From the NCBI GenBank assembly GCA_030427405.1, contig JAUHXK010000003.1, positions 248,001-312,000 on the forward strand: 64,000 nt of DNA, written 5' to 3'. The notes beneath the pieces were generated by a model. It saw nothing but the letters and a program-made list of their open reading frames with translations. It was not told the origin of the DNA and did not search any database. This DNA comes from Alphaproteobacteria bacterium (GTDB taxonomy: Bacteria; Pseudomonadota; Alphaproteobacteria; Rhodobacterales; Rhodobacteraceae). Both the position numbers and the translations under genes were made by a program. This document shows, piece by piece, positions 1 through 64,000 of the stretch (within the stretch, counting starts at the first letter, position 1; every line of letters begins with the position of its first letter).

Positions 1-1521
1 CAGGCGCTGTTCATTGCCCGGCGACAGGGACAGCGCGCGGCGAAACGGGGTTACGTCGAAATCCTGCTCTGAGATACGGCCGGTATATTGCGCATTGTCT
101 ACGGTTTCGGTCATGACCTGAATGCCAAGACGTTCCAGCGCGCGAGCGTAGATTTCGACCGCGGTCTGCATGTCGCTGTCGCCCTGTTGCAGCAGAACCG
201 TCAGCGAAAACGCCTGGCCCTCTGGGTTGCGCAATACGCCGTCCTGAATGGTCCAGCCCGCCTCGGCCAACAGCTTGGACGCCTTGCGGATATTGGCCCG
301 GTTGCGGGCGGACCCGTCCCCCTGAGGAAGAACATACCCCTCCAGCGTTCCCGGCAGCAGGTCCTGGGAATACTGTTCCAGCAGGTCCCGCACGCGTCCA
401 GTCGCCGGTCCGGGTTGCATGGCCAGGTCCGAGCCCGAGAAATAAGACGTGATCCGTGGCTGCGCGCCGCCCGTGATCGTGTCATTGATGAATTCGAAAT
501 TGAAGGCGGTCAGCAACGCCTCGCGGACGCGCCAGTCGTCAAAGGGCGCCTTGCGCGTGTTCATGACAAACCCGGTCATGCCAGATGGTTTGCCATGCGG
601 GATTTCGGTTTTGATCACATCGCCGCGCTGAACAGCCGGAAATCCGTATTGGGTGTCCCACTTGTCGGCATTGAATTCGCGCATGGCAGACAGCTCGCCC
701 GCTTTGAATGCTTCAAACAGGACCGTCTGGTCGCCGTAGAACTCGATCCGCATTTCATCAAGGTTGTGCGTGCCGCGCCGAAACGGAATGTCGGCCCCCC
801 AGTAGTCGGGGTTTCTGCGCAGGGTCACATAGCGGCCGCCTTCGTAGTCGTCGACGACATAGGGTCCGCTGCCCACGGGGATGTCATGCAACTGTGCGTT
901 GGCAAAGTCCTTTCCGTCCCATTGCGCCTTTTGCAGAATGGGGCGCATGCCCGCGATCAGGGCCAGTTCCCGGTCTGCTTCGTTGAACGAAATGCGAACC
1001 GTACGCGGCCCGGTCTGCTCGATGGTGTCGATCTTTCCCCACAAGCCGCGATACCGCAGGTGCCCCTCGGTGCCCAGCGTCTGATAGGACCAGATGACAT
1101 CCTCCACTGTCACCGGGCTGCCGTCCGAGAATCGGGCATTCTCGCGCAGGGTGAACGCGACCCAGGACCGGTCCGGCGCGGTCTCGACCGATTCGGCCAA
1201 CAGCCCGTAAAGAGTGAAAGGTTCGTCCCATGACCGCCCCATCAGGCTTTCATGTGTCCAGAACCGCAACTGCCATGGTGCCGTGCCTTTTTGCACGAAA
1301 GGGTTCAGGCTGTCATAGCCGCCCGTATTGCCGAACACGACCTTTCCGCCTTTGGGGGCTTCGGCGTTGGCATAGGGCAGAGACACAAAATCAGGTGGTA
1401 AGGCAGGGTCCCCATACATAGCTATGCCATGCGACGATTCTGCCAAGGCCAATCCGGCAGAAAAAAACACGGCGATTCCCGCGATTGCGGGGCGAAAACG
1501 GCATAGAAAATCCGGGCTCAT
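1..1521 (-). CDS. ABC transporter substrate-binding protein (family 5, YejA-like), 3' end beyond window
   Basis: Periplasmic solute receptor of an oligopeptide-type ABC importer. The frame is open for 507 codons from ATG at 1521 to the window edge, so the C-terminus is missing. The N-terminus is a signal peptide (basic start, hydrophobic core IAGIAVFF, cleavage near LALA-E). The mature start carries NTGGYDSLNPFVQKGTA, typical of the YejA branch that binds microcin C or short peptides, and later segments (ENARFSDGSPVT, SGPYVV) are the usual family 5 signatures. The permease and ATPase genes would lie to the left, outside the window. Substrate is inferred only from the subfamily resemblance. 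Long frames on the opposite strand here are shadows. Confidence 0.85.
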   Translation of the reverse strand, partial: MSPDFLCRFRPAIAGIAVFFSAGLALAESSHGIAMYGDPALPPDFVSLPYANAEAPKGGKVVFGNTGGYDSLNPFVQKGTAPWQLRFWTHESLMGRSWDEPFTLYGLLAESVETAPDRSWVAFTLRENARFSDGSPVTVEDVIWSYQTLGTEGHLRYRGLWGKIDTIEQTGPRTVRISFNEADRELALIAGMRPILQKAQWDGKDFANAQLHDIPVGSGPYVVDDYEGGRYVTLRRNPDYWGADIPFRRGTHNLDEMRIEFYGDQTVLFEAFKAGELSAMREFNADKWDTQYGFPAVQRGDVIKTEIPHGKPSGMTGFVMNTRKAPFDDWRVREALLTAFNFEFINDTITGGAQPRITSYFSGSDLAMQPGPATGRVRDLLEQYSQDLLPGTLEGYVLPQGDGSARNRANIRKASKLLAEAGWTIQDGVLRNPEGQAFSLTVLLQQGDSDMQTAVEIYARALERLGIQVMTETVDNAQYTGRISEQDFDVTPFRRALSLSPGNEQRL

Positions 1522-1600
1522 TTTGGAAACAATCCTGCTCTGGCCTTATTTTGTTGGGATTCACCGTACCGATGATTTTTCATATTATCAAACTTTTAGC

Positions 1601-1629
1601 TTGGAGGACGGCGCGGAATTGCTTATAAA
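1601..1629 (+). promoter_or_regulatory. Putative sigma-70 promoter of a small RNA
   Basis: A -35-like TTGGAG (1601-1606) and a -10-like TATAAA (1624-1629) are separated by exactly 17 bases. The expected start is near 1636, which places a free-standing hairpin and a Rho-independent terminator directly downstream with no open reading frame between. The -35 is imperfect, so the call rests on the joint arrangement. Confidence 0.5.
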
Positions 1630-1635
1630 GGACGC

Positions 1636-1711
1636 ACTGCTCGATAGGTTTCTTGCCTGTATGAAACCTGCCTCAATAACTTAACGCCCGCTTCGTGCGG
1701 GCGTTTTTTTT
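1636..1711 (+). ncRNA. Candidate small RNA of about 75 nt
   Basis: The 324-base gap between the divergent peptide-binding gene and bdhA contains a promoter-like element followed by two hairpins. The first has 7-bp arms AGGTTTC (1646-1652) and GAAACCT (1663-1669) around a 10-base loop TTGCCTGTAT. The second is a strong terminator (1684-1704) followed by T8. The terminator lies about 135 bases before the bdhA start, so the transcript should end before that gene. It could be an independent trans-acting sRNA or an attenuated leader of bdhA. No Rfam family is recognised. Confidence 0.5.
1684..1711 (+). terminator. Rho-independent terminator of the small RNA
   Basis: Perfect 8-bp stem ACGCCCGC (1684-1691) and GCGGGCGT (1697-1704) with loop TTCGT, followed by an uninterrupted run of T to 1711. 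Orientation is plus strand. Confidence 0.85.
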
Positions 1712-1845
1712 GGGCGATGCATCGGGCCTTTATTCCCGAGAAATTGGCGGTCTTCGAACGGCGTGCCCCCCCAAAGATTTCCCGTTTTCTTTGCAGGTGC
1801 AGCATGGCAAGGTGGCGGCGAAACTGGACCAATTGGAGAACTGAT

Positions 1846-2619
1846 ATGGGCTTGTCGGGAAAGACTGCAATCATCACCGGATCGAACTCGGGTATCGGAT
1901 TGGGTGTCGCGCGCGAGCTTGCCAAGGCCGGGGCCGACGTCGTGCTGAACTCTTTTACCGACCGCGATGAAGATCACGCGCTGGCGGCCGAGATAGCGGC
2001 CGAGACCGGAACAAGTGCGCGCTATATCAAGGCGGACATGTCCAAGGGCGCGGAATGCCGCGCGCTGATCGAACAGGCAGGGGCCTGCGATATTCTGGTC
2101 AACAATGCCGGCATCCAGCACGTCGCCCCGATTGACCAGTTCCCGGTCGACAAGTGGGACGCGATCATCGCGATCAACATGAACTCGGCCTTTCACACGA
2201 CGGCAGCGGCCCTGCCGATGATGCGCAAGGCCGGATGGGGCCGGATCGTCAACATCGCCTCGGCGCATGGGCTGACGGCATCGCCGTACAAGGCGGCTTA
2301 TGTATCGGCCAAGCACGGCGTGGTCGGCATGACCAAGACGGTCGCGCTGGAGACCGCGCAAGAACCGATCACCTGCAACGCGATCTGCCCGGGTTACGTC
2401 CTGACCCCTCTGGTCGAGGCGCAGATCCCCGACACGATGAAAGAATATGACATGAGCCGCGAAGACGTGATCAAGAATGTCATGCTGGAACGGCAACCCT
2501 CGAAAGAGTTTGCGACGGTCGAGCAACTGGGGGGCACCACGGTCTTCCTGTGCTCGGACGCGGCGGCCCAGATCACCGGAACGACGATCTCGGTCGATGG
2601 TGGCTGGACGGCATTGTGA
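1846..2619 (+). CDS. bdhA: 3-hydroxybutyrate dehydrogenase (SDR family)
   Basis: NAD-dependent oxidation of D-3-hydroxybutyrate to acetoacetate in polyhydroxybutyrate and ketone-body use, cytosolic. The 257-residue product has the short-chain dehydrogenase layout: TGSNSGIG glycine motif near residue 12, NNAG near residue 90, and catalytic Tyr-x3-Lys (YVSAK) followed by the family-typical KHGVVGMTKTVALE. Start is ATG 1846 because GGAG sits at 1834-1837; upstream in-frame starts would run through non-homologous sequence. The stop overlaps the GTG start of the patatin gene by 3 bases, indicating a translationally coupled pair. Confidence 0.92.
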   Translation: MGLSGKTAIITGSNSGIGLGVARELAKAGADVVLNSFTDRDEDHALAAEIAAETGTSARYIKADMSKGAECRALIEQAGACDILVNNAGIQHVAPIDQFPVDKWDAIIAINMNSAFHTTAAALPMMRKAGWGRIVNIASAHGLTASPYKAAYVSAKHGVVGMTKTVALETAQEPITCNAICPGYVLTPLVEAQIPDTMKEYDMSREDVIKNVMLERQPSKEFATVEQLGGTTVFLCSDAAAQITGTTISVDGGWTAL

Positions 2620-3641
2620 AGCGGATCAATCTGGCGCTTCAGGGGGGCGGGGCACATGGGGCCTTTACCTGGGGCGTGCTGGACCGGCTGCTGGATGAGG
2701 ATGACATCGAGGTGGCGGCCATCACCGGCACCTCGGCCGGGGCGTTGAACGGGGCTGCGTTCAAGTCTGGCATGGTCAGGGCAGGGCGCAAGGGCGCGCG
2801 GGAAAACCTGAACCAGTTGTGGTCGCGTATGGGGGCGTCGGATGACCCTCAGATGGCGGCCTGGATGCAGGGTGTAGATCCTGGCCAGGTTGCGCGGGCC
2901 ATGGAATATTCGGTGCCCTATACCCTCGCCGATGCGTGGTCGCGCATGGTTTCGCCTTATGCCTATGGCCCGTTCTACCAGAACCCGCTGACCTCGGTCG
3001 TGGATCAGTTCGATTTTGACCATGTCTGCGCCACGCAAGGCCCGCAGCTGTTCATTTGTGCGACCTGCGTGCGCAGCGGCAAGATCCGCATCTTTACACG
3101 GGACGAGGTGTCAACGGATGCCATTCTTGCCTCGGCCTGTTTGCCGAGCCTGTTCAAAGCCGTCGAGATTTTTGACCCGGATTCAGGTCGGACCGAGGCG
3201 TATTGGGATGGCGGCTATACCGGGAACCCGGCGCTGTACCCGCTGTTCGAAGATCATTTGCCCGACGATGTGGTCATCGTGAACATCAACCCGCTGGAAC
3301 GGGATGAGGTCCCGAAGACGCCGCAGCAAATTCAAAACCGGATCAACGAGATCAGTTTCAATTCTTCGCTTCTGCGTGAATTGCGCGCCATCAGTTTTGT
3401 GCAGCGACTTCTGCGCGAGGGCAAGCTGAAGGCGGGCGAGATGAGCCGCGTTCTGGTGCACATGATTGCCGATGACGCGCTGATGAACAGCCTGTCGGTG
3501 GCAACCAAGACGGTGCCGAACCCGATCATTCTGAACAGTTTGAAACAGGCAGGCCAATTGGCGGCCGACCGGTTCCTGCATCACCACAAGGCCGATCTGG
3601 GGGATCGCAGCACCGTTGATCTTCCGGACATGTTCGGATGA
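2616..3641 (+). CDS. Patatin-like phospholipase
   Basis: Predicted acyl hydrolase with a Ser-Asp dyad, 341 residues. The oxyanion hole GGGAHG is close to the N-terminus, the nucleophile elbow GTSAG follows about 35 residues later, and the catalytic Asp lies in DGGYTGN. The N-terminus KRINLALQGGGAHGAFTW is the usual start for this subfamily, which supports the GTG at 2616 overlapping the bdhA stop (GTGA). Coupling to bdhA and the frequent pairing of the two genes in alphaproteobacteria suggest a role in lipid or polyhydroxybutyrate granule metabolism; that is inference. Confidence 0.88.
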   Translation: MKRINLALQGGGAHGAFTWGVLDRLLDEDDIEVAAITGTSAGALNGAAFKSGMVRAGRKGARENLNQLWSRMGASDDPQMAAWMQGVDPGQVARAMEYSVPYTLADAWSRMVSPYAYGPFYQNPLTSVVDQFDFDHVCATQGPQLFICATCVRSGKIRIFTRDEVSTDAILASACLPSLFKAVEIFDPDSGRTEAYWDGGYTGNPALYPLFEDHLPDDVVIVNINPLERDEVPKTPQQIQNRINEISFNSSLLRELRAISFVQRLLREGKLKAGEMSRVLVHMIADDALMNSLSVATKTVPNPIILNSLKQAGQLAADRFLHHHKADLGDRSTVDLPDMFG

Positions 3642-4319
3642 TCATTCGGGCGGGGTCGTGGGGTCTTTTTCGTTGGGATAAACAAGCCCGGCCGAGATGA
3701 CCAGCTTGGCCGCGTCCTCGATGCTCATGTCCAGGATGATGACGTCTTCGGCGGGAAAGAACAGCAAAAATCCGGATGTCGGGTTCGGGGTTGTCGGGAT
3801 GAAAATGCTCAGCAATTCACCGCCGGTTTCGGCGCGCTGGCTGACCTCTCCGCGTGCCGTGGTCGACACAAAGCCGATGGCCCAGATGCCACGGCGCGGA
3901 TATTGGACAAGGCAGGCCTTTTCGAAAGACCGCTCGGTCTGGGCGAACACGGTTTCTGAGATCTGCTTGATGCCGGAATAGATCGACCGGATGACCGGCA
4001 TCCGGTTGACCAGGCTTTCGGCGAAATGGATCAGAGACCGCCCCAGAATCCCCTTGGCCACCCATCCGACGATGACCGTGAAGATCAGGAAAATGACAAC
4101 CCCGACACCGCGAAGGTTTATGCCGACATATTGCTCGGGCTGAAACCGCTGCGGGATCAGGGGAAGGACCGCACTGTCGATCCAACCGACCACCGACCAG
4201 ATCAGCCAGATCGTCAGCCAAACGGGCGCGATGACCACGATACCGGTCAGGAACGACGCGCGCAGCCCGGCGAACAGCCCTGGGCCGCGATGAGGTTCTT
4301 GGTCAAACGGTGTGTTCAT
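3642..4319 (-). CDS. DUF502 family membrane protein
   Basis: Protein of 225 residues with two predicted membrane helices (about residues 17-46 and 72-92), the DUF502 architecture. A soluble C-terminal half carries the family-typical IRSIYSGIKQISETVF and PTTPNPTSGFLLFFP segments. Function is unknown in the family. The gene abuts the patatin stop without a gap and is convergent with it. Confidence 0.85.
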   Translation of the reverse strand: MNTPFDQEPHRGPGLFAGLRASFLTGIVVIAPVWLTIWLIWSVVGWIDSAVLPLIPQRFQPEQYVGINLRGVGVVIFLIFTVIVGWVAKGILGRSLIHFAESLVNRMPVIRSIYSGIKQISETVFAQTERSFEKACLVQYPRRGIWAIGFVSTTARGEVSQRAETGGELLSIFIPTTPNPTSGFLLFFPAEDVIILDMSIEDAAKLVISAGLVYPNEKDPTTPPE

Positions 4320-4387
4320 TTCAGATCCGAGCGATTTGCAGAATCAGTTAATCAGTCTGCTGTGTCCGTACAATAGGACAGCGCCAT

Positions 4388-5299
4388 TTACCGGTTTTTT
4401 GGCAATGCCTGTGCGATCGCTGCTGCAAGACGGGCATTATTTCGGACCAGCGCGATATTGGCCACCAGTGAGCGGCCTTCGGTCAGCTCGAATATCCGTT
4501 GCAGCAGATAAGGGGTAACGGCCTTGCCGGTGATGCGATGCGTGTCGGCATCCGCCTGGGCCGCGGCAATGATCGGGGCCAGTTCCTCGGCCGGGATCTG
4601 GTCGTCCTGCGGTATGGGGTTTGCCACCAATTGCCCGCCGGGCAGCCCCAACGCCCGACGCGTCGCGTGGGCCCGCGCGATCTCGGCGGCGCTGTCCATT
4701 CGCAAGGGCGCATCCAGCGGGGATTGCGATGACCAGAATGCCGGAAACGCGTCCTGTCCGTAGGCGATGACCGGCACGCCAAGGGTTTCAAGCACTTCGA
4801 GCGTTTTAGCCAGGTCCAGGATCGCTTTGGCCCCAGCCGCCACGACCGTGACAGGGGTCTGGCCCAGCTCGTGCAGGTCGGCCGAGATGTCGAACGTAGT
4901 TTCCGCGCCCTGATGGACCCCGCCGATTCCGCCGGTGGCAAAAACCTCGATCCCGGCGAAATGGGCGGCGATCATGGTTGCGGCAACCGTGGTGGCGCCG
5001 GTGCCCCGGCTGGCGATGCAGGCGGCCATATCCGCGCGCGAAATCTTGGACACGTCCTGGGCGGTGCCCAGGGCCTGCAGCTGTTCCGGCTCCAACCCGA
5101 CATGCAGCCGCCCTTCGATGACGGCCATGGTCGCGGGAACCGCCCCTGCATCGCGAATGTCCTGTTCGACCAAGGCGGCGACTTCGACATTTTGTGGGTA
5201 GGGCATGCCATGGGTAATGATGGTGCTTTCAAGCGCCACGATAGGGGTGCCGTTTTCCTTGGCCGCGCGGACCTCGGTCGAATATTGGATGTCGATCAC
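4388..5299 (-). CDS. psuG: Pseudouridine-5'-phosphate glycosidase
   Basis: Reversible cleavage of pseudouridine 5'-phosphate into uracil and ribose 5-phosphate. The 303-residue product shows ALESTIITHGMPYP near the N-terminus, GATTVAATM, FATGGIGGVHQGAE and a late LVANPIP, all hallmarks of PsuG. Start is GTG 5299, which overlaps the stop of the upstream kinase (GTGA at 5296-5299); a longer in-frame extension would run back through the kinase gene and is rejected. Together with the kinase it forms a two-gene pseudouridine degradation operon. Confidence 0.92.
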   Translation of the reverse strand: MIDIQYSTEVRAAKENGTPIVALESTIITHGMPYPQNVEVAALVEQDIRDAGAVPATMAVIEGRLHVGLEPEQLQALGTAQDVSKISRADMAACIASRGTGATTVAATMIAAHFAGIEVFATGGIGGVHQGAETTFDISADLHELGQTPVTVVAAGAKAILDLAKTLEVLETLGVPVIAYGQDAFPAFWSSQSPLDAPLRMDSAAEIARAHATRRALGLPGGQLVANPIPQDDQIPAEELAPIIAAAQADADTHRITGKAVTPYLLQRIFELTEGRSLVANIALVRNNARLAAAIAQALPKNR

Positions 5300-6189
5300 A
5301 GTGGAGTTTCTCCGGATACATAAGTTGCTGCGGCGTGCAGGGCGCGGGTCAGGGCGGCGTCGGTGTCGGCGCCATTTGCCTCGGCGGCAATATGGGCGGC
5401 CATGAAGGTATCGCCTGCACCTGTCACCCGTGTGACAAGGACAGATGGTGGGGTTTGCGTCAGAACGCCTTTGGGTCCGCCGACGGTTGCGGACCTGCCG
5501 CCGTCGGTCACCAGGACCCGCAAAGCACCCCTGTCCAAAAGCCCTTTGGCGGCGCTTTCGGAATCGGCGAATTCGCGCTGGCACAGAATCCCGGCCTCTT
5601 CGAGGTTCACGTATAGCGTTGCGCGGGCATGTTTCAGAAACGGCAACAGCCTTTCTGCCTTGCCGGGCGAGGCCGGAGCAACACGCAGGTCAGCCAAGGC
5701 AAAGGCTGGGCTTTGTGCGATCTCTTCCAGCAGGTCCAGCGTCAGGTTCCCATCCAACGCAATCGGCCCGGCAAACGGCGTGTTTTCAAAGCCCAGCGGC
5801 CCGTGCAGCAGCGGGCGCAGGATCTTTGCCCCCGCTGCCTCAAGCGAATGCGCATCGGCAATCGCCGCGATCAGGCCATTTGCGCCTTCGACAGCCATAT
5901 AGCGGTCTGTCGGCAGGTCCTGGGACCGATAGACATGGTCCGTATTCATGCCCAGCCGTGCGCAGGCATGGATCAGTTCGTCGCCCTCGGGGTCGCGGCC
6001 AATCGCGGTCAGCAGGGTCGGCGTCATGCCAAACCGCACCAGCGTCATGGCAATGTTCATGGCAACGCCGCCGGGCAGGCGGGTGATGCGGCCGGGCACA
6101 TCCGACCCCTGGCGCATGGCGCTTGCGGACCGACCGATCACATCCCACAGGACCGATCCGATGCACAATATTTCGCTTTTCTCTGTCAT
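5296..6189 (-). CDS. psuK: PfkB-family carbohydrate kinase, probable pseudouridine kinase
   Basis: Expected to phosphorylate pseudouridine to its 5'-phosphate, feeding the adjacent glycosidase. The 297-residue protein starts MTEKSEILCIGSVLWDV at ATG 6189, has the PfkB glycine-rich segment RLPGGVAMNIA and the C-terminal catalytic signature VTGAGDTFMAAH with the base Asp. Substrate identity is inferred from coupling to psuG; ribokinase-like members with other sugar substrates look similar. Confidence 0.85.
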   Translation of the reverse strand: MTEKSEILCIGSVLWDVIGRSASAMRQGSDVPGRITRLPGGVAMNIAMTLVRFGMTPTLLTAIGRDPEGDELIHACARLGMNTDHVYRSQDLPTDRYMAVEGANGLIAAIADAHSLEAAGAKILRPLLHGPLGFENTPFAGPIALDGNLTLDLLEEIAQSPAFALADLRVAPASPGKAERLLPFLKHARATLYVNLEEAGILCQREFADSESAAKGLLDRGALRVLVTDGGRSATVGGPKGVLTQTPPSVLVTRVTGAGDTFMAAHIAAEANGADTDAALTRALHAAATYVSGETPL

Positions 6190-6371
6190 CCTGCTGTCAT
6201 GCCGCAGCCCAACGGCCCGCGCAAGCGGGAACCTGCACCGGCTGGCGTTGCCGACAGGTCTGTTTGGTCGACGGCCGGGCGTGTCTGGATTTGCCCTTGT
6301 CATTGGCGCGGTTCGGGCTGACTATCTCAACCCATGGTTATCTGGTTCTTGTCATAGGCGGTAGGCGGCAC

Positions 6372-7523
6372 ATGGCTGGTCGTTGCGGTTGGGTCGCGGT
6401 TTTGCGCGCAGCACTGCTGTTACTGGGTCTTGTGATTTCCATAGGCACCGTTCCGGACCGGGCCATGTCCCAAAGCGCCACGCCCACGATCATTGATTTC
6501 CGGGTAGAGGGCAAAACCCTGTTTCTTGAAATCAGCATGAATGCCGAGGCATTCCTGGCCGGATTGCGCCCCGATACCGATTTTTCAGACGCCGATGAAA
6601 AGATGGTCAGCCGCTACAACGCATTGCGCAAAACGGTCTCATCCGAGCTGGAGCCGATGGTCCGCGATTTCGTAAAGCCATGGATGCAGTCCCTGCAGGT
6701 TCAGATCGGGTCTGCGGCACAATTGTCCTATGAAGGGGTGCGCATTCCTGTGGTGGGCGACCCGCAGACCGCGCGCATCTCGCGCGTTTTGCTGACTGCG
6801 CCCGTGCCCGAGGGCGCAGGCGGCATGCGCCTGACCTGGCCCGCAGGGCACGGCGCCCTGATCCTGCGTCAACAACAGGTCGTGGCGCCTTATACCGGGT
6901 ATCTGGCAGGCGGGCAGACCAGCCCGCTGATCCCTTTGAACGGGGGCGCGGCGCTGGACGCCCGTGAAACGCTGAAAAGCTTCTTTCCCAAGGGCGTGGC
7001 TTGGGTCTTTTCGAATGGGGTGCAACAGGTTCTTTTTGTTCTGGCACTGGTGTTTCTGTCGCTCAGGCTGATGCCGTATGCCGCGCAGATACTGGCCTTT
7101 GTGGCGGGCGTTGCGCTGGCCATGGTGCTGCGTGTCATGGGGCTGCAAGTGATCGGCGTTTCGACCGTGGCGCTGGCCATACCGGCCGGGATCGTGCTGC
7201 TGGCGATATGGAACCTGTTGGCCAGTCGATCGGGCGGTCTGCGGGTGGTGGCCGTCTTTGTGCTGGCTATGCCGCACGGGGTCGTCCTGTTCGATGGCCT
7301 TGCGCGAATCGGCGTGCCACCGGACCGCACGACCCAGGCTCTGCTGGCCTATGGGGGTGGGGCCTTGCTGGCCCTGACGGCTTTATCCACATTGGTGTTT
7401 GTGTCCGTGGCAATACCAACGCAACGATCGCACCGCCTGCGCGGGCGCATGTCTGTACTTGCATCAATGCTGATTGCGGCCATCGGCCTTTATTGGCTTT
7501 TGGCCCCGGTCGTTCTGGCCTAG
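6372..7523 (+). CDS. HupE/UreJ-like membrane protein
   Basis: Protein of 383 residues with a signal peptide (residues 1-33), an extracytoplasmic domain of about 170 residues, and five or six hydrophobic segments in the C-terminal half beginning near FSNGVQQVLFVLALVF. The pattern resembles HupE/UreJ_2 proteins, a group linked to metal (Ni or Co) handling, but the usual metal-binding histidines of HupE are not evident. ATG 6372 is chosen because the signal peptide follows directly. Its stop overlaps the convergent thiE-like stop at the palindrome CTAG (7520-7523). Confidence 0.6.
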   Translation: MAGRCGWVAVLRAALLLLGLVISIGTVPDRAMSQSATPTIIDFRVEGKTLFLEISMNAEAFLAGLRPDTDFSDADEKMVSRYNALRKTVSSELEPMVRDFVKPWMQSLQVQIGSAAQLSYEGVRIPVVGDPQTARISRVLLTAPVPEGAGGMRLTWPAGHGALILRQQQVVAPYTGYLAGGQTSPLIPLNGGAALDARETLKSFFPKGVAWVFSNGVQQVLFVLALVFLSLRLMPYAAQILAFVAGVALAMVLRVMGLQVIGVSTVALAIPAGIVLLAIWNLLASRSGGLRVVAVFVLAMPHGVVLFDGLARIGVPPDRTTQALLAYGGGALLALTALSTLVFVSVAIPTQRSHRLRGRMSVLASMLIAAIGLYWLLAPVVLA

Positions 7524-8140
7524 CCCAGTTCCGACACCAGGGATTTCAGCGTTGCCAGCGGGTCTTCGGTTGACCAGATTTCAGTGCCGATGCCAAAAAA
7601 GTCGGTACAGGGCGCCAGCTCCCGGACCAACTTTGGGGTCAGCGCACCCTCGGCGACAACCGGTACTTCGATCATCTCTGACCACCACTGGAACAAGTCC
7701 TGTTCCGCCCGTGTTCCGTCGCCCAGTCCGGCATTGCCCACCGGGCCGAACGCAACGTAATCCGCGCCGCTTTCACCCGCTGACATCCCGTCATGGCTGG
7801 AAGCGCCGCAGAAACTGCCAACGATGGCGTCGGCCCCCAACTTCTTGCGCGCGGCGCGAACGGACCGGGCGGCGTCATCCAGATGCACCCCATCCAAGCC
7901 CAACCGCTGTGCCAACAGGACATGGTTCGAAATCACGATGGCCACATCGCGCGCATGCGCCACCTCGCGGCAGGCATCTGCCGCACGGGCGATGGTGTCT
8001 TCGTCACTGCCCGCCAGGGCCAGCCGGATACAGGCGATCTCGGCCCCGTCCAGAACGCGGGCCAACTGCTCGGGAAAGGTGCTCAGCGCGATGGTCGGAG
8101 GCGTAATCAGGTAAATCTGCGGCTGCTCGGGGGTGTCCAT
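7520..8140 (-). CDS. Thiamine-phosphate synthase-like protein
   Basis: TIM-barrel protein of 206 residues of the ThiE/TenI family. It has IYLITPP at the N-terminus, GLDGVHLDD (phosphate/pyrimidine-side loop), and DYVAFGPVGNAG, corresponding to the ThiE Y-xx-GPxxxT region. ThiE joins the HMP and thiazole phosphates to make thiamine phosphate. The TKT motif of classical ThiE is replaced here (GPVGNAGLG), so it may be a paralogue such as a TenI-like protein rather than the main synthase. It stands alone, convergent with the HupE-like gene. Confidence 0.7.
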   Translation of the reverse strand: MDTPEQPQIYLITPPTIALSTFPEQLARVLDGAEIACIRLALAGSDEDTIARAADACREVAHARDVAIVISNHVLLAQRLGLDGVHLDDAARSVRAARKKLGADAIVGSFCGASSHDGMSAGESGADYVAFGPVGNAGLGDGTRAEQDLFQWWSEMIEVPVVAEGALTPKLVRELAPCTDFFGIGTEIWSTEDPLATLKSLVSELG

Positions 8141-8304
8141 GGGCGCGTCCTTCGGCTGTCGGTTCTGCGCGCGGTTTAGCGGATTGCGGCGGGGAAGCAA
8201 ACTTATTAGCCCCGATCGCGGTCTTTTGGGGCGCAAAGGGCCGGGCGCGGCCTTGCCCTGCGGCAGCGCCCCGATTACAGCATGGCCAGTTTTCGGAGTG
8301 ACCC

Positions 8305-9048
8305 ATGCCCAGCGATCAGCCCCAACCGTCCTTTGTGCTCGTGCGCCCGCAGATGGGCGAAAATATCGGCGCCGCCGCGCGCGCGATGTGGAATTTCGGG
8401 CTTGACCGGATGCGGATCGTGGCCCCGCGCGACGGCTGGCCAAATCCCAAAGCGGTGGCAATGTCCAGCGGGGCGGGCCGGTTGCTTGACGAGGCGCAGC
8501 TTTATGACGACCTGGCAGGATCGCTGGCCGACAGCACCTTTGTCTTTGCCACCACCGCCCGGCAACGCGGGCTGACCAAACCGGTCTACAGCCCCGAACG
8601 CGCTATGCAATTGGCGGCCGAGAAGGTTGCGGCTGGTGAAAAGGTGGCGGTGCTGTTCGGACCCGAACGGGCGGGCCTTGAGAACGAAGATATCGCCAAG
8701 GCCAACGCCATCATCTCGGTTCCGGTGAACCCGGAATACGCCTCGCTGAACCTGGGGCAATGCGTGTTGCTGACCGCCTATGAGTGGATGCGCCAGACAG
8801 GCGACGTCGTGCACGAGGCGACGGACCTGGGCAAGGGCGACTGGGCCACGGGGATCGAGGTCGAAAAGCTGGTCGAACATTACGAGGATCGGCTGGAAGA
8901 GGCCGGATTCTTCTATCCGCCCGAAAAGGCCGACGGCATGAAAACCAACCTGCGCAACCTGTGGTCGCGGATGCGGATGACGCGGGCGGATGTGCAGATG
9001 TTGCATGGGATCATGCGGCAGATGGTCCGCTGGAAAGACAGGGGCTAA
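8305..9048 (+). CDS. trmJ: tRNA (cytidine/uridine-2'-O-)-methyltransferase, TrmJ type
   Basis: SPOUT-class RNA methyltransferase of 247 residues. The N-terminal segment FVLVRPQMGENIGAAARAM, the middle LFGPERAGLENEDI and the knot motif SLNLGQCVLLTAYEW are characteristic of TrmJ, which methylates the ribose of position 32 in several tRNAs. A C-terminal helical extension is present, as in E. coli TrmJ. ATG 8305 starts the conserved N-terminus. Confidence 0.88.
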   Translation: MPSDQPQPSFVLVRPQMGENIGAAARAMWNFGLDRMRIVAPRDGWPNPKAVAMSSGAGRLLDEAQLYDDLAGSLADSTFVFATTARQRGLTKPVYSPERAMQLAAEKVAAGEKVAVLFGPERAGLENEDIAKANAIISVPVNPEYASLNLGQCVLLTAYEWMRQTGDVVHEATDLGKGDWATGIEVEKLVEHYEDRLEEAGFFYPPEKADGMKTNLRNLWSRMRMTRADVQMLHGIMRQMVRWKDRG

Positions 9049-9107
9049 GGCTGGACCTGACCCCGCTTGGGGCCTAGCTTGCGACGAAATCAGGACATGA
9101 GGACAGC

Positions 9108-10253
9108 ATGAGCGGTAAGCGCAGCATCTTCCAAGAGGTCTCGGACACCGAGAAGCAACAGGCAGTGCAGCCCGGCATGATCGACCGCGGACGCGGCGGC
9201 GCGCGCAGTGCGATTCGCGCCTGGCTGATGATCCTGTTCGCACTGGTCGTCGTGATGATCGCCGTGGGCGGGCTTACCCGCCTGACCGATAGCGGCCTCT
9301 CGATCACCGAATGGCGCCCCGTCACCGGAGCCATCCCGCCGATGACCCAAGCCGATTGGCAGTCCGAATTCGACAAATACAAGGAAATCGACCAGTGGCG
9401 CATCCAGAATCAGTGGATGGAACTGGATGATTTCAAGTCGATCTACTGGTGGGAATGGGGCCATCGTCAGCTTGGCCGGGTCATTGGCCTGGTCTGGGCA
9501 ATCGGCTTTTTCGGCTTCCTTGCCGCCCGCAAGATACCTCCTGGCTGGGCAGGGAGACTTGCGATACCAGGCGCGCTTGGCGCGGCTCAGGGTGCTGTCG
9601 GCTGGTGGATGGTCGCCTCGGGCATGACACAGGGCGAAGGCATGACCGCTGTCGCCAGTTACCGCCTGGCCGTGCATTTGGGCCTGGCTTTCATCATCCT
9701 CGGCTTCCTGACCTGGTACATCCTGATGCTGGGGCGCGAGGAACGCGACCTGATGCAGGCCCGCCGCGCCAAAGAGGCAAAGCTGTTTTCGCTGTCCACT
9801 GGCCTGATGCATTTCGCCTTTTTGCAAATACTCATTGGCGCTCTCGTCGCGGGTATCGACGCCGGGCGATCTTATACCGACTGGCCGCTGATCGGCGGCC
9901 AGGTGCTGCCGCCCGATGCCACAATGCTCGAACCGATGTGGCGCAACTTCTTCGAAAGCCCCGGCCTGGTGCAGTTCATACACCGCTGTGCGGGGTATCT
10001 GCTGTTCATCTTTGGCGTCATCGTCTGGCGGCGCGGCGGCGCCAGCGCGCATCCACAAACCCGGTTTGCCTTCAACGCGGCCTTTGCGGCGCTTTCGCTG
10101 CAGGTGGTTGTCGGCATTCTGACCGTGGTCTACGGCGCCCCCTGGCAGATCGCGATTTTCCACCAGTTCATGGCGGTCATCGTCTGGACCCTCATCCTGC
10201 GGGCCCGTTTCCTGACGGCCTATCCCATCGCAACCTCTCTGCGCGGAGCGTAA
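9108..10253 (+). CDS. ctaA: Heme A synthase (COX15/CtaA)
   Basis: Membrane enzyme oxidising the C8 methyl of heme O to the formyl of heme A for aa3-type cytochrome oxidase. The 381-residue product has about eight hydrophobic helices, GGLTRLTDSGLSITEWRPV after helix 1, WWEWGHRQLGR, and HRCAGYLLF in the second half, giving the conserved heme-ligating His residues of type 2 (alphaproteobacterial and mitochondrial) COX15. Start ATG 9108. It stands four bases before the M32 peptidase gene, suggesting co-transcription. Confidence 0.93.
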   Translation: MSGKRSIFQEVSDTEKQQAVQPGMIDRGRGGARSAIRAWLMILFALVVVMIAVGGLTRLTDSGLSITEWRPVTGAIPPMTQADWQSEFDKYKEIDQWRIQNQWMELDDFKSIYWWEWGHRQLGRVIGLVWAIGFFGFLAARKIPPGWAGRLAIPGALGAAQGAVGWWMVASGMTQGEGMTAVASYRLAVHLGLAFIILGFLTWYILMLGREERDLMQARRAKEAKLFSLSTGLMHFAFLQILIGALVAGIDAGRSYTDWPLIGGQVLPPDATMLEPMWRNFFESPGLVQFIHRCAGYLLFIFGVIVWRRGGASAHPQTRFAFNAAFAALSLQVVVGILTVVYGAPWQIAIFHQFMAVIVWTLILRARFLTAYPIATSLRGA

Positions 10254-10257
10254 CCTC

Positions 10258-11727
10258 ATGACTGCATTCGACAAGCTGATGACCTTTCAGCGCGAAACCT
10301 CGGCCCTGGGCCAGATCGCCGGGCGGTTGGGCTGGGATCAGGAAACCGTGATGCCGCGTGGCGCGGCGCCGCAGCGGGCCGAGGAAATGGCCGCGATCGA
10401 GGCCGTTCTCCATGCGCGCCGGTCGGACCCTCGTGTTGCCGAATGGCTGGAACAGGCCGCCCCGCAGGATATGGCGGGCAAAGCGCAACTGCGCGAAATC
10501 CGCCGTTCCTATGAACGCGCGGTAAAAGTGCCCGCTGATCTGGCGACGGCGATTGCCCGCGTTACATCGGCCGCCCAGGGAAAATGGGCACAGGCGCGTG
10601 CGGACGAAGATGTCGCCGCTTTCCTGCCTGTGCTGGAAGAAGTCGTCTCGTTGAAGCGCCAGGAAGGCGCGGCATTGGCGCAGGGCGGTGATGTCTATGA
10701 CGCCATGGTCGAGGATTACGAACCCTATACGACCGGGTCCCAGATCGCGGCGATTTTCGACGCCATGCGCCCCCGGCTGGTGGCGTTGCGGGCGGCTGTA
10801 CTGGACCGACCCGAACCCGCGGCGCTGACAGGCCGCTTTGACGAACTGACCCAGATGCGCCTGTCGCAGAAACTGGCGGTTGCGTTCGGCTACGACCTGA
10901 ACAACGGCCGTGTGGACAAGGCCGTGCACCCGTTCAGCTCGGGCAGTGGCCTGGATGTGCGCATCACCACGCGAACCAGCGAAACCGATCCGTTCAACTG
11001 TTTCTATTCCACCATTCACGAAGTCGGCCACGCCGCCTATGAACAGGGGATCGACCGCGATTACCTGCTGACGCCTCTGGGTCGTGGCGTTTCGATGGGC
11101 GTGCATGAAAGCCAAAGCCGCATCTATGAGAACCAACTGGGCCGGTCGCGCGCCTTTACGGGCTGGTTGTTCGAACAGATGAAAACGGCATTTGGCGATT
11201 TCGGAATCAACGAGGCCGACGCATTCTATGCCACCGTTAACCGTGTCCATAACGGCTATATCCGTACCGAGGCGGACGAGGTGCAGTACAACCTGCATAT
11301 CATGCTGCGTTTTGACCTGGAACGCGCCCTGATGGCGGGCGATTTGCAGGTCGCTGATCTTGAGGGGGCGTGGAATGACCGGTTCAAGGCCGATTTCGGT
11401 TATGCGGTCGATAAACCCTCGAACGGGTGCCTGCAGGATGTGCATTGGTCCGTGGGTCTGTTCGGGTATTTCCCGACCTATTCCCTTGGCAATGTCTATG
11501 CCGGGTGCCTCAACCAGGCATTGCGCGCCGCGATCCCTGATCTGGATGCTCAACTGGCCTGTGGCGACACCTCTGGCGCAACGGGATGGCTGCGCGAGAA
11601 TGTGCAGCAATATGGCGGGCTTTACGCGCCGCGCGAGGTGATCCAGCGCGCCAGCGGCATCGAGCCGGGGCCAGAGCCGTTGCTGACCTATCTGGAGCAG
11701 AAATTCGGCGGTCTTTACGGTTTGTGA
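10258..11727 (+). CDS. Carboxypeptidase M32 (Taq family)
   Basis: Zinc metallocarboxypeptidase of 489 residues. The catalytic HExxH is HEVGH within YSTIHEVGHAAYEQG, and the downstream Glu ligand lies in GVHESQSRIYENQLGRS. RTEADEVQYNLHI and the C-terminal LQDVHWSVGLFGYFPTYSLG are also M32 signatures. The product is cytosolic with no signal peptide and removes C-terminal residues from peptides. Confidence 0.93.
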   Translation: MTAFDKLMTFQRETSALGQIAGRLGWDQETVMPRGAAPQRAEEMAAIEAVLHARRSDPRVAEWLEQAAPQDMAGKAQLREIRRSYERAVKVPADLATAIARVTSAAQGKWAQARADEDVAAFLPVLEEVVSLKRQEGAALAQGGDVYDAMVEDYEPYTTGSQIAAIFDAMRPRLVALRAAVLDRPEPAALTGRFDELTQMRLSQKLAVAFGYDLNNGRVDKAVHPFSSGSGLDVRITTRTSETDPFNCFYSTIHEVGHAAYEQGIDRDYLLTPLGRGVSMGVHESQSRIYENQLGRSRAFTGWLFEQMKTAFGDFGINEADAFYATVNRVHNGYIRTEADEVQYNLHIMLRFDLERALMAGDLQVADLEGAWNDRFKADFGYAVDKPSNGCLQDVHWSVGLFGYFPTYSLGNVYAGCLNQALRAAIPDLDAQLACGDTSGATGWLRENVQQYGGLYAPREVIQRASGIEPGPEPLLTYLEQKFGGLYGL

Positions 11728-11789
11728 ATACGCCCGGCGACGAAATTGCGATAGGATAGCGGCACCTGTAGCATCGATGGGAGAACCCG

Positions 11790-12686
11790 ATGACTGGAAC
11801 CGCCCGTAAGAAAGCAAGTGACTTCGATCCCCGGATCCTCGAAATTTTCGATGGTTACGTGCATGGCAAGATGACCAAGCGCGAGTTCATTTCGAAAGTC
11901 GGAAAATTCACTGCCGCCGGTGTGACCGGCGCAATGATCCTGGAAGAATTGCAACCCAATTACGCCTGGGCGCAGCAGGTCGCGCCGGATGATCCGGAAA
12001 TCGAGACCGCGGTTGTCGAGTTTCAAAGCCCCGAAGGCCATGGCGCGGTCAGCGGCCTCATGGCCAAACCGGCAAACGCCCAAGGCAAACTTCCGGCCGT
12101 GCTGGTGGTGCACGAAAACCGCGGGCTCAACCCCTATATCGAAGACGTGGTCCGGCGCACGGCCAAGGACGGGTTCCTGGCTTTCGGACCGGATGGCCTG
12201 TCGCCGCTTGGCGGTTACCCGGGCACCGATGACAAGGGGCGCGAAATGCAGGGGTCGATGGATCGCGAAAAACTGATGGCCGATTTCTTTGCGGCCTTTG
12301 AATACCTGCGCGATCTTGAAGGATCGACTGGCAAGGTCGGTGCGGTCGGTTTCTGTTATGGCGGCGGGGTCTGCAATGCGCTTGCCGTGGCTTACCCGGA
12401 TCTTGCGGCCTCGGTCCCGTTCTATGGCCGCCAGCCCGCAGCCGAAGATGTGCCCGCGATCCAGGCGCCGCTACTGATCCATTACGCAGGTCTGGACGAA
12501 AGGATCAATGCCGGTTGGCCCGCTTATTCCGAGGCGCTGGAAGCAAACCAGAAAAAGTTCAGTGTGCATTTCTATCCGGATGTGAATCACGGTTTTCACA
12601 ACGACACCACACCCAGATATGACGAGGTGGCGGCCAAGCTGGCCTGGAAACGAACCATCGCCTTCTTCAACAATTACCTGAGTTAG
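11790..12686 (+). CDS. Dienelactone hydrolase family protein with Tat-like leader
   Basis: Alpha/beta hydrolase of 298 residues. The nucleophile Cys lies in GFCYGGGV, the acid in AGLDERI and the His in VNHGFHND, the DLH triad. Before the hydrolase fold is a leader of about 60 residues containing TKREFISKVGKFTAAG, which resembles the Tat-type leader found in YghX-like DLH proteins but has Lys-Arg instead of the twin Arg. The product may therefore be exported or the signal may be weak. Start ATG 11790 follows GGAGAA. Confidence 0.85.
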   Translation: MTGTARKKASDFDPRILEIFDGYVHGKMTKREFISKVGKFTAAGVTGAMILEELQPNYAWAQQVAPDDPEIETAVVEFQSPEGHGAVSGLMAKPANAQGKLPAVLVVHENRGLNPYIEDVVRRTAKDGFLAFGPDGLSPLGGYPGTDDKGREMQGSMDREKLMADFFAAFEYLRDLEGSTGKVGAVGFCYGGGVCNALAVAYPDLAASVPFYGRQPAAEDVPAIQAPLLIHYAGLDERINAGWPAYSEALEANQKKFSVHFYPDVNHGFHNDTTPRYDEVAAKLAWKRTIAFFNNYLS

Positions 12687-12694
12687 AAAAACGA

Positions 12695-12720
12695 ACGGGG
12701 GCAGAGATTTCTGCCCCCGT
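12695..12720. terminator. Bidirectional Rho-independent terminator
   Basis: Perfect 11-bp stem ACGGGGGCAGA (12695-12705) and TCTGCCCCCGT (12710-12720) with a 4-base loop, located between the convergent hydrolase and gyrA genes. The minus-strand side has a T-rich run (complement of AGAAAAACGA at 12685-12694), so it should stop gyrA transcription; the plus side is followed by a looser T-rich tract. Confidence 0.85.
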
Positions 12721-12743
12721 CCAACATTTTCTTTCGGCCAAGT

Positions 12744-15473
12744 TTACTCTTCGGCCTCGTCCTCATCGCCCTGATCGGCGATCCAGGCGACGCTGACGAC
12801 CTCTTCGTTCTTGCCGGTATTGAACACCTTGACGCCGCCCGCGCTGCGCGACCGGAACGAGATGCCATCAACCGGCACCCGGATCGATTGCCCTTTGGAC
12901 GTGGCCAGCATGATCTGGTCGTCGATTTCGACCGGGAACGAGGCCACCAGCTCACCGCCGCGCATTGCCTTGTCCATTGCCGCAACGCCCATGCCGCCGC
13001 GTCCTCGGACCGGGTAATCGTGGCTGGAGCTTAGTTTGCCCGCGCCGCCCGTGGTGATGGTCAGGATCAGGTTCTCGGCGGCCGACATCTCGGCATAGCG
13101 TTCCTGAGGCAGCACGCTGTCGGCATTGCCTTCATCCTCATCGCCCTCGGCCTCGTCGGTGACGCCTGCCATCAGACGGCGCATCTTGAGATAGGCGGCA
13201 CGCTCGTCCGAGGTCGCCTCGAAATGGCGGATCACGGACATCGAGACAACCCGGTCGCCATTGGTCAGCTTGATGCCGCGTACACCCGTCGATTTACGGC
13301 CCTTGAAGACCCGCACAGCTGTCGTCTGGAAACGGATCGCACGGCCAGAATTGGTGACCAGCATCACGTCGTCCTCTTCGGAGCAGATACGGGCGTTCAC
13401 CAGTTCCACACCTTCGGGCAGGTCCATTGCGATCTTGCCGTTGCGTTTGACATTGGTGAAATCGCTCAGCGCGTTCCGGCGCACATCGCCTGCGCTGGTG
13501 GCAAAGACGATTTGCAGGTTTTCCCATTCTTCATCCGGCACGTCCACGGGCATGATGGCCGCGATGGAAACACCGGTCGGGATCGGCAGGATGTTGACGA
13601 TCGCCTTGCCTTTGCCGGTACGCCCCGATTGCGGCAGGCGCCAGGTCTTGAGCTTGTAGACCATCCCGTCGGTGGTGAAGAACAAAAGCTGGGTATGCGT
13701 ATTGGCCACGAAGAGGGTGGTGACCACGTCCTCTTCCTTGGTCTGCATCCCTGACAGGCCCTTGCCGCCACGCTTCTGCGCCCGGAAATCGGCCAGCGGT
13801 GTGCGCTTGATGTAACCGCCTGAGGTGACGGTCACGACCATGTCTTCCCGCTCGATCAGGTCCTCGTCTTCCATGTCGCCGGACCAGTCGACGATCTGCG
13901 TACGGCGGGGCACGGCGAATTGCTCGCGGACGCTGCGCAGCTCATCCGCGATGATGCCCATGATGCGTTCGCGCGAGGACAGAATATCCAGGTATTCCTT
14001 GATCTTGGCGGCCAGTTCTTCCAGCTCGTCCGTGACCTCTTTGACGCCCAGTTGCGTCAGGCGCTGCAGGCGCAGTTCCAGGATCGCGCGGGCCTGAACC
14101 TCGGTCAGGTTATAGGTGCCGTCGTCGTTCATCTTGGACAGAGGATCGTCGATCAGGCGCAGATAGCCTTCGATCTCGGATGCTGGCCAACGGCGGGTCA
14201 TCAGCTTTTCGCGCGCTTGCGCCGCGTCCGCCGACGACCGGATGGTGGCAACCACCTCGTCCACGTTCGACACGGCCACGGCCAGACCGCACAGGATGTG
14301 GCTGCGTTCGCGCGCTTTGCGCAGATCGTATGCGGTGCGGCGGGCGACGACATCCTCGCGGAAGTCGATGAAGGATGTCAGGAACCGGCGCAGGGTCAGT
14401 TGCTCGGGCCGGCCGCCATTCAGGGCCAACATGTTGCAGCCAAAGGATGTCTGCATCGGCGAGAAGCGATAGAGTTGGTTCAGAACAACTTCGGGCGTTG
14501 CATCCCGTTTCAGCTCGACCACGACACGCACACCGTTCCGGTCGGATTCATCCTGAACGTGGGACACGCCCTCGATCCGCTTTTCACGCACCGCCTCGGC
14601 GATCTTTTCGATCATCGAGGCCTTGTTTACCTGATAGGGGATCTCATCCACGACAATCGCGTAACGATCCTTGCGCAGTTCCTCGACGCGGGTCTTGGCG
14701 CGGATGATGACGCTGCCGCGCCCCTCAAGATAGGCTTTGCGCGCGCCGGACCGGCCCAGCATCACGCCGCCGGTCGGGAAGTCGGGGCCGGGGACGTATT
14801 CGATCAGCTGTTCCGAGGTCAAATCCGGATCGTCGATCAGCGCCAGTGTGGCATCGACCACCTCACCCAGATTGTGCGGAGGGATATTCGTGGCCATACC
14901 CACAGCAATACCACCGGCGCCATTGACCAGCATGTTCGGGAAACGGGCGGGCAGGACCGTCGGTTCCCGGTCCTTGCCATCATAGTTGTCTTGAAAATCA
15001 ACCGTTTCTTTTTCGATATCGGCCAGCAGGGCAGCCGCGGGCTTGTCCATCCGCACTTCGGTATACCGCATGGCCGCCGGGTTATCGCCGTCCATCGAGC
15101 CAAAGTTGCCCTGACCATCCAGCAGCGGCAGCGACATCGAGAAATCCTGTGCCATCCGCACCAGCGCGTCATAGATCGCACTGTCACCGTGAGGGTGGTA
15201 TTTACCCATTACATCGCCAACCGGACGCGCCGATTTACGATAGGCCTTGTCATGCGTGTTCCCGGTTTCATGCATCGCGTACAGGATGCGCCGGTGCACC
15301 GGTTTCAGCCCGTCGCGCAGATCGGGGATCGCGCGGCTGACGATAACCGACATGGCATAGTCCAGATAGGACGTGCGCATCTCGGATTCGATAGACACCG
15401 TCGGACCGTCATAGACGGGGCGCTCTGGCGGGGTTTCATCCATGTTTTCGGGGATTTCTGGCGTATCGCTCAC
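12744..15473 (-). CDS. gyrA: DNA gyrase subunit A
   Basis: Catalytic subunit of the type II topoisomerase that introduces negative supercoils. The 909-residue product has the N-terminal [20 protein letters not shown], the active-site Tyr in MRYTEVRM, and the GyrA box QKRGGKG ahead of the beta-pinwheel C-terminal domain. The quinolone-determining segment reads [17 protein letters not shown], with Ser and Asp at the positions equivalent to E. coli 83 and 87, the wild-type state. An acidic tail ends the protein. Start ATG 15473. Confidence 0.97.
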
Positions 15474-15665
15474 GTAAACTGCCCGTTCTTTGTGCAGACT
15501 CTATATCTTGTGGATGTACCTTATCAGACCCGGCACATAAGGTGCAAGCAAGCAGCAGATTTGTTGCGCAATCGCCGGGCAACCGACTGGTAACATATTG
15601 TTATATAACTGTTAGAGTTTTTCGGTGTTACCCTGAAGAGACCTTTTGAAAAATTGGAGGTCTGA

Positions 15666-15935
15666 ATGGAGCGAAGCGAAACCGAACTTATGCTCAAAGG
15701 CTATGGGCTGACCACCGCTGAATTCTTCTATCACATGCCGGACTATGTCCATGTCCTGAATACGTTTATCTGGCAAGAATACGACCTGGCGCCCGACCAC
15801 CCAAAGCTGTTTGATTTCATTGAATTCTGGCAGCGGGAAATCGACGGCCCGCTGCATTCTGTCCGGTATACGCATCGCAAGATGATCGCGCCGGGCGAGT
15901 GGCGGAACATGGTGGGTGAGTTCCGGGTGAATTAA
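15666..15935 (+). CDS. usg: Usg family protein
   Basis: Small protein of 89 residues with the Usg family sequence LMLKGYGLTTAEFFYHMPDY and LFDFIEFWQREIDGPLHSV. The family is common in Rhizobiales and Rhodobacterales and has no established function. A strong GGAGG (15656-15660) precedes ATG 15666. The stop overlaps the convergent radical SAM stop by 4 bases. Confidence 0.85.
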   Translation: MERSETELMLKGYGLTTAEFFYHMPDYVHVLNTFIWQEYDLAPDHPKLFDFIEFWQREIDGPLHSVRYTHRKMIAPGEWRNMVGEFRVN

Positions 15936-16885
15936 CCAGAACAGCTTGCTCCGCCCAGGACGCAGAATTTTGCGCAATGCGGGTGGTTGAGAAACACGTC
16001 ATCCTCGGCCTCCGCCAGGGTGCTGCCCATTTCAAACGCCGTATCATAAGGCAGCAGTGTGCAGGCCAGAACCGCGGGGCGGGTCGCGCCCTTGCGTTTG
16101 ACCACCATGCGCGCATTTGCGCACATGACCGCATCGGGGGATTTTCCAAGTATGTCCCAGCAGGCGGTGGTGATCTCGGGGACTTCGACGGTTTCGTCCA
16201 TTTCAGGGAACAGGACCGTCTGACCGGGGTCTTGCGCGTCAATTTCGAACCCGTGTTCGGCAAAAAACGCAGAATAGCCCGCCCGGCTTTCGGCCTCGGT
16301 TTCGCCCCATACCGTGCGCCCGGCAATGGCCATGTTGATCCCATGATCCCGAAGCCATTTCATCCCCGTCAAGGTCTTGGCAAAACTTCCTCCGCCGCGT
16401 TCTTCGTCATGCAGGTTGGGCCGGTAATGATCGACGGAAATGCGCAGCGTCAGCCGGTTGCCAAAGGTCTTGTGCAGGTCCAGCAACCCGTCACGCATCC
16501 GGGGGCGCATCATCGGTGACATCGCATTGGTCAGGATCAGAACCGAATAGCCGCGCCCAAGGGCGGCGCGGGTCATGTCGATGATATCCGGGTTCATGAA
16601 CGGCTCGCCCCCGGTCAGGCCGATCTCTTTTACCGGCCAGTTGCGGGCTTCGATCTGGTCCAGAAAATCGGTGACCTCGGGCGTTGTGATGTAAACCAGC
16701 GCGTCGTTGCTGGGGCTGCTGTCGATATAGCAGTTGCGGCACGTGATGTTGCACAGGGTTCCGGTGTTGAACCACAGCGTCTGAGCGTCGCGCAGCGGCA
16801 CCGAGGCGCGGGCCTGTCCGTCAGCTGTCACCAACCTGTTTTGAAACTTGCCCATATTGGCGGGCTGAGGGGCGTTGTCTTTCAT
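15932..16885 (-). CDS. Radical SAM protein
   Basis: Protein of 317 residues with the cluster motif Cys-x3-Cys-x2-Cys (CNITCRNC) near residue 40, followed by EIGLTGGEPFMNP, the GGE motif that binds SAM. A C-terminal region with several Cys (CAKFCVLGGASC) could bind a further cluster. The substrate is unknown. ATG 16885 (MKDNAPQ) is preferred over an in-frame GTG at 16918 that has no ribosome-binding sequence, but this choice is uncertain. Confidence 0.82.
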   Translation of the reverse strand: MKDNAPQPANMGKFQNRLVTADGQARASVPLRDAQTLWFNTGTLCNITCRNCYIDSSPSNDALVYITTPEVTDFLDQIEARNWPVKEIGLTGGEPFMNPDIIDMTRAALGRGYSVLILTNAMSPMMRPRMRDGLLDLHKTFGNRLTLRISVDHYRPNLHDEERGGGSFAKTLTGMKWLRDHGINMAIAGRTVWGETEAESRAGYSAFFAEHGFEIDAQDPGQTVLFPEMDETVEVPEITTACWDILGKSPDAVMCANARMVVKRKGATRPAVLACTLLPYDTAFEMGSTLAEAEDDVFLNHPHCAKFCVLGGASCSG

Positions 16886-17007
16886 ATCCGCGTCCGGTTT
16901 CCTGATCGCACAGGACACACTTAGCGGCGGGGCGCAGACAAGTTAAGGTCCGCAGGACGGTGCTGACAGAGTTTTGAACGCCGCGGTGTTTTCGCGGGGA
17001 AATGAAA

Positions 17008-17025
17008 AATGATTGCGCTAACATT
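17008..17025 (+). promoter_or_regulatory. Putative LacI-type operator upstream of zwf
   Basis: AATGATTGCGCTAACATT is an imperfect 18-bp palindrome (7 of 9 half-site positions match) centred on GC, resembling the TGTTAGCGCTAACA sites used by LacI-family sugar regulators in Rhodobacterales. It lies 35 bases before the zwf start in a 174-base divergent region, where repression of zwf-pgl-pgi would be plausible. The regulator is not in the window. Confidence 0.4.
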
Positions 17026-17059
17026 GGACATGCGCACGCTGTAGAGATATGGACGGGCT

Positions 17060-18514
17060 ATGGTTTCTCGTGTCATCCCGGTCGATCCTTTCGACCTGAT
17101 CATTTTCGGCGGAACGGGCGATCTTGCGCAGCGCAAGATCATGCCGGCGCTGTTTCGCCGGTTTTGCGCCGGTCAGTGGCCTGCAGACGCCCAGGTGATC
17201 GGGGCTGCGCGCGGCGATCTTGACCGTGCCGGGTTTCAAGCCGTCGTCGCCGAGTCGTTGCGCAGCTATGCGTCCGATCTGGCCCGCAACGGCGATGCTT
17301 TGAACGCGTTTCTGCAGCGGGTTGGATTTGTGCGTCTGGACGCGCTGTCCGATGCAGGATGGGACCAGTTGGCCGGTCTTTTGGACAATGCGCGGGTCCG
17401 GGCCTTTTATTTCTCGGTCGGGCCGGGGCTGTTTGCGCCGCTTGCCACCAAGATACAGGCGCATAACCTGGCGACAGACAAGACGCGGATCGTGGTCGAA
17501 AAACCGTTTGGCCACGATCTTGAAAGCTCTCGCGCGCTGAACGCAACCCTGGCCGCGCATTTCCGCGAAAGTCAAATCTACCGGATCGACCATTACCTGG
17601 GCAAGGAAACAGTGCAGAATCTGATGGCGGTTCGCTTTGGCAACATGCTGTTCGAACCGCTGTGGAACAGCCAGTATGTGGATCATATCCAGATCACGGT
17701 TGCCGAAACGGTCGGGATCGACGGGCGCGAAGATTATTATGACCGCGCCGGTGCCATGCGTGACATGATGCAGAACCACCTGATGCAACTGCTGTGCCTG
17801 ATCGCGATGGAGCCACCGGCCAAGTTCGACCCGGACGCGGTGCGGGACGAAAAGCTAAAGGTCATTCGGGCACTGGACCCGGTCGAGCCGCATCATATCG
17901 TGCGCGGCCAGTTTGGTGCGGGGGCAGACGGTCCCGGCTATCGCGATGTTGTCGGAAACCCCAGGTCTGCAACCGAAAGCTATGTGGCGCTGCGCGCGCA
18001 TGTCAGCAACTGGCGATGGGCAGGAACCCCGTTCTATTTGCGGACAGGCAAGCGTCTGGTGGCGCGGTCCTCGGTCATCAACGTGCTGTTCAAGGACGCC
18101 CCGCATTCGATCTTTGGCGCGGCGGCCGGACGGCATGCCAATGCCCTGTCGATCCGGTTGCAACCCAACGAAGGGATCACCCTGAAGGTGACCATCAAAG
18201 AGCCGGGCCCTGGCGGTATGCGCCTGGTCGATGTGCCGCTGGACATGAGCTTTGCCGAGGCCCTCGGCCCCGACAGTGACACGCCGCCCGACGCTTATGA
18301 GCGGCTGGTGATGGATGTGATCCGGGGCAACCAGACCCTGTTCATGCGCGGCGACGAGGTCGAGGCGGCTTGGGCCTGGGTCGATCCGATCATTGCCGGC
18401 TGGCAGGCGCGCGGCGATGTGCCGAAACCCTATGACAGCGGCAGCACCGGACCCGGCGACGCCGAGCTGCTGATGAAACGCGACGGTCGCCACTGGCAAG
18501 GGATCAAGCCATGA
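17060..18514 (+). CDS. zwf: Glucose-6-phosphate 1-dehydrogenase
   Basis: Oxidises glucose 6-phosphate to 6-phosphogluconolactone with NADP, the entry to the Entner-Doudoroff and pentose phosphate routes. The 484-residue product has the coenzyme motif FGGTGDLAQRK near residue 14 and the active-site signature RIDHYLGKETVQNL with the catalytic His. It is the first gene of zwf-pgl-pgi; its stop overlaps the pgl start by 4 bases (ATGA). Confidence 0.96.
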   Translation: MVSRVIPVDPFDLIIFGGTGDLAQRKIMPALFRRFCAGQWPADAQVIGAARGDLDRAGFQAVVAESLRSYASDLARNGDALNAFLQRVGFVRLDALSDAGWDQLAGLLDNARVRAFYFSVGPGLFAPLATKIQAHNLATDKTRIVVEKPFGHDLESSRALNATLAAHFRESQIYRIDHYLGKETVQNLMAVRFGNMLFEPLWNSQYVDHIQITVAETVGIDGREDYYDRAGAMRDMMQNHLMQLLCLIAMEPPAKFDPDAVRDEKLKVIRALDPVEPHHIVRGQFGAGADGPGYRDVVGNPRSATESYVALRAHVSNWRWAGTPFYLRTGKRLVARSSVINVLFKDAPHSIFGAAAGRHANALSIRLQPNEGITLKVTIKEPGPGGMRLVDVPLDMSFAEALGPDSDTPPDAYERLVMDVIRGNQTLFMRGDEVEAAWAWVDPIIAGWQARGDVPKPYDSGSTGPGDAELLMKRDGRHWQGIKP

Positions 18515-19182
18515 ATATTGTGGAATATGCCGACCGGGACATGCTGGCCATTGATGTGGCGAATGTTCTGGCAGGCCAGCTCGAAGCGGCATTGTTGCAT
18601 CACGACACCGTGGCATTTGCCGTACCCGGCGGAACCACGCCCGGCCCGATTTTCGATGGGCTGTGCGCCGCTGACCTGGACTGGGACCGGGTGCGCGTGC
18701 TGCCCACCGACGAGCGGTGCGTGCCCGCAGACAGTGACCGGTCGAACGAGCGCCTGATCCGTGAACGCCTGCTGACCGGGCGCGCAGCCACGGCGCAATA
18801 TATCCCGCTTTACCTGCCGGGCACCGCGCCCGAAGACGCGCTGCCCGAGATCGAGGCCTTGATCGCGCCGGTTCTGCCGCTGTCGGTTTTGGTGTTGGGC
18901 ATGGGCGAAGACATGCATACCGCATCGCTGTTTCCCGGGATGCACGGCCTTGCGGCGGCGCTGGACAGTCACGCGCCGCCTCTGGTCGTGGCCCGGACCG
19001 AGGTTCAGCCGGAACCGCGGATTTCTCTTTCGGGTCCGGTTCTGGACGGGGCCCTGTCCAAACACCTTGTCATCTTTGGCGAGGCCAAACGTGACGCACT
19101 GGACCGTGCGCTGAGCCTGCCACCCGAAGAAGCCCCGATAGGTGCAGTTCTCAGCGGTATGACCGTACATTGGGCGGAGTAA
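18511..19182 (+). CDS. pgl: 6-phosphogluconolactonase
   Basis: Hydrolyses 6-phosphogluconolactone to 6-phosphogluconate. The 223-residue protein has the DevB-type motifs [23 protein letters not shown] and [14 protein letters not shown]. Its start overlaps the zwf stop and its stop is 5 bases before pgi, so the three genes form one operon. Confidence 0.94.
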
Positions 19183-19187
19183 GTGAA

Positions 19188-20798
19188 ATGAAACTGGAAA
19201 CCCTCAAAACCCTGGCCGCCGCCCAAGCCGACCGCCATATCCTTGATCTTTTTGCCGCGGACCCCCAGCGGGCCGACCGCTTTTCGGCCACCGCGGGTGA
19301 CATGCTGTTCGACTATTCCAAGACCGGCATCGACGATGACATCCGCGATGCGCTGATCGGGCTGTGCGACGAGGCCGGTCTGGACGCGCGCCGCGCCGCG
19401 ATGTTTGCGGGCGAAAAGATCAATGAAACCGAGGGCCGCGCCGTGCTGCACACCGCATTGCGCAACCTCGATGGTGGCCCGGTTCATGTCGATGGTCAGG
19501 ACGTCATGCCTGACGTTCTGGATACGTTGCAACGGATGCGCGTTTTTGCCGAAGAAATCCGCGGAGGCGCGGCAAAGGGGGCAGGGGGCAGCTTTACCGA
19601 TATAGTCAATATCGGCATTGGCGGGTCCGATCTGGGGCCGGTGATGGCGACCCATGCGTTGGCACCGTACCATGACGGCCCGCGGGTGCATTATGTCTCG
19701 AATGTCGATGGCGCCCATATCGCCGATACGCTGCGGCTGCTGGACCCGACCCGGACGCTGGTTATCGTTGCGTCCAAGACGTTTACCACGATTGAAACCA
19801 TGACGAATGCCCGCACCGCGCGCGCATGGATGCAGGAAGGGGGCGGCGATCCTGCTCGGCAATTTGCCGCGGTTTCAAGCGCGCTGGACAAAACGCAGGC
19901 CTTTGGCATCCCCGCGTCGCGCGTGTTCGGTTTTGCCGATTGGGTTGGTGGGCGCTACTCGGTCTGGGGGCCGGTCGGCCTTCCGGTCATGATCGCGGTG
20001 GGGTCCAACGCCTTTGATGCCTTTTTGCGGGGCGGTCAGGCCATGGACTTGCATTTCCGTTCCGCCGAATGGTCCGAGAACCTGCCGGTCCTGCTGGCAC
20101 TGGTCGGCATCTGGCACCGTCAGGTGCTGACCCATGCCAGCCGCGCTGTATTGCCCTATGATCAGCGACTGCTGCGGCTGGCGGCCTATTTCCAACAGCT
20201 CGAGATGGAATCGAACGGCAAGTCGGTGCAAAAGGACGGCGCGCAGCTGACCCTTCCATCCGGTCCGGTTGTCTGGGGCGAGCCGGGGACCAATGGTCAG
20301 CACGCCTTTTACCAGCTTATCCATCAGGGTACGGATGTGATCCCGTGCGAATTCATGGTCGCGGCCGAAGGGCATGAGCCTGAACTGGCCCATCACCATC
20401 GTCTGTTGCTGGCCAATTGCCTGGCCCAATCCGAGGCGCTGATGCGGGGCAGGTCGCTGGACGAGGCGCGCGCGCGCATGGCTGAAAAGGGCCTGACGGG
20501 CGCAGAACTGGATCGCCAGGCACGCCACCGCGTATTCGCCGGAAACCGGCCCTCCACGACACTGATCTATCCCAAGCTTACCCCGTTCGTTCTGGGCCAG
20601 ATCATTGCCCTGTACGAACATCGGGTGTTTGTCGAAGGCGTTCTGTTGGGCATCAATTCGTTCGATCAGTGGGGCGTTGAACTGGGCAAGGAATTGGCCA
20701 CCTCGCTGGGGCCGATCGTGGATGGCGATCAGGATACAAGCGGCAAGGATGGATCAACCGCGGCGCTAGTAGGGTATGCCCTGCGTCACAGGGGCTGA
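19188..20798 (+). CDS. pgi: Glucose-6-phosphate isomerase
   Basis: Interconverts glucose 6-phosphate and fructose 6-phosphate. The 536-residue product shows [18 protein letters not shown], the [11 protein letters not shown] motif, and NGKSVQKDG with [16 protein letters not shown], containing the catalytic Glu and His regions. ATG 19188 follows the pgl stop at a GGAG (19176-19179); an in-frame start at 19170 inside pgl would add only six atypical residues. Confidence 0.95.
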
Positions 20799-20860
20799 CC
20801 AACAGGCGCCACGGACGGCCCTTGGGGAAAAGACCGGGACAAAACACGAGGCAAAGAAAT

Positions 20861-20893
20861 TGACCTGTCGCTGCGCGGCAGGTCATTCTTTTA
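20861..20893 (+). terminator. Rho-independent terminator of zwf-pgl-pgi
   Basis: Stem TGACCTGTCGC (20861-20871) and GCGGCAGGTCA (20875-20885), 11 pairs including one wobble, loop TGC, followed by the T-rich TTCTTTTA. It lies 62 bases after the pgi stop and before the dmdB leader. Confidence 0.8.
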
Positions 20894-21033
20894 TTGTCAG
20901 ACAATTAAATGCTTGGCAGGTTCGGGGAAGAACTTACCCGAACCGACAGGTCGTGCCCTGGCACGGCGTCACGGTCGCGGGTGCGAACAGGTGCCGGCCC
21001 AACCGCCAGGGCACCGACACAGGGAGGATGTCC

Positions 21034-22653
21034 ATGCTGGGACAGATGATGACGCAGCCATTGCTGATTTCGTCGCTGATTGACCATGCCGAACGCTACC
21101 ACGGTGAAACCGAGATTGTTTCGGTCGAGGCGGATGGCCGCGCGGTGACCACCAACTGGGCCGGGATTGCTGCAAATGCCCGCCGTCTTGGGTCGGCGCT
21201 GACCAAACTTGGGCTGGACCCGCAGGACCGTATCGGGACGCTGGCATGGAACAACCGGCGGCATCTTGAGATCTATTACGGTGCCTCTGGCGCGGGCTTT
21301 GTTTGCCACACCATCAATCCCCGGCTGTTTCCCGAACAGCTGGTCTATATCATGAACCACGCCAAGGACCGGGTTCTGTTCTTTGACGCCACGTTTGTCC
21401 CGCTGGTGGCTGCGATCCGCGAGCACCTGACCGAGACCCGCCACTTTGTCCTGATGGGGCCGCGCGATGACGATGTTCTGGCGCAGCTGCCGGGTGTTGC
21501 GTTCTATGATGAACTGATCCAGACCGGCGCCGAGGATTTTACCTGGCCCGACCTGGACGAAAACACCGCGTCCAGCCTGTGCTATACCTCGGGGACGACG
21601 GGACATCCCAAGGGGGTACTGTATTCGCACCGATCGACCGTCCTGCACAGTTTTGCATCCAATACACGCGACGTGATCGGGTATTCGGCGATGGATGTCG
21701 TCATGCCCGTCGTGCCGATGTTCCACGTCAATGCCTGGGGGGCACCCTATGCCTGCGCCATGTCGGGGTCTCGGATGGTGTTGCCCGGCCCGGATCTGCA
21801 TGGCGAGGCGCTGGTCAACCTGATCGACACCTATGGCGTTACCCTTGCGATGGGGGTGCCGACGATCTGGCAGGGGCTTTTGGCCCATGCGGCGAAATCA
21901 GGGACCCGGCTGGCCAGTCTAGACCGCACGGTGATCGGGGGCGCGGCTTGCCCGCCATCCATGATGGCAACCTTCCGCGAAGACTATGGCGTCGATACGG
22001 TTCATGCCTGGGGCATGAGCGAAATGAGCCCGCTCGGCACAACCAACTACCCCTTGGCCAAGCATATGAATCTGCCGCCCGAGGAACAGCACAAGATCCG
22101 CGAAAGCCAGGGCCGCCCGCCCTTCGGCGTAGAGCTGAAGATCGTTGACGATGATGGTGCCCAACTGCCCAATGACGGGCAGACGCAGGGCGACCTGATG
22201 GTGCGCGGTCATTGGGTTCTGGACAGCTATTTCCAGATGCAGGACCAGAACATTCTGCAAGATGGCTGGTTCGCCACCGGCGACGTGGCCACATTGGACC
22301 CGGACGGGTACATGACGATCCGCGACCGAACCAAGGATATCATCAAGTCTGGCGGCGAGTGGATCAGCTCGGTCGAGTTGGAAAACATCGCCGTGGCACA
22401 TCCCAAGCTGGCGGCGGCCGCTGTCATCGGCGTGCCGCATCCCAAATGGGACGAACGGCCCCTTTTGGTTGCCGTCCGGGCCGAGGGAGAATCCCCGACC
22501 GAAAGCGAATTGCTTGGGTTCTTCAGCGGCAAAATCGCCGACTGGCAGGTGCCCGACAAGGTCGTCTTTGTCGATGCCTTGCCCTTGAACGCTACTGGCA
22601 AGGTTCTCAAACGGACGCTGCGCGAAGATTTCAGGGATGCCCTGACGGGGTGA
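21034..22653 (+). CDS. dmdB: Acyl-CoA synthetase, DmdB type (3-methylmercaptopropionyl-CoA ligase)
   Basis: ATP-dependent ligase that activates 3-methylmercaptopropionate (and other short or medium acyl acids) in the demethylation route of DMSP. The 539-residue product starts MLGQMMTQPLLISSLIDHAE and has YTSGTTGHPKGVLYSH (AMP-binding P-loop), VVPMFHVNAWGAPYACAM, HAWGMSEMSPLGT, TGDVATLDPDGYM and the C-terminal catalytic Lys in NATGKVLKR. Near-identity to remembered Ruegeria DmdB sequences supports the subfamily. ATG 21034 is chosen because GGAGG (21023-21027) has a 6-base spacer to it; the ATG at 21028 is too close. The integrated element begins 20 bases after the stop. Confidence 0.85.
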   Translation: MLGQMMTQPLLISSLIDHAERYHGETEIVSVEADGRAVTTNWAGIAANARRLGSALTKLGLDPQDRIGTLAWNNRRHLEIYYGASGAGFVCHTINPRLFPEQLVYIMNHAKDRVLFFDATFVPLVAAIREHLTETRHFVLMGPRDDDVLAQLPGVAFYDELIQTGAEDFTWPDLDENTASSLCYTSGTTGHPKGVLYSHRSTVLHSFASNTRDVIGYSAMDVVMPVVPMFHVNAWGAPYACAMSGSRMVLPGPDLHGEALVNLIDTYGVTLAMGVPTIWQGLLAHAAKSGTRLASLDRTVIGGAACPPSMMATFREDYGVDTVHAWGMSEMSPLGTTNYPLAKHMNLPPEEQHKIRESQGRPPFGVELKIVDDDGAQLPNDGQTQGDLMVRGHWVLDSYFQMQDQNILQDGWFATGDVATLDPDGYMTIRDRTKDIIKSGGEWISSVELENIAVAHPKLAAAAVIGVPHPKWDERPLLVAVRAEGESPTESELLGFFSGKIADWQVPDKVVFVDALPLNATGKVLKRTLREDFRDALTG

Positions 22654-22673
22654 GGGCCGAAAATCTGGGGAAA

Positions 22674-22721
22674 ATGGCTCCGGCGGTAGGGATCGAACCT
22701 ACGACCAATTGATTAACAGTC
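22674..22721 (-). repeat. attL: 3' fragment of tRNA-Asn
   Basis: 48 bases identical to 38084-38131, covering the 3' side of tRNA-Asn from the anticodon (GTT) through the CCA end. The 5' half of the tRNA is absent: after 22721 the sequence departs (TGGAAAATATAG instead of CAACTGCTCTAC). The left flank GGGGAAAA before the fragment resembles the 3' flank of the second intact tRNA-Asn at 38281-38289, consistent with this being the original chromosomal tRNA 3' end. Confidence 0.92.
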
Positions 22722-22834
22722 TGGAAAATATAGTAAATTTGGGATCATCCTGGTTCATTTAGGGCGTACGGCCCCTTGAAAATAAGGCAACATGGTCCCG
22801 ATAGCTTCATCCTGTCTCATCAGGATCAACCGCA

Positions 22835-22860
22835 AATACTGTACTCGGGACTGTACTTAT
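22835..22860. promoter_or_regulatory. Integrase arm-type repeats, left end
   Basis: Two copies of ACTGTAC (22838-22844 and 22850-22856), the first in AAATACTGTACT and the second in ACTGTACTTAT, stand directly before the integrase start. A matching AATACTGTACTTATTC occurs near the right end at 38016. This is the arrangement expected of arm binding sites of a tyrosine integrase. They may also place int under autoregulation. Confidence 0.5.
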
Positions 22861-22861
22861 C

Positions 22862-23986
22862 ATGGCCATCTTCAAGTTCACCGAGGCCCGCGTCAGGGCC
22901 CTGGAGCTAGGCTCCGGCATCCACAGAGACACGGAGGTCAAGGGCCTCATGTGCATCTGTCACAAGACGACCCGGACCTACGCCGTACAAGGCGACGTCC
23001 GCAGGGAGAAGCGCCACGTTCGCACCGTGAGGGTGAAGATCGGACGCACCGACCACATGAGGCTGGGTGACGCGCGGAACGAGGCGCGGCGTCTCATGGC
23101 GACCATCCAGTCGGGCGTGGACCCGACCGCAGGACCCGAGTCCACCGGAATCACGCTGGAACAGACCCTCGAAGAGCACCTCGCCGAACGTGACCTTTCC
23201 GAGGCCACCGTAAGGAACTACCGATACCACATGGAGAACTACCTCGGGCGGCTCCGGCGTCGGGCCGTGGCCGACATCACGCGACAGGACTGCCGGGAAC
23301 TCATGGACACGCTCGCGCGCAGACACGGCAAGACCACCGCTGGCTCTGTCATGCGCACGGTCCGGGCACTCGTGAACACAGCCCGCAGGCACGACGAGAC
23401 CATCGGTGCGAACCCCGTCGACGCCATCCGCGTGCCAGCGACGCCTAAGCGGGAGGTCGGAGAACTGGACGTGGCCGCGTTCTGGAACACGAGCGGGGCC
23501 ATGCCGCCGATGGTGCGCGACGTCCAACGGACTTTCCTGCTGACCGGGGCCAGACGAACATCCTTGCTCGGCGTTAGGCGAGAGGACTTCGATCCCGAGC
23601 GAGGCGTCCTGACCTTCACACACATGAAGACAGGTGGATCGTGGTCTTTCCCCACCGGGCGCTGGCTCACCGCCACGCTGGTCGCTCGCATGGAAGAGGA
23701 CGAGCCGCTCGCCTCGCCTTGGCTATGGCCATCGCCGAGCGCTTCGTCAGGCCACCTGATCGAGCCCCGACGAGCAGGCGTGCCATCGCCCCACGCGCTC
23801 CGCCACCACTGCCGCACGATGATGATCGCGGCGGGCGTCCCTTACGCCGAAGGCGCACTTCTCCTCGGGCAGCGTCTACCCGGCGCGAGCGGCGGCTATG
23901 TGCACCAGACGCATCTGGTCGAGGCGCTGAGGCCGCACGCACAGGCCCTGGAGGACCTCGTCCTCGACAGGGCGGGCGTTGCGTGA
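22862..23986 (+). CDS. int: Tyrosine-type site-specific integrase
   Basis: Catalyses integration and excision at the tRNA-Asn site. The 374-residue protein has an N-terminal arm-binding region with a DUF4102-like flavour, a SAM-like core-binding domain (about 97-195), and a catalytic domain with Arg231 (LLTGARRTSLL), Lys256 (MKTGGSW), His311-x2-Arg314 (HALRHH) and the Tyr346 nucleophile (GGYVHQ). The position usually occupied by a second His (LGH) reads LGQ (Gln337), a tolerated but less common variant. The start 141 bases inside attL is the standard position for such elements. Confidence 0.92.
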   Translation: MAIFKFTEARVRALELGSGIHRDTEVKGLMCICHKTTRTYAVQGDVRREKRHVRTVRVKIGRTDHMRLGDARNEARRLMATIQSGVDPTAGPESTGITLEQTLEEHLAERDLSEATVRNYRYHMENYLGRLRRRAVADITRQDCRELMDTLARRHGKTTAGSVMRTVRALVNTARRHDETIGANPVDAIRVPATPKREVGELDVAAFWNTSGAMPPMVRDVQRTFLLTGARRTSLLGVRREDFDPERGVLTFTHMKTGGSWSFPTGRWLTATLVARMEEDEPLASPWLWPSPSASSGHLIEPRRAGVPSPHALRHHCRTMMIAAGVPYAEGALLLGQRLPGASGGYVHQTHLVEALRPHAQALEDLVLDRAGVA

Positions 23987-24193
23987 ACGATGGAACGCAG
24001 GCTTAACTCGTTGGTCACCATCTTGGTCCACACACGATAACCTGAAAGCACAAAACCGTCCGGGCACACCCCGGGCCGTCGGGTCCTGTCGGTTCAAACG
24101 CTGCCGCCGGCAAGTGGGCACCCCAGAGAGATAGATAGATCAAACGGCACACCCCCCTAACGGACGCACGGCGTCCGAACGAGGAGATGTGTC

Positions 24194-24394
24194 ATGACCG
24201 CCGAAGCGGAACCCCAGACCTTCACCAGCCCGTGGCTGACGACCGAGCAGGCCGCGGCCTACCTCAGCGTGTCCGCCGGGACCCTCGCCAACTGGCGCAG
24301 CAAGGGCAACGGACCCCAATACCGTGCTGTCGGCCGGATGGTCCGATACCACCGGGACGACCTAGACGCCTTCATGATGGAGGGCGCGGCATGA
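24194..24394 (+). CDS. Helix-turn-helix protein, excisionase/AlpA-like
   Basis: Protein of 66 residues with a MerR/HTH_17-type domain: LTTEQAAAYLSVSAGTLANW followed by RAVGRMVRYHRDDLDAFM. Such proteins act as directionality factors or activators in P4-like and PICI-like satellites. It precedes and overlaps the next gene by 4 bases (ATGA). A short inverted repeat GGACG-cacgg-CGTCC at 24163-24177 upstream could be its operator. Confidence 0.8.
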   Translation: MTAEAEPQTFTSPWLTTEQAAAYLSVSAGTLANWRSKGNGPQYRAVGRMVRYHRDDLDAFMMEGAA

Positions 24395-24780
24395 GCCTGT
24401 ACGTCAGCCAACCCGCAGACGAACAGGACTGGGCGACGATCCAGGACGCCACGCGCACCGCGCTGACGATCGTCGAGGGGCAGGAGCACGAGTGGCACTT
24501 CCTGCAACTGCTCGTCCTCATCCTTGAGAACGATGCGGGTTGGCCCCCCGACGACCCGAACACGGTCTGGGCGGTGGCTGTCCACTGTGACCGTTTCCCG
24601 ATGATGCACCACGACGACGGCAGGATACTATGGGGCGAGCCCGAGGACGCGCTCGTCGGTTCCACGACACCGGTTTTCTGGGAGGAGCGGTACATGGTCG
24701 ACCTCGCTCGTAGGCGGGCGGCTCGGCCGTTCCGTAGACGCGCGCTGGACGGCGAGCCCTACACGGACTGGGGCGTCTGA
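24391..24780 (+). CDS. Uncharacterised element protein, 129 aa
   Basis: Start ATG 24391 overlaps the stop of the HTH gene, so it is translationally coupled. The product is Trp- and acid-rich (EHEWHFLQLLVLILENDAGW; DGRILWGEPEDALVG) with a basic C-terminal segment (RRRAARPFRRRALDGEP). No family is recognised. Coupling to the HTH protein suggests a regulatory or early-replication role. Confidence 0.65.
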   Translation: MSLYVSQPADEQDWATIQDATRTALTIVEGQEHEWHFLQLLVLILENDAGWPPDDPNTVWAVAVHCDRFPMMHHDDGRILWGEPEDALVGSTTPVFWEERYMVDLARRRAARPFRRRALDGEPYTDWGV

Positions 24781-24962
24781 GCGTACCAGCGTTGGAGCGC
24801 AGCTGCGCCCACGTTGGCTTACGACGCCAGACCGTCACGACACTGTTCGAAGAGAGCAAGCCGACCGCAAGGACCGCCTCCCGCGGCCGGCTCAGTGATC
24901 CATCCCACAGGACAGGAAGATCCACATGACCAAACACACCCACAACACGAAAGAAGTAGAGC

Positions 24963-25202
24963 ATGTCTGATCCCGAGTATGCCGCGCCGACGGCCCCCTC
25001 CATACCCTCGTTCGCCGACCTCCTGACGCCGAAGCAGGTGAGTGAGATGACCGGGCGGCCCGAGACGGTGCTGGCCGTCTACCGCTCCCGCCGCAACACC
25101 GGCCGCTCGCCTCACGCGGGCCCCGAGTTCGTCAAGGTCGGCCGCGAGGTGTTCTACACCCGCGATGCCGTCCGGGCGTACCTCGCTGGCAAGCGGGGCT
25201 GA
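24963..25202 (+). CDS. Small HTH_17-like DNA-binding protein, 79 aa
   Basis: Contains LLTPKQVSEMTGRPETVLAVYRSRR followed by FVKVGREVFYTRDAVRAYLAG, the two-part pattern of the helix-turn-helix and wing of excisionase-type proteins. It lies three bases before the primase gene and may control it or assist origin opening. A 14-codon mini-frame (ATG 24926) overlaps its start and could couple translation. The 181-base gap to its left holds a 12-bp palindrome GCGCAGCTGCGC but no gene. Confidence 0.7.
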   Translation: MSDPEYAAPTAPSIPSFADLLTPKQVSEMTGRPETVLAVYRSRRNTGRSPHAGPEFVKVGREVFYTRDAVRAYLAGKRG

Positions 25203-25205
25203 GCC

Positions 25206-27446
25206 ATGGCCGGGCAATCCAAGGACAAGATGACGGGCCTGCGATCGTTCGACGCCGCCTGCCGTGAGGCGGGGATAGAGCCCGCTTACGTGTTCCTCAG
25301 GGAAAAGCGGGCGTTCAAGGAGGGCTGGCAGAACCTGCGCCCGACGCTCGCCGAGGTGCTGGAGCACCTGGGGCGATCTCCGAGGAACTCGGTCGGCGTG
25401 CAGCCCGCATCCCTGGGCTGCGTCGTGCTGGACTGCGACGAAGGCGACGGGCCCGAGGTCGCGGTCGAGTGGGCCGGGGATGCACACGCCGTCACCACCC
25501 CATCGTCATCCGGCAGCGCCCGTAAGGGCCACGTCTGGGTCCGGTGCGACGCCGCAGACGCCGTGTGCAACTGGAAGTTCCGGGTCGAGGACCCGATTGA
25601 GGGCGAGGCGGAGGGCGAGCTCAGGACACACGGTGGGCAGGTTCGATTGAACGCGCAGTCGGTTAGGCTGCTCGCCCGCGCCGTCGGGGAGGGCAGGATG
25701 CGAGACGGCCCCCGTCTGTCCCCGGTGGCCTTCGCTGGCATCAGGACGAGCGGGGGCGCTGCGGACGCATCCGGCGTGGTCCTGGACTGGGACGACGGCG
25801 CCGACGTGGAATTCGACAAACTGCCCGAGGGCCTGCGTGATCGCATCGTGGAGCCGGTCGGTTCGGGCGAGCGGTCGGAGGCCGTCGCGTCCCTGGTCTG
25901 GCAGCTCCTAGCCCGCGGCCTTTCGGCTGCCTCGGCGCTCTCGGTCCTCGTCGAGCACTGCGGCTTCGCCGTCGAGAAGTACGGCGACAGGCTGGAAGCC
26001 CAGGTCGAGAAGATCGCCCGGGACTACCTCGCCACCCGTAAGGCCGGGATAGCCCACGACTTCGACGACGTGGTAGAGGACGCCGACCTGCCGGAGGGTG
26101 CGCAGCCCGAAGGTGGCGGGAACCCCATGACCCTCGTCGTGAAGGAGATGAACGAGCGGTTCTGTGCCGTCCTCGACGGTGGGCAGTTTCAGGTCTTCAT
26201 GGAGGAGCCCGACCCGATCTTCGAGGGTCGCACCGCCTGGACCAGGATGAGCCGCGAGGCGTTCCGGCACTTCTTCGAGGACGAGACCATCGCCCAGGTC
26301 GGCGATAAGAAGCGGATCAGCAAGGCCGACCTCTGGCTGTCGAGCCCGCACCGTCGCAAGTACCCCGGTATCGTGATGGACCCGCAGGGCCTGGAACACA
26401 ACGCGGGCAAGCTGAACCTCTGGAAGGGGTGGGCCGTGGAGCCCGCGCCGGGCAACTGGTCGATGATGCGCGAGCTGATCGGGGAGGTCCTATGCGACGG
26501 CGACGCGGCCTCTGAGGATTACGTGCTCCGCTGGATCGCTTACATGCTCCAGAGGCCCTGGGAGACGCCCGAGGTCGCCATCGCGTTCCGCGGCGAGGAG
26601 GGCACCGGCAAGGGCACCCTGGGCAGGGCGCTGATGCGCATCGCCGGCCAGCACGGCCTGACGGTCTCCCACCGATCTCAGTTCGCGGGGCGCTTCAACT
26701 CGCACCTCCGCAACTGCGTGTTCCTGTTCGCCGACGAGGCGGTCTGGCCCGGCGACAAGGAGGGTGAGGGCGTGCTCAAGCAGCTCGTGACCGAGCCGAT
26801 CCTGTCCTACGAGGCCAAGGGGCGCGACATCACCCAGGGCAGGAACATGGTACACATGATGCTGGCCTCGAACGAGGAGTGGATCGTGCCCGCTGGACCA
26901 GAGGCGAGGCGCTTCTTCGTCTCTGACGTCTCGGACAGGCGGCGCCAGGACCACGACTACTTCTGCAGGCTCGGTCGGCAGATGGATGGGGGCGGCCTCG
27001 CGGGCATGGCCCACGACCTGCTGGCGATGGACCTGCGCGGCTGGCGGCCCTCGATGGAGATACCGCAGACACGGGCGCTTGCCGACCAGAAGCTGAGGAG
27101 CATGAAGCCCGCCGCGCGCTTCTGGTTCGAGCTGCTGGGTTCGGGCGAGCTGCCGATCACCTTCGACGCCGAGGGCAACGAGATCGACTGGCGCGCTGGC
27201 GCGGTGGTGTTCGGCCCACAGGACAAGGACGCGACCGTCGAGGCGTTTGACCGCTTCCTCCGCCGCAACCAGCTCCGCAGCGAGAGGGCCACGCACCGGG
27301 CCCTGGTCAACGAGGGGAGGCGGCTCGTGGGTCTGACGACCGGCAAGCGGGAAGGCGGCGCAGAACGCACCTGGAAACTGCCCGCCCTCGACGACGCCAG
27401 GGCCACGTTCGAGGCACGCTCAGGCGCCTCCGAGCTGTTCGACTGA
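25206..27446 (+). CDS. Primase-polymerase/helicase replication protein (NrS-1-like)
   Basis: Fusion of an archaeo-eukaryotic-type primase-polymerase and an SF3-like helicase, 746 residues. In the N-terminal domain the metal-binding Asp76-x-Asp78 (VVLDCDEGDG), Lys-x-His109 (RKGHVWVR) and Arg140-Thr-His-Gly-Gly form the three PrimPol motifs. The C-terminal domain has Walker A GEEGTGKGT (463-471), Walker B CVFLFADEA (504-512) and sensor MLASNEEW (near 556), matching the helicase domain of NrS-1 phage polymerase (DUF5906). It should initiate and unwind at the iteron region immediately downstream, giving the element autonomous replication after excision. Confidence 0.85.
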   Translation: MAGQSKDKMTGLRSFDAACREAGIEPAYVFLREKRAFKEGWQNLRPTLAEVLEHLGRSPRNSVGVQPASLGCVVLDCDEGDGPEVAVEWAGDAHAVTTPSSSGSARKGHVWVRCDAADAVCNWKFRVEDPIEGEAEGELRTHGGQVRLNAQSVRLLARAVGEGRMRDGPRLSPVAFAGIRTSGGAADASGVVLDWDDGADVEFDKLPEGLRDRIVEPVGSGERSEAVASLVWQLLARGLSAASALSVLVEHCGFAVEKYGDRLEAQVEKIARDYLATRKAGIAHDFDDVVEDADLPEGAQPEGGGNPMTLVVKEMNERFCAVLDGGQFQVFMEEPDPIFEGRTAWTRMSREAFRHFFEDETIAQVGDKKRISKADLWLSSPHRRKYPGIVMDPQGLEHNAGKLNLWKGWAVEPAPGNWSMMRELIGEVLCDGDAASEDYVLRWIAYMLQRPWETPEVAIAFRGEEGTGKGTLGRALMRIAGQHGLTVSHRSQFAGRFNSHLRNCVFLFADEAVWPGDKEGEGVLKQLVTEPILSYEAKGRDITQGRNMVHMMLASNEEWIVPAGPEARRFFVSDVSDRRRQDHDYFCRLGRQMDGGGLAGMAHDLLAMDLRGWRPSMEIPQTRALADQKLRSMKPAARFWFELLGSGELPITFDAEGNEIDWRAGAVVFGPQDKDATVEAFDRFLRRNQLRSERATHRALVNEGRRLVGLTTGKREGGAERTWKLPALDDARATFEARSGASELFD

Positions 27447-27454
27447 TTGGCTTG

Positions 27455-27478
27455 GGGACCGCTATGGCGGGCGGTCCC
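27455..27478 (+). terminator. Hairpin after the primase gene
   Basis: Perfect 8-bp arms GGGACCGC (27455-27462) and GCGGTCCC (27471-27478), nine bases past the primase stop. There is no strong T tract, so it may act as a weak terminator or as an RNA 3' stabiliser. Confidence 0.5.
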
Positions 27479-27530
27479 ATCTTGCCGTCGGGCTTCCTTT
27501 CTCGTTGTGTTTGACCTGGACGAGCACCCG

Positions 27531-27910
27531 ACCTCACGCCAGTGTGAGGTCCCAGGGCCACCCCTCAGGACGCTATGACGCTTGCTGAATATAAGCGTCC
27601 TGGCCTAAGTGCATGTTTCGGAAGCGAAAAGTACGCTTGGGCGCTATGACGCTTAGGTTCTGGTTGCGTGGCTTTTCGCGTCTCGCTCTGGTGGCTCCCT
27701 TCGCCGAATTCGGTGCGGCTCGCCTGGTCGTTCAGAAAGCCGAAAAGCAATATCTAGTGTCTTAAGTGTCCTAGTGTCATTTGGATAATAAAAACAATAA
27801 GATACGGAAGGACGCTTCCAGGACGCTATGACGCTTAGGACGAACGGAGGCCCAGCCCCCTCTGTGTCCTCACCTCACGCCAGTGAGAGGTGGGATCGCT
27901 CACACGTGAG
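27531..27910. other. Candidate replication origin with iterons and AT-rich tract
   Basis: The 684-base gap 27447-28130 carries no gene but holds repeats. The core unit GACGCTATGACGCTTAGG occurs as AGGACGCTATGACGCTT (27567-27583), GCGCTATGACGCTTAGG (27641-27657) and AGGACGCTATGACGCTTAGG (27820-27839); half units include AAGCGTCCT in inverse orientation (27593-27601) and AGGACGCTT (27809-27817). Three AGTGTC copies lie at 27756-27778, next to the AT-rich TTTGGATAATAAAAACAATA (27780-27799), a likely unwinding element. The block is flanked by near-identical 18-bp imperfect palindromes, CCTCACGCCAGTGTGAGG (27532-27549) and CCTCACGCCAGTGAGAGG (27873-27890), plus CTCACACGTGAG (27899-27910). Position right after the primase-helicase gene supports origin function. 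Confidence 0.7.
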
Positions 27911-28016
27911 TTCGCTGGCGTACTTCGCCGACGGGACGTGGCAACCTGACCTCGAACAGTGAGGCGAGAGCCGCCAGAAAAACCTCGACGCCCACCCGTC
28001 ATCCCGCCGAGCGTTG

Positions 28017-28040
28017 CCCCTCTGATCGTCGATCAGGGGG
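28017..28040 (+). terminator. Strong hairpin at the right edge of the origin region
   Basis: CCCC-t-CTGATC (28017-28027) pairs with GATCAGGGGG (28031-28040) over a 3-base loop with one bulge. No T tract follows. It could end a transcript crossing the origin or protect the 5' region of the next mRNA. A smaller related hairpin (CCTGA/TCAGG) occurs at 29154-29170. Confidence 0.4.
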
Positions 28041-28130
28041 TCCAACAGAGGGAAGGGATATGACGTCAAGGGCTTGGGGGCTGCTCGGCCTCGTCGAACA
28101 CAGTGCCGGAAACAGAAGAGACCCTCCGAG

Positions 28131-28778
28131 ATGAGCATCATGCGGATGAACAGGATCAGGCCCGCACCCGATCCGCACAGGCGGAGCCAGTTGGCCCCGG
28201 TCGTGGCCCAGGTGTACGGCGAGAAGGGCGACGAGTTCCTCGGCTACCTGAGGCAGTTCGGGCACGTCACCTACGCCGCCAACATGACCGGCCTGACCCG
28301 GCGCACATTCTACGACCGGCGGGCCAAGAACCCCGACTTCGCCGAGGCGTGGGACGATGCCGTGACCGCCTTCGAGGAGGAGCTCACGCAGCGCGTGGTC
28401 CAGACGGCCCTCGAGATGGGCACCGGCCGGTGGGTCCCCGTAATCGACCCGAAGACGGGCGAACCGCAGCTGGACGAAGACTTCGAGGTGGTCCACCGCT
28501 TCGAGACCTCCCACGTGGACCCGCGGGTGCTGACCAAGCTGCTGGCCCTGCGCATGAGCTCCGTGGACGGCCCCGCCCAGACCAACGTCCAGATCAACAA
28601 CCAGACGAACGTCCACAACGAGCTGCCGACCCGGAAGCCCAAGCTCGTCGGCGGCACCACCGGGTCCATACGGAGACCCTTGGGCGACCCCGAGGCTCCG
28701 GGTGCACGTCCGGGCGTAGAGGACGCCGAGGTGATCCAGGGGACGACGCACGAGCCCGAGGGAGGCGACGATGCCTGA
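28131..28778 (+). CDS. Terminase small subunit-like HTH protein, 215 aa
   Basis: Residues about 30-90 (FGHVTYAANMTGLTRRTFYDRR, then KNPDFAEAWDDAVTAFEEEL) have the helix-turn-helix plus acidic helix found in many phage small terminase subunits and homologues (phBC6A51 type). The C-terminal third is Pro/Gly-rich and probably disordered. A satellite that carries only a small terminase could redirect a helper phage's packaging to its own DNA. No large terminase follows, and the same HTH occurs in proteins of other function, so the packaging role is inference. ATG 28131 opens the conserved region. Confidence 0.6.
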   Translation: MSIMRMNRIRPAPDPHRRSQLAPVVAQVYGEKGDEFLGYLRQFGHVTYAANMTGLTRRTFYDRRAKNPDFAEAWDDAVTAFEEELTQRVVQTALEMGTGRWVPVIDPKTGEPQLDEDFEVVHRFETSHVDPRVLTKLLALRMSSVDGPAQTNVQINNQTNVHNELPTRKPKLVGGTTGSIRRPLGDPEAPGARPGVEDAEVIQGTTHEPEGGDDA

Positions 28779-29055
28779 CCCGTATCCACACGTCACCCTG
28801 GTGTCGCCGGGCGGCGTGCTCACAAGGGCCTTCGCCGACGGGACGCACCTGACGATGCGCGTCACCCTCGGTTACCTGTTCGGCGACGAGGGCGTCCTGA
28901 CCGAGATGCGGGAGCGGAGGGAGCCGGTGCCCTGGGAGAACGAGCGGGTGCGCGAAGAGGCCCTGGAGGCCATCCGCACGCGCCTGGACGTCGAGGACGA
29001 GGTCAGGGCCGACCTACTGGAGTGGGTCGGAGCCTCTCCGTACTACGAGGGCTGA
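28771..29055 (+). CDS. Uncharacterised element protein, 94 aa
   Basis: Starts within the last eight bases of the preceding gene, implying coupled translation. The N-terminal half is beta-rich (HVTLVSPGGVLTRAFADGTHLT) and the C-terminal half is acidic and helical (REEALEAIRTRLDVEDEVR). No family is recognised. The 194-base gap that follows holds a short inverted repeat at 29154-29170 and no gene. Confidence 0.6.
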   Translation: MPDPYPHVTLVSPGGVLTRAFADGTHLTMRVTLGYLFGDEGVLTEMRERREPVPWENERVREEALEAIRTRLDVEDEVRADLLEWVGASPYYEG

Positions 29056-29249
29056 GGGCGTAAATCGAGGCGTCGTCCTGTGCCCGGCGCTGTGCTCGTC
29101 CTGACCGAACCGCCCTAAGCCCCTGATCCGGAGCGGTCTTCGGTCGCCGGTCCTCCTGATCGTCTGTCAGGCGCGCACTCGCGGGCGTACTCCGTCACCC
29201 CGTCGCGACACGATGCGGCGGAACCCATCCCAGCACAAGGAGAGACGCA

Positions 29250-29414
29250 ATGCAGGACAACACACCCAACCGTATCGTCACCCGCGAGAGGCAGCAGCTC
29301 GCCGAACTGGAGCGGACCTTCGATGAGGTCGAGCGGCAACAGGAGGAGAGGTTCGACGTGATCCGCCGGAAGAGGACCCGCCTCGCCGAGATGGGCGACG
29401 TGCTGGATGACTGA
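29250..29414 (+). CDS. Small coiled-coil protein, 54 aa
   Basis: A short frame from ATG 29250, preceded by AAGGAGAG (29238-29245), to TGA 29412-29414. The product is almost entirely heptad-rich and charged (ERQQLAELERTFDEVERQQ, then RKRTRLAEMG), a predicted coiled coil. It overlaps the next gene start (29407) by 8 bases in the same way as neighbouring gene pairs, which supports it as real despite its length. Confidence 0.6.
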   Translation: MQDNTPNRIVTRERQQLAELERTFDEVERQQEERFDVIRRKRTRLAEMGDVLDD

Positions 29415-29769
29415 CCTCCCGCCACTGCCGCGGCACACCTTCCACGCGACGCAACGCGAGGCCGACGCGCTGGTCGCGGAGGCCGCCGAGGACGGGCGCT
29501 TCCGACCGCTCCCCGACCTGCCGCCCGCAAACAACGCCGTCAGGATGATCGTCGGGTGCTGGTACGCCTCGGGGACGCTCGCCCTGCCGCGTGGCTGGGT
29601 GCGGGCCGTCATGCTCGCCTGCCGGGCTGCCGGTGCACCTCACCCGAACCAGAAGTGCATCCGGTGGTATCGGTCGAAGACGGCCGACAGCCCTGCCTAC
29701 TTCATGGGTATGCGGGGCGTTCCCCGAGACCTGCTGCTTCAGATCGAGCAGGACGTCGAGGTCAACTGA
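29407..29769 (+). CDS. Uncharacterised element protein, 120 aa
   Basis: Coupled by overlap to the preceding small coiled-coil gene. The protein begins MTDLPPLPRHTFHATQREAD and has a Trp/Cys-containing middle (MIVGCWYASGTLALPRGW) and a conserved-looking GMRGVPRDLLLQIEQD end. No family is recognised. Confidence 0.6.
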   Translation: MTDLPPLPRHTFHATQREADALVAEAAEDGRFRPLPDLPPANNAVRMIVGCWYASGTLALPRGWVRAVMLACRAAGAPHPNQKCIRWYRSKTADSPAYFMGMRGVPRDLLLQIEQDVEVN

Positions 29770-29919
29770 GCTGAGCGGGCCCAGTCATGGTGGCGACCGC
29801 CACCACTGTGCCAGCATTCGTCGCCGATGACGCAGACGCTGGCACCTTCCTCCGGGCCGACGCGGCATCCTTGCATGGTGTCTGGTCGCTTCGAAAGAGC
29901 CTCCTTCTCCTGGGCACAC

Positions 29920-29963
29920 GGCGGCCGGTCCGACCTCGCCGGATCGATCATGGACCGGCCGCC
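29920..29963 (+). promoter_or_regulatory. 12-bp perfect inverted repeat before the coiled-coil gene pair
   Basis: Arms GGCGGCCGGTCC (29920-29931) and GGACCGGCCGCC (29952-29963) around a 20-base loop, in the 225-base gap before the gene at 29995, ending 31 bases before its start. It is a candidate processing or stabilising hairpin, or an operator. The rest of the gap shows no coding potential. Confidence 0.45.
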
Positions 29964-29994
29964 ACCCCCGACAATCGGAGGCAGAGGAAACCGC

Positions 29995-30648
29995 ATGAAG
30001 AAAGACGAACTTGAGAAGAGGATCGAGGAGCTACGCGCTGACCGTGGACGCCTGACCGACGAGCTGGCGGAGGCGAAGGCCGAGGAACGCGACGCGCTGA
30101 TCGAGGGCAGGAAGCCGGGCGAGGGCTCGGTCGCCATCGCCACCCGCATCGCCGTCGTGGACGAGGCCCTCGCCGAACTCGGACAACGCATGGGTGCCGC
30201 GCAAGCGAGCGCAGAACGGCGTGCGCGGACCGTGCGCGCCGAACGGGCGCTGGAGGCCACCGCCGCGCGGCTGGAGCTCGCCCGTGCCGTGGACGACGCG
30301 CTGACGGCCCTGGCGACGGCCTGGCCCGCCTACCAAGAGGCGCTGCGGAAGGACCTGGGGTCGGTGTCGGCCGCGAACGGCGACGTCGCTTCGGTCGAGC
30401 GCGGCCTGGTCGCCAACCGGCAGAACGACGTCCTGGTCCGTGCGCTCGTGAACGCTGACGGCATGGGTCTGGCCCGAGCCCTCGGCGTCGAGACGCCCAT
30501 CCGTGAGCGCCACGCCATCAGCCTGGCCGCCGCCGAGGAGAGGGTGGCTGCCTCCCTCCGCACCGAGCTCCTGCGCGTCCGCGCCGAGAGCCCGCAACCG
30601 AACATCGCCAAGCAGGCAAGACGCGAACTGGAGGAACATGGAAGATGA
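29995..30648 (+). CDS. Coiled-coil protein, 217 aa
   Basis: Starts at ATG 29995 behind GGAGGCAGAGGAAA. Residues 1-50 (KKDELEKRIEELRADRGRL) and about 85-120 are strongly heptad-like; the remainder is helical and Ala/Arg/Glu-rich. It overlaps the next gene by 4 bases (ATGA). Scaffolding or tape-like structural roles are conceivable because of the coiled coils and the neighbouring genes, but nothing identifies a function. Confidence 0.6.
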   Translation: MKKDELEKRIEELRADRGRLTDELAEAKAEERDALIEGRKPGEGSVAIATRIAVVDEALAELGQRMGAAQASAERRARTVRAERALEATAARLELARAVDDALTALATAWPAYQEALRKDLGSVSAANGDVASVERGLVANRQNDVLVRALVNADGMGLARALGVETPIRERHAISLAAAEERVAASLRTELLRVRAESPQPNIAKQARRELEEHGR

Positions 30649-31091
30649 GCAAGGAGGGTCAACGACACGCGGCCGAACTGAAGCGGCTGGAGGATCGCAA
30701 GCAGGAGCTCGAGGACGCCCTCGGTCGCCTGGCACGCGACGAGGCCGACGCCGAGGAGATCATGGAGCTGGTCCAGCAAGTGGAACAGCTCGAACAACAC
30801 GTGGAGACGGCCCGCGCGGCCGCACTTTCACAGGAGAACGAGATGACGAAGAACGACGACGTGCGGAAGGCCGCCGCGACGAACCGGGAGGCCGCAGAAC
30901 GGCAGCTTGACCGACTGGCCAAGCAGATGCAACGACAGGGGGAGAGCTTCCACAAGGCATACGACCGGGCCCTGGACAGCGAGATGGGCCAGACCATCAT
31001 GCGAGCGCGCGATGACGCACAGGAACTTGAGCGTGGCGGCGTGACGAGCATGGACCTCGAAGAGGTCCGCAAGAACCTGATGGAGGGCTGA
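30645..31091 (+). CDS. Coiled-coil protein, 148 aa
   Basis: Translationally coupled to the preceding coiled-coil gene by a 4-base overlap. Nearly the whole length is a charged heptad pattern (AAELKRLEDRKQELEDALG; IMELVQQVEQLEQHVETA), with a second helix pair after residue 65. The two adjacent coiled-coil products may form a heteromeric assembly. No family is recognised. Confidence 0.6.
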   Translation: MSKEGQRHAAELKRLEDRKQELEDALGRLARDEADAEEIMELVQQVEQLEQHVETARAAALSQENEMTKNDDVRKAAATNREAAERQLDRLAKQMQRQGESFHKAYDRALDSEMGQTIMRARDDAQELERGGVTSMDLEEVRKNLMEG

Positions 31092-31092
31092 C

Positions 31093-31353
31093 ATGGCCGA
31101 CCCACATACGAAGAAGCTCCGTGTACCCACGCGCTACGTCGAGATAGCCGCAGTGGGCGCGACGGTCGCCTCCGACACCGACTGTCCCGAGGAGACACGC
31201 GGCCTGCACGTCGGTACCGCAGGAAACATCACGGTGGTCATCGACGGCCGGCCCCTGACCGTGGCCGTCGCGGGCGGCGTGCCGTTCCTCGGCGAGTTCG
31301 AGCAGGTCCTTGCCTCAGGCTCCACAGTCCAAGGTGTCTGGGCTCTGGTCTGA
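31093..31353 (+). CDS. Spike base-like protein (RCAP_Rcc01079-type), 86 aa
   Basis: The sequence resembles small spike-base proteins related to the RcGTA head-spike component Rcc01079: MADPHTKKLRVPTRYVEI, then TRGLHVGTAGNITVVIDG, then EFEQVLASGSTVQGVWALV, the last matching the family ending in which a short strand closes a beta-rich fold. It starts one base after the preceding stop. If correct, this is a particle-exposed attachment protein carried by an element that lacks a capsid gene. Assignment is by pattern recall, hence moderate confidence. Confidence 0.55.
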   Translation: MADPHTKKLRVPTRYVEIAAVGATVASDTDCPEETRGLHVGTAGNITVVIDGRPLTVAVAGGVPFLGEFEQVLASGSTVQGVWALV

Positions 31354-31556
31354 ACGACCATCGTCTCCGTCATAACCATCTCAAGGCCTGTGTCTCCTGT
31401 CGGAGGCGCGGGCCTTCTCGGCACACTTTCCCGTTGGTTATCATTAGGTTAACCGTCCGAGCGGTCTCAAATGAGGGTATGCTGCGGGGTTGACGGTGTG
31501 AGACTCTCCCTTGCAGGTGCCCCGACCGGGGTTCCCTTATGAGAAGGAGAGCCAAC
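31354..31556 (+). other. Intergenic region with hairpin (AAGGCC/GGCCTT)
   Basis: This 203-base gap has a hairpin AAGGCC (31383-31388) / GGCCTT (31411-31416) with an inner CTCC/GGAG pair, which may end the small-gene operon, then GGTTATCATTAGGTTAACC (31436-31454) and a TTGACG (31488-31493) that could be part of a promoter for the following gene. No open frame of note is seen. Confidence 0.35.
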
Positions 31557-32102
31557 ATGGCAAAGACTGAACTGAAAATCGAACGTGTCAATCCAGGGGC
31601 CGACGGAGCGCCTGGCGGCGTCCGCCTGACTGCGACTGTCCCATGGTCTGAGATGTCCAAGGTCGTAATGGACGGGTTCGTAGAACGCCGCGTTGCGGTG
31701 CCAGACGACTCTACACCAATGGACATGGACGACGTCTTCGTGTCGGGCGACGATCCCGTCGACTATGACGCCTTGCTCGTCGCCGGGGCTGCTCCCGCCG
31801 TCCTATCGGCGGTCGCCCGCCTCCGACCGTCCACGATGTACGGTCTACTGAACGGTTACGCATGGAAGCTTCGTGAACAACGTGGACGTCTCGAGGGTCA
31901 AGGGCGACAGGGACCAGCAGACCGCAACGAGGCAGCTTGGCTCGCCGCTAGGGAGGAGACGATTTCGTTGCTGCTGAGGGAACTACGTTTCTCGTGTCTG
32001 ATGGTGGACAGCCCGTACACTCGAGAGTGGCTGCTAAACGAGGAAAGGCTCCTTGGTGGAGCGGAGATCGCTGCGGAGGAGCGGCGCCGGAAGGCTTCCT
32101 AG
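31557..32102 (+). CDS. Uncharacterised element protein, 181 aa
   Basis: ATG 31557 lies behind AAGGAGA (31544-31550). The N-terminal part is beta-like (ELKIERVN; GGVRLTATVPWSEMSKVVMDGF), the middle is acidic (MDMDDVFVSGDDPVDYD), and the C-terminal third is helical and charged. No family is recognised. It is the last gene of the high-GC core and stands alone after a 203-base gap, probably with its own promoter. Confidence 0.65.
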   Translation: MAKTELKIERVNPGADGAPGGVRLTATVPWSEMSKVVMDGFVERRVAVPDDSTPMDMDDVFVSGDDPVDYDALLVAGAAPAVLSAVARLRPSTMYGLLNGYAWKLREQRGRLEGQGRQGPADRNEAAWLAAREETISLLLRELRFSCLMVDSPYTREWLLNEERLLGGAEIAAEERRRKAS

Positions 32103-32112
32103 CTGGGAATGG

Positions 32113-32285
32113 AGGGCGCCACGACGCCCTTCGGCCTCGTCGCCAGCCCCTGGTCCGCCTTGGACCAGCGGGTGCGGCGGCAAAGCACTCCCTTTAGCGT
32201 TCCGTACTGCACGTCTTTTTTCTCTATGCGTTTGCATCATAGAGAAAAACTGTACTCCTCACGGTACCCACAAAAAACGCTAAAG
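32113..32285. other. Structured intergenic region at the core/cargo boundary
   Basis: The 254-base gap 32103-32356 carries four inverted repeats: AGGGCG/CGCCCT (32113-32130), CTGGTCC/GGACCAG (32150-32168), a 12-bp perfect TTTTTCTCTATG/CATAGAGAAAAA (32217-32228 and 32238-32249, 9-base loop), and an outer 10-bp CTTTAGCGTT/AACGCTAAAG (32192-32201 and 32276-32285) that encloses the 12-bp pair. Both flanking genes point into it. The T- and A-rich 12-bp hairpin may serve as a bidirectional terminator; the outer repeat is unexplained. Confidence 0.6.
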
Positions 32286-32356
32286 AATCTGGAAGAAAAA
32301 ACATAATACTAGCGAGACCACACCGACTGAACGAAAACAAGATGTGCGAGTATCTT

Positions 32357-34033
32357 CTACTCCTCTTCACCAGCCTCTGCATCTGAAGCGGGTTTTTGAA
32401 TGAGTTCTAGAGCAACAGGGATGCCGAACTCATCCAATCGCTTTACGGCAGCCTGCAGGCTAACCTTAGAGAAAAATGGTAGACCTAGGGTTCCGTCTTT
32501 GTACGGTTTCCGCATGATACCATACACTACCTTGAAATCTGTGCGGACTGGTTTTTGAGCTGCCATTGGCAGAAGATCTTCAAACGCATTGCCAGATGCT
32601 TTCTTGTCGCTTTCACTTTTTACGATTCTCCGTAATTTCACTTTAAAGTCATGATCGGAAACGAACGCCTCGGCGCTCACTACCCCCTGAGACCAAAGGT
32701 GGCTAATTGACCCCGATGAATGACCATCCTTGAGATGGATGAACTCGCGCGATGTCGAAAAGAAATCGCAAGGCTCAAGGTTTCCGTACTTAACGCCCTT
32801 CGGGTTGATCTTTTTTTGGTCCAGCTTCAGGAGATCGTCTCGGGTATTTACCAGTTCTTCGATTAGGTCTCTTTCATTGAGGCACGTGGTTGGTCCTACG
32901 ATGTTGATCTTCTCCAAGGCATCGTATGCCTCATCTACTTCGGCCTTGAAGTCCTGATCGACACAATACCACCCCCCCGCAAACAGAACGTAGTGTTTTT
33001 CGCTGCCATCTTCCCCAAGCGAGGTTTCGCAAATGAAGCAATCATAAACCTTCCATTTTTGATCGAACTTCTCTTCGTTGTCCGTCTTGGCTGAGATGTA
33101 GTGTTTTTCTTTGAGTTCGATTACCTCGCCGTCAAAGTCACACCGGTTTAACTCCGCAACGTAGTCTTCAATTGAGAGGCTTTCAAAGTCGGAGCCGTTA
33201 CTTCCGAAGCCATTGTAGTGCAGTTGATTCCCTTCTGTGTAATTGACAATTTCTGGAGGCGACATATGGAGGTCAGCGTTCTCTCCCGCGCGCAATTTTC
33301 CCAACGCTTCAAATAGTTTTCCATCTAGTTGGGCGATCACGTCTTTCTCAGAGACCATCTGCATACGGTCAACCCAGGAGAAATCTGCCTTGTAGTCCTC
33401 TCGCACGTACATTGCCAAAATTCTGTCGCACAACGCCTGAACTTCGTCGGGCTTGTCCTTTGCGATCACTTTGAGAGCATCCTTACCCGCCACAAATTGC
33501 GCGAAGTCCTTGCTTTTAGGTGTGCCTGCCGCCACCCTTGCAAGGTCTCGATACATATTGACACCGAATGCTTGCAAGTCGCTATCCTTGCTGGTTTGAA
33601 CCCGTTTTTGAACAGTCACAGCATCTGGTGTGGCCGTGTCCAAACTTCGTAGTTGCTCGCGTGAAACTGCATTTAGCGTGACTTTCAGGCCGAATTGCCT
33701 AACGAACGCGTCATCATTTAATGCGATGTGCACATGGCCGAAACAGATCGCGAGTATTCTTCCCCCACTCGGCACAAACAGCACGGCACCAGCACCACTG
33801 GCAAACAGGTCGCCAGGAAGATCAGGGCTTCCAGTTCGAATAAAATCTGTCCAGCCTGGCGGGTTATTGTAAATTTGACCAACGTAGAGGGTCGCGCCGT
33901 CAATGTCTTCCCAAGGCCTTTGTTCAAGTTCGCGGGGCTCTCCCGGTGCAAAGCTTGGTCCAAATGCGGTCTCTGCGGTTCGTCCCGGACGGAGAAGCCG
34001 CATGTTAAATTGGTAGTGTTTTGCTCTTGGCAC
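32357..34033 (-). CDS. DUF6119 / TIGR04141 sporadically distributed protein
   Basis: 558 residues, uncharacterised family of scattered distribution often met in mobile or defence-rich loci. Family signatures seen in order: RLLRPGRTAETAF at the N-terminus; AICFGHVHIALNDDAFVRQF; FGLKVTLNAVSREQLRSLDT; GKDALKVIAKDKPDEVQALC; YVREDYKADFSWVDRMQ; KWKVYDCFICE; AGGWYCVDQDF. Start is GTG 34033: GGAGG lies six bases upstream of it and family-like sequence begins directly after, whereas a longer frame to 34192 reads through unlike sequence. G+C is far below the element core (26 of 60 in a sample at 33061), marking imported cargo. Confidence 0.8.
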   Translation of the reverse strand: MPRAKHYQFNMRLLRPGRTAETAFGPSFAPGEPRELEQRPWEDIDGATLYVGQIYNNPPGWTDFIRTGSPDLPGDLFASGAGAVLFVPSGGRILAICFGHVHIALNDDAFVRQFGLKVTLNAVSREQLRSLDTATPDAVTVQKRVQTSKDSDLQAFGVNMYRDLARVAAGTPKSKDFAQFVAGKDALKVIAKDKPDEVQALCDRILAMYVREDYKADFSWVDRMQMVSEKDVIAQLDGKLFEALGKLRAGENADLHMSPPEIVNYTEGNQLHYNGFGSNGSDFESLSIEDYVAELNRCDFDGEVIELKEKHYISAKTDNEEKFDQKWKVYDCFICETSLGEDGSEKHYVLFAGGWYCVDQDFKAEVDEAYDALEKINIVGPTTCLNERDLIEELVNTRDDLLKLDQKKINPKGVKYGNLEPCDFFSTSREFIHLKDGHSSGSISHLWSQGVVSAEAFVSDHDFKVKLRRIVKSESDKKASGNAFEDLLPMAAQKPVRTDFKVVYGIMRKPYKDGTLGLPFFSKVSLQAAVKRLDEFGIPVALELIQKPASDAEAGEEE

Positions 34034-34206
34034 TCGGAGCCTCCAAATGCGCAGATGGTACCTAGTAGCGCAATGATTACAATGCGGGATTGAGCGGTTT
34101 CTGCCTGAGAACCAGAATTTCCATCTCGCCAAATCATTTCCGGGGGCTCGCGGGGTCCCAGCTTCCCGACAGCATAGGATGACCAAATCCAAAAAGGAGA
34201 CCTGCT

Positions 34207-34689
34207 ATGACCACCTATGTTGCAATTGCCCCTGACGGATCGGAACATACCCGCAAGACTGATCGGACCTATTCTCATGCTGTTCTTCTGGAAAGCAAAG
34301 ACGGTTGGACAGTAGTGGGCTTCTGCGGTCGTCTTGATCTCGCCCAAAGGAAGCAAGGCGAGCATCCGAGCAGTATCTTTGTCGAGGTCAAAGAACTCGG
34401 TACGACCGAGGCCGACGAGACCAAGGCCGAGGCTGCCGAGGACGCCGAGCAAGCCACCCAAGAGGCTGAGGATGCTGCCGAGACCGATCGGCCAAAGCTG
34501 ACGATCAGCCGCTTTATTGAAAAGCTGCTTATGGACGAGTATTTGGCCTACGCAGCGATTGTGGATCAGGTCGTGGCAGAGTTCCCAGACGCCAAGACCA
34601 CAACGCGCTCAGTCGCATCTGTTGCGGCTGTTATGCGAAAGAACGGTGTTGACGTCCCGATACGCCGGAAGTTCAATTCGCCAGACTGA
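34207..34689 (+). CDS. Acidic two-domain protein of unknown function, 160 aa
   Basis: Divergent from the DUF6119 gene with 173 bases between them. ATG 34207 follows AAGGAGA. The N-terminal 45 residues (VAIAPDGSEHTRKTDRTYSHAVL) resemble a short motif seen in small phage proteins; a Glu/Ala-rich linker spans about 60-97; the C-terminal 60 residues (LTISRFIEKLLMDE; YAAIVDQVVAEFPDAKTTTRSVASVAAVMRK in two parts of a helical domain) look like a small winged-helix fold. A DNA-binding regulator is a guess. Its stop is 29 bases from the end of the vsr pseudogene. Confidence 0.6.
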   Translation: MTTYVAIAPDGSEHTRKTDRTYSHAVLLESKDGWTVVGFCGRLDLAQRKQGEHPSSIFVEVKELGTTEADETKAEAAEDAEQATQEAEDAAETDRPKLTISRFIEKLLMDEYLAYAAIVDQVVAEFPDAKTTTRSVASVAAVMRKNGVDVPIRRKFNSPD

Positions 34690-34718
34690 GGTCCCGACAG
34701 CGATCCTACGTGCCGTCC

Positions 34719-35144
34719 TTATTTTGAGGTTGGGGATCTCTTGCACAAGAAGGCCAGGAGGCGATCCGCGAGGGTCGCCTAATCCTTTGTTTCACACTGC
34801 CACACCTCCAGCACCCGCTAGCGCATGGCTTTCAGCGCTCGCCGCGCTTATCCGTCCCGTTCGACATTGCGGGCAAGCTTGGGCTCCCAGTATCCCCGGT
34901 TGGAAGAGGACACTCGTCCGTCTCTACAGTCGTGCTGGTGCCAAAAGCAGGCGTGGACGAATATCACTGCACGCCTCGGTCCGAAAACGAGGTCTGGCTT
35001 GCCGGGCAGTTCCTTGCTGTGCTGGCTGTACCGGTAGCCCAGACCATGGACCTAGCGGCGTACGACCATTTCGGGCTTCATGCCCTTACTCTTGATGCGC
35101 CGCATGTTCTCGCTGCGACTCTCGGGAGTGATCTCGTCGGCCAC
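34719..35144 (-). pseudogene. vsr: vsr: very-short-patch-repair endonuclease with four in-frame stops
   Basis: Read on the minus strand from GTG 35144, one frame runs 142 codons to TAA at 34721-34719 and encodes Vsr: TPESRSENMRRIKSKGMKPE, PGKPDLVFGPRR, VIFVHACFWHQHDC, GYWEPKLARNVERD. Numbering coincides with E. coli Vsr: Glu25, Asp51, His64, His69 (catalytic) and Cys66, His71, Cys73, Cys117 (zinc) are all present. Stop codons interrupt at codons 31 (TAG), 99 (TAA), 109 (TAG, at the conserved Trp of GWRVL) and 122 (TAG). No frameshift is seen. The start overlaps the endonuclease stop (TAGTG). Vsr nicks T:G mismatches from deaminated m5C, fitting the adjacent m5C methyltransferase. Confidence 0.88.
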
Positions 35145-36043
35145 TAGACCGGCCAGCCTGCCTGGCGAGCGGCATTTAATTCAACCGCAGTTTTGGGCGT
35201 GTAAGAAACGAAATCGCCCTCTGGAAGTCCCAAAGTGCGCATCAGAGGGGCATCGTAGGCACTCGAAAGAACTAGGATGCCTTCGGCAAGCAGAGTATTC
35301 CGGGTGCCTCGCGGTCCATCAGCTCTAATCCTTCTGGTCGGGTCCTTCTGCTTTGCAACATCTGCGATTGTCTCTCGCATGATTGGAACCCCTTGCACGG
35401 TGCGAAACAGGCGTTTCATTCTCTCGTTGCCTGAGCTTCCTGCCATGATGAAATCTGCTTGCACATCGCTCAGGCTACGCCAAAAATTTGGAGGGTACGG
35501 ACGCTCCCTGTAGAGCCAAAGAATGTGTTCCCAAGCGTCAGCAAGCAGACTGGTTTTCTTGTCTTGGTTTTTGCCTCCGCGCAGATACTGCGGTCTCGCT
35601 ATCACTAGGCCGAGGTAGCACAAGGAAGTCTTCTCATCTGCCGCACTCAGTATCAGCGGGTGCCCGACCGCCTCTCCAGGGATCATCCACCCCGTTCCCA
35701 TTGTGTGCTTTATGTCCACTTCATGACCGCAAAGGCGAGTGTCCAATTTTTGACCACGCGGGAGTTCGAGTTCGGCGCGCAGCATCATTTCTACCAGCAT
35801 ACCGATATAGGTGCGCTCGACTTTCTCAAGCTGGGCGTAGCTGCGTCGGCCGGTAAGCGGCGTCCGAATTACTCCGTCAATCTCTACTCGGTAGAGCGGC
35901 GGCAAAATGTCTTGCAAAGGACCGGCCCGGTCTTTTGGTTTCCGGGTCATTGCCCGCCGATTCAGGTCGGCGGCGATGCTCGACAACACTTCATAGTCTG
36001 GATGGCTAGGTGCGACTACACTGGGAGGAATCTTTTTCTTCAA
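35144..36043 (-). CDS. NaeI-type type IIE restriction endonuclease
   Basis: 299 residues aligned by eye to NaeI (317 aa): QLEKVERTYIGMLVEMML matches NaeI QLHKTEKTHMGTLVEINL, and the NaeI active-site residues Glu70, Asp86, Asp95 and Lys97 correspond at a constant offset of 15 to Glu85, Asp101, Asp110 and Lys112 (EVDIKHTMG). Further matches include GWMIPGEAVGH and RMKRLFRTVQGVPI. NaeI cuts GCCGGC; specificity here is inferred, not shown. The start is TTG 36043 with no clear ribosome-binding site, so the true N-terminus is uncertain. It lies 56 bases after the methyltransferase and its stop overlaps the vsr start. Confidence 0.87.
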   Translation of the reverse strand: MKKKIPPSVVAPSHPDYEVLSSIAADLNRRAMTRKPKDRAGPLQDILPPLYRVEIDGVIRTPLTGRRSYAQLEKVERTYIGMLVEMMLRAELELPRGQKLDTRLCGHEVDIKHTMGTGWMIPGEAVGHPLILSAADEKTSLCYLGLVIARPQYLRGGKNQDKKTSLLADAWEHILWLYRERPYPPNFWRSLSDVQADFIMAGSSGNERMKRLFRTVQGVPIMRETIADVAKQKDPTRRIRADGPRGTRNTLLAEGILVLSSAYDAPLMRTLGLPEGDFVSYTPKTAVELNAARQAGWPV

Positions 36044-36099
36044 CGACTTGCACCACGATATACAATCGAAGTGAGTGTCGCAGTCGCCGATGCAAGAGT

Positions 36100-37056
36100 C
36101 TAGACGGCTCTCAATCGAGCCCGTGTCTGAATAGCTGCGGATACTCGTTCTGCAACTGCTTGAGCTACTGGCGGCGGGAACGCATTTCCTACCTGCCGGT
36201 AGGCGTTGGTCTTTCTGCCTGTGAAATGCCAGCTATCCGGGAAGCCCTGAATGCGAGCGACCATAGAAACCGTGAGTCGAGGCATCCCCACGAAGTCTGG
36301 ATCAGGAGCTTCTTCTGCAATCGTCTTGCCATTCACACCGAGCGTTTCCCACGCGCGTTTTGCCCTTGTTGGTCCGAGGTCTGGGCCGCCATGTTTCTTT
36401 GAACCTCCGACAATGGTCGGCGCGATTTCATCTGCTCGGTCCCGCCAAGCTTTGGCTCCTGGCCAGCCTCGTGAAGCCATCATATCATAAAGCGTTTCAC
36501 CCACCGTCGGAGGGTTCGTGTGCTGCTCCTCGGGCCATTCAAAGCCATCAGCATGTTCCATCTTGATAGCCACGATCACCACGCGGGGACGAAGTTGAGG
36601 GACGCCAAAGTGCGAGGAATTGAGGAGTCGCCAGTCCGTCTTGTAGCCCAGCTTCGAGAGTTGCTTTTTCAAACCCTCCCTGTAGTCGTGAAACACTGCG
36701 TCTAAGAAACCGCGAACGTTCTCTATCATCACGGCCTTAGGGCGGACCGCATCAACAATCTCAAGCGCATCCGGAAACAGATTTCGCTCGTCTTTTGCGC
36801 CTAGCTGTTTTCCGGCGACCGAAAACGGCGGGCAGGGAAGACCTCCGGCAACTAGATCTACTCCGGCAAAATCAGAGGCACGTTCCTTGAAGAGCCGGAG
36901 ATCGTCTTCGATAACCTTCCATTCAGGGCGATTGTGTCTCAGCGTGTTGCAGCAATGGGCGTCGATTTCGACGAGTGCCTCATGTTCGAAGCCAGCCTGT
37001 TCCAGCCCGAGGGCCTGTCCGCCGGCTCCTGCGCAAAGCTCAACCGAGGTCAACAT
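36100..37056 (-). CDS. DNA (cytosine-5-)-methyltransferase of the restriction system
   Basis: 318 residues with the ordered m5C methyltransferase motifs: I (ELCAGAGGQALGLEQAGF, SAM binding), IV (GGLPCPPFS, nucleophile Cys75), VI (IENVRGF), VIII (QLRPRVV), IX/X (RQVGNAFPPPVA). The target-recognition region between VIII and IX is about 90 residues. It protects host DNA at the sites cut by the NaeI-type enzyme encoded next. ATG 37056 has GGAG upstream. It is the first gene of an M-R-V minus-strand operon, the safe order on entry into a new host. Confidence 0.93.
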   Translation of the reverse strand: MLTSVELCAGAGGQALGLEQAGFEHEALVEIDAHCCNTLRHNRPEWKVIEDDLRLFKERASDFAGVDLVAGGLPCPPFSVAGKQLGAKDERNLFPDALEIVDAVRPKAVMIENVRGFLDAVFHDYREGLKKQLSKLGYKTDWRLLNSSHFGVPQLRPRVVIVAIKMEHADGFEWPEEQHTNPPTVGETLYDMMASRGWPGAKAWRDRADEIAPTIVGGSKKHGGPDLGPTRAKRAWETLGVNGKTIAEEAPDPDFVGMPRLTVSMVARIQGFPDSWHFTGRKTNAYRQVGNAFPPPVAQAVAERVSAAIQTRARLRAV

Positions 37057-37182
37057 CTTGATGTGCTCCTTCCTGCCGTCCCATCACCTTGTGTAGGCTG
37101 TGCCATCGAACTTGTCAGCCCGATTCCTATGTTCTATTATTGTTCCATACAGGGGGTTAACGGTTCTAGGAAGGGGGTAATC

Positions 37183-37929
37183 GTGGGCAAGGCGAAAGCG
37201 AGTCCGAAGGGTCACAGCGCTGGAATGGCAAAGTTCACGAACTTCGGAGACGTCCGACAGACACAATTCTGCGTACACTGCGGGGGGCCAACCGAGACGA
37301 AGGACCACGCCCCGTCGAAGGTCTTCCTCGACCAGCCATACCCACTGACCAAGCCGACGCTTCCAAGCTGCGGGGGCTGCAACAACAGTTTCTCGGACGA
37401 CGAGGAGTATGTCGCCGCACTCATCGAGTGCGTCGTGCATGGCACAACCGACCCCGACTGCCTGAGGCGCGAGAAGGTGGCCAAGGCCCTTCGCAGGAAC
37501 ACGGCCCTTCGCGGGCGGATCGAGCGTTCGCGGCGCGAGGCCGAGGCGCTGGGTGGAGGGCGATTACTGACGTGGACGCCCGAGGAGGAGCGCGTGCGCC
37601 GGGTGATCCTGAAGCTCGCACGATGCCATGCCGCCTACGAGCTCAACGAGCCGCAGCTTGAGGACCCGGACCATCTCCTGGTCGTTCCGCTGGTGAGCCT
37701 GACCAACGACCAACGCGAGCACTTCGAGACGCCACCAGACACCGGTGTGTGGCCGGAGGTCGGCAGCCGGGCGATGCTGAGGCTAGTGGAGGGCGGGGCC
37801 GGTTTCGCTGGCGGCTGGTGCACTGTCCAGGAAGGCCGCTACAGGTACATGGCGGTGGGCGCCGGGTCTGCGATGGTGAGGGGCGTCATAAGCGAATACC
37901 TAGCTTACGAGGTCATCTGGGGCCCGTGA
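37183..37929 (+). CDS. HNH-type nuclease-like protein, 248 aa
   Basis: A zinc-ribbon HNH pattern lies in the N-terminal third: FCVHCGGPTETKDHAPSKVF, then LPSCGGCNNSFSDDEEYV, giving CxxC, the DH pair and CxxCN with a following acid. The remainder is a helical and beta region with no known domain. The start is GTG 37183 behind AGGGGG; an extension to 36934 would overlap the methyltransferase 5' end antisense and is unlike protein of this family. Its composition returns to the high GC of the element core. It could belong to the defence block or be a homing/accessory nuclease; 155 bases follow to the tRNA. Confidence 0.65.
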   Translation: MGKAKASPKGHSAGMAKFTNFGDVRQTQFCVHCGGPTETKDHAPSKVFLDQPYPLTKPTLPSCGGCNNSFSDDEEYVAALIECVVHGTTDPDCLRREKVAKALRRNTALRGRIERSRREAEALGGGRLLTWTPEEERVRRVILKLARCHAAYELNEPQLEDPDHLLVVPLVSLTNDQREHFETPPDTGVWPEVGSRAMLRLVEGGAGFAGGWCTVQEGRYRYMAVGAGSAMVRGVISEYLAYEVIWGP

Positions 37930-38014
37930 CGTCGCCTCCACCGTCTCCGCGAAGGCCGTGCTGGTAGAAAGCCTTGTGGCTTCAACCGCTTGGACGAGAA
38001 CGTGCTTTGATCAG

Positions 38015-38031
38015 AATACTGTACTTATTCT
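38015..38031. promoter_or_regulatory. Integrase arm-type repeat, right end
   Basis: GAATACTGTACTTATTC matches the left-end copies beside int (AAATACTGTACT and ACTGTACTTAT at 22835-22860) and stands 53 bases from the right attachment repeat. It is the likely right arm site for the integrase. Confidence 0.45.
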
Positions 38032-38083
38032 GTGCTTGGGCCCCGAGGGGCACCACGAAAATCGGCCTAAGTGCTTGATTTTT

Positions 38084-38131
38084 ATGGCTCCGGCGGTAGG
38101 GATCGAACCTACGACCAATTGATTAACAGTC
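38084..38131 (-). repeat. attR: 48-bp direct repeat within intact tRNA-Asn
   Basis: Identical to 22674-22721. Here the repeat continues into the tRNA 5' half, so the element supplies the 3' part and restores a complete tRNA. The base before the repeat core changes from AAA (left) to TTT (right), defining the repeat limit. Confidence 0.92.
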
Positions 38132-38159
38132 AACTGCTCTACCGCTGAGCTACGCCGGA
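38085..38159 (-). tRNA. tRNA-Asn(GTT), reconstituted at the element's right end
   Basis: 75 bases including encoded CCA. Acceptor TCCGGCG pairs with CGCCGGA; the D arm is GCTCAGCGGTAGAGC, the anticodon loop CTGTTAA (GTT), and the T arm GTAGGTTCGATCCCTAC. The 3' 47 bases come from the attachment repeat of the element. Confidence 0.96.
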
Positions 38160-38289
38160 ACGGTTCGCGCCGTATAGCAACCAGACCCAGCCGCGTCCAG
38201 AGGGCGCGGCACATTTTTTGCCGGTCCCCGAAGTTTTTCAAAGATACACGGCTAGTGCTTTGAAACAACAGGACAATCTTGGGGAAAAT

Positions 38290-38364
38290 TGGCTCCGGCG
38301 GTAGGGATCGAACCTACGACCAATTGATTAACAGTCAACTGCTCTACCGCTGAGCTACGCCGGA
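38290..38364 (-). tRNA. tRNA-Asn(GTT), second copy
   Basis: Sequence identical over all 75 bases to the copy at 38085-38159, 130 bases away and on the same strand. Its 3' flank (complement of TTGGGGAAAAT) resembles the flank of the attL fragment, indicating that the two tRNA genes arose as a tandem duplication and that integration used the downstream copy. Confidence 0.97.
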
Positions 38365-38439
38365 ACTTTCGGGGCGTATAACAATCCGGATTTTCGACGT
38401 CCAGAGGGGAAGCGCGTCGAAAGTGAAAATTTTGCGAAA

Positions 38440-39354
38440 CTAGGCAATCCGTTTGAACACCGCCTCGGCGGACAGATCGCCCTGGGCCGAGACTTTGGAT
38501 TTTCCGGCCAAATCAACGAGATGGGCAAAGACATTTCGCTCGGCTGCGGGCAATAGGCCGGGTGGCGTTTCGGTATAGATGCGCGCGGCCAGGTCGCGCG
38601 CGGTGCCGCTGGACTGGTCCAGAGCATCAAGAATCTGCGCCTCGCGCCCCATTCGGTGCTGAATCAGCCAATCCAGACGTCCGGCGGGGTCCTGAATCGG
38701 CGCGCCATGTCCGGCGTGAAAGACGCGCCAGTCGCGGCGGCGCAGGCGGTGGCAGGCCGCCATGAAATCGGTCAGGTCTCCGTCCGGCGGCGAGACCAGA
38801 GAACTTGCCCAGCCCATGACGTGATCGGCCGTAAAGCAGACATCCCCCCAGGCCAGCGCGATGTGATTGCCCAGGTGGCCGGGGGTGTGGATCACTTCCA
38901 GAGACCAGTCCTCGGTTTCAATAGCCTCGCCATCGGCCAGTTCGATGTCGGGCCGGAACGCAGTATCGATGCCTTCGCCACCCCCGGCCAGACCTTGGGC
39001 GGCAAGGCGGGTCATCACTGCGCTGCGCCCAGCCTGTGGCCCGCCAAAGGCCAGGATCGGCGCATCGGTGTGGGCGGCCAAGGGGGCGGCCAGGGGCGAA
39101 TGGTCAAGATGGGAGTGGGTGACAAAGATGTGGCTGATTCTCTGTCCCGGCGTCAGCGCTTCGAGAATCGCGGTCAGATGCGGCTTGCTTGCGGGGCCGG
39201 GGTCGATCACGGCAATGTCGCGTGTGCCCAGCAAATAGGTGTTGGTGCCGCGATATGTCATTGGCGACGGGTTCGGCGCCAGAATGCGGCGCAGACCCGG
39301 CTGCAATTCCACGGCCTGCCCGGCAACAGGGTTGAAATCGTCAGGGGCGTTCAT
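38440..39354 (-). CDS. MBL-fold metallo-hydrolase
   Basis: 304 residues of the metallo-beta-lactamase superfamily, LACTB2/glyoxalase-II-like. The zinc motif is THSHLDHSPLA (HxHxDH), with further ligands in HTPGHLGNHI and TADHVMGW. A C-terminal winged-helix-like extension (ARIYTETPPGLLPAAERNVFAHL) is typical of the LACTB2 group. The cytosolic substrate is unknown. Confidence 0.85.
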   Translation of the reverse strand: MNAPDDFNPVAGQAVELQPGLRRILAPNPSPMTYRGTNTYLLGTRDIAVIDPGPASKPHLTAILEALTPGQRISHIFVTHSHLDHSPLAAPLAAHTDAPILAFGGPQAGRSAVMTRLAAQGLAGGGEGIDTAFRPDIELADGEAIETEDWSLEVIHTPGHLGNHIALAWGDVCFTADHVMGWASSLVSPPDGDLTDFMAACHRLRRRDWRVFHAGHGAPIQDPAGRLDWLIQHRMGREAQILDALDQSSGTARDLAARIYTETPPGLLPAAERNVFAHLVDLAGKSKVSAQGDLSAEAVFKRIA

Positions 39355-39398
39355 TCTGGGCTCTTCCTCTTGTCGGGGCAGCCCGCTAGGTTTAGCGC

Positions 39399-40718
39399 AT
39401 GTCTTCGCGATGGCTCAAACCTTATATGCCGCGCAGCCTCTATGCCCGTGCTGCATTGATCCTGGTCCTGCCGGTCGTGGTGGTGTTGCTGGTCGTTTCG
39501 GTGGCATTCCTGCAAAAGAATCTCGAGGACGTGACGGCGCAGATGACCCGGACGGCCTCGCGCGAGGTTCTTCTGGTGACCGGGGTCATGAAGGGCGCGG
39601 AAACGCAGCAGCAAGCGTTGGCTGCCGCGCGGCCAGATCTGTCGGCGCTTGAGATGCAGGCCCGTTTTCTGGATGCAAACGAATCCCCGCGGATAGACGC
39701 GCGCCGCTGGTATGATTTCATCGCGCCGCAAGTGGCCGAGGAAATGTACGCGTTGCTGCCCCGGCTCGTAGATATTTCGTTACCCAGCAGCCGCGTGGCG
39801 ACCCTGTTTCTGGATACCGACCTTGGGGTTCTTGAACTGACCTTTGACCGGCGTCGCCTGTCCCCGGCGGCACCGCACCAACTGATTGTGACAATGGTCT
39901 TCTTCGCGGTGCTCATGACGTCGATCTCGTTTCTTTACATGCGCAACCAACTGCGTCCGATCACGCGGCTTGCCGATGCGGCGCAGGCCTTTGGGCGGGG
40001 CAGGGTGGTGCCCTATTCGCCCAGCGGCGCAATCGAGGTGCGGGCGGCGGGGAACGCCTTTTTGGACATGCGCGCGCGTATCGAGCGGCAGATCGAGCAG
40101 CGCACGCTGATGCTGTCGGGCGTCAGCCACGACCTGAGGACGCCGTTGACCCGGCTCAAGCTTGGGCTGGCCATGCTGCCCGAAGACGAGGCCGCGCCGA
40201 TGCTGGAAGACGTGAAGGAAATGCAGTCCCTTCTGGACGCTTTCCTCGACTTTTCACGCGGCGCAGCCGAAGGCGAGGCCGAAGAGATCGACCTGGAAAT
40301 ACTGTTGACCCATATCACCGAAGATTCGCGCCGTGCCGGGCGCGCCGTTCAACTGGTGTCGGTCGAAGGTGGCGGAACCGCGATGCTGCGCCCATCGGCC
40401 ATCAAGCGCGCTGTCGAAAACCTGATCGGCAACGCCGTCCGATACGGCAGCCGGGCTGAAATCAGCCTGACATCGACGCCCAAATCCGTGCGAATCCGGG
40501 TCGAGGATGACGGCCCTGGAATCCCTGTGGCGCAACGGTCCGAGGCGGTACGGCCCTTTACCCGGCTCGACCCCGCGCGCAATCAGAATCAGGGCAGCGG
40601 CGTCGGGCTGGGCCTGGCCATCGTGGCCGATATCGCCCGCGCCCATGGCGGCACATTGCGGCTGGCCCAAAGCGAACGCCTGGGCGGTTTGTGTGCCGAT
40701 ATCATCATTGGGCGGTGA
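39399..40718 (+). CDS. Sensor histidine kinase (EnvZ-like)
   Basis: 439 residues: a membrane helix at about 16-38, a periplasmic sensor of about 125 residues, a second helix near 170-187, a HAMP-like linker (NQLRPITRLADAAQAFGRGR), the H box GVSHDLRTPLTRLKLGLAML, N box ENLIGNAVRYG, G1 EDDGPGIP and G2 GSGVGLGLAIV. It should autophosphorylate and control an OmpR-class regulator, but no response regulator gene is adjacent, so the partner is encoded elsewhere. Confidence 0.9.
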   Translation: MSSRWLKPYMPRSLYARAALILVLPVVVVLLVVSVAFLQKNLEDVTAQMTRTASREVLLVTGVMKGAETQQQALAAARPDLSALEMQARFLDANESPRIDARRWYDFIAPQVAEEMYALLPRLVDISLPSSRVATLFLDTDLGVLELTFDRRRLSPAAPHQLIVTMVFFAVLMTSISFLYMRNQLRPITRLADAAQAFGRGRVVPYSPSGAIEVRAAGNAFLDMRARIERQIEQRTLMLSGVSHDLRTPLTRLKLGLAMLPEDEAAPMLEDVKEMQSLLDAFLDFSRGAAEGEAEEIDLEILLTHITEDSRRAGRAVQLVSVEGGGTAMLRPSAIKRAVENLIGNAVRYGSRAEISLTSTPKSVRIRVEDDGPGIPVAQRSEAVRPFTRLDPARNQNQGSGVGLGLAIVADIARAHGGTLRLAQSERLGGLCADIIIGR

Positions 40719-40723
40719 TTGAC

Positions 40724-40800
40724 TGGTAGGCCCGGAGGGACTCGAACCCCCAACCAAAGCGTTATGAGCGCTCTGCTCTAACCAATTGAGCTACAGGCCC
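40724..40800 (-). tRNA. tRNA with CAT anticodon, probably tRNA-Ile2
   Basis: 77 bases including CCA: acceptor GGGCCTG/TAGGCCC region, D arm GCTCAATTGGTTAGAGC, anticodon stem GAGCG/CGCTT with loop CTCATAA, T arm with GGTTCGAGTCC. GGGCCTGTAGCTCAATTGG at the 5' end is typical of bacterial tRNA-Ile2, whose C34 is modified to lysidine; elongator Met cannot be fully excluded. The body is not that of initiator tRNA. Confidence 0.88.
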
Positions 40801-40907
40801 GCCTGAGCGCCTTGCGTATCACGATGAATGACCGCGTCAAGCCTGACCGTTGCAACAAGGCGCACAATCGACTAACCCGCCCGCAAAGCACTCATGAGGG
40901 AATGGCC

Positions 40908-41954
40908 ATGACAGCGGGCAAGAACGGCATCACATATGCGGACGCGGGCGTTGATATCGATGCAGGCAATGCGCTGGTGGACAGGATCAAACCAGCAGCC
41001 AAGCGCACAAACCGTCCCGGCGTGGCCAGTGGGCTTGGCGGGTTTGGCGCATTGTTCGACCTCAAGGCGGCCGGATACACGGACCCGATTCTTGTTGGCG
41101 CGACCGACGGCGTGGGCACCAAGCTGCGGATCGCGATTGATACCGGCGTCGTGGACGGGGTCGGCGTGGACCTGGTGGCGATGTGTGTGAACGACCTGAT
41201 CTGTCAGGGCGCCGAGCCGCTGTTCTTTCTCGACTACTTTGCCACCGGCAAGCTGGACACCGATACCGCCGCCCGGATCATCGAAGGCATTGCTGACGGC
41301 TGCGCCCAGTCGGGCTGCGCGCTGATCGGTGGCGAAACTGCCGAGATGCCCGGAATGTACCCCGATGGCGATTTCGATCTGGCCGGGTTCTCGGTCGGCG
41401 CGATGGAACGTGGCGAGACATTGCCGGCAGATGTCGCGCAGGGTGATGTCCTGCTGGGGCTGGCGTCGAACGGGGTGCATTCCAACGGCTATTCGCTGGT
41501 CCGCAAACTGGTCGATCTGTCCGGGCTGGGCTGGGATGATGCCGCGCCCTTTGGCACGGGATCACTGGGCGAGGCGCTGCTGACGCCGACCCGGCTTTAT
41601 GTCAAACCTGCTTTGGCGGCCATTCGCGCCGGTGGCGTGCACGCGCTGGCGCATATCACCGGTGGTGGCCTGACCGAAAACCTTCCGCGGGTTCTGCCCG
41701 AGGGGCTGGGCGCCGGAATTGACCTGAGCGCCTGGGACTTGCCACCCGTTTTCCGCTGGATGGCCGAAACCGGCGGGATCGCCGAGGCCGAGATGTTGAA
41801 GACCTTCAACTGCGGCATTGGCATGATCGTCGTCTGCGCCCCGGACCGCGCGGACGCGCTGAGCGCTTTGCTGACGGAAGCCGGCGAAACGGTTACGCAA
41901 CTTGGAACCGTTACCGACACCGCAGGCGTTGCCTATTCGGGCCGGTTGCTGTGA
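40908..41954 (+). CDS. purM: Phosphoribosylformylglycinamidine cyclo-ligase
   Basis: Step five of purine synthesis, FGAM to AIR. 348 residues with [14 protein letters not shown], the ATP-binding [23 protein letters not shown] and [19 protein letters not shown] 40908 is selected because GAGGG (40896-40900) has a proper spacer to it; the ATG at 40902 is too close. The stop overlaps the purN GTG start (GTGA). Confidence 0.95.
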
Positions 41955-42547
41955 GCCATAAGCGCGTCGCCATCCTGATTTCAGGCGGGGGGTCGAACAT
42001 GCTGTCGCTGGTCGACAGCATGGGCGGGGATCATCCGGCGCGACCCTGTCTGGTCCTGTCCAATGACGCGCAGGCGGGCGGGTTGAAAAAGGCGGCCGCG
42101 CGCGGCATCCCGACCGCATCCGTTGATCACCGGCCCTTTGGTACAGATCGCGCCGCGTTCGAGGCCGAATTGTTGAAACCGCTTGAACAGGCGCAGCCCG
42201 ATATCGTCTGCCTGGCTGGGTTCATGCGGGTTCTGACGGCCGAATTCGTTTCCCGCTTTCAGGGACGGATGCTGAACATCCACCCATCGCTGCTGCCCAA
42301 ATACAAGGGCCTGAATACCCATGCACGCGCGATCCAGGCCGGGGATGCAGAACATGGCTGTTCTGTGCACGAGGTCACGGCAGCGCTGGATGACGGCCCA
42401 ATTCTTGGTCAGGCGCGGTTAAGCATCGCGCCGGATGACACGCCCGATACCCTTGCCGCGCGCGTTTTGACCTGGGAACACAAGCTGTATCCGGCGGTGC
42501 TTTGGCGCTTTGCCTCCGGGGACCGAACGCCGGTTCTTCTGCCCTGA
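41951..42547 (+). CDS. purN: Phosphoribosylglycinamide formyltransferase
   Basis: Transfers a formyl group from 10-formyl-THF to GAR in purine synthesis. 198 residues; [17 protein letters not shown] at the N-terminus, [13 protein letters not shown], and the signature [19 protein letters not shown] with the catalytic Asn, His and later Asp ([13 protein letters not shown]). GTG start coupled to purM. Confidence 0.95.
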
Positions 42548-42661
42548 ACCGATCAGGGTGATTTACACATGCCGGTCATTCGTCCTATGGTTGCCTCCAT
42601 GGCTCGGTACGAGGTCAAATAATCGAGCGATCACAAGAACAAGAGCAAGACTAAACCGCGC

Positions 42662-43819
42662 ATGAAAATCCTGACAACGACCCAAGAGCTGGCCACTTTC
42701 TGCAAGGCTGCCGCTGACTACCCTTACGTCACCGTAGATACCGAGTTTCTGCGCGAACGGACGTATTATTCCAAACTCTGCCTGGTTCAGATCGCGGTTC
42801 CCTCGGACGATGAGGGCAGCGCCGTTCTGGTTGACCCGTTGGCCGAAGATATGTCGCTTGACCCCCTGTACGAGTTATTTGCAAACGAAGACGTCGTCAA
42901 AGTTTTCCATGCCGCGCGGCAGGACCTTGAAATATTCTGGGTCGAGGCGGGCGTGTTCCCCAAACCGCTTTTCGACACGCAGGTCGCCGCGATGGTCTGC
43001 GGCTTCGGAGAGCAGGTGGGATATGAAACCCTGGTGCGCAAGATCTGCAAGCAGGGTGTCGATAAGACGTCGCGGTTCACGGACTGGTCTCGCCGTCCGC
43101 TCAGCGATGCGCAGAAAACCTATGCGCTGGCTGATGTGACCCATCTGCGGCAGATCTATGAATACCTGGCCGCTGAGTTGAAAAAAACCAAGCGAAGCCA
43201 TTGGGTTGCCGAAGAGCTGAAGATTTTGACCCAGCCGACGACCTATGAAATCCAGCCGCAGGATGCGTGGCGCCGGGTCAAGACGCGGACCAATTCAGCC
43301 AAGTTTCTGGCGGTCGTGCGCGAGCTTGCGCAGTTTCGCGAATCCTATGCACAATCGAACAACGTGCCGCGCAGTCGGGTCTTCAAGGACGATGCGCTGA
43401 TCGAGCTGGCCTCGACCAAGCCCAAGACCCCTGCCGATCTGGGCGGGTCGCGCCTGTTGCTGCGCGAGGCCCGGAAAGGCGTGATTGCCGACGGTATTCT
43501 GGCGGCGGTGAAACGCGGGGTGAACTGTCCGGCAGAGGACATGCCAAAGGTGGACAACAGCCGCGACAAGCTGAAGGTCAATCCGGCATTGGCCGACCTG
43601 TTGCGTGTTTTGCTCAAGTCTAAAACCGAAAGCTCGGGCGTGGCGGCCAAGCTGATCGCCACCAGCGCCGATCTGGACCAGATTGCTGCCGGTGAGCGTG
43701 ACGTCCCGGCCATGACGGGATGGCGCTATGAAGTATTTGGCGAAGACGCGCTGAAACTGTGCGAGGGCAAAATCGCGCTGGCGGCCAACGGCCAGTCGGT
43801 TCAGGCCGTATCCTTGTAG
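42662..43819 (+). CDS. rnd: Ribonuclease D
   Basis: 3'-5' exoribonuclease for tRNA maturation, 385 residues. DEDD exonuclease motifs: TVDTEFLRERTYYSKLCLVQ (Exo I), HAARQDLEIF (Exo II), and YALADVTHLRQIY (Exo III). A C-terminal HRDC domain lies in about residues 205-290. ATG 42662 opens the family-typical N-terminus. The 114-base gap before it shows no gene. Confidence 0.93.
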   Translation: MKILTTTQELATFCKAAADYPYVTVDTEFLRERTYYSKLCLVQIAVPSDDEGSAVLVDPLAEDMSLDPLYELFANEDVVKVFHAARQDLEIFWVEAGVFPKPLFDTQVAAMVCGFGEQVGYETLVRKICKQGVDKTSRFTDWSRRPLSDAQKTYALADVTHLRQIYEYLAAELKKTKRSHWVAEELKILTQPTTYEIQPQDAWRRVKTRTNSAKFLAVVRELAQFRESYAQSNNVPRSRVFKDDALIELASTKPKTPADLGGSRLLLREARKGVIADGILAAVKRGVNCPAEDMPKVDNSRDKLKVNPALADLLRVLLKSKTESSGVAAKLIATSADLDQIAAGERDVPAMTGWRYEVFGEDALKLCEGKIALAANGQSVQAVSL

Positions 43820-43824
43820 ATCGC

Positions 43825-44349
43825 TCAGCGGCGGCGCGATTCCAATTTGTTCTGCTGGCCGATCACTCGCACCAGGCGCACATTCTGAAGATCCTGATCG
43901 CTGACATTGACCGCGTCCGACACCATGCGTGACCGTTCTGGTCCCTGTTGCGTGGCATATCGGGGGTAGTTCACGCGGAATGTGAACTCCAAAACGCCGT
44001 CTTCGCGGTTCTCTGACGAAACAACCGGAACCAGTCGGGCGTTATAAGCGCCCTGGCGGATGGCCGTGCCTGTCGCATAGATGATTGCGCCGGTCGGGGT
44101 CGGGTTGATCCGCAATTCGTCGATCACGGCAATCGGAACGCTGGTATCCGTTTCCTCAGGGCGGGATAACAGCCCGGTGCCGCCGCGCTGTGCGGGAATC
44201 AGCGCGTCCGCATCATTCGGCGCGGTGGCCTCGGCCGGTGGCGGCGGGGGGCCGAACCAGTTGGACGGGTTTGCGCGTGAATTGCGCCAACTGCTGCATG
44301 CGGACAGGGTCAGGGTGGCGACCAAAAGAACGGACAGAGATTTTTGCAT
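43825..44349 (-). CDS. Lipoprotein
   Basis: 174 residues with a type II signal peptide: MQKSLSVLLVATLTLSAC, lipobox LSAC with Cys18. A Pro-rich stretch (FGPPPPPAE) follows, then a beta-rich domain ending in basic residues. It is a Rhodobacterales-type hypothetical lipoprotein, probably at the outer or inner membrane periplasmic face. No function known. Confidence 0.8.
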   Translation of the reverse strand: MQKSLSVLLVATLTLSACSSWRNSRANPSNWFGPPPPPAEATAPNDADALIPAQRGGTGLLSRPEETDTSVPIAVIDELRINPTPTGAIIYATGTAIRQGAYNARLVPVVSSENREDGVLEFTFRVNYPRYATQQGPERSRMVSDAVNVSDQDLQNVRLVRVIGQQNKLESRRR

Positions 44350-44488
44350 GGACCCATGACCTTGTGCGTTATTGTCTGCAACGGGTTACCGCAAAACCGG
44401 CGGGTTGAAAAGCCGCGCTTGGGGGTGGACAGCCGAGGTCGGGCAACTTAGGTCAGTTTTGAGATCGCAACGCAAGGACCGCCACGCC

Positions 44489-44899
44489 ATGGCCACGCCC
44501 GCCTTTGAAGATATCGTAGAGGATTTCGAGTTCCTGGAAGACTGGGAAGACCGGTATCGCCACGTTATCGAACAGGGCAAGGCGATGGCACCATTGGACG
44601 ATGCGCTGAAGGTGCCGGCAACCAAGGTGGATGGCTGTGCCAGCCAGGTCTGGCTGCATCCGGTGGTCGATGGCGGCACGTTCCGTTTTGACGGCGACAG
44701 CGATGCGCTGATTGTGCGGGGGCTGATCGCCGTATTGCGGGCGCTGTACAATGACCTTCCCGTGGGTGCGGTTGCCGCTGTCGACGCAGGGGCCGAACTG
44801 GCGCGTCTGGGCCTGCACGATCACCTGTCGGCGCAGCGGTCGAACGGGTTGCGCGCAATGGTCGAACGAATCCGCGACGTGGCGCGCGAATACGCCTGA
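44489..44899 (+). CDS. sufE: SufE family cysteine-desulfurase sulfur acceptor
   Basis: Accepts persulfide sulfur from SufS for Fe-S cluster assembly. 136 residues; active-site Cys in TKVDGCASQVWLHP, preceded by the family N-terminus EDIVEDFEFLEDWEDRYRHV, and followed by LRAMVERIRDVARE. ATG 44489 is chosen since the conserved region begins there. Located apart from any suf operon in this window. Confidence 0.93.
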   Translation: MATPAFEDIVEDFEFLEDWEDRYRHVIEQGKAMAPLDDALKVPATKVDGCASQVWLHPVVDGGTFRFDGDSDALIVRGLIAVLRALYNDLPVGAVAAVDAGAELARLGLHDHLSAQRSNGLRAMVERIRDVAREYA

Positions 44900-44918
44900 T
44901 CGGCGTGGGGCAGGGGCA

Positions 44919-45587
44919 TTAGCCCTGAGGCTCTGATTTTGCCCAGCGTGATAAGGTTGTTTCCAGATCACCATAGCTGGTAACCCGGCGTTCGAACGCC
45001 AGCCCCATCCGGTTGGCGCAGTCGCGCGCCTTTTCGGTCAGCGCCGGGTCGTCGGTCTGTGCCTGGTAAACAAGCTTGGTGTAATTGCCGAAATACATGT
45101 CCCGTAGCTCGGGGTGGCGATCCAGGCCAAGGGGTTTCCAGACAAAGGCGTCAAACTGGCGGGCCAGGAAATCCGTCAGGTAGAACGCGGTGGTTTCATC
45201 TTCGCCATGTTCGGCAAACACCTGATTCCCCTCGAAGAACGAGTAGCAATGCGGTCCCTTGATCATTTCAACGCCAAGCCTGTCACAGGCGCTTTGCAAT
45301 AGGCCACCGGTGCCGCAATCGGCATAGACCACATAGATCGCGTCATAATGGTCGCGGTGCTTTGCGACGGCATCCTCGACGGCTTTCGTGATTTTTTCTG
45401 GGTGGACGTGCAGGATGGCGGGCAGGCATGTCAGCGCCAGATGATCCCAGCCATTGCGCGTTTTCAGGTCCAGGATTTCGCGAGCCAATGCGCCGCAGGC
45501 AATCAGCAGCGTGTTTTGCCGCGCGTCCAGGCTGGCATAGCCGTGCCGCGTCAGGCTTTCATCGTCGGGGATGTCGTTCTTGTGCAT
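44919..45587 (-). CDS. DUF1638 domain-containing protein
   Basis: 222 residues with the DUF1638 signatures LLIACGALAREI, LPAILHVHPEKI, VVYADCGTGGLL and GPHCYSFFEGN. The family is commonly encoded with corrinoid-dependent methyltransferase systems in roseobacters, and a corrinoid protein lies 1.25 kb upstream on the same strand. Function is unknown; conserved Cys and His could bind metal or cobalamin. Confidence 0.85.
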   Translation of the reverse strand: MHKNDIPDDESLTRHGYASLDARQNTLLIACGALAREILDLKTRNGWDHLALTCLPAILHVHPEKITKAVEDAVAKHRDHYDAIYVVYADCGTGGLLQSACDRLGVEMIKGPHCYSFFEGNQVFAEHGEDETTAFYLTDFLARQFDAFVWKPLGLDRHPELRDMYFGNYTKLVYQAQTDDPALTEKARDCANRMGLAFERRVTSYGDLETTLSRWAKSEPQG

Positions 45588-45664
45588 GGCTCTGACCCAA
45601 TGGCTGCCCCGATAGCAGACGCCTTACGGCCACCGAACGCAACCCCCGTTTCCGACATGCCGTA

Positions 45665-46699
45665 TCAGGCCACCGACGCAAGCGTTTCGAACCGCTTCAA
45701 CGACGGGCGGGCGGATGGGCCATAGGCCTGCGGACCGTGATCCGCAACCTGGGGGAAAAGCGCAAGGATTTCAGTCCTGGCGTCGGCCGTAAGCGTGGAC
45801 CAGGACAGGGTACCGGGGTGAAAGCTTTCGCTAAGGCTGCCTTCGGCCCAGATCAATTCGTGCCGGTCGAACAACAGGTGGAAATAGGTAACGTTTCCGC
45901 CGGTTTGGAGGGTCGCATACGGGCCGCCCAACAGGTGTTTTGCCGGGCACAGCGCCTCGGGGTGGCCGGTGTTCAACTCAACGCGCCAGTCGCGGACCAA
46001 CATCCGGTGTTGCGGGGAAACCAACAGGTCGCGACGGTTGCCGAAAGCGCCGGCCTTGATCCGCACCGGAGCAAACGCCCCCTGCGCCGGGACCGTTCTC
46101 TGGCCGATCCAGCGGATGCATTGCAGTCCGTTATCAAGTGTCTGAACCCTGTCGCCGATACGCAGGTCGTCAATACGTCGTTCGCCCCTGTCGGTGGCGA
46201 TACGCGTACCCGCGGTAAAGCACGTCACCAGGTCCCAGGTTTCGCGGCTGGCGGTCAGCCCGGAATAGCGGTTTCCCAGCAGGCTGTTGAGGGTGATCGA
46301 CTGTATCGGCCCCGATTGCAGAACGGCCTGGTCCTGATTGTTGGAAAACTCTGGCATCAGGTAAGTGTTGCCGTCGGTGTCCTGCGCGACCACGGCCGAG
46401 ATGTTTCCCGTGCTGCCATCGGAAAAGGTGAGGGTGGCCTTGTAGATCGAGGTTGCGTCAAATGTCTGCGCCGGTCCGCCGTTGATCGAAAACTGCTCGG
46501 CCCGCGTGTTGTCCATGTCATAGACCGCGCCCGAGACATTGACCGCGCTCCAGCTCACGGCGCTGTTCAACAGGGCATCACCCGGCGCACCAAAGGTCTG
46601 CCCGACCAGGGCGGCGGCGTTTTCGGCGGTGTTGTTGCCGTCGTTCGTGTCGATATCGGCAAGATTGCCCAGGTACAGGGCGGTAAAAGTCTGGGGCAC
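45665..46699 (-). CDS. Hint-domain protein
   Basis: 344 residues. The C-terminal half is a Hedgehog/intein-type domain starting TCFTAGTRIATDRGERRIDD, with LRIGDRVQTLDNG, VRIKAGAFG and VSPQHRMLV (the histidine block). The N-terminal half is a beta-rich, Asn/Asp/Thr-rich region without a classical signal peptide. Such Hint proteins are abundant in Rhodobacterales and probably secreted by type I systems, with unknown processing. It interrupts the corrinoid/DUF1638 gene run. Confidence 0.85.
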   Translation of the reverse strand: MPQTFTALYLGNLADIDTNDGNNTAENAAALVGQTFGAPGDALLNSAVSWSAVNVSGAVYDMDNTRAEQFSINGGPAQTFDATSIYKATLTFSDGSTGNISAVVAQDTDGNTYLMPEFSNNQDQAVLQSGPIQSITLNSLLGNRYSGLTASRETWDLVTCFTAGTRIATDRGERRIDDLRIGDRVQTLDNGLQCIRWIGQRTVPAQGAFAPVRIKAGAFGNRRDLLVSPQHRMLVRDWRVELNTGHPEALCPAKHLLGGPYATLQTGGNVTYFHLLFDRHELIWAEGSLSESFHPGTLSWSTLTADARTEILALFPQVADHGPQAYGPSARPSLKRFETLASVA

Positions 46700-46784
46700 G
46701 GAAAACCTCGGCTATTGCACAAGGGTTTCTACCCGCAGACCGTTTTAGAAACGGTAAACAGGCCCGGAATGGGCGTGGCCGCAA

Positions 46785-46814
46785 GAAAAAAGCCGCCCCG
46801 AAAGGCGGCCTTTT
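46785..46814 (-). terminator. Terminator after the corrinoid protein gene
   Basis: Stem GCCGCC (46792-46797) / GGCGGC (46804-46809) with CCGAAA loop. On the minus strand it is followed by six T (complement of 46786-46791), 21 bases past the stop of the corrinoid gene. A TTTT on the plus side makes it partly bidirectional. Confidence 0.8.
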
Positions 46815-46834
46815 GTCAGTTCAGTGGGACGCCG

Positions 46835-47533
46835 TCAGCCAGCCAACTGGTTGTGTTTGCGCGCCACGAATTCCTTGGCGGTTTCCACGGCAACGGCGGC
46901 GTCGCGGCAATAGGCATCGGCGCCGATGGCCTTGCCGAATTCTTCGTTCAGCGGCGCGCCGCCGACCAGCACGATATAATCTTCGCGCATGCCCTGTTCG
47001 ACCAATGTGTCAATGACCACTTTCATGTAGGGCATCGTGGTCGTCAGCAGCGCGGACATGCCCAGAATGTCGGGCTCTTCTGTCTCCAGCGCCTCAAGGT
47101 AGTTTTCGACGGGGTTGTTGATCCCCAGGTCCACGACCTCGAACCCGGCGCCTTCCATCATCATCGACACAAGGTTCTTGCCGATGTCGTGAATGTCGCC
47201 TTTGACGGTGCCGATGACCATCTTGCCGACGCGTGGCGCGCCGGTTTCGGCCAGCAGGGGCTTGAGGATGGTCATCCCGCCCTTCATCGCGTTGGCGGCC
47301 AGCAGAACCTCGGGTACGAACAGGATGCCGTCACGGAAATCATGCCCGACGATCGTCATACCGCCGACCAGAGCCTTGGTCAGAATGTCGTAAGGCGCCC
47401 AACCCCGCTCCAGCAGGATATTCACACCTTCTTCGATTTCTTCCTTCAGACCGTCGTAAAGGTCATCAAACATCTGCTCGACGAGTTCATCGTCGTTGAG
47501 TTCCGACAGGACAATGTCTTCTTCGTCAGACAT
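46835..47533 (-). CDS. Corrinoid (B12-binding) methyltransferase protein
   Basis: Cobalamin-carrying methyl-transfer subunit of the MtbC/MttC type, 232 residues. An N-terminal helical methionine-synthase-like cap (LYDGLKEEIEEGVNILLERG) precedes the Rossmann B12 domain with GDIHDIGKNLV, whose His is the lower cobalt ligand, then MSALLTTTMPYMK and VLVGGAPLNEEF. A partner methyltransferase for methylamine or betaine substrates and a reactivase are not in the window. Confidence 0.9.
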   Translation of the reverse strand: MSDEEDIVLSELNDDELVEQMFDDLYDGLKEEIEEGVNILLERGWAPYDILTKALVGGMTIVGHDFRDGILFVPEVLLAANAMKGGMTILKPLLAETGAPRVGKMVIGTVKGDIHDIGKNLVSMMMEGAGFEVVDLGINNPVENYLEALETEEPDILGMSALLTTTMPYMKVVIDTLVEQGMREDYIVLVGGAPLNEEFGKAIGADAYCRDAAVAVETAKEFVARKHNQLAG

Positions 47534-47854
47534 GCGCGTTTCCCTGAGCTGTTTGGGCCGGGGCCCGTGGTGGCGAGATTTATTACGTTGTGGCCATTTC
47601 GCCGCAGGGTGACTTTGACGATTGCGACCTCAGTCGTTCCGAGACCGACCTATAGGGGATAATTCGCGGGGGCTCGACGGAATAATTTGCATGATCATCG
47701 TGTATTTGGCTCAGGTTGCGGGCCAATGCGCCCAACGGCGGCGAATATGGGTGTTCCGCGGCCGGTTTGGCGCGATGGCGGCAAAAACCGGGGGTGGTTG
47801 CCACATGGCGTGGGATTAACTAGGTTGAAGGTGCCAGAACAAACAGGGAACAAA
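47534..47854. other. Divergent intergenic region, no gene seen
   Basis: The 321-base stretch between the divergent corrinoid and radical SAM genes should hold both promoters. No B12-box (riboswitch) sequence, strong hairpin or convincing small frame is visible. Confidence 0.4.
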
Positions 47855-48922
47855 ATGCGCAATCAACCAAAGCCATTGGCCAGGGGGGCCGTGTCGAATG
47901 CGGCGGGGCGCTATGAACGGTATGTGCCTGAGGCGTTCGACGATGGCTGGGACAATGATCAGGACGTGCCTGTGCTGCGCACCGATGTGCGGGATGAACA
48001 TGCGCGTAGCGTGATCACCTTCAACACGTCGCCCGATTTGCCGTTTGACCGGTCGATCAACCCCTATCGGGGATGCGAACACGGGTGCATCTACTGTTTT
48101 GCGCGTCCCACCCATGCCTATCTCGGCCTGTCTGCGGGTCTGGATTTTGAAACCCGCCTGATTGCCCGGCCCAACGCGGCCGAAGTCCTGAGGCGTGAAT
48201 TGTCGCGCCGCACCTATAAGGTTGCGCCGATCGCAATGGGCACAAACACCGACCCGTACCAGCCGGTCGAAAAGACGCGCCGGATTACCCGGGCCTGCCT
48301 TGAAGTTTTGCACGATTTTGGCCACCCGGTGGCCATTGTGACCAAGGGAACCATGGTCGAACGTGACCTGGATATTCTGGCGCCTATGGCGCGGCGCGGG
48401 CTTGTGCGGGTCGGTATTTCGCTGACAACCCTTGATGCCGACCTCTCACGCCGGATGGAGCCGCGCGCCCCGGCGCCGCGGCGCCGCCTTGAAACGATAC
48501 GGCGATTGACCGGGGCAGGGGTGCCGGTACGGGTCATGACTTCGCCCGTCATACCGGGGCTGACGGATCACGAACTTGAAACCCTGCTTGCCGCCGGGCA
48601 CGCGGCGGGGGCCGATGCGGCCAGTTGGATCATGCTGCGGCTGCCACGCGAAGTGTCGGGCCTGTGGCAGGAATGGCTGGACAAGCACCAGCCAACGCGT
48701 GCGCGCAAGGTCATGAGCCACCTAAGGGAGATGCATGGCGGCCGGGACTATGACCCGCGTTGGGGGCAGAGGATGCGCGGTCAGGGGCCCTATGCCGCGC
48801 TGATTGCGCAAAGGTTTGACAGGGCCTGTTCCCAACTGGGGCTCACGCACAGGACATCGCCGTTGAACTGCGCCGCGTTTGCCGTACCGCCGCAGCCAGG
48901 CGATCAGTTGAACCTGTTCTGA
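47855..48922 (+). CDS. PA0069-family radical SAM protein
   Basis: 355 residues; cluster motif in YRGCEHGCIYCFARPTHAYL (Cys-x3-Cys-x2-Cys), a spore-photoproduct-lyase-like fold (SplB-related), MGTNTDPYQPVEK and VTKGTMVERDLDIL. Function is not established. ATG 47855 follows GGGAAC and begins the family-typical N-terminus. Its stop is seven bases from that of the convergent outer membrane protein. Confidence 0.88.
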   Translation: MRNQPKPLARGAVSNAAGRYERYVPEAFDDGWDNDQDVPVLRTDVRDEHARSVITFNTSPDLPFDRSINPYRGCEHGCIYCFARPTHAYLGLSAGLDFETRLIARPNAAEVLRRELSRRTYKVAPIAMGTNTDPYQPVEKTRRITRACLEVLHDFGHPVAIVTKGTMVERDLDILAPMARRGLVRVGISLTTLDADLSRRMEPRAPAPRRRLETIRRLTGAGVPVRVMTSPVIPGLTDHELETLLAAGHAAGADAASWIMLRLPREVSGLWQEWLDKHQPTRARKVMSHLREMHGGRDYDPRWGQRMRGQGPYAALIAQRFDRACSQLGLTHRTSPLNCAAFAVPPQPGDQLNLF

Positions 48923-48929
48923 TGCCGGA

Positions 48930-49880
48930 TCAGAAGCTGATCCCGATCCCGGCGGTGAACCCATTGACCGTGTCGCTGCCATAGTAGCGCACCATGATGC
49001 GCGTCGTGGTCACCCAGGGAACCCATGTGTCCGACAGGTCAACCTCGATACCGCCGCCGACACGGGCCAGCCAGTCGGTGCCCAACACAAGAGACTGATC
49101 GCCGATCAGGTATGAAAAGGACAGGTCCCCAACCCAGCGCACCGGACGGCCAAACATGCGTGTGCCGGTGGGAAACCTGTAGCGGGTCCACAACACGGCA
49201 TTTGCTGCGGTGGACTGAACCAGCAGGTCCTTGTCATCGCCGATCGGCCAGTACTCGATATGCGTATAGCGAAAGCTCATCTCGAATTCGCGATCGTTTT
49301 CAAGCGGCCGATCATAGGCAAGCGTGAACGATCCCCCGGCGCCGCCGGCCCAAAGCCCGCCGCTTTGGACAAAGTCGCGGTCCAGCCCCAGTCGGTTGGC
49401 AACTGCCTGTGTCACCACCGACGCATCAGACTGGGTTCGGCCAATCGAGATATGGGCCATCGGCGTCAGCGTCCAGTGGTCGTTCAGGTCGAACTGGTAC
49501 CCGATACCTCCGGTCGCAGCGGCGCTGGTCCATTTCAACGGCAAAACAGCGGTTTGGCCCGAGCCGCTGAAGCTGAGGACGGGATCATACCGGGCATAGC
49601 CGATATAGCCTTCCAGATAGATCGGCACGCCTTCGCTCAGCCGGAAGCCTCCGCCCAATTGGGCGGATTTGAAATCATAGTCCCGGTTCCGGGTGTTGGA
49701 TTGCAGCGATATCGCACTGGCCGAGTCATCGGGAATTCCGGCCAGCCCCATGACAGCCAGCGACCCGGCAGCGTTTTCGCGCTGCAGGTCCTTGAACTTG
49801 TTTTCCAGCCCGCTTTGCGCAAGGGCAGGGCCGCCGAGGATCAGCAGGCAGAGGAAAGGCAACAGGAAAGTGGATTTCAT
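48930..49880 (-). CDS. Outer membrane beta-barrel protein
   Basis: 316 residues with a signal peptide (FLLPFLCLLILGGPALA) and a series of amphipathic beta strands (YLEGYIGYARYDP; GGIGYQFDLNDHWTLTP) ending in GIGISF, the C-terminal Phe recognised by the BAM complex. ATG 49880 is used since the signal peptide begins there. Specific function unknown. Confidence 0.82.
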   Translation of the reverse strand: MKSTFLLPFLCLLILGGPALAQSGLENKFKDLQRENAAGSLAVMGLAGIPDDSASAISLQSNTRNRDYDFKSAQLGGGFRLSEGVPIYLEGYIGYARYDPVLSFSGSGQTAVLPLKWTSAAATGGIGYQFDLNDHWTLTPMAHISIGRTQSDASVVTQAVANRLGLDRDFVQSGGLWAGGAGGSFTLAYDRPLENDREFEMSFRYTHIEYWPIGDDKDLLVQSTAANAVLWTRYRFPTGTRMFGRPVRWVGDLSFSYLIGDQSLVLGTDWLARVGGGIEVDLSDTWVPWVTTTRIMVRYYGSDTVNGFTAGIGISF

Positions 49881-50003
49881 TGTGATTCTGCCTGGATTTG
49901 ATCCGCGCAGAATACCCTCCCGGACATCTGGGAAAAGGACACAGCCCCCCTGGCCGTTATTTTTGCTGCAATCGCTTCTGTTTGGTAACACTGGCCCAAA
50001 ACG

Positions 50004-50027
50004 AAAAAGGCCCCGCATCGCGGGACC
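50004..50027 (-). terminator. Terminator of gltA
   Basis: On the minus strand GGTCCCGC pairs with GCGGGGCC (50027-50009, one wobble, 3-base loop) and is followed by TTTTT, 37 bases after the citrate synthase stop. Confidence 0.8.
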
Positions 50028-50063
50028 CTTTGGTCATTTTGTACCGGCGATACCCTGGCAGGT

Positions 50064-51359
50064 TCAGCGGTTTTCGATATCCACGTAATCGCGCAGCGTT
50101 TCGCCCAGATACAGCTGGCGCGGGCGGCCGATCTTGTTCTGCGGATCCGCGATCATCTCTTTCCATTGGCTGACCCAGCCGACGGTGCGCGAAAGCGCAA
50201 AGATCGGGGTGAACATCGATGTCGGGAAGCCCATCGCCTCGAGGATGATGCCCGAATAGAAATCCACGTTCGGGAACAGTTTCTTCTCGGTGAAATACGG
50301 GTCTTCCAGCGCCTCGCGTTCCAGCTCCTTGGCGACCTGAAGCTTGGGGTTGTCCTCGATCCCAAGCAGGTCAAGCACTTCGTCTGCCGACTGCTTCATC
50401 ACTTTGGCGCGGGGGTCGAAATTCTTGTAGACGCGGTGACCAAAGCCCATCAGACGGAACGGATCGTTCTTGTCCTTGGCGCGGGCGATGTATTCGGGGA
50501 TGCGGTCAACGCTGCCGATCTCTTCGAGCATCTCAAGACAGGCTTGGTTGGCGCCACCATGCGCCGGGCCCCAAAGACAGGCGATACCAGCCGCGATACA
50601 GGCGAACGGGTTGGCACCCGAAGACGACGCCAGACGCACGGTCGAGGTCGATGCGTTCTGTTCGTGATCCGCGTGCAGGGTAAAGATACGGTCCATCGCA
50701 CGGCTGAGGATCGGGTTGACCTCGTAGTCTTCGGCCGGAACGCTAAAGCACATGCGCAGGAAGTTCGACGCATAGTCCAGATCGTTGCGCGGATACACGA
50801 AGGGCTGCCCGGTGTGGTATTTATAGGCCCAGGCCGCGATGGTCGGCATCTTGGCGATCAGACGGTGCGAGGCGACCTCGCGCTGGCGCGGATCCGAGAT
50901 ATCGGTCGAGTCGTGGTAGAAAGCCGACATCGCGCCAACAACACCCACCATGATCGCCATCGGGTGCGCGTCACGGCGGAACCCGCGATAGAAATACTGC
51001 ATCTGCTCGTGCAGCATCGTGTGGCGGGTGATGGTGGTTTCAAAGGTCTCCAGATCCTTGGCCGCCGGCAGCTCTCCGTACAGAAGCAAATAGCATACTT
51101 CGAGGAAGTGCGATTTCTCAGCCAACTGGTCAATCGGATAGCCGCGGTGCAGCAGTTCACCTTTTTCCCCGTCGATATAGGTGATGGTGCTGTCACAGCT
51201 TGCGGTCGAGGTGAAACCGGGGTCATAGGTGAACACACCTGCCTGACCGTAAAGCTTGCGGATGTCGATGACATCGGGACCTGCAGTCGGCGAGTGTACC
51301 GGCAACTCGTATGTATCGCCGTGCACAGTCAAAGTGGCTGTTTTTGGGCTCTCGGTCAT
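50064..51359 (-). CDS. gltA: Citrate synthase
   Basis: Condenses acetyl-CoA and oxaloacetate. 431 residues of the type II hexameric form: [37 protein letters not shown] (His), [15 protein letters not shown] (His), and [16 protein letters not shown], with the late catalytic Asp in [10 protein letters not shown]. Confidence 0.97.
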
Positions 51360-51479
51360 GGGTATCCCTTCCTCAATCGTTCGTATGCCGGTGCGAGCTC
51401 CGGCATTGCGGGCAACGGTTGCGCGTGGTCGCGCAATCCGTCGTGTAACTGAGCAGCGTTACCCGAATGTGAAACCCGG

Positions 51480-52880
51480 CTATTGCGCTGCATCCGACAG
51501 TCGCGCTAGGGTTTCATCCCGCCCCAGCACGAGCATCATGTCAAACACCGAAGGCGTTACGGCGCGTCCCGCCAGTGCGGCCCTCAGGGGCCCGGCCAGC
51601 TTGCCGAACTTGACCCCGTTGGCGTCGGCAAACGCGTTCAGGGCTTCCTCCAGATCATTCCGCGTCCAGCTAACATTTTGCAACTGCGGCGTCAATTCAT
51701 TCAGTATACCATCGGATACAGATGCAAGCGCCTTCTGCGCCTTCTCATCCGGGGAAATCGGCCGCTGCGTCAGAACAAACTGCGCTTTTTCAAGTAGTTC
51801 GGGGAAGGTCCGGGCGCGATCCTTGAGGCAATACATCGCACGTTCCAGATCAGCGGCCTGTGTTTCCGTGAGGTCAGGCAGGTTCGCGGCGTCCAGATAG
51901 CCCTGAATCTCGTGCCGCAATGCAGCATCCTCGGCGATGGCAATATGCTGCCCGCTCAGATTTTCCAGCTTTTTCAGGTCGAACCGCGCAGGGCTTTTGC
52001 CGATTCCGTCCAGGTCAAACCACTCTTTCGCCTGGGCGTCGGTAAAGAACTCGTCGTCGCCGTGGCTCCAACCCAGGCGCGCCAAGTAGTTGCGCATCCC
52101 GGCGGCAGGGTATCCCATCGCCTGGTATTCCTGCGCACCCAACGCGCCGTGGCGTTTGGACAATTTCTTGCCGTCGGGGCCGTGAATCAGCGGGATGTGC
52201 GCCCAGACCGGGACATCCCAGCCCATCGCCTCATAGATCATCATCTGGCGCGCGGCGTTGTTGAGGTGATCATCGCCGCGGATCACATGGGTCACGCCCA
52301 TGTCGTGGTCATCGACCACAACCGCCAGCATATAGACCGGGGTGCCGTCCGAGCGAAGCAGGATCATGTCGTCCAACTGATCGTTCTTGATGGTAACATC
52401 GCCCTGAACCTGATCCCGGATGACGGTCACACCGTCCTGCGGGGCCTTGATGCGGATGGCATAGGGAAGGTCGGGGTGGTCGGCGTCATCCGCGTCGCGC
52501 CAGGGGCTGCGGAACAGGGTCGACTTGCCCTGTGCCCGCGCGTCTTCGCGAAAGGCGGTGATTTCGTCCTGAGTGGCAAAGCACTTATAAGCCTTGCCTT
52601 GGTCCAGTAGGTGACGGGCAATTTCGGCGTGCCTGTCCGCGCCGTCGAACTGGCTGACAATCTCGCCGTCATGGTCCAGGCCCAGCCATTCCATCCCCTT
52701 GAGGATCGCGGCGGTTGCCTCGGGTGTTGAACGTGCCCGGTCGGTATCTTCGATGCGCAACAGGAACTTGCCTCCGCGACCGCGTGCGTAAAGCCAATTG
52801 AACAGCGCGGTGCGCGCGCCTCCAATATGCAGAAAGCCGGTTGGAGAGGGGGCAAATCGAGTGACGACCTGTTCGGGCAT
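51480..52880 (-). CDS. gltX: Glutamate--tRNA ligase
   Basis: Class I aminoacyl-tRNA synthetase of 466 residues. HIGH-type motif in [25 protein letters not shown]-type motif in [11 protein letters not shown], and [16 protein letters not shown] in the catalytic core. The C-terminal alpha-helical domain binds the anticodon. Alphaproteobacteria often carry two GltX; this length and form fit either. Confidence 0.95.
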
Positions 52881-52959
52881 GGTGAGTGTTAACCTTTTGG
52901 TAACCGCGTCGGCGCTAGTGTTGGCGCCTGTCTAACGAGCCGGAAGGACGGGGGCAACC

Positions 52960-55002
52960 ATGCGTGTTCTTGCAGGGCTCAATGCCGCGTTGCTGAACCA
53001 GCGGGGCTACCTTCTGCCTTGGTCCCCGGTCTGTCTGGCCGTCGGTATCGGGGCCTATTTCGCACTGCGGTTTGAACCGGGGGCCGCTTGGTATGCCTGT
53101 CTTATCGCGCTGGCAATCTGCGCGGGCTGTGCGGGGGTGCGCGGGATGTCTGCCTGGGCTCCGGTGATGACGGGCGTTGCTGTGATTGCCTGCGGGTTTG
53201 TCCTGGCGGGCTTGCGCGCCCATCTGGTTGCCGAACCGGTTCTTCAATGGCGCTATTACGGCCCGGTCGAGGGGCGGGTCGTGGCGTTGGACCGGTCGGC
53301 GTCGGATGCGCTGCGTGTGACTTTGGACCGGGTGCGGCTGGAAGATCTGCGCGCCGATCAAAGACCGCAACGCGTCCGGCTTTCCATTCACGGCCATACG
53401 GTGCCTCTGGAACCGGGGCAAAGGATCATGACCACCGCGCATCTGTCACCGCCGCAAGGGCCGGTCGAACCCGGTGGGTTCGATTTTCGCCGCCATGCGT
53501 GGTTTCAGCGGCTGGGTGCCGTCGGCTACACGCGGATTCCGGTTCTGACCATCGCACCGGCGTCAGAGGGCCGGGAAGGGGTCCGCGTCACCGCGGTGCG
53601 CATGTCGATATCGCGGTATGTGCGCAATGTGCTGCCGGGTGAAGTTGGCGGGTTTGCCGCCGCCGTCACAACCGGCGACCGCAGCGGCATGGGGCAGGCG
53701 ACGCTTGAGGCGTTGCGCAAGTCCAACCTGGCGCATCTCTTGGCAATTTCAGGGCTGCATATGGGGCTTTTGACCGGCTTTGTCTTTGTCGGCAGCCGGA
53801 TCGGGCTGGCCGCCATCCCCGGCCTGGCGCTGCGGATGCCGGTCAAGAAACTGGCCGCGCTGGCCGCCCTTGTGGCGGCGCTTGCCTATCTATTGTTATC
53901 GGGTGGAAACGTTGCGACCGAGCGGGCGTTTATCATGGTTTCGGTCATGCTGGGCGCGGTTTTGATCGACCGGCGGGCCATCTCGTTGCGGGCGGTTGGG
54001 GTGGCCGCCCTGATCGTGCTGTTCCTGCGCCCCGAAACCTTGCTGAGCCCGGGGTTCCAGATGTCGTTTGCCGCGACCACGGCCCTGGTCGCGGTAATTG
54101 GCGCGCTACGTGACCGAGGCCCCATGCCGGGCCCGAAATGGGTTCGCGCTGCTGGTGGGCTGGTCGCCTCGTCCCTGATCGCGGGCCTTGCGACCGCGCC
54201 AATCGGGGCTGCGCATTTCAACACCACGTCGCATTACGGTCTTTTGGCCAACCTGCTGGCCGTGCCGGTCATGGGTACACTTGTTGTCCCCGCAGCCGTA
54301 GTGGCTGCGCTGCTTGTGCCGGTCGGCCTTGAAGGGGTCGCCCTGTGGGTGATGGGGCTGGGGCTGCGCTGGATCATTGGGGTCGCCGATTGGGTTTCGA
54401 ACCTTGAGGGCGCTCAGGGTCATGTTCCCGCCCCGCCGGATTATGTCCTGCCCGTTGCCGCGCTGGGGGCCCTGTGGGCGATCCTTTGGCAGGGCCGGGC
54501 CCGGTGCCTGGGGGCAGTTCCGGCCTGTGCCGCCTTTTTGATGTGGGGGCAAGCGCCGCGCCCGCAGGTTCTGATCGCCGAAACCGGCGGGCTGGTCGGC
54601 GTGATGACCGAAACCGGCCGTGCGCTCAGTAAACAGAAAGGCAGCGGTTTCGTGGCCGGGGTCTGGCTGGAAAACGACGGCGACGCAGGTGATCAGGTGC
54701 AGGCCGCGGCCCGGTGGCCGGGCGCGTCGGACGGGATACAGAGGTTCCACCTCGGCCCGACCGAGGTGGTTCACCTGACGGGTAAACGGGCGGCAAGCGG
54801 GTTTGATGAATGCAAAGCGGGGCAGGTGATCGTGGCGCCGGTGGCCCTGGATTTGCGCGGCGATTGCGGTCTTTTTGACGTGGGCGCACTTGGCGTCATG
54901 GGCAGCCTGGCCATAAATCAGGGCAAGATCATCTCGGCGGCCCAGATTTCCGGGCCGCGCCTGTGGTCACCCGGCAGGTCTGCGGCGGGCAAGGATCAAT
55001 AG
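52960..55002 (+). CDS. comEC: ComEC/Rec2 family DNA-uptake channel protein
   Basis: 680 residues: N-terminal membrane helices and a DUF4131 region, then the Competence domain with [33 protein letters not shown] and [15 protein letters not shown]. About ten membrane helices are predicted. The C-terminal 150 residues lack the HxSDxDH zinc motif of the metallo-lactamase domain found in longer ComEC, so this is the short form. Probable role is transport of single-stranded DNA across the inner membrane. Its stop overlaps the convergent lexA stop. Confidence 0.88.
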
Positions 55003-55694
55003 CTTCGGATCAGGCCAACCAGCCGCCCCTGAACCTTGACCTTGTCCTCGGGCAGAACGCGGGTTTCATAGGCCGGGTTTGCAGCCTCAAGCGCGATGGC
55101 CTGGCCGCGGCGAAAGAACCGCTTCAGCGTGGCTTCCTGATCTTCGACCAACGCGACAACGATGTCGCCATTGTCGGCCGAGGATGTCTCCCGGATCACA
55201 ACCACATCGCCATCATAGATACCGGCGTCGATCATCGAGTCGCCACGCACCTCAAGCGCGTAATGCTCGCCGCTGCCCGAAACCATCGAACCGGGCACCG
55301 CCACGCGATGCGAAACATGGCTGATCGCTTCGATTGGAACACCGGCCGCGATGCGACCCATGACCGGCAGTTCCATCGCGTCGACAGTCACAGGTTCAAA
55401 GTTCGCAGGCCGCGGACCGCTGGGCTTGTCGCCTTCGATGACACGGGGCGTGAACCCGGTTGCAGGCTCTCCGCCCAGGCTTTCAGGCAGCTTGACGATT
55501 TCAATCGCCCGTGCCCGATGCGCCAGCCTGCGGATAAAGCCGCGTTCCTCAAGCGCTGTGATCAGCCGGTGAATGCCGGATTTCGACCTTAGGTCCAATG
55601 CGGTTTTCATTTCGTCGAAACTGGGCGGAACACCATCGGCCTGGACGCGTTTGTGGATGAATTCCAACAAATCCAATTGCTTCTTGGTTAGCAT
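54996..55694 (-). CDS. lexA: LexA repressor
   Basis: SOS repressor and self-cleaving serine protease, 232 residues. Winged-helix N-terminus ([29 protein letters not shown]-like recognition helix seen as [14 protein letters not shown]), Ala-Gly cleavage site in [10 protein letters not shown], nucleophile Ser in [13 protein letters not shown] and Lys in [10 protein letters not shown]. The gene is preceded by its own LexA box. Confidence 0.95.
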
Positions 55695-55727
55695 TGCTCA
55701 AACCTCGTCGCTCATGCGTTTTCTTTT

Positions 55728-55742
55728 GTTCTACGCATGTTC
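55728..55742 (-). promoter_or_regulatory. LexA box (alphaproteobacterial type)
   Basis: GTTC-TACGCAT-GTTC exactly fits the GTTC-N7-GTTC consensus of alphaproteobacterial LexA. It lies 33 bases before the lexA start within the 81-base moeA-lexA gap, so lexA is autoregulated from an internal promoter at the end of the trp-moa-moe run. Confidence 0.88.
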
Positions 55743-55775
55743 ACGTTTTGTGTCAACGGATTTGCCGCAAAGTGG

Positions 55776-56948
55776 TCAGATCGGCAGAAACTGGACCTGT
55801 TCGCCCGCCGCGCGGGACGGGTCACCGGGTGGCCGCACCACCAGGGCGTTGGCCTGGGCCAGAACGCTGAGCAGCGAGCTGTCCTGATCGTCGCATACGC
55901 GGATCCCATCAGCGCCAAATTCGGCGCGCATATAATGCTCGCGCGGACCGTTCGGCCCAATTGGTGCCGCCAATGGCGCGCTTTGAAAGGCGGGCAGCGC
56001 AACATCCAGCCCTAGCATGCGGCGCACCATGGGCAACAGGAATAAATATCCGCAAACCATTGCACTGACAGGGTTTCCAGGCAATCCAACCATGGCGGAA
56101 CTGCCAAGACGCCCGGCCATCAGGGGTTTTCCCGGGCGCATGCGCACCTTGTAAAAGGACTGTTCGACGCCCAGGCGCTGTGCCACATCCGAGACTAGGT
56201 CGTGATCGCCAACCGAAGCGCCGCCGATCGTCACCACGATGTCGGCCCCTTGGGCCAGGCCAAACGCGGTTTCCAGCGATGACAGCGTATCGCGCGCGAT
56301 CGGAAGAATGCGGGTCTCGGCTCCGGCGCGGTCAAGCAACGCCTTCAGGCCAAAAGTGTTCGAGGCGATGATTTGGTCGGGGCCGGGCTGGTCCCCCGGC
56401 ATCACCAGCTCGTTCCCGGTGGAAATCAGCGCGATCCGGGGCTTGCGCGCAACCGGGACCTGGGCGTGGTTCATTGCCGCGATCAAGGCAATGTCCTCGG
56501 GCCGCAAAAGGCGCGGGGCCGAAATTGTCGTTCCCGTGGTGAAATCCACACCGGCCGGGCGAACATTCGATTTGCTACCGGGCGCACGCGCGATGGTGAT
56601 CAGGTCTCCCCGGCGGTCGACATCCTCTTGAATAACCACAAAATCAGCGCCTTGCGGCATCGGCGCGCCGGTAAATATCCGAACGGCTTGGCCGGCACGC
56701 AACGGGCCGTCAAACCGGTGGCCCGCAGCGGCTTCGCCGATGACCTTGAACATCGCATGCAGTTCGACCTCTGCTGCATTCACCGCGTAGCCGTCCATCG
56801 ACGATGCGGCAAACGGAGGCTGGTTGCGGGTCGCGGCGATCTCGGTGGCCAAAACGCGCCCAGCGGCTTCGGTCAGTGGGACCTGTTCCGACGAAACAGG
56901 CGCCACAAGGTCAAACAACAGCGCACGCGCTTCATCGACGGAGATCAT
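55776..56948 (-). CDS. moeA: Molybdopterin molybdenumtransferase
   Basis: Inserts molybdate into adenylylated molybdopterin. 390 residues; [45 protein letters not shown] and [19 protein letters not shown] are the MoeA motifs. Its start overlaps the moaC stop by 4 bases. Confidence 0.95.
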
Positions 56949-57421
56949 GTCGCCTCGTAACGTCCCGATTTTCCACCATCTTTCAGAACGACGCGTATGC
57001 CGCTGATCTCCATCGCCTTGTCCACGGCTTTGGTCATGTCATAAACCGTCAGCGCCGCAGTCGACACGGCCGTCAGGGCCTCCATCTCAACCCCGGTCTG
57101 GCCGGTGGTCTTGACGGTTGCCTCGACCCGAACACCCGGAAGGTCGGGGTCGAGGGTCAGTTCCACCGCAACCTTGGTAATCGGCAGGGGGTGACACAGC
57201 GGGATCAGATCCGGCGTCTTCTTCGCCCCCATGATCCCGGCCAGCCGGGCAACGCCCAGAACATCGCCCTTCTTTGCGCGACCTTCTGAAATGATTTCAA
57301 AGGTTTGTGCTGCCATGGTTATGTAACCTTCGGCAACGGCAATTCGGTCTGTGGTCGCCTTGTCCGACACATCGACCATATGGGCCTGGCCGTCGGCATC
57401 GAAATGGGTCAGCGGCATCAC
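56945..57421 (-). CDS. moaC: Cyclic pyranopterin monophosphate synthase
   Basis: Second step of molybdenum cofactor synthesis. 158 residues; [51 protein letters not shown] and the catalytic Lys in [10 protein letters not shown]. Coupled by 4-base overlaps to trpC upstream and moeA downstream. Confidence 0.95.
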
Positions 57422-58230
57422 ATCACACCGGGTATCAGCGGGTTGGCCAGCAAGGCCTGCGTGGCGCCTGCCACGTCATCCTGACGCATCAGGCTTTCGC
57501 CGATCAGGAAACACCGGGCGCCATAGCGGGCAATATCGGCCAGGTCCTGCGGGCTGTTCAGGCCGCTTTCGCAGACGATCGTCCGATCCTCGGGAACCAG
57601 CTTCGACAGGGTCCGCGTTACATCAAGAGAGGTATCGAACGTCTTGAGGTTGCGGTTGTTTATCCCGATCAGTGGGCTTTTCATCTGGGCCGCACGGCTC
57701 AGCTCTGCCTCGTCATGGACTTCGATCAGGACATCCATGTCCCAGTCAAAGGCGGTCTGTTCAAGTTCGGCCGCCTGACCGTCATCAACCGAGGCCATGA
57801 TGATCAGGATACAATCGGCCCCCAGGGCGCGGGCTTCGACAACCTGGTAAGGGTCATACATGAAGTCCTTGCGCAACGCCGGCAGCGCACAGGCGTCGCG
57901 AGCTGCCGTCAGATACTCTTTTGCGCCCTGAAAGCTGGGCGTGTCGGTCAGAACCGAAAGACAGGCCGCGCCGCCGTCCTCATAGGCTTTCGCCAGGGCG
58001 GGCGGGTCGAAATCGGCACGGATCAGCCCCTTGGACGGGCTGGCCTTCTTGACCTCGGCAATCAGGCCATAGCCTTGCCTGCTTGCGGATTGCAACGCCT
58101 TGGCAAAGCCTCTGACCTCGGACGCGTTGCGCGCCTTTTGCTCCAGCTCGTCAAGCGATTTGCGCGCCTTGTCCGCCGCAACCTCTTCGAGCTTGTAGGC
58201 CTTGATTTTGTCCAGAACGGTTTCGGTCAT
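57418..58230 (-). CDS. trpC: Indole-3-glycerol phosphate synthase
   Basis: Tryptophan synthesis, CdRP to indole-3-glycerol phosphate. 270 residues; [57 protein letters not shown] and [11 protein letters not shown] are the TrpC barrel motifs. Not fused to TrpF. Overlaps trpD by 4 bases. Confidence 0.96.
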
Positions 58231-59246
58231 GCGGTTTCCTGTGTGATGCGGGCCAGAGCGGTGATCTTGTCCTTGGCTTTGCCGCTGTCGATGCTTTCCG
58301 CGGCCATGGCGACGCCTTCGCGCAGGTCACCTGCCACGTCGGCAACCACCAGGGCTGCGGCGGCGTTCAAAAGGACCGCATCGCGATAGGCCGACGGTGT
58401 GCCATCAAGCAGCGCGCGCAGGGCGACGGCATTTTCTTGCGGCGTCCCGCCAAGGATGTCTTCGAACGGATGCACGGGCAAGCCGGCGTCTTCGGGATGC
58501 AGTTCGACCTCGCGCACCGCACCATCTTCTAGCGACGCAACCCAGCTGACGCCGGTAATCGTCAGTTCGTCCGTCCCATCCGAGCCATGCACCAGCCAGG
58601 CATGGTCCGAGCCCAGAACGCCCAGGGTTTCGGCCATCGGGCGGATCAGATCGCGGCTGAACGCCCCGGTCAGTTGCCGTTTGACGCCCGCCGGATTTGT
58701 CAGTGGTCCCAGAATGTTAAAGATCGTGCGGGTTCCCAGTTCTTGCCGGGTCGGCATGACATGGGCAATCGCCGGATGATGCATGGGCGCCATCATGAAG
58801 CCGATCCCGACCTCGCGCAGGGCGTTTTCGACCACGTCCGGTCCGATCATGACGTTGATGCCCATCTGGCCCAACGCATCAGCGGCACCGGATTTCGAAC
58901 TGAGATTGCGGTTGCCATGCTTGGCCACGGTCACGCCTGCGCCTGCCACCACAAAGGCGGTCGCGGTCGAGATGTTCAGCGTTCCCTTGCCATCGCCACC
59001 GGTTCCCACGATGTCGATCGCGCCTTCGGGCGCGCGGACCGCGTTGCATTTTGCGCGCATGACAGCTGCTGCTGCGGCGTATTCGTCCACGGTTTCGCCG
59101 CGTGTCCGCATGGCCATCAGCAGGCCGCCGATCTGACTGGGCGTGGCTTCGCCGTCAAACAGGATACCAAAGGCCTGCTCGGCCTCGGCGCGGGTCAGGG
59201 GCCGGTCGGCGGCGACACCGATCAGCGGTTTCAGAGCATCGCTCAT
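58227..59246 (-). CDS. trpD: Anthranilate phosphoribosyltransferase
   Basis: Transfers phosphoribose to anthranilate. 339 residues; [21 protein letters not shown] in two parts with the PRPP-binding [22 protein letters not shown] and FGPLTNPA-like [12 protein letters not shown]. Overlaps trpG and trpC by 4 bases each. Confidence 0.96.
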
Positions 59247-59824
59247 GCGGGGACTTTCATCTCATTCAGGAAGTTCTTGAGCAAGGCGTGGCCATGCTCG
59301 GACGCAATGGATTCGGGGTGAAACTGAACGCCGTGTATCGGCAGTTCCTTGTGCTGAAGCCCCATGATCGTACCGTCTTCGAGTTCGGCGGTAATCTCCA
59401 GACAATCGGGCAGGGTGGCGCGATCCACCACCAGCGAATGATACCGCGTGGCCTCGAACGGTGTAGGCAGCCCGGCAAACAGACCTTTACCGGTGTGGTG
59501 CATCGTGCCCATTTTGCCGTGCACGATTTCATGGCAGCGGATGACTTTGCCGCCAAAGCTTTGGCCGATGGTCTGATGCCCCAGGCATACGCCCAAAAGC
59601 GGTGTCCCGGTTTCGGCGGCGGCCTCGGTCAGGGCCAGGCAAATCCCGGCCTGGTCCGGATCGCAGGGGCCAGGGCTGAGCAGGATGCCCGCTGGGTTCA
59701 TTGCCATGGCTTCCTGGACGTCCAGCGCATCATTTCGGCGCACGACCATCTCGGCGCCCAACTCGCCCAAATAGTGGACGAGGTTGTAGGTAAACGAGTC
59801 ATAGTTGTCGATCAGCAGCAGCAT
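59243..59824 (-). CDS. trpG: Anthranilate synthase glutamine amidotransferase component
   Basis: Class I amidotransferase of 193 residues supplying ammonia to Trp[20 protein letters not shown] opens the protein; [13 protein letters not shown], the nucleophile Cys in [11 protein letters not shown], and the His-Glu dyad in [10 protein letters not shown] follow. Start ATG 59824; a longer frame upstream lacks homology. TrpE is encoded separately 1.7 kb away beyond a divergent gene. Confidence 0.95.
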
Positions 59825-60021
59825 TTTGTACTTATCTTCGTTTGGGCATTTCAGGCTGGCGATACAACCCTGAGCCACGGTATGGTGTCGGGGACATACA
59901 TGCTCAGGCTTGCGTGGCAGCGTCAAGGGTGCATCCCGCCCCAAACGGTCACGCGCAGGAGTGTCGCAGCAGACGGCACACTGGCCAGCAAGGCAGGACG
60001 AACGGCAAGAGGCGAGGACAG

Positions 60022-61437
60022 ATGGGCGGCTTTTACGGTGGAATGATCGCGGGTGCGGTTGTTGTGGTGGCGATGGGCGCGGTCCTGTCGCTGAACACGC
60101 CGCTGGCCAGGAAACCCGATGTTGCAACCGCGGCCCCGACCAGCGCAGCAGTGGACGCGCCCCGCACCGAAGCAGATCTTGACGGATCGGGACCGGATTC
60201 CGATCTGGTTGAAATTGCCCCCGGCGCTTTGCAGCCCGTCGAGGATGAACCCGATACGCTTGATGGTCTGGCCGGGATCGCCCCCGAACCAGATGCCCGC
60301 CCCGAGGTGTCGGATGTATCACAGGCCTTGCAGACGCCCGGTACCGCCGACGGGACCGGGGTGTCGGTGGAAACCGACGCACCGGCGGCCCCTCCGGCGC
60401 CTGCGCCCGTTCCCGCATCGCCCGAGGACGAGGTGCAGCCGGTCACCGTGGATGCGGCGCCGGCTAAGCCTGCTGAACCTCAGGAAGAGGACATCGCCGC
60501 GTTGCAGCCCAACGAAACGCCCCCTGCATCAAACCCGGCGGGCCAAACCGACGAACAAGAGGTGTCGATTCAGGACAGTCCGATTGCGGTTGAAGGCGAC
60601 GAGGACGTGCTGCCGCGCAAACGCGCCCGTATCGCGGCGCTGCCGCAGATCGGCGGCGAACAGGCCGAGACCTCGACAACTATCGTGGGCAAACGGGTGG
60701 TACCGCTGACCGAACGCGACGACACACCCGCAGAACCCGAGGTTGCGGCGCAGCCTGCGGTCGGCAAACCGATCGAGGCTTATGCCGCGGCATTCGATAA
60801 CCCCGAGGCCAAACCGTTGATGTCGATCATCCTGATCGATGACGCCGACGCGTTCGGGGCCGAGGCGTTGCAGGACTTTCCCTATCCGCTGAGCTTTGCC
60901 GTCAACCCGTCCGATCCGGGTGCGGCCGAAAAGATGGCGCGCCACCGTGCGGCGGGGTTCGAAGTTTTGGCATTGGCTGATCTGCCCAAGGCCGCCAGCG
61001 CACAAGACGCCGAGGTGTCCTTGTCGGTCTGGCTGGAAACGCTGCCGGAAACCGTGGGTATCCTTGAAGGTGTCGACACCGGTATTCAGGGCAACCGCAA
61101 ACTGGCCGATCAGGTTGCCGCCATTGCCGCCGGAACCGGGCGCGGACTGATCACGCAGGATAACGGTTTGAACACGGTTCAGAAACTGGCCGCGCGTAAC
61201 GGAACCCCTTCTGGCGTTGTTTTCCGTGATATCGACGGCGCCCGCCAGGACCCGAAAATCATGCGTCGTTTCCTGGATCAAGCGGCCTTTCGCGCCAGCC
61301 AGGAAGGGGCCGTTGTGATGCTGGGGCGGGTGCGTCCCGAAACGATTTCTGCCTTGCTGCTATGGGGATTGGAAGACCGCGGCAGCCGTGTCGCCATGGC
61401 GCCGATCTCGGCTGTCATGAAGCACCACGTTCAGTAG
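60022..61437 (+). CDS. Divergent polysaccharide deacetylase family protein (YibQ-like)
   Basis: 471 residues: an N-terminal membrane helix or signal anchor ([19 protein letters not shown]), a long Pro/Ala/Glu-rich low-complexity linker (about 30-250), then a NodB-like fold with [45 protein letters not shown] and [13 protein letters not shown]. The catalytic metal residues of true deacetylases are only partly retained, as usual for the divergent group. Probably acts in the periplasm on cell-wall glycans. ATG 60022 is placed at the start of the membrane helix. Confidence 0.82.
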
Positions 61438-61459
61438 TTCCCGGCGTCGCAGGCGGAAC

Positions 61460-61480
61460 GCGGGGCCAACACGGCCCCGC
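61460..61480. terminator. Hairpin between convergent yibQ-like gene and trpE
   Basis: Perfect 8-bp stem GCGGGGCC (61460-61467) / GGCCCCGC (61473-61480), loop AACAC, in the 47-base convergent gap. A loosely T-rich CTGTTTAGCTGTTT follows on the plus strand. Confidence 0.65.
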
Positions 61481-61484
61481 CTGT

Positions 61485-62996
61485 TTAGCTGTTTCCAGAG
61501 CCCGTAAACCGCGCGGCATCTGACGCGGCGCGCCGGATGGCATTCGACTTATGAACGGTCTCCATATACTCCGCCTCGGGGTCGCTGTCATAGACGACGC
61601 CACCCCCGGCCTGAATGTACAGCTTTTGGTCCTTTACGATCGCTGTGCGCAACGCGATGCACATATCCATATCGCCACCCGCGCTGAAATAGCCGACGCC
61701 GCCGCCGTAAATGCCGCGTTTTTCGGGTTCCAGCTCGTCAATGATCTCCATCGCGCGCACTTTGGGCGCGCCCGAGACGGTACCCGCGGGCATCCCGGCA
61801 AAAAACGCATCCAGCGCGTCCTTGTCCTGGGCCAGTTCCCCGACCACATTCGACACGATGTGCATCACATGGCTGTAGCGTTCGATGATGAACTCTTCGG
61901 TCGGTCGCACCGTGCCGATCTTGGCCACGCGACCTGTGTCATTGCGGCCCAGGTCCAGCAGCATCAGGTGCTCGGCCAGCTCTTTCTTGTCGGCCAGCAG
62001 GTCCACTTCGTTGGCCTTGTCTTCCTCGGGCGTTGCGCCGCGCGGACGTGTGCCTGCGATTGGGCGGATGGTGACTTCGTTGCCGAAGACACGCACCAGG
62101 ATCTCGGGGCTTGCGCCGACGACCTGAAAACCGCCGAAGTTGAAATAGAACATGAACGGCGAGGGGTTTGTGCGGCGCAACGAACGATACAGCGCAAAGG
62201 GCGGCTGTGGAAAGTCCTGTGTCCAACGCTGTGCGGGCACCACCTGAAAGATATCGCCAGCCCGGATGTATTCCTTGGCCTTTTCAACGGCTTCCATATA
62301 GCCCGACTTGGTGAAATTCGACACCGGCGGCGCAATTTCATGCGCATCGCCCAAATCGCGGGTTTCAGCAGGCATGGCACGTTCAAGATCGCGCACCGCA
62401 TCCATGACCCGTTCAGCCGCCTGGGCATAGGCCGCCTTGGCCGACTGACCGTCACTGACCCAGGCAGGAGAGACAACGGTGACTTCGCCCTTGACCCCGT
62501 CAAGCACAGCAACGACCGATGGGCGCAGCATCACCGCATCCGGCAGGCCAAGGGGATCGGGGTTTACGTTCGGCAGGTATTCGACCAGGCGCACCATGTC
62601 ATAGCCGAGATACCCGAACAGACCTGCCGCCGCCTGCGGAAGATCATCGGGCAGGGCGATCCTGCTTTCGTCCAGCAGGGCGCGCAGATTGTCCATCGGA
62701 TCGCCGGTCTGGGGTTCGAACGCCTCGGCGTCGAACCGGGCGGTCCGGTTCAAAGATGACGTGCTGCCCCTGCATTGCCAGATCAGGTCCGGTTTCATCC
62801 CGATGATCGAATAGCGGCCGCGTACCTCGCCGCCGGTGACCGATTCCAGCATGAACGCGTCTTTTTGTGCGCCGGTCAGCTTGAGCATCAGTGAAACCGG
62901 CGTATCCAGATCGGCGGCAAGGCGAGTGTAGATCACCTGGTTTTCACCCGCCTCATAGGCGCGGGCGAAACTCTCATACTCGGGGATCAGGGCCAT
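61485..62996 (-). CDS. trpE: Anthranilate synthase component I
   Basis: Converts chorismate to anthranilate with TrpG. 503 residues; PVSLMLKLTGAQKDAFMLES contains the tryptophan feedback-binding region, and the chorismate-binding core shows PSPFMFYFNFGGFQVVGASPE in two parts, IAGTRPRGAT, ELAEHLMLLDLGRNDTGRV and GTVSGAPKVRAMEII. It follows the isomerase gene by 13 bases, so both are probably transcribed together. Confidence 0.96.
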   Translation of the reverse strand: MALIPEYESFARAYEAGENQVIYTRLAADLDTPVSLMLKLTGAQKDAFMLESVTGGEVRGRYSIIGMKPDLIWQCRGSTSSLNRTARFDAEAFEPQTGDPMDNLRALLDESRIALPDDLPQAAAGLFGYLGYDMVRLVEYLPNVNPDPLGLPDAVMLRPSVVAVLDGVKGEVTVVSPAWVSDGQSAKAAYAQAAERVMDAVRDLERAMPAETRDLGDAHEIAPPVSNFTKSGYMEAVEKAKEYIRAGDIFQVVPAQRWTQDFPQPPFALYRSLRRTNPSPFMFYFNFGGFQVVGASPEILVRVFGNEVTIRPIAGTRPRGATPEEDKANEVDLLADKKELAEHLMLLDLGRNDTGRVAKIGTVRPTEEFIIERYSHVMHIVSNVVGELAQDKDALDAFFAGMPAGTVSGAPKVRAMEIIDELEPEKRGIYGGGVGYFSAGGDMDMCIALRTAIVKDQKLYIQAGGGVVYDSDPEAEYMETVHKSNAIRRAASDAARFTGSGNS

Positions 62997-63009
62997 CTTG
63001 GGGTCTTTC

Positions 63010-64000
63010 TCAGAAATTCGCCTGCACGGCGTTCAGCGCGGCCTGATCCAGAACCGGACGGGCGCGGGCCTGGGCATCGCGCACGTAAAGATCAAAGATG
63101 TTCTGGGCCAGCGCCTGGCTAAGTTGCGCGGTCAGCGCTTCTTGCATTTGCTGCTGTTCATCGGTATCGGCGGGCGGCAGTTCTTCGTCCAGCCGCACGA
63201 TGAAGGCGGTGCCTTCACCGGGAATAACACGCAACTCGCCGGTTTCCATCTCGAAGACGCGGGTCATGAAATCGACCGGGGCGTCATCTAGAAATGCGGT
63301 GCGGGTCAGGGCGTTTTCCACCCGGAACGGCAGCCCGGTTTCGGTGAAATCGCCGCTTGCGGCCAGTTGGGTCAGAACCGTGTTGGCCTGATCCTGCAGC
63401 GCCTTGGCCGTTTGTTCCTGTGTCCAGGCCGCGACGACCGCATCGCGGGCGGTGTCCAGCGGCTCGGGGCGCGGGGGCAAGACGTCGTTCAGGCGCAGCG
63501 CAAAGACCGACCCGTCCTCAAGGAAAGCGATTTCGGGAAAATCGCCTTTTTGCACAGCCTGTGCCGCCGTGCGGAACCCGTCATACGCGGCGATGCCGTC
63601 AACGGTCTGGGCGGTCCAATCGATTGTACCCAGTTCCATTTCGGTCTCGCCTGCCAGTTCTTCCAGGGTGGCACCACCGGCGAGCATATCATTGAAATCC
63701 TCGGCCTGTGCTTCGATCAGGCGGCGTGCGCGTTCGGCGGCAAGCTCTTCGCGCAGTTCGGGCATCGCCTCTTCAAAGGTCACGTTGTTGGCAGCAAATG
63801 AGCCGTTGATGCGAAACAAGGCCGGGCCAAGGTCCGAGGGCAGGGGACCGACCACATCATCGATCTCGGCCGCGAAAACTTCGTCTGCGGCAGCACCCAG
63901 ATCCTGGCGCGTGACGTCGCCCAAGTCGATATCGCTGAGGTCCAGATCACGGTCCTTGACCAATTGTTCGAAATCGGTGCCGCCGACTTCGAGCTGGGCC
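63010..64000 (-). CDS. Peptidyl-prolyl cis-trans isomerase (PpiD/SurA type), 5' part beyond window
   Basis: Open frame of 330 codons from the window edge to the stop at 63010. The start is not included. The visible part ends a parvulin domain (DLGDVTRQDLGAAADEVFAA, then VVGPLPSDLGPALFRINGS) and continues into a long helical second region (SQALAQNIFDLYVRDAQARA), as in the periplasmic folding factor PpiD of alphaproteobacteria. An N-terminal membrane anchor is expected outside the window. Confidence 0.85.
   Translation of the reverse strand, partial: AQLEVGGTDFEQLVKDRDLDLSDIDLGDVTRQDLGAAADEVFAAEIDDVVGPLPSDLGPALFRINGSFAANNVTFEEAMPELREELAAERARRLIEAQAEDFNDMLAGGATLEELAGETEMELGTIDWTAQTVDGIAAYDGFRTAAQAVQKGDFPEIAFLEDGSVFALRLNDVLPPRPEPLDTARDAVVAAWTQEQTAKALQDQANTVLTQLAASGDFTETGLPFRVENALTRTAFLDDAPVDFMTRVFEMETGELRVIPGEGTAFIVRLDEELPPADTDEQQQMQEALTAQLSQALAQNIFDLYVRDAQARARPVLDQAALNAVQANF

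Follow-up and report, generated by a model that had tools for sequence, protein, structure and literature searches.

The window, i.e., the whole 64,000-nucleotide stretch of DNA analysed here, harbours a mobile element whose cargo region comprises a gene of the DUF6119/TIGR04141 family, a divergently oriented 160-aa gene, the short intergenic region between the two and a restriction–modification (R-M) system of the NaeI type (Table 1). Both open reading frames, their divergent arrangement and the family assignment of the larger protein agree with the preliminary description of this locus.

Table 1. Genes and other features of the element, in window coordinates
Feature	Position	Strand	Match or remark
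Left copy of the 48-bp attachment repeat (tRNA-Asn fragment)	22674..22721	none	
Tyrosine integrase of the element	22862..23986	plus	
Primase with DUF5906 domain	25206..27446	plus	
Terminase small subunit (TerS)	28131..28778	plus	phrog_4044, 1.4e-9
DUF6119/TIGR04141 gene, 558 aa, GTG start	32357..34033	minus	Pfam and NCBIfam profiles
Divergent intergenic region, 173 nt	34034..34206	none	between the DUF6119 gene and the 160-aa gene
160-aa gene, Glu/Ala-rich middle, last 60 residues conserved	34207..34689	plus	divergent from the DUF6119 gene
NaeI-family restriction endonuclease, neighbouring cargo	35144..36043	minus	PF09126, 1.4e-47
C5 cytosine DNA methylase, neighbouring cargo	36100..37056	minus	PF00145, 2e-69
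Right copy of the 48-bp attachment repeat	38084..38131	none	inside tRNA-Asn 38085-38159

The DUF6119 gene and its satellite

The 558-aa protein is a complete member of DUF6119/TIGR04141, the curated cut-off being exceeded over the entire profile: PF19614 matches it with an E-value of 1.5e-138 and 463.2 bits (cut-off 27; profile positions 1–524 of 524), and TIGR04141 with 8.4e-130 and 433.7 bits (cut-off 35). The mechanically called ORF of this gene extends upstream to 34192 (611 aa); the GTG at 34033 was taken as the start, since the closest relative, that of locus L038 (96% identity), has an ATG at the equivalent position. The gene is under purifying selection, as is its divergent neighbour: in comparisons of the window with loci L038 and L019, dN/dS amounts to 0.018/0.291 and 0.037/0.886 for the DUF6119 gene and to 0.090/0.374 and 0.084/0.474 for the 160-aa gene, dS being saturated in comparisons with L020 and L022.

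The family has been described only as sporadically distributed, and searches of an open-access library brought up no paper devoted to it. A profile search detected DUF6119 in three of the 198 genomes of the window's family (its own genome counted), in keeping with the earlier view of an uncharacterised, patchily occurring protein. Neither the DUF6119 protein nor the 160-aa protein matched any family of PADLOC-DB 2.0.0 up to E 1, and a Pfam scan of the 558-aa protein up to the same value returned none of the profiles SduA_C (PF14082), PF08878 (HamA) and PF04381 (RdgC).

The low GC content and the mobile element noted earlier are real. GC content is 0.506–0.508 at 32–34 kb vs 0.624–0.702 at 23–32 kb, and 48-bp direct repeats, 15.4 kb apart, flank an element encoding an integrase, a primase and a terminase small subunit. 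The element ORFs scanned (all except the smallest) gave no assignment to families of capsid, portal or large terminase proteins; a single tail-fibre match, at 31093–31353, is weak (phrog_12296, E 0.0033). Hence, the element looks like a phage satellite, with PICI-like gene content at the attachment site. A second tRNA-Asn gene lies at 38290–38364, and 47 bp of the attachment repeat recur in it at 38290–38336. The restriction system placed next to the DUF6119 gene by the preliminary description is present; still, the NaeI endonuclease and C5 methylase genes adjoin the 160-aa gene and not DUF6119. Beside the methylase, a 317-aa ORF (36976–37929) displays paired CxxC motifs, HNH-like by eye, and has no Pfam match.

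Relatives of this satellite occur in other genomes. A genome scan that used FIHLKDG[HE] and an FGL pattern as seeds, of which the best 80 of 102 matches were kept, yielded 78 DUF6119 loci. The integrase, TerS and further backbone genes of the window satellite recur in three of these (L019, L038 and L022), and a fourth (L021, on a 9.6-kb contig) carries three of the backbone genes. The DUF6119 copies of L019 and L038, both accompanied by the 160-aa gene, are 94 and 96% identical to that of the window, respectively, whereas in L021 and L022 (81%) DUF6119 adjoins a different C5 methylase and another gene, whose L021 copy hits a type II endonuclease model. In L020 (85%), no satellite genes were seen in the stretch examined. 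In a tree built by a quick method with SH-aLRT support only, the five satellite copies and that of L020 form one supported group.

Where the window has its NaeI system, L019 (6672–9304) and L038 (6686–9318) hold a CBASS-like set near the 160-aa gene. This set includes a 2TM effector, in which the scan of L038 showed a Cap15 domain, and, from the scan of L019, a DncV-like cyclase and an E2-like gene; each of its genes has a counterpart in the other locus. Since the neighbours differ among the satellites (NaeI system, CBASS-like set or other R-M genes), DUF6119 stays in place while its neighbours change. L019, L038, L103, L104 and L106 have tRNA-Asn genes.

The divergent 160-aa gene

The preliminary description proposed that the 160-aa protein is a dedicated regulator or partner of the DUF6119 protein; the two would then form a pair of effector and regulator or antidote. 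Such a pair would fit the divergent arrangement and the conserved intergenic region common to the window, L019 and L038: in an alignment of 182 columns, which takes in 9 nt of the 160-aa gene, 166 columns are identical in L038 and 137 in L019. The half of this region adjoining the 160-aa gene (the leader) is also kept in L103, where DUF6119 is lacking, and the 173-bp region contains no perfect inverted repeats with arms of 6–12 nt and loops below 20 nt.

The distribution of the two genes speaks against such a pair. The 160-aa gene lies beside DUF6119 in only two of the 95 other DUF6119 loci (L001 and L003–L096, some of them short), namely L019 and L038, which belong to the same satellite lineage. 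In the reverse direction, the 160-aa gene is present in six of the 292 genomes of the order, own genome counted, and the DUF6119 profile, which did match the window's own genome, gave zero matches in the other five. Because the pairing was seen in no more than three related satellites, and five further genomes have the 160-aa gene with no DUF6119 found, the dedicated pair was rejected; the partner reading is not supported, and we regard it as highly improbable.

The 160-aa gene is more readily understood as belonging to the satellite cargo region. In three of the five other genomes it is adjoined by a C5 methylase gene, and L105, L106 and L107 have relatives of satellite backbone genes (integrase, TerS or others) in its vicinity. 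No relative of it was matched among plasmids, and pattern-seeded scans of viral contigs revealed no relative of either gene. The protein has no match in Pfam or NCBIfam; its PHROG matches are weak and mostly to families of unknown function, the best (4.2e-5) covering residues 113–153. The winged-helix end once suggested for it is left unproven by these weak PHROG matches. The protein may have a regulatory role, its last 60 residues being the conserved part.

Defence context and the hsdS–hsdR position

The neighbourhood of the family is rich in defence genes. A set of 119 neighbours, drawn from the loci of 76 relatives, matched 478 PADLOC families vs 32 for 119 control genes (E up to 1e-5), the count being of families, not proteins, with many overlapping models, and the control (119 of 221 genes from 15 fixed stretches of four genomes of the window's family) being phylogenetically narrower than the neighbours, which span many phyla. 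The neighbours were taken as up to two genes on each side, as defined by a mechanical gene caller, of 130–1400 aa and one per cluster; type I R-M clusters and L038 were left out of the set, and the rows L063 and L074 (lacking gene calls) as well as L002 and L097 (the window itself) were dropped before counting. The families matched by the neighbours include PtuA, AriA, Old, RmrA and PDC-S05, and those matched by the control genes include a DpdF-like helicase, PsyrT and mads models. Counts per Pfam family among the neighbours are low (three members at most), so no single recurring partner emerges. In L023, a gene for a GHKL-ATPase protein (8237–9994) ends 6 nt before DUF6119; it matches SduA_C with 23.5 bits, below the cut-off of 27.

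Copies of DUF6119 were also found in 23 plasmid records and in one phage record, in the latter near an integrase gene. On plasmids, they reside within type I R-M operons (L004, L006, L007 and L176) or adjoin such operons (L014 and L015); the copy of L005 adjoins a NACHT gene, and that of L011 has TIR, deaminase and AAA genes nearby. The copies of L009 and L016 have no obvious defence neighbour, and the stretches of L012, L013, L017 and L018 carry no annotation. Overall, the association of the family with defence is strong, as judged from the PADLOC counts and the type I R-M operons, and gene context supports a defence reading; the preliminary description made this reading depend on an enrichment in defence islands, and the neighbours proved far richer in defence models than the control genes. 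Its suggestion that restriction genes and the 160-aa gene should recur beside DUF6119 was borne out for the former, as one of several interchangeable contexts; there is no regular pairing with the latter.

The type I operons offer a closer view of this association. In 10 of the 76 genome loci (from the best 80 of 102), DUF6119 is flanked directly by an hsdS-type gene on one side and by hsdR on the other. With the HsdR of L006 as the query, 12 plasmid records matched at no less than 60% identity, and 10 of them (74.8–100%) were examined. The position between hsdS and hsdR is occupied by DUF6119 in four of them (L004, L006, L007 and L176), by Shedu together with a HAD gene in two (L171 and L173) and by Shedu together with DUF3800 in one (L172); the remaining three contain HAD alone (L170), DUF3800 alone (L175) or a Ser/Thr kinase with a small gene (L174). 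The SduA_C domain was confirmed by scan in all three Shedu genes. Among nine full-length HsdR matches in genomes (at least 75% identity), the same position holds DUF6119 in three (L140, L141 and L148), a relative of the L174 kinase in three, DUF3800 in two and DUF4917/PDC-S21 in one; the HsdR of L140 is 100% identical to that of L006, so the two may come from the same organism. Within one type I R-M lineage (L170–L175 and L177–L182), the position holds alternative genes. In the tree, the copy of L176 is far from the other copies in this position, and the label of the position requires at least four changes. Given this alternation in near-identical operons, DUF6119 behaves as an exchangeable module that substitutes for an established anti-phage nuclease.

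Several precedents bear on how such a gene may relate to its host operon. TgvAB, embedded in a type I operon, acts without HsdR cleavage (PMC11411939), DarTG2 is located in a type I system under RptR (PMC12255303), and PrrC is silenced by the linked type I enzyme (PMC2610378). The TgvAB precedent favours independent action of DUF6119. The PrrC precedent favours a rival explanation, in which the protein is an accessory or guard of R-M enzymes, silenced by them and released upon their block by a phage, as PrrC is by EcoprrI. The latter would also account for the coupled hsdS–hsdR position in the genome loci and in four of the plasmid operons, as well as for the R-M genes near DUF6119 in the window, L021 and L022. 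However, DUF6119 stands alone in 45 of the 76 genome loci (from the best 80 of 102), with no co-directional gene of at least 80 aa within 60 nt, the sister type I operons manage without it, and the R-M genes of the window lie outside its operon; a guard role is therefore considered unlikely. That DUF6119 is an obligate part of the type I enzyme was rejected, because sister type I operons lack it.

Predicted folds and comparison with known systems

The full-length AlphaFold model, built from 54 sequences, reached a pLDDT of 86.4 and a pTM of 0.81, and the C-terminal domain modelled alone reached 95.2 and 0.91, respectively. In these models, residues ~362–552 are PD-(D/E)XK-like by fold, and residues ~4–213, within the N-terminal half (about 1–215), are RdgC-like. 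For the C-terminal domain, HamA ranks first both in Foldseek (probability 0.94, E 5.8e-3) and in VIA (Z 7.8, rmsd 5.1, 163 aligned residues). Further VIA matches include two CdiA-CT toxins (Z 6.3 and 6.0), SduA (Z 5.7, rmsd 4.5, 137 aligned) and the restriction enzymes BstEII and EcoT38I (both 5.3); the CdiA-CT toxins and both these enzymes have the PD-(D/E)XK fold. A small GTPase (Z 5.4) and a decarboxylase (5.3) score among these nuclease matches. The order of elements in the model fits the alpha-beta-beta-beta-alpha-beta core, and the best matches are of this fold, with Z below 8. For the N-terminal half, RdgC ranks first in the PDB by Foldseek (probability 0.94, E 4.1e-3), and VIA aligns residues 4–213 with it at Z 6.6 (rmsd 5.3, 188 aligned). 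In BFVD, four phage RdgC models match with probabilities of 0.47–0.87 and are outranked by an exonuclease of phage PTXU04 (probability 1.00, E 1.3e-4; aligned range not given).

Each of these matches is weak when taken singly: none reaches E 0.001 in the PDB or Z 8, and Z-scores of this size may reflect a common arrangement of elements. Comparison of the DUF6119 domain alignments with those of HamA, SduA and RdgC by hhalign returned nothing (probabilities below 1%); the targets were shallow, with 2 to 18 rows (18 for RdgC), and in the SduA set at least one row (L137) resembles a wrong reading frame, so kinship with these proteins is still allowed by this result. By sequence, the PDB gave no match to the DUF6119 protein with E up to 1.

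Several residues of the C-terminal domain are constant. In 94 aligned sequences, which span many phyla, E387, D405, E420, D423, H433, S440, S444, H445 and Q449 are invariant and K435 is conserved in 93, the conservation of H433 and K435, like that of residues ~114–121, being partly by construction in L019–L096, since the genome scan was pattern-seeded. The rows from other searches (L001 and L003–L018) agree with this pattern. In the model, D423 lies just ahead of the second strand and H433-x-K435 in the third, so that the motif reads HxK, not (D/E)xK. The C-terminal domain is likely a nuclease, a moderately supported prediction, because the structure libraries agree and the invariant residues sit at the expected places. 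The domain might instead be inactive and the protein a DNA-binding adaptor, as the histidine in place of the usual acidic motif residue and the weak fold scores could suggest; since a dead domain would have no need of polar residues that are invariant at the expected places in all 94 sequences, drawn from many phyla, this appears quite improbable.

Taken together, these data lead us to regard it as somewhat probable that DUF6119 encodes a DNA nuclease module that is complete in itself, acts against phages and travels as a single gene. The N-terminal half (about residues 1–215) would hold DNA by an RdgC-like clamp, and the C-terminal domain (about 362–552) would cleave it, the active site being PD-(D/E)XK-like with histidine in the (D/E) position. 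By analogy with Shedu, the target may be DNA displaying features of phage injection or replication, e.g., ends or unusual intermediates. The gene seems to be mobile as one unit, being satellite cargo near a NaeI-type R-M system here and a part of type I R-M operons in its relatives.

The RdgC-like fold signal can also be seen from another angle, together with the occurrence in 23 plasmid records, in one phage record near an integrase gene and in five satellite copies: the protein could serve mobile elements as an RdgC-like DNA-binding modulator of recombination, transfer or element competition, and not cellular phage defence. Such a role is hard to reconcile with the interchange with Shedu inside R-M operons, with neighbours much richer in defence models than the control and with the fused nuclease-like domain bearing invariant polar residues, and so it appears improbable.

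The defence nuclease reading, based on the predicted fold, makes the function directly testable, as it names residues and an operon position that alternates with Shedu. The RdgC-like clamp joined to a nuclease, if true, would tie the fold of a recombination protein to immunity, and the hsdS–hsdR position is a place for finding further defence genes. More broadly, and only tentatively, DUF6119/TIGR04141 may constitute a widespread, hitherto unrecognised family of single-protein anti-phage nucleases combining an RdgC-type clamp with a nuclease: a second solution of the Shedu kind, which alternates with Shedu and further defence genes in a plug-in slot of type I R-M operons and also travels as cargo of tRNA-Asn satellites. 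This generalisation is possible rather than probable.

Among the known systems, satellites of the PICI kind are close to the window element, whose attachment repeats, 15.4 kb apart, enclose an integrase, a primase and TerS along with defence cargo; the window element was assigned to no named satellite family. TgvAB, DarTG2 and PrrC likewise reside inside hsd operons, as do some relatives of DUF6119, but they are other proteins, and DUF6119 of the window lies outside any type I operon. RdgC, a protein that forms a DNA-encircling ring, is similar in the predicted fold of residues 4–213, whereas the DUF6119 protein has neither a PF04381 match nor profile similarity to it; RdgC is not known to have a nuclease domain. 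HamA of Hachiman is the top fold match of the C-terminal domain, yet DUF6119 has no PF08878 match and its N-terminal half is different; no HamB-like helicase gene lies beside DUF6119 in the window, where it is adjoined by the 160-aa gene and by small genes of the satellite.

The closest parallel in layout is Shedu. As reviewed in PMC12904381, the Shedu nuclease EcSduA forms a tetramer; DNA ends are bound by its N-terminal clamp, and its PD-(D/E)XK domain places nicks at a fixed distance. Like SduA, DUF6119 is a single protein with an N-terminal part and a C-terminal domain of the predicted PD-(D/E)XK type, encoded, in some relatives, in the same place between hsdS and hsdR; unlike SduA, it has no SduA_C match or profile similarity, its N-terminal half is RdgC-like, and its motif is HxK instead of (D/E)xK. 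Hence, we read it as a protein of Shedu-like layout and not as a member of Shedu.
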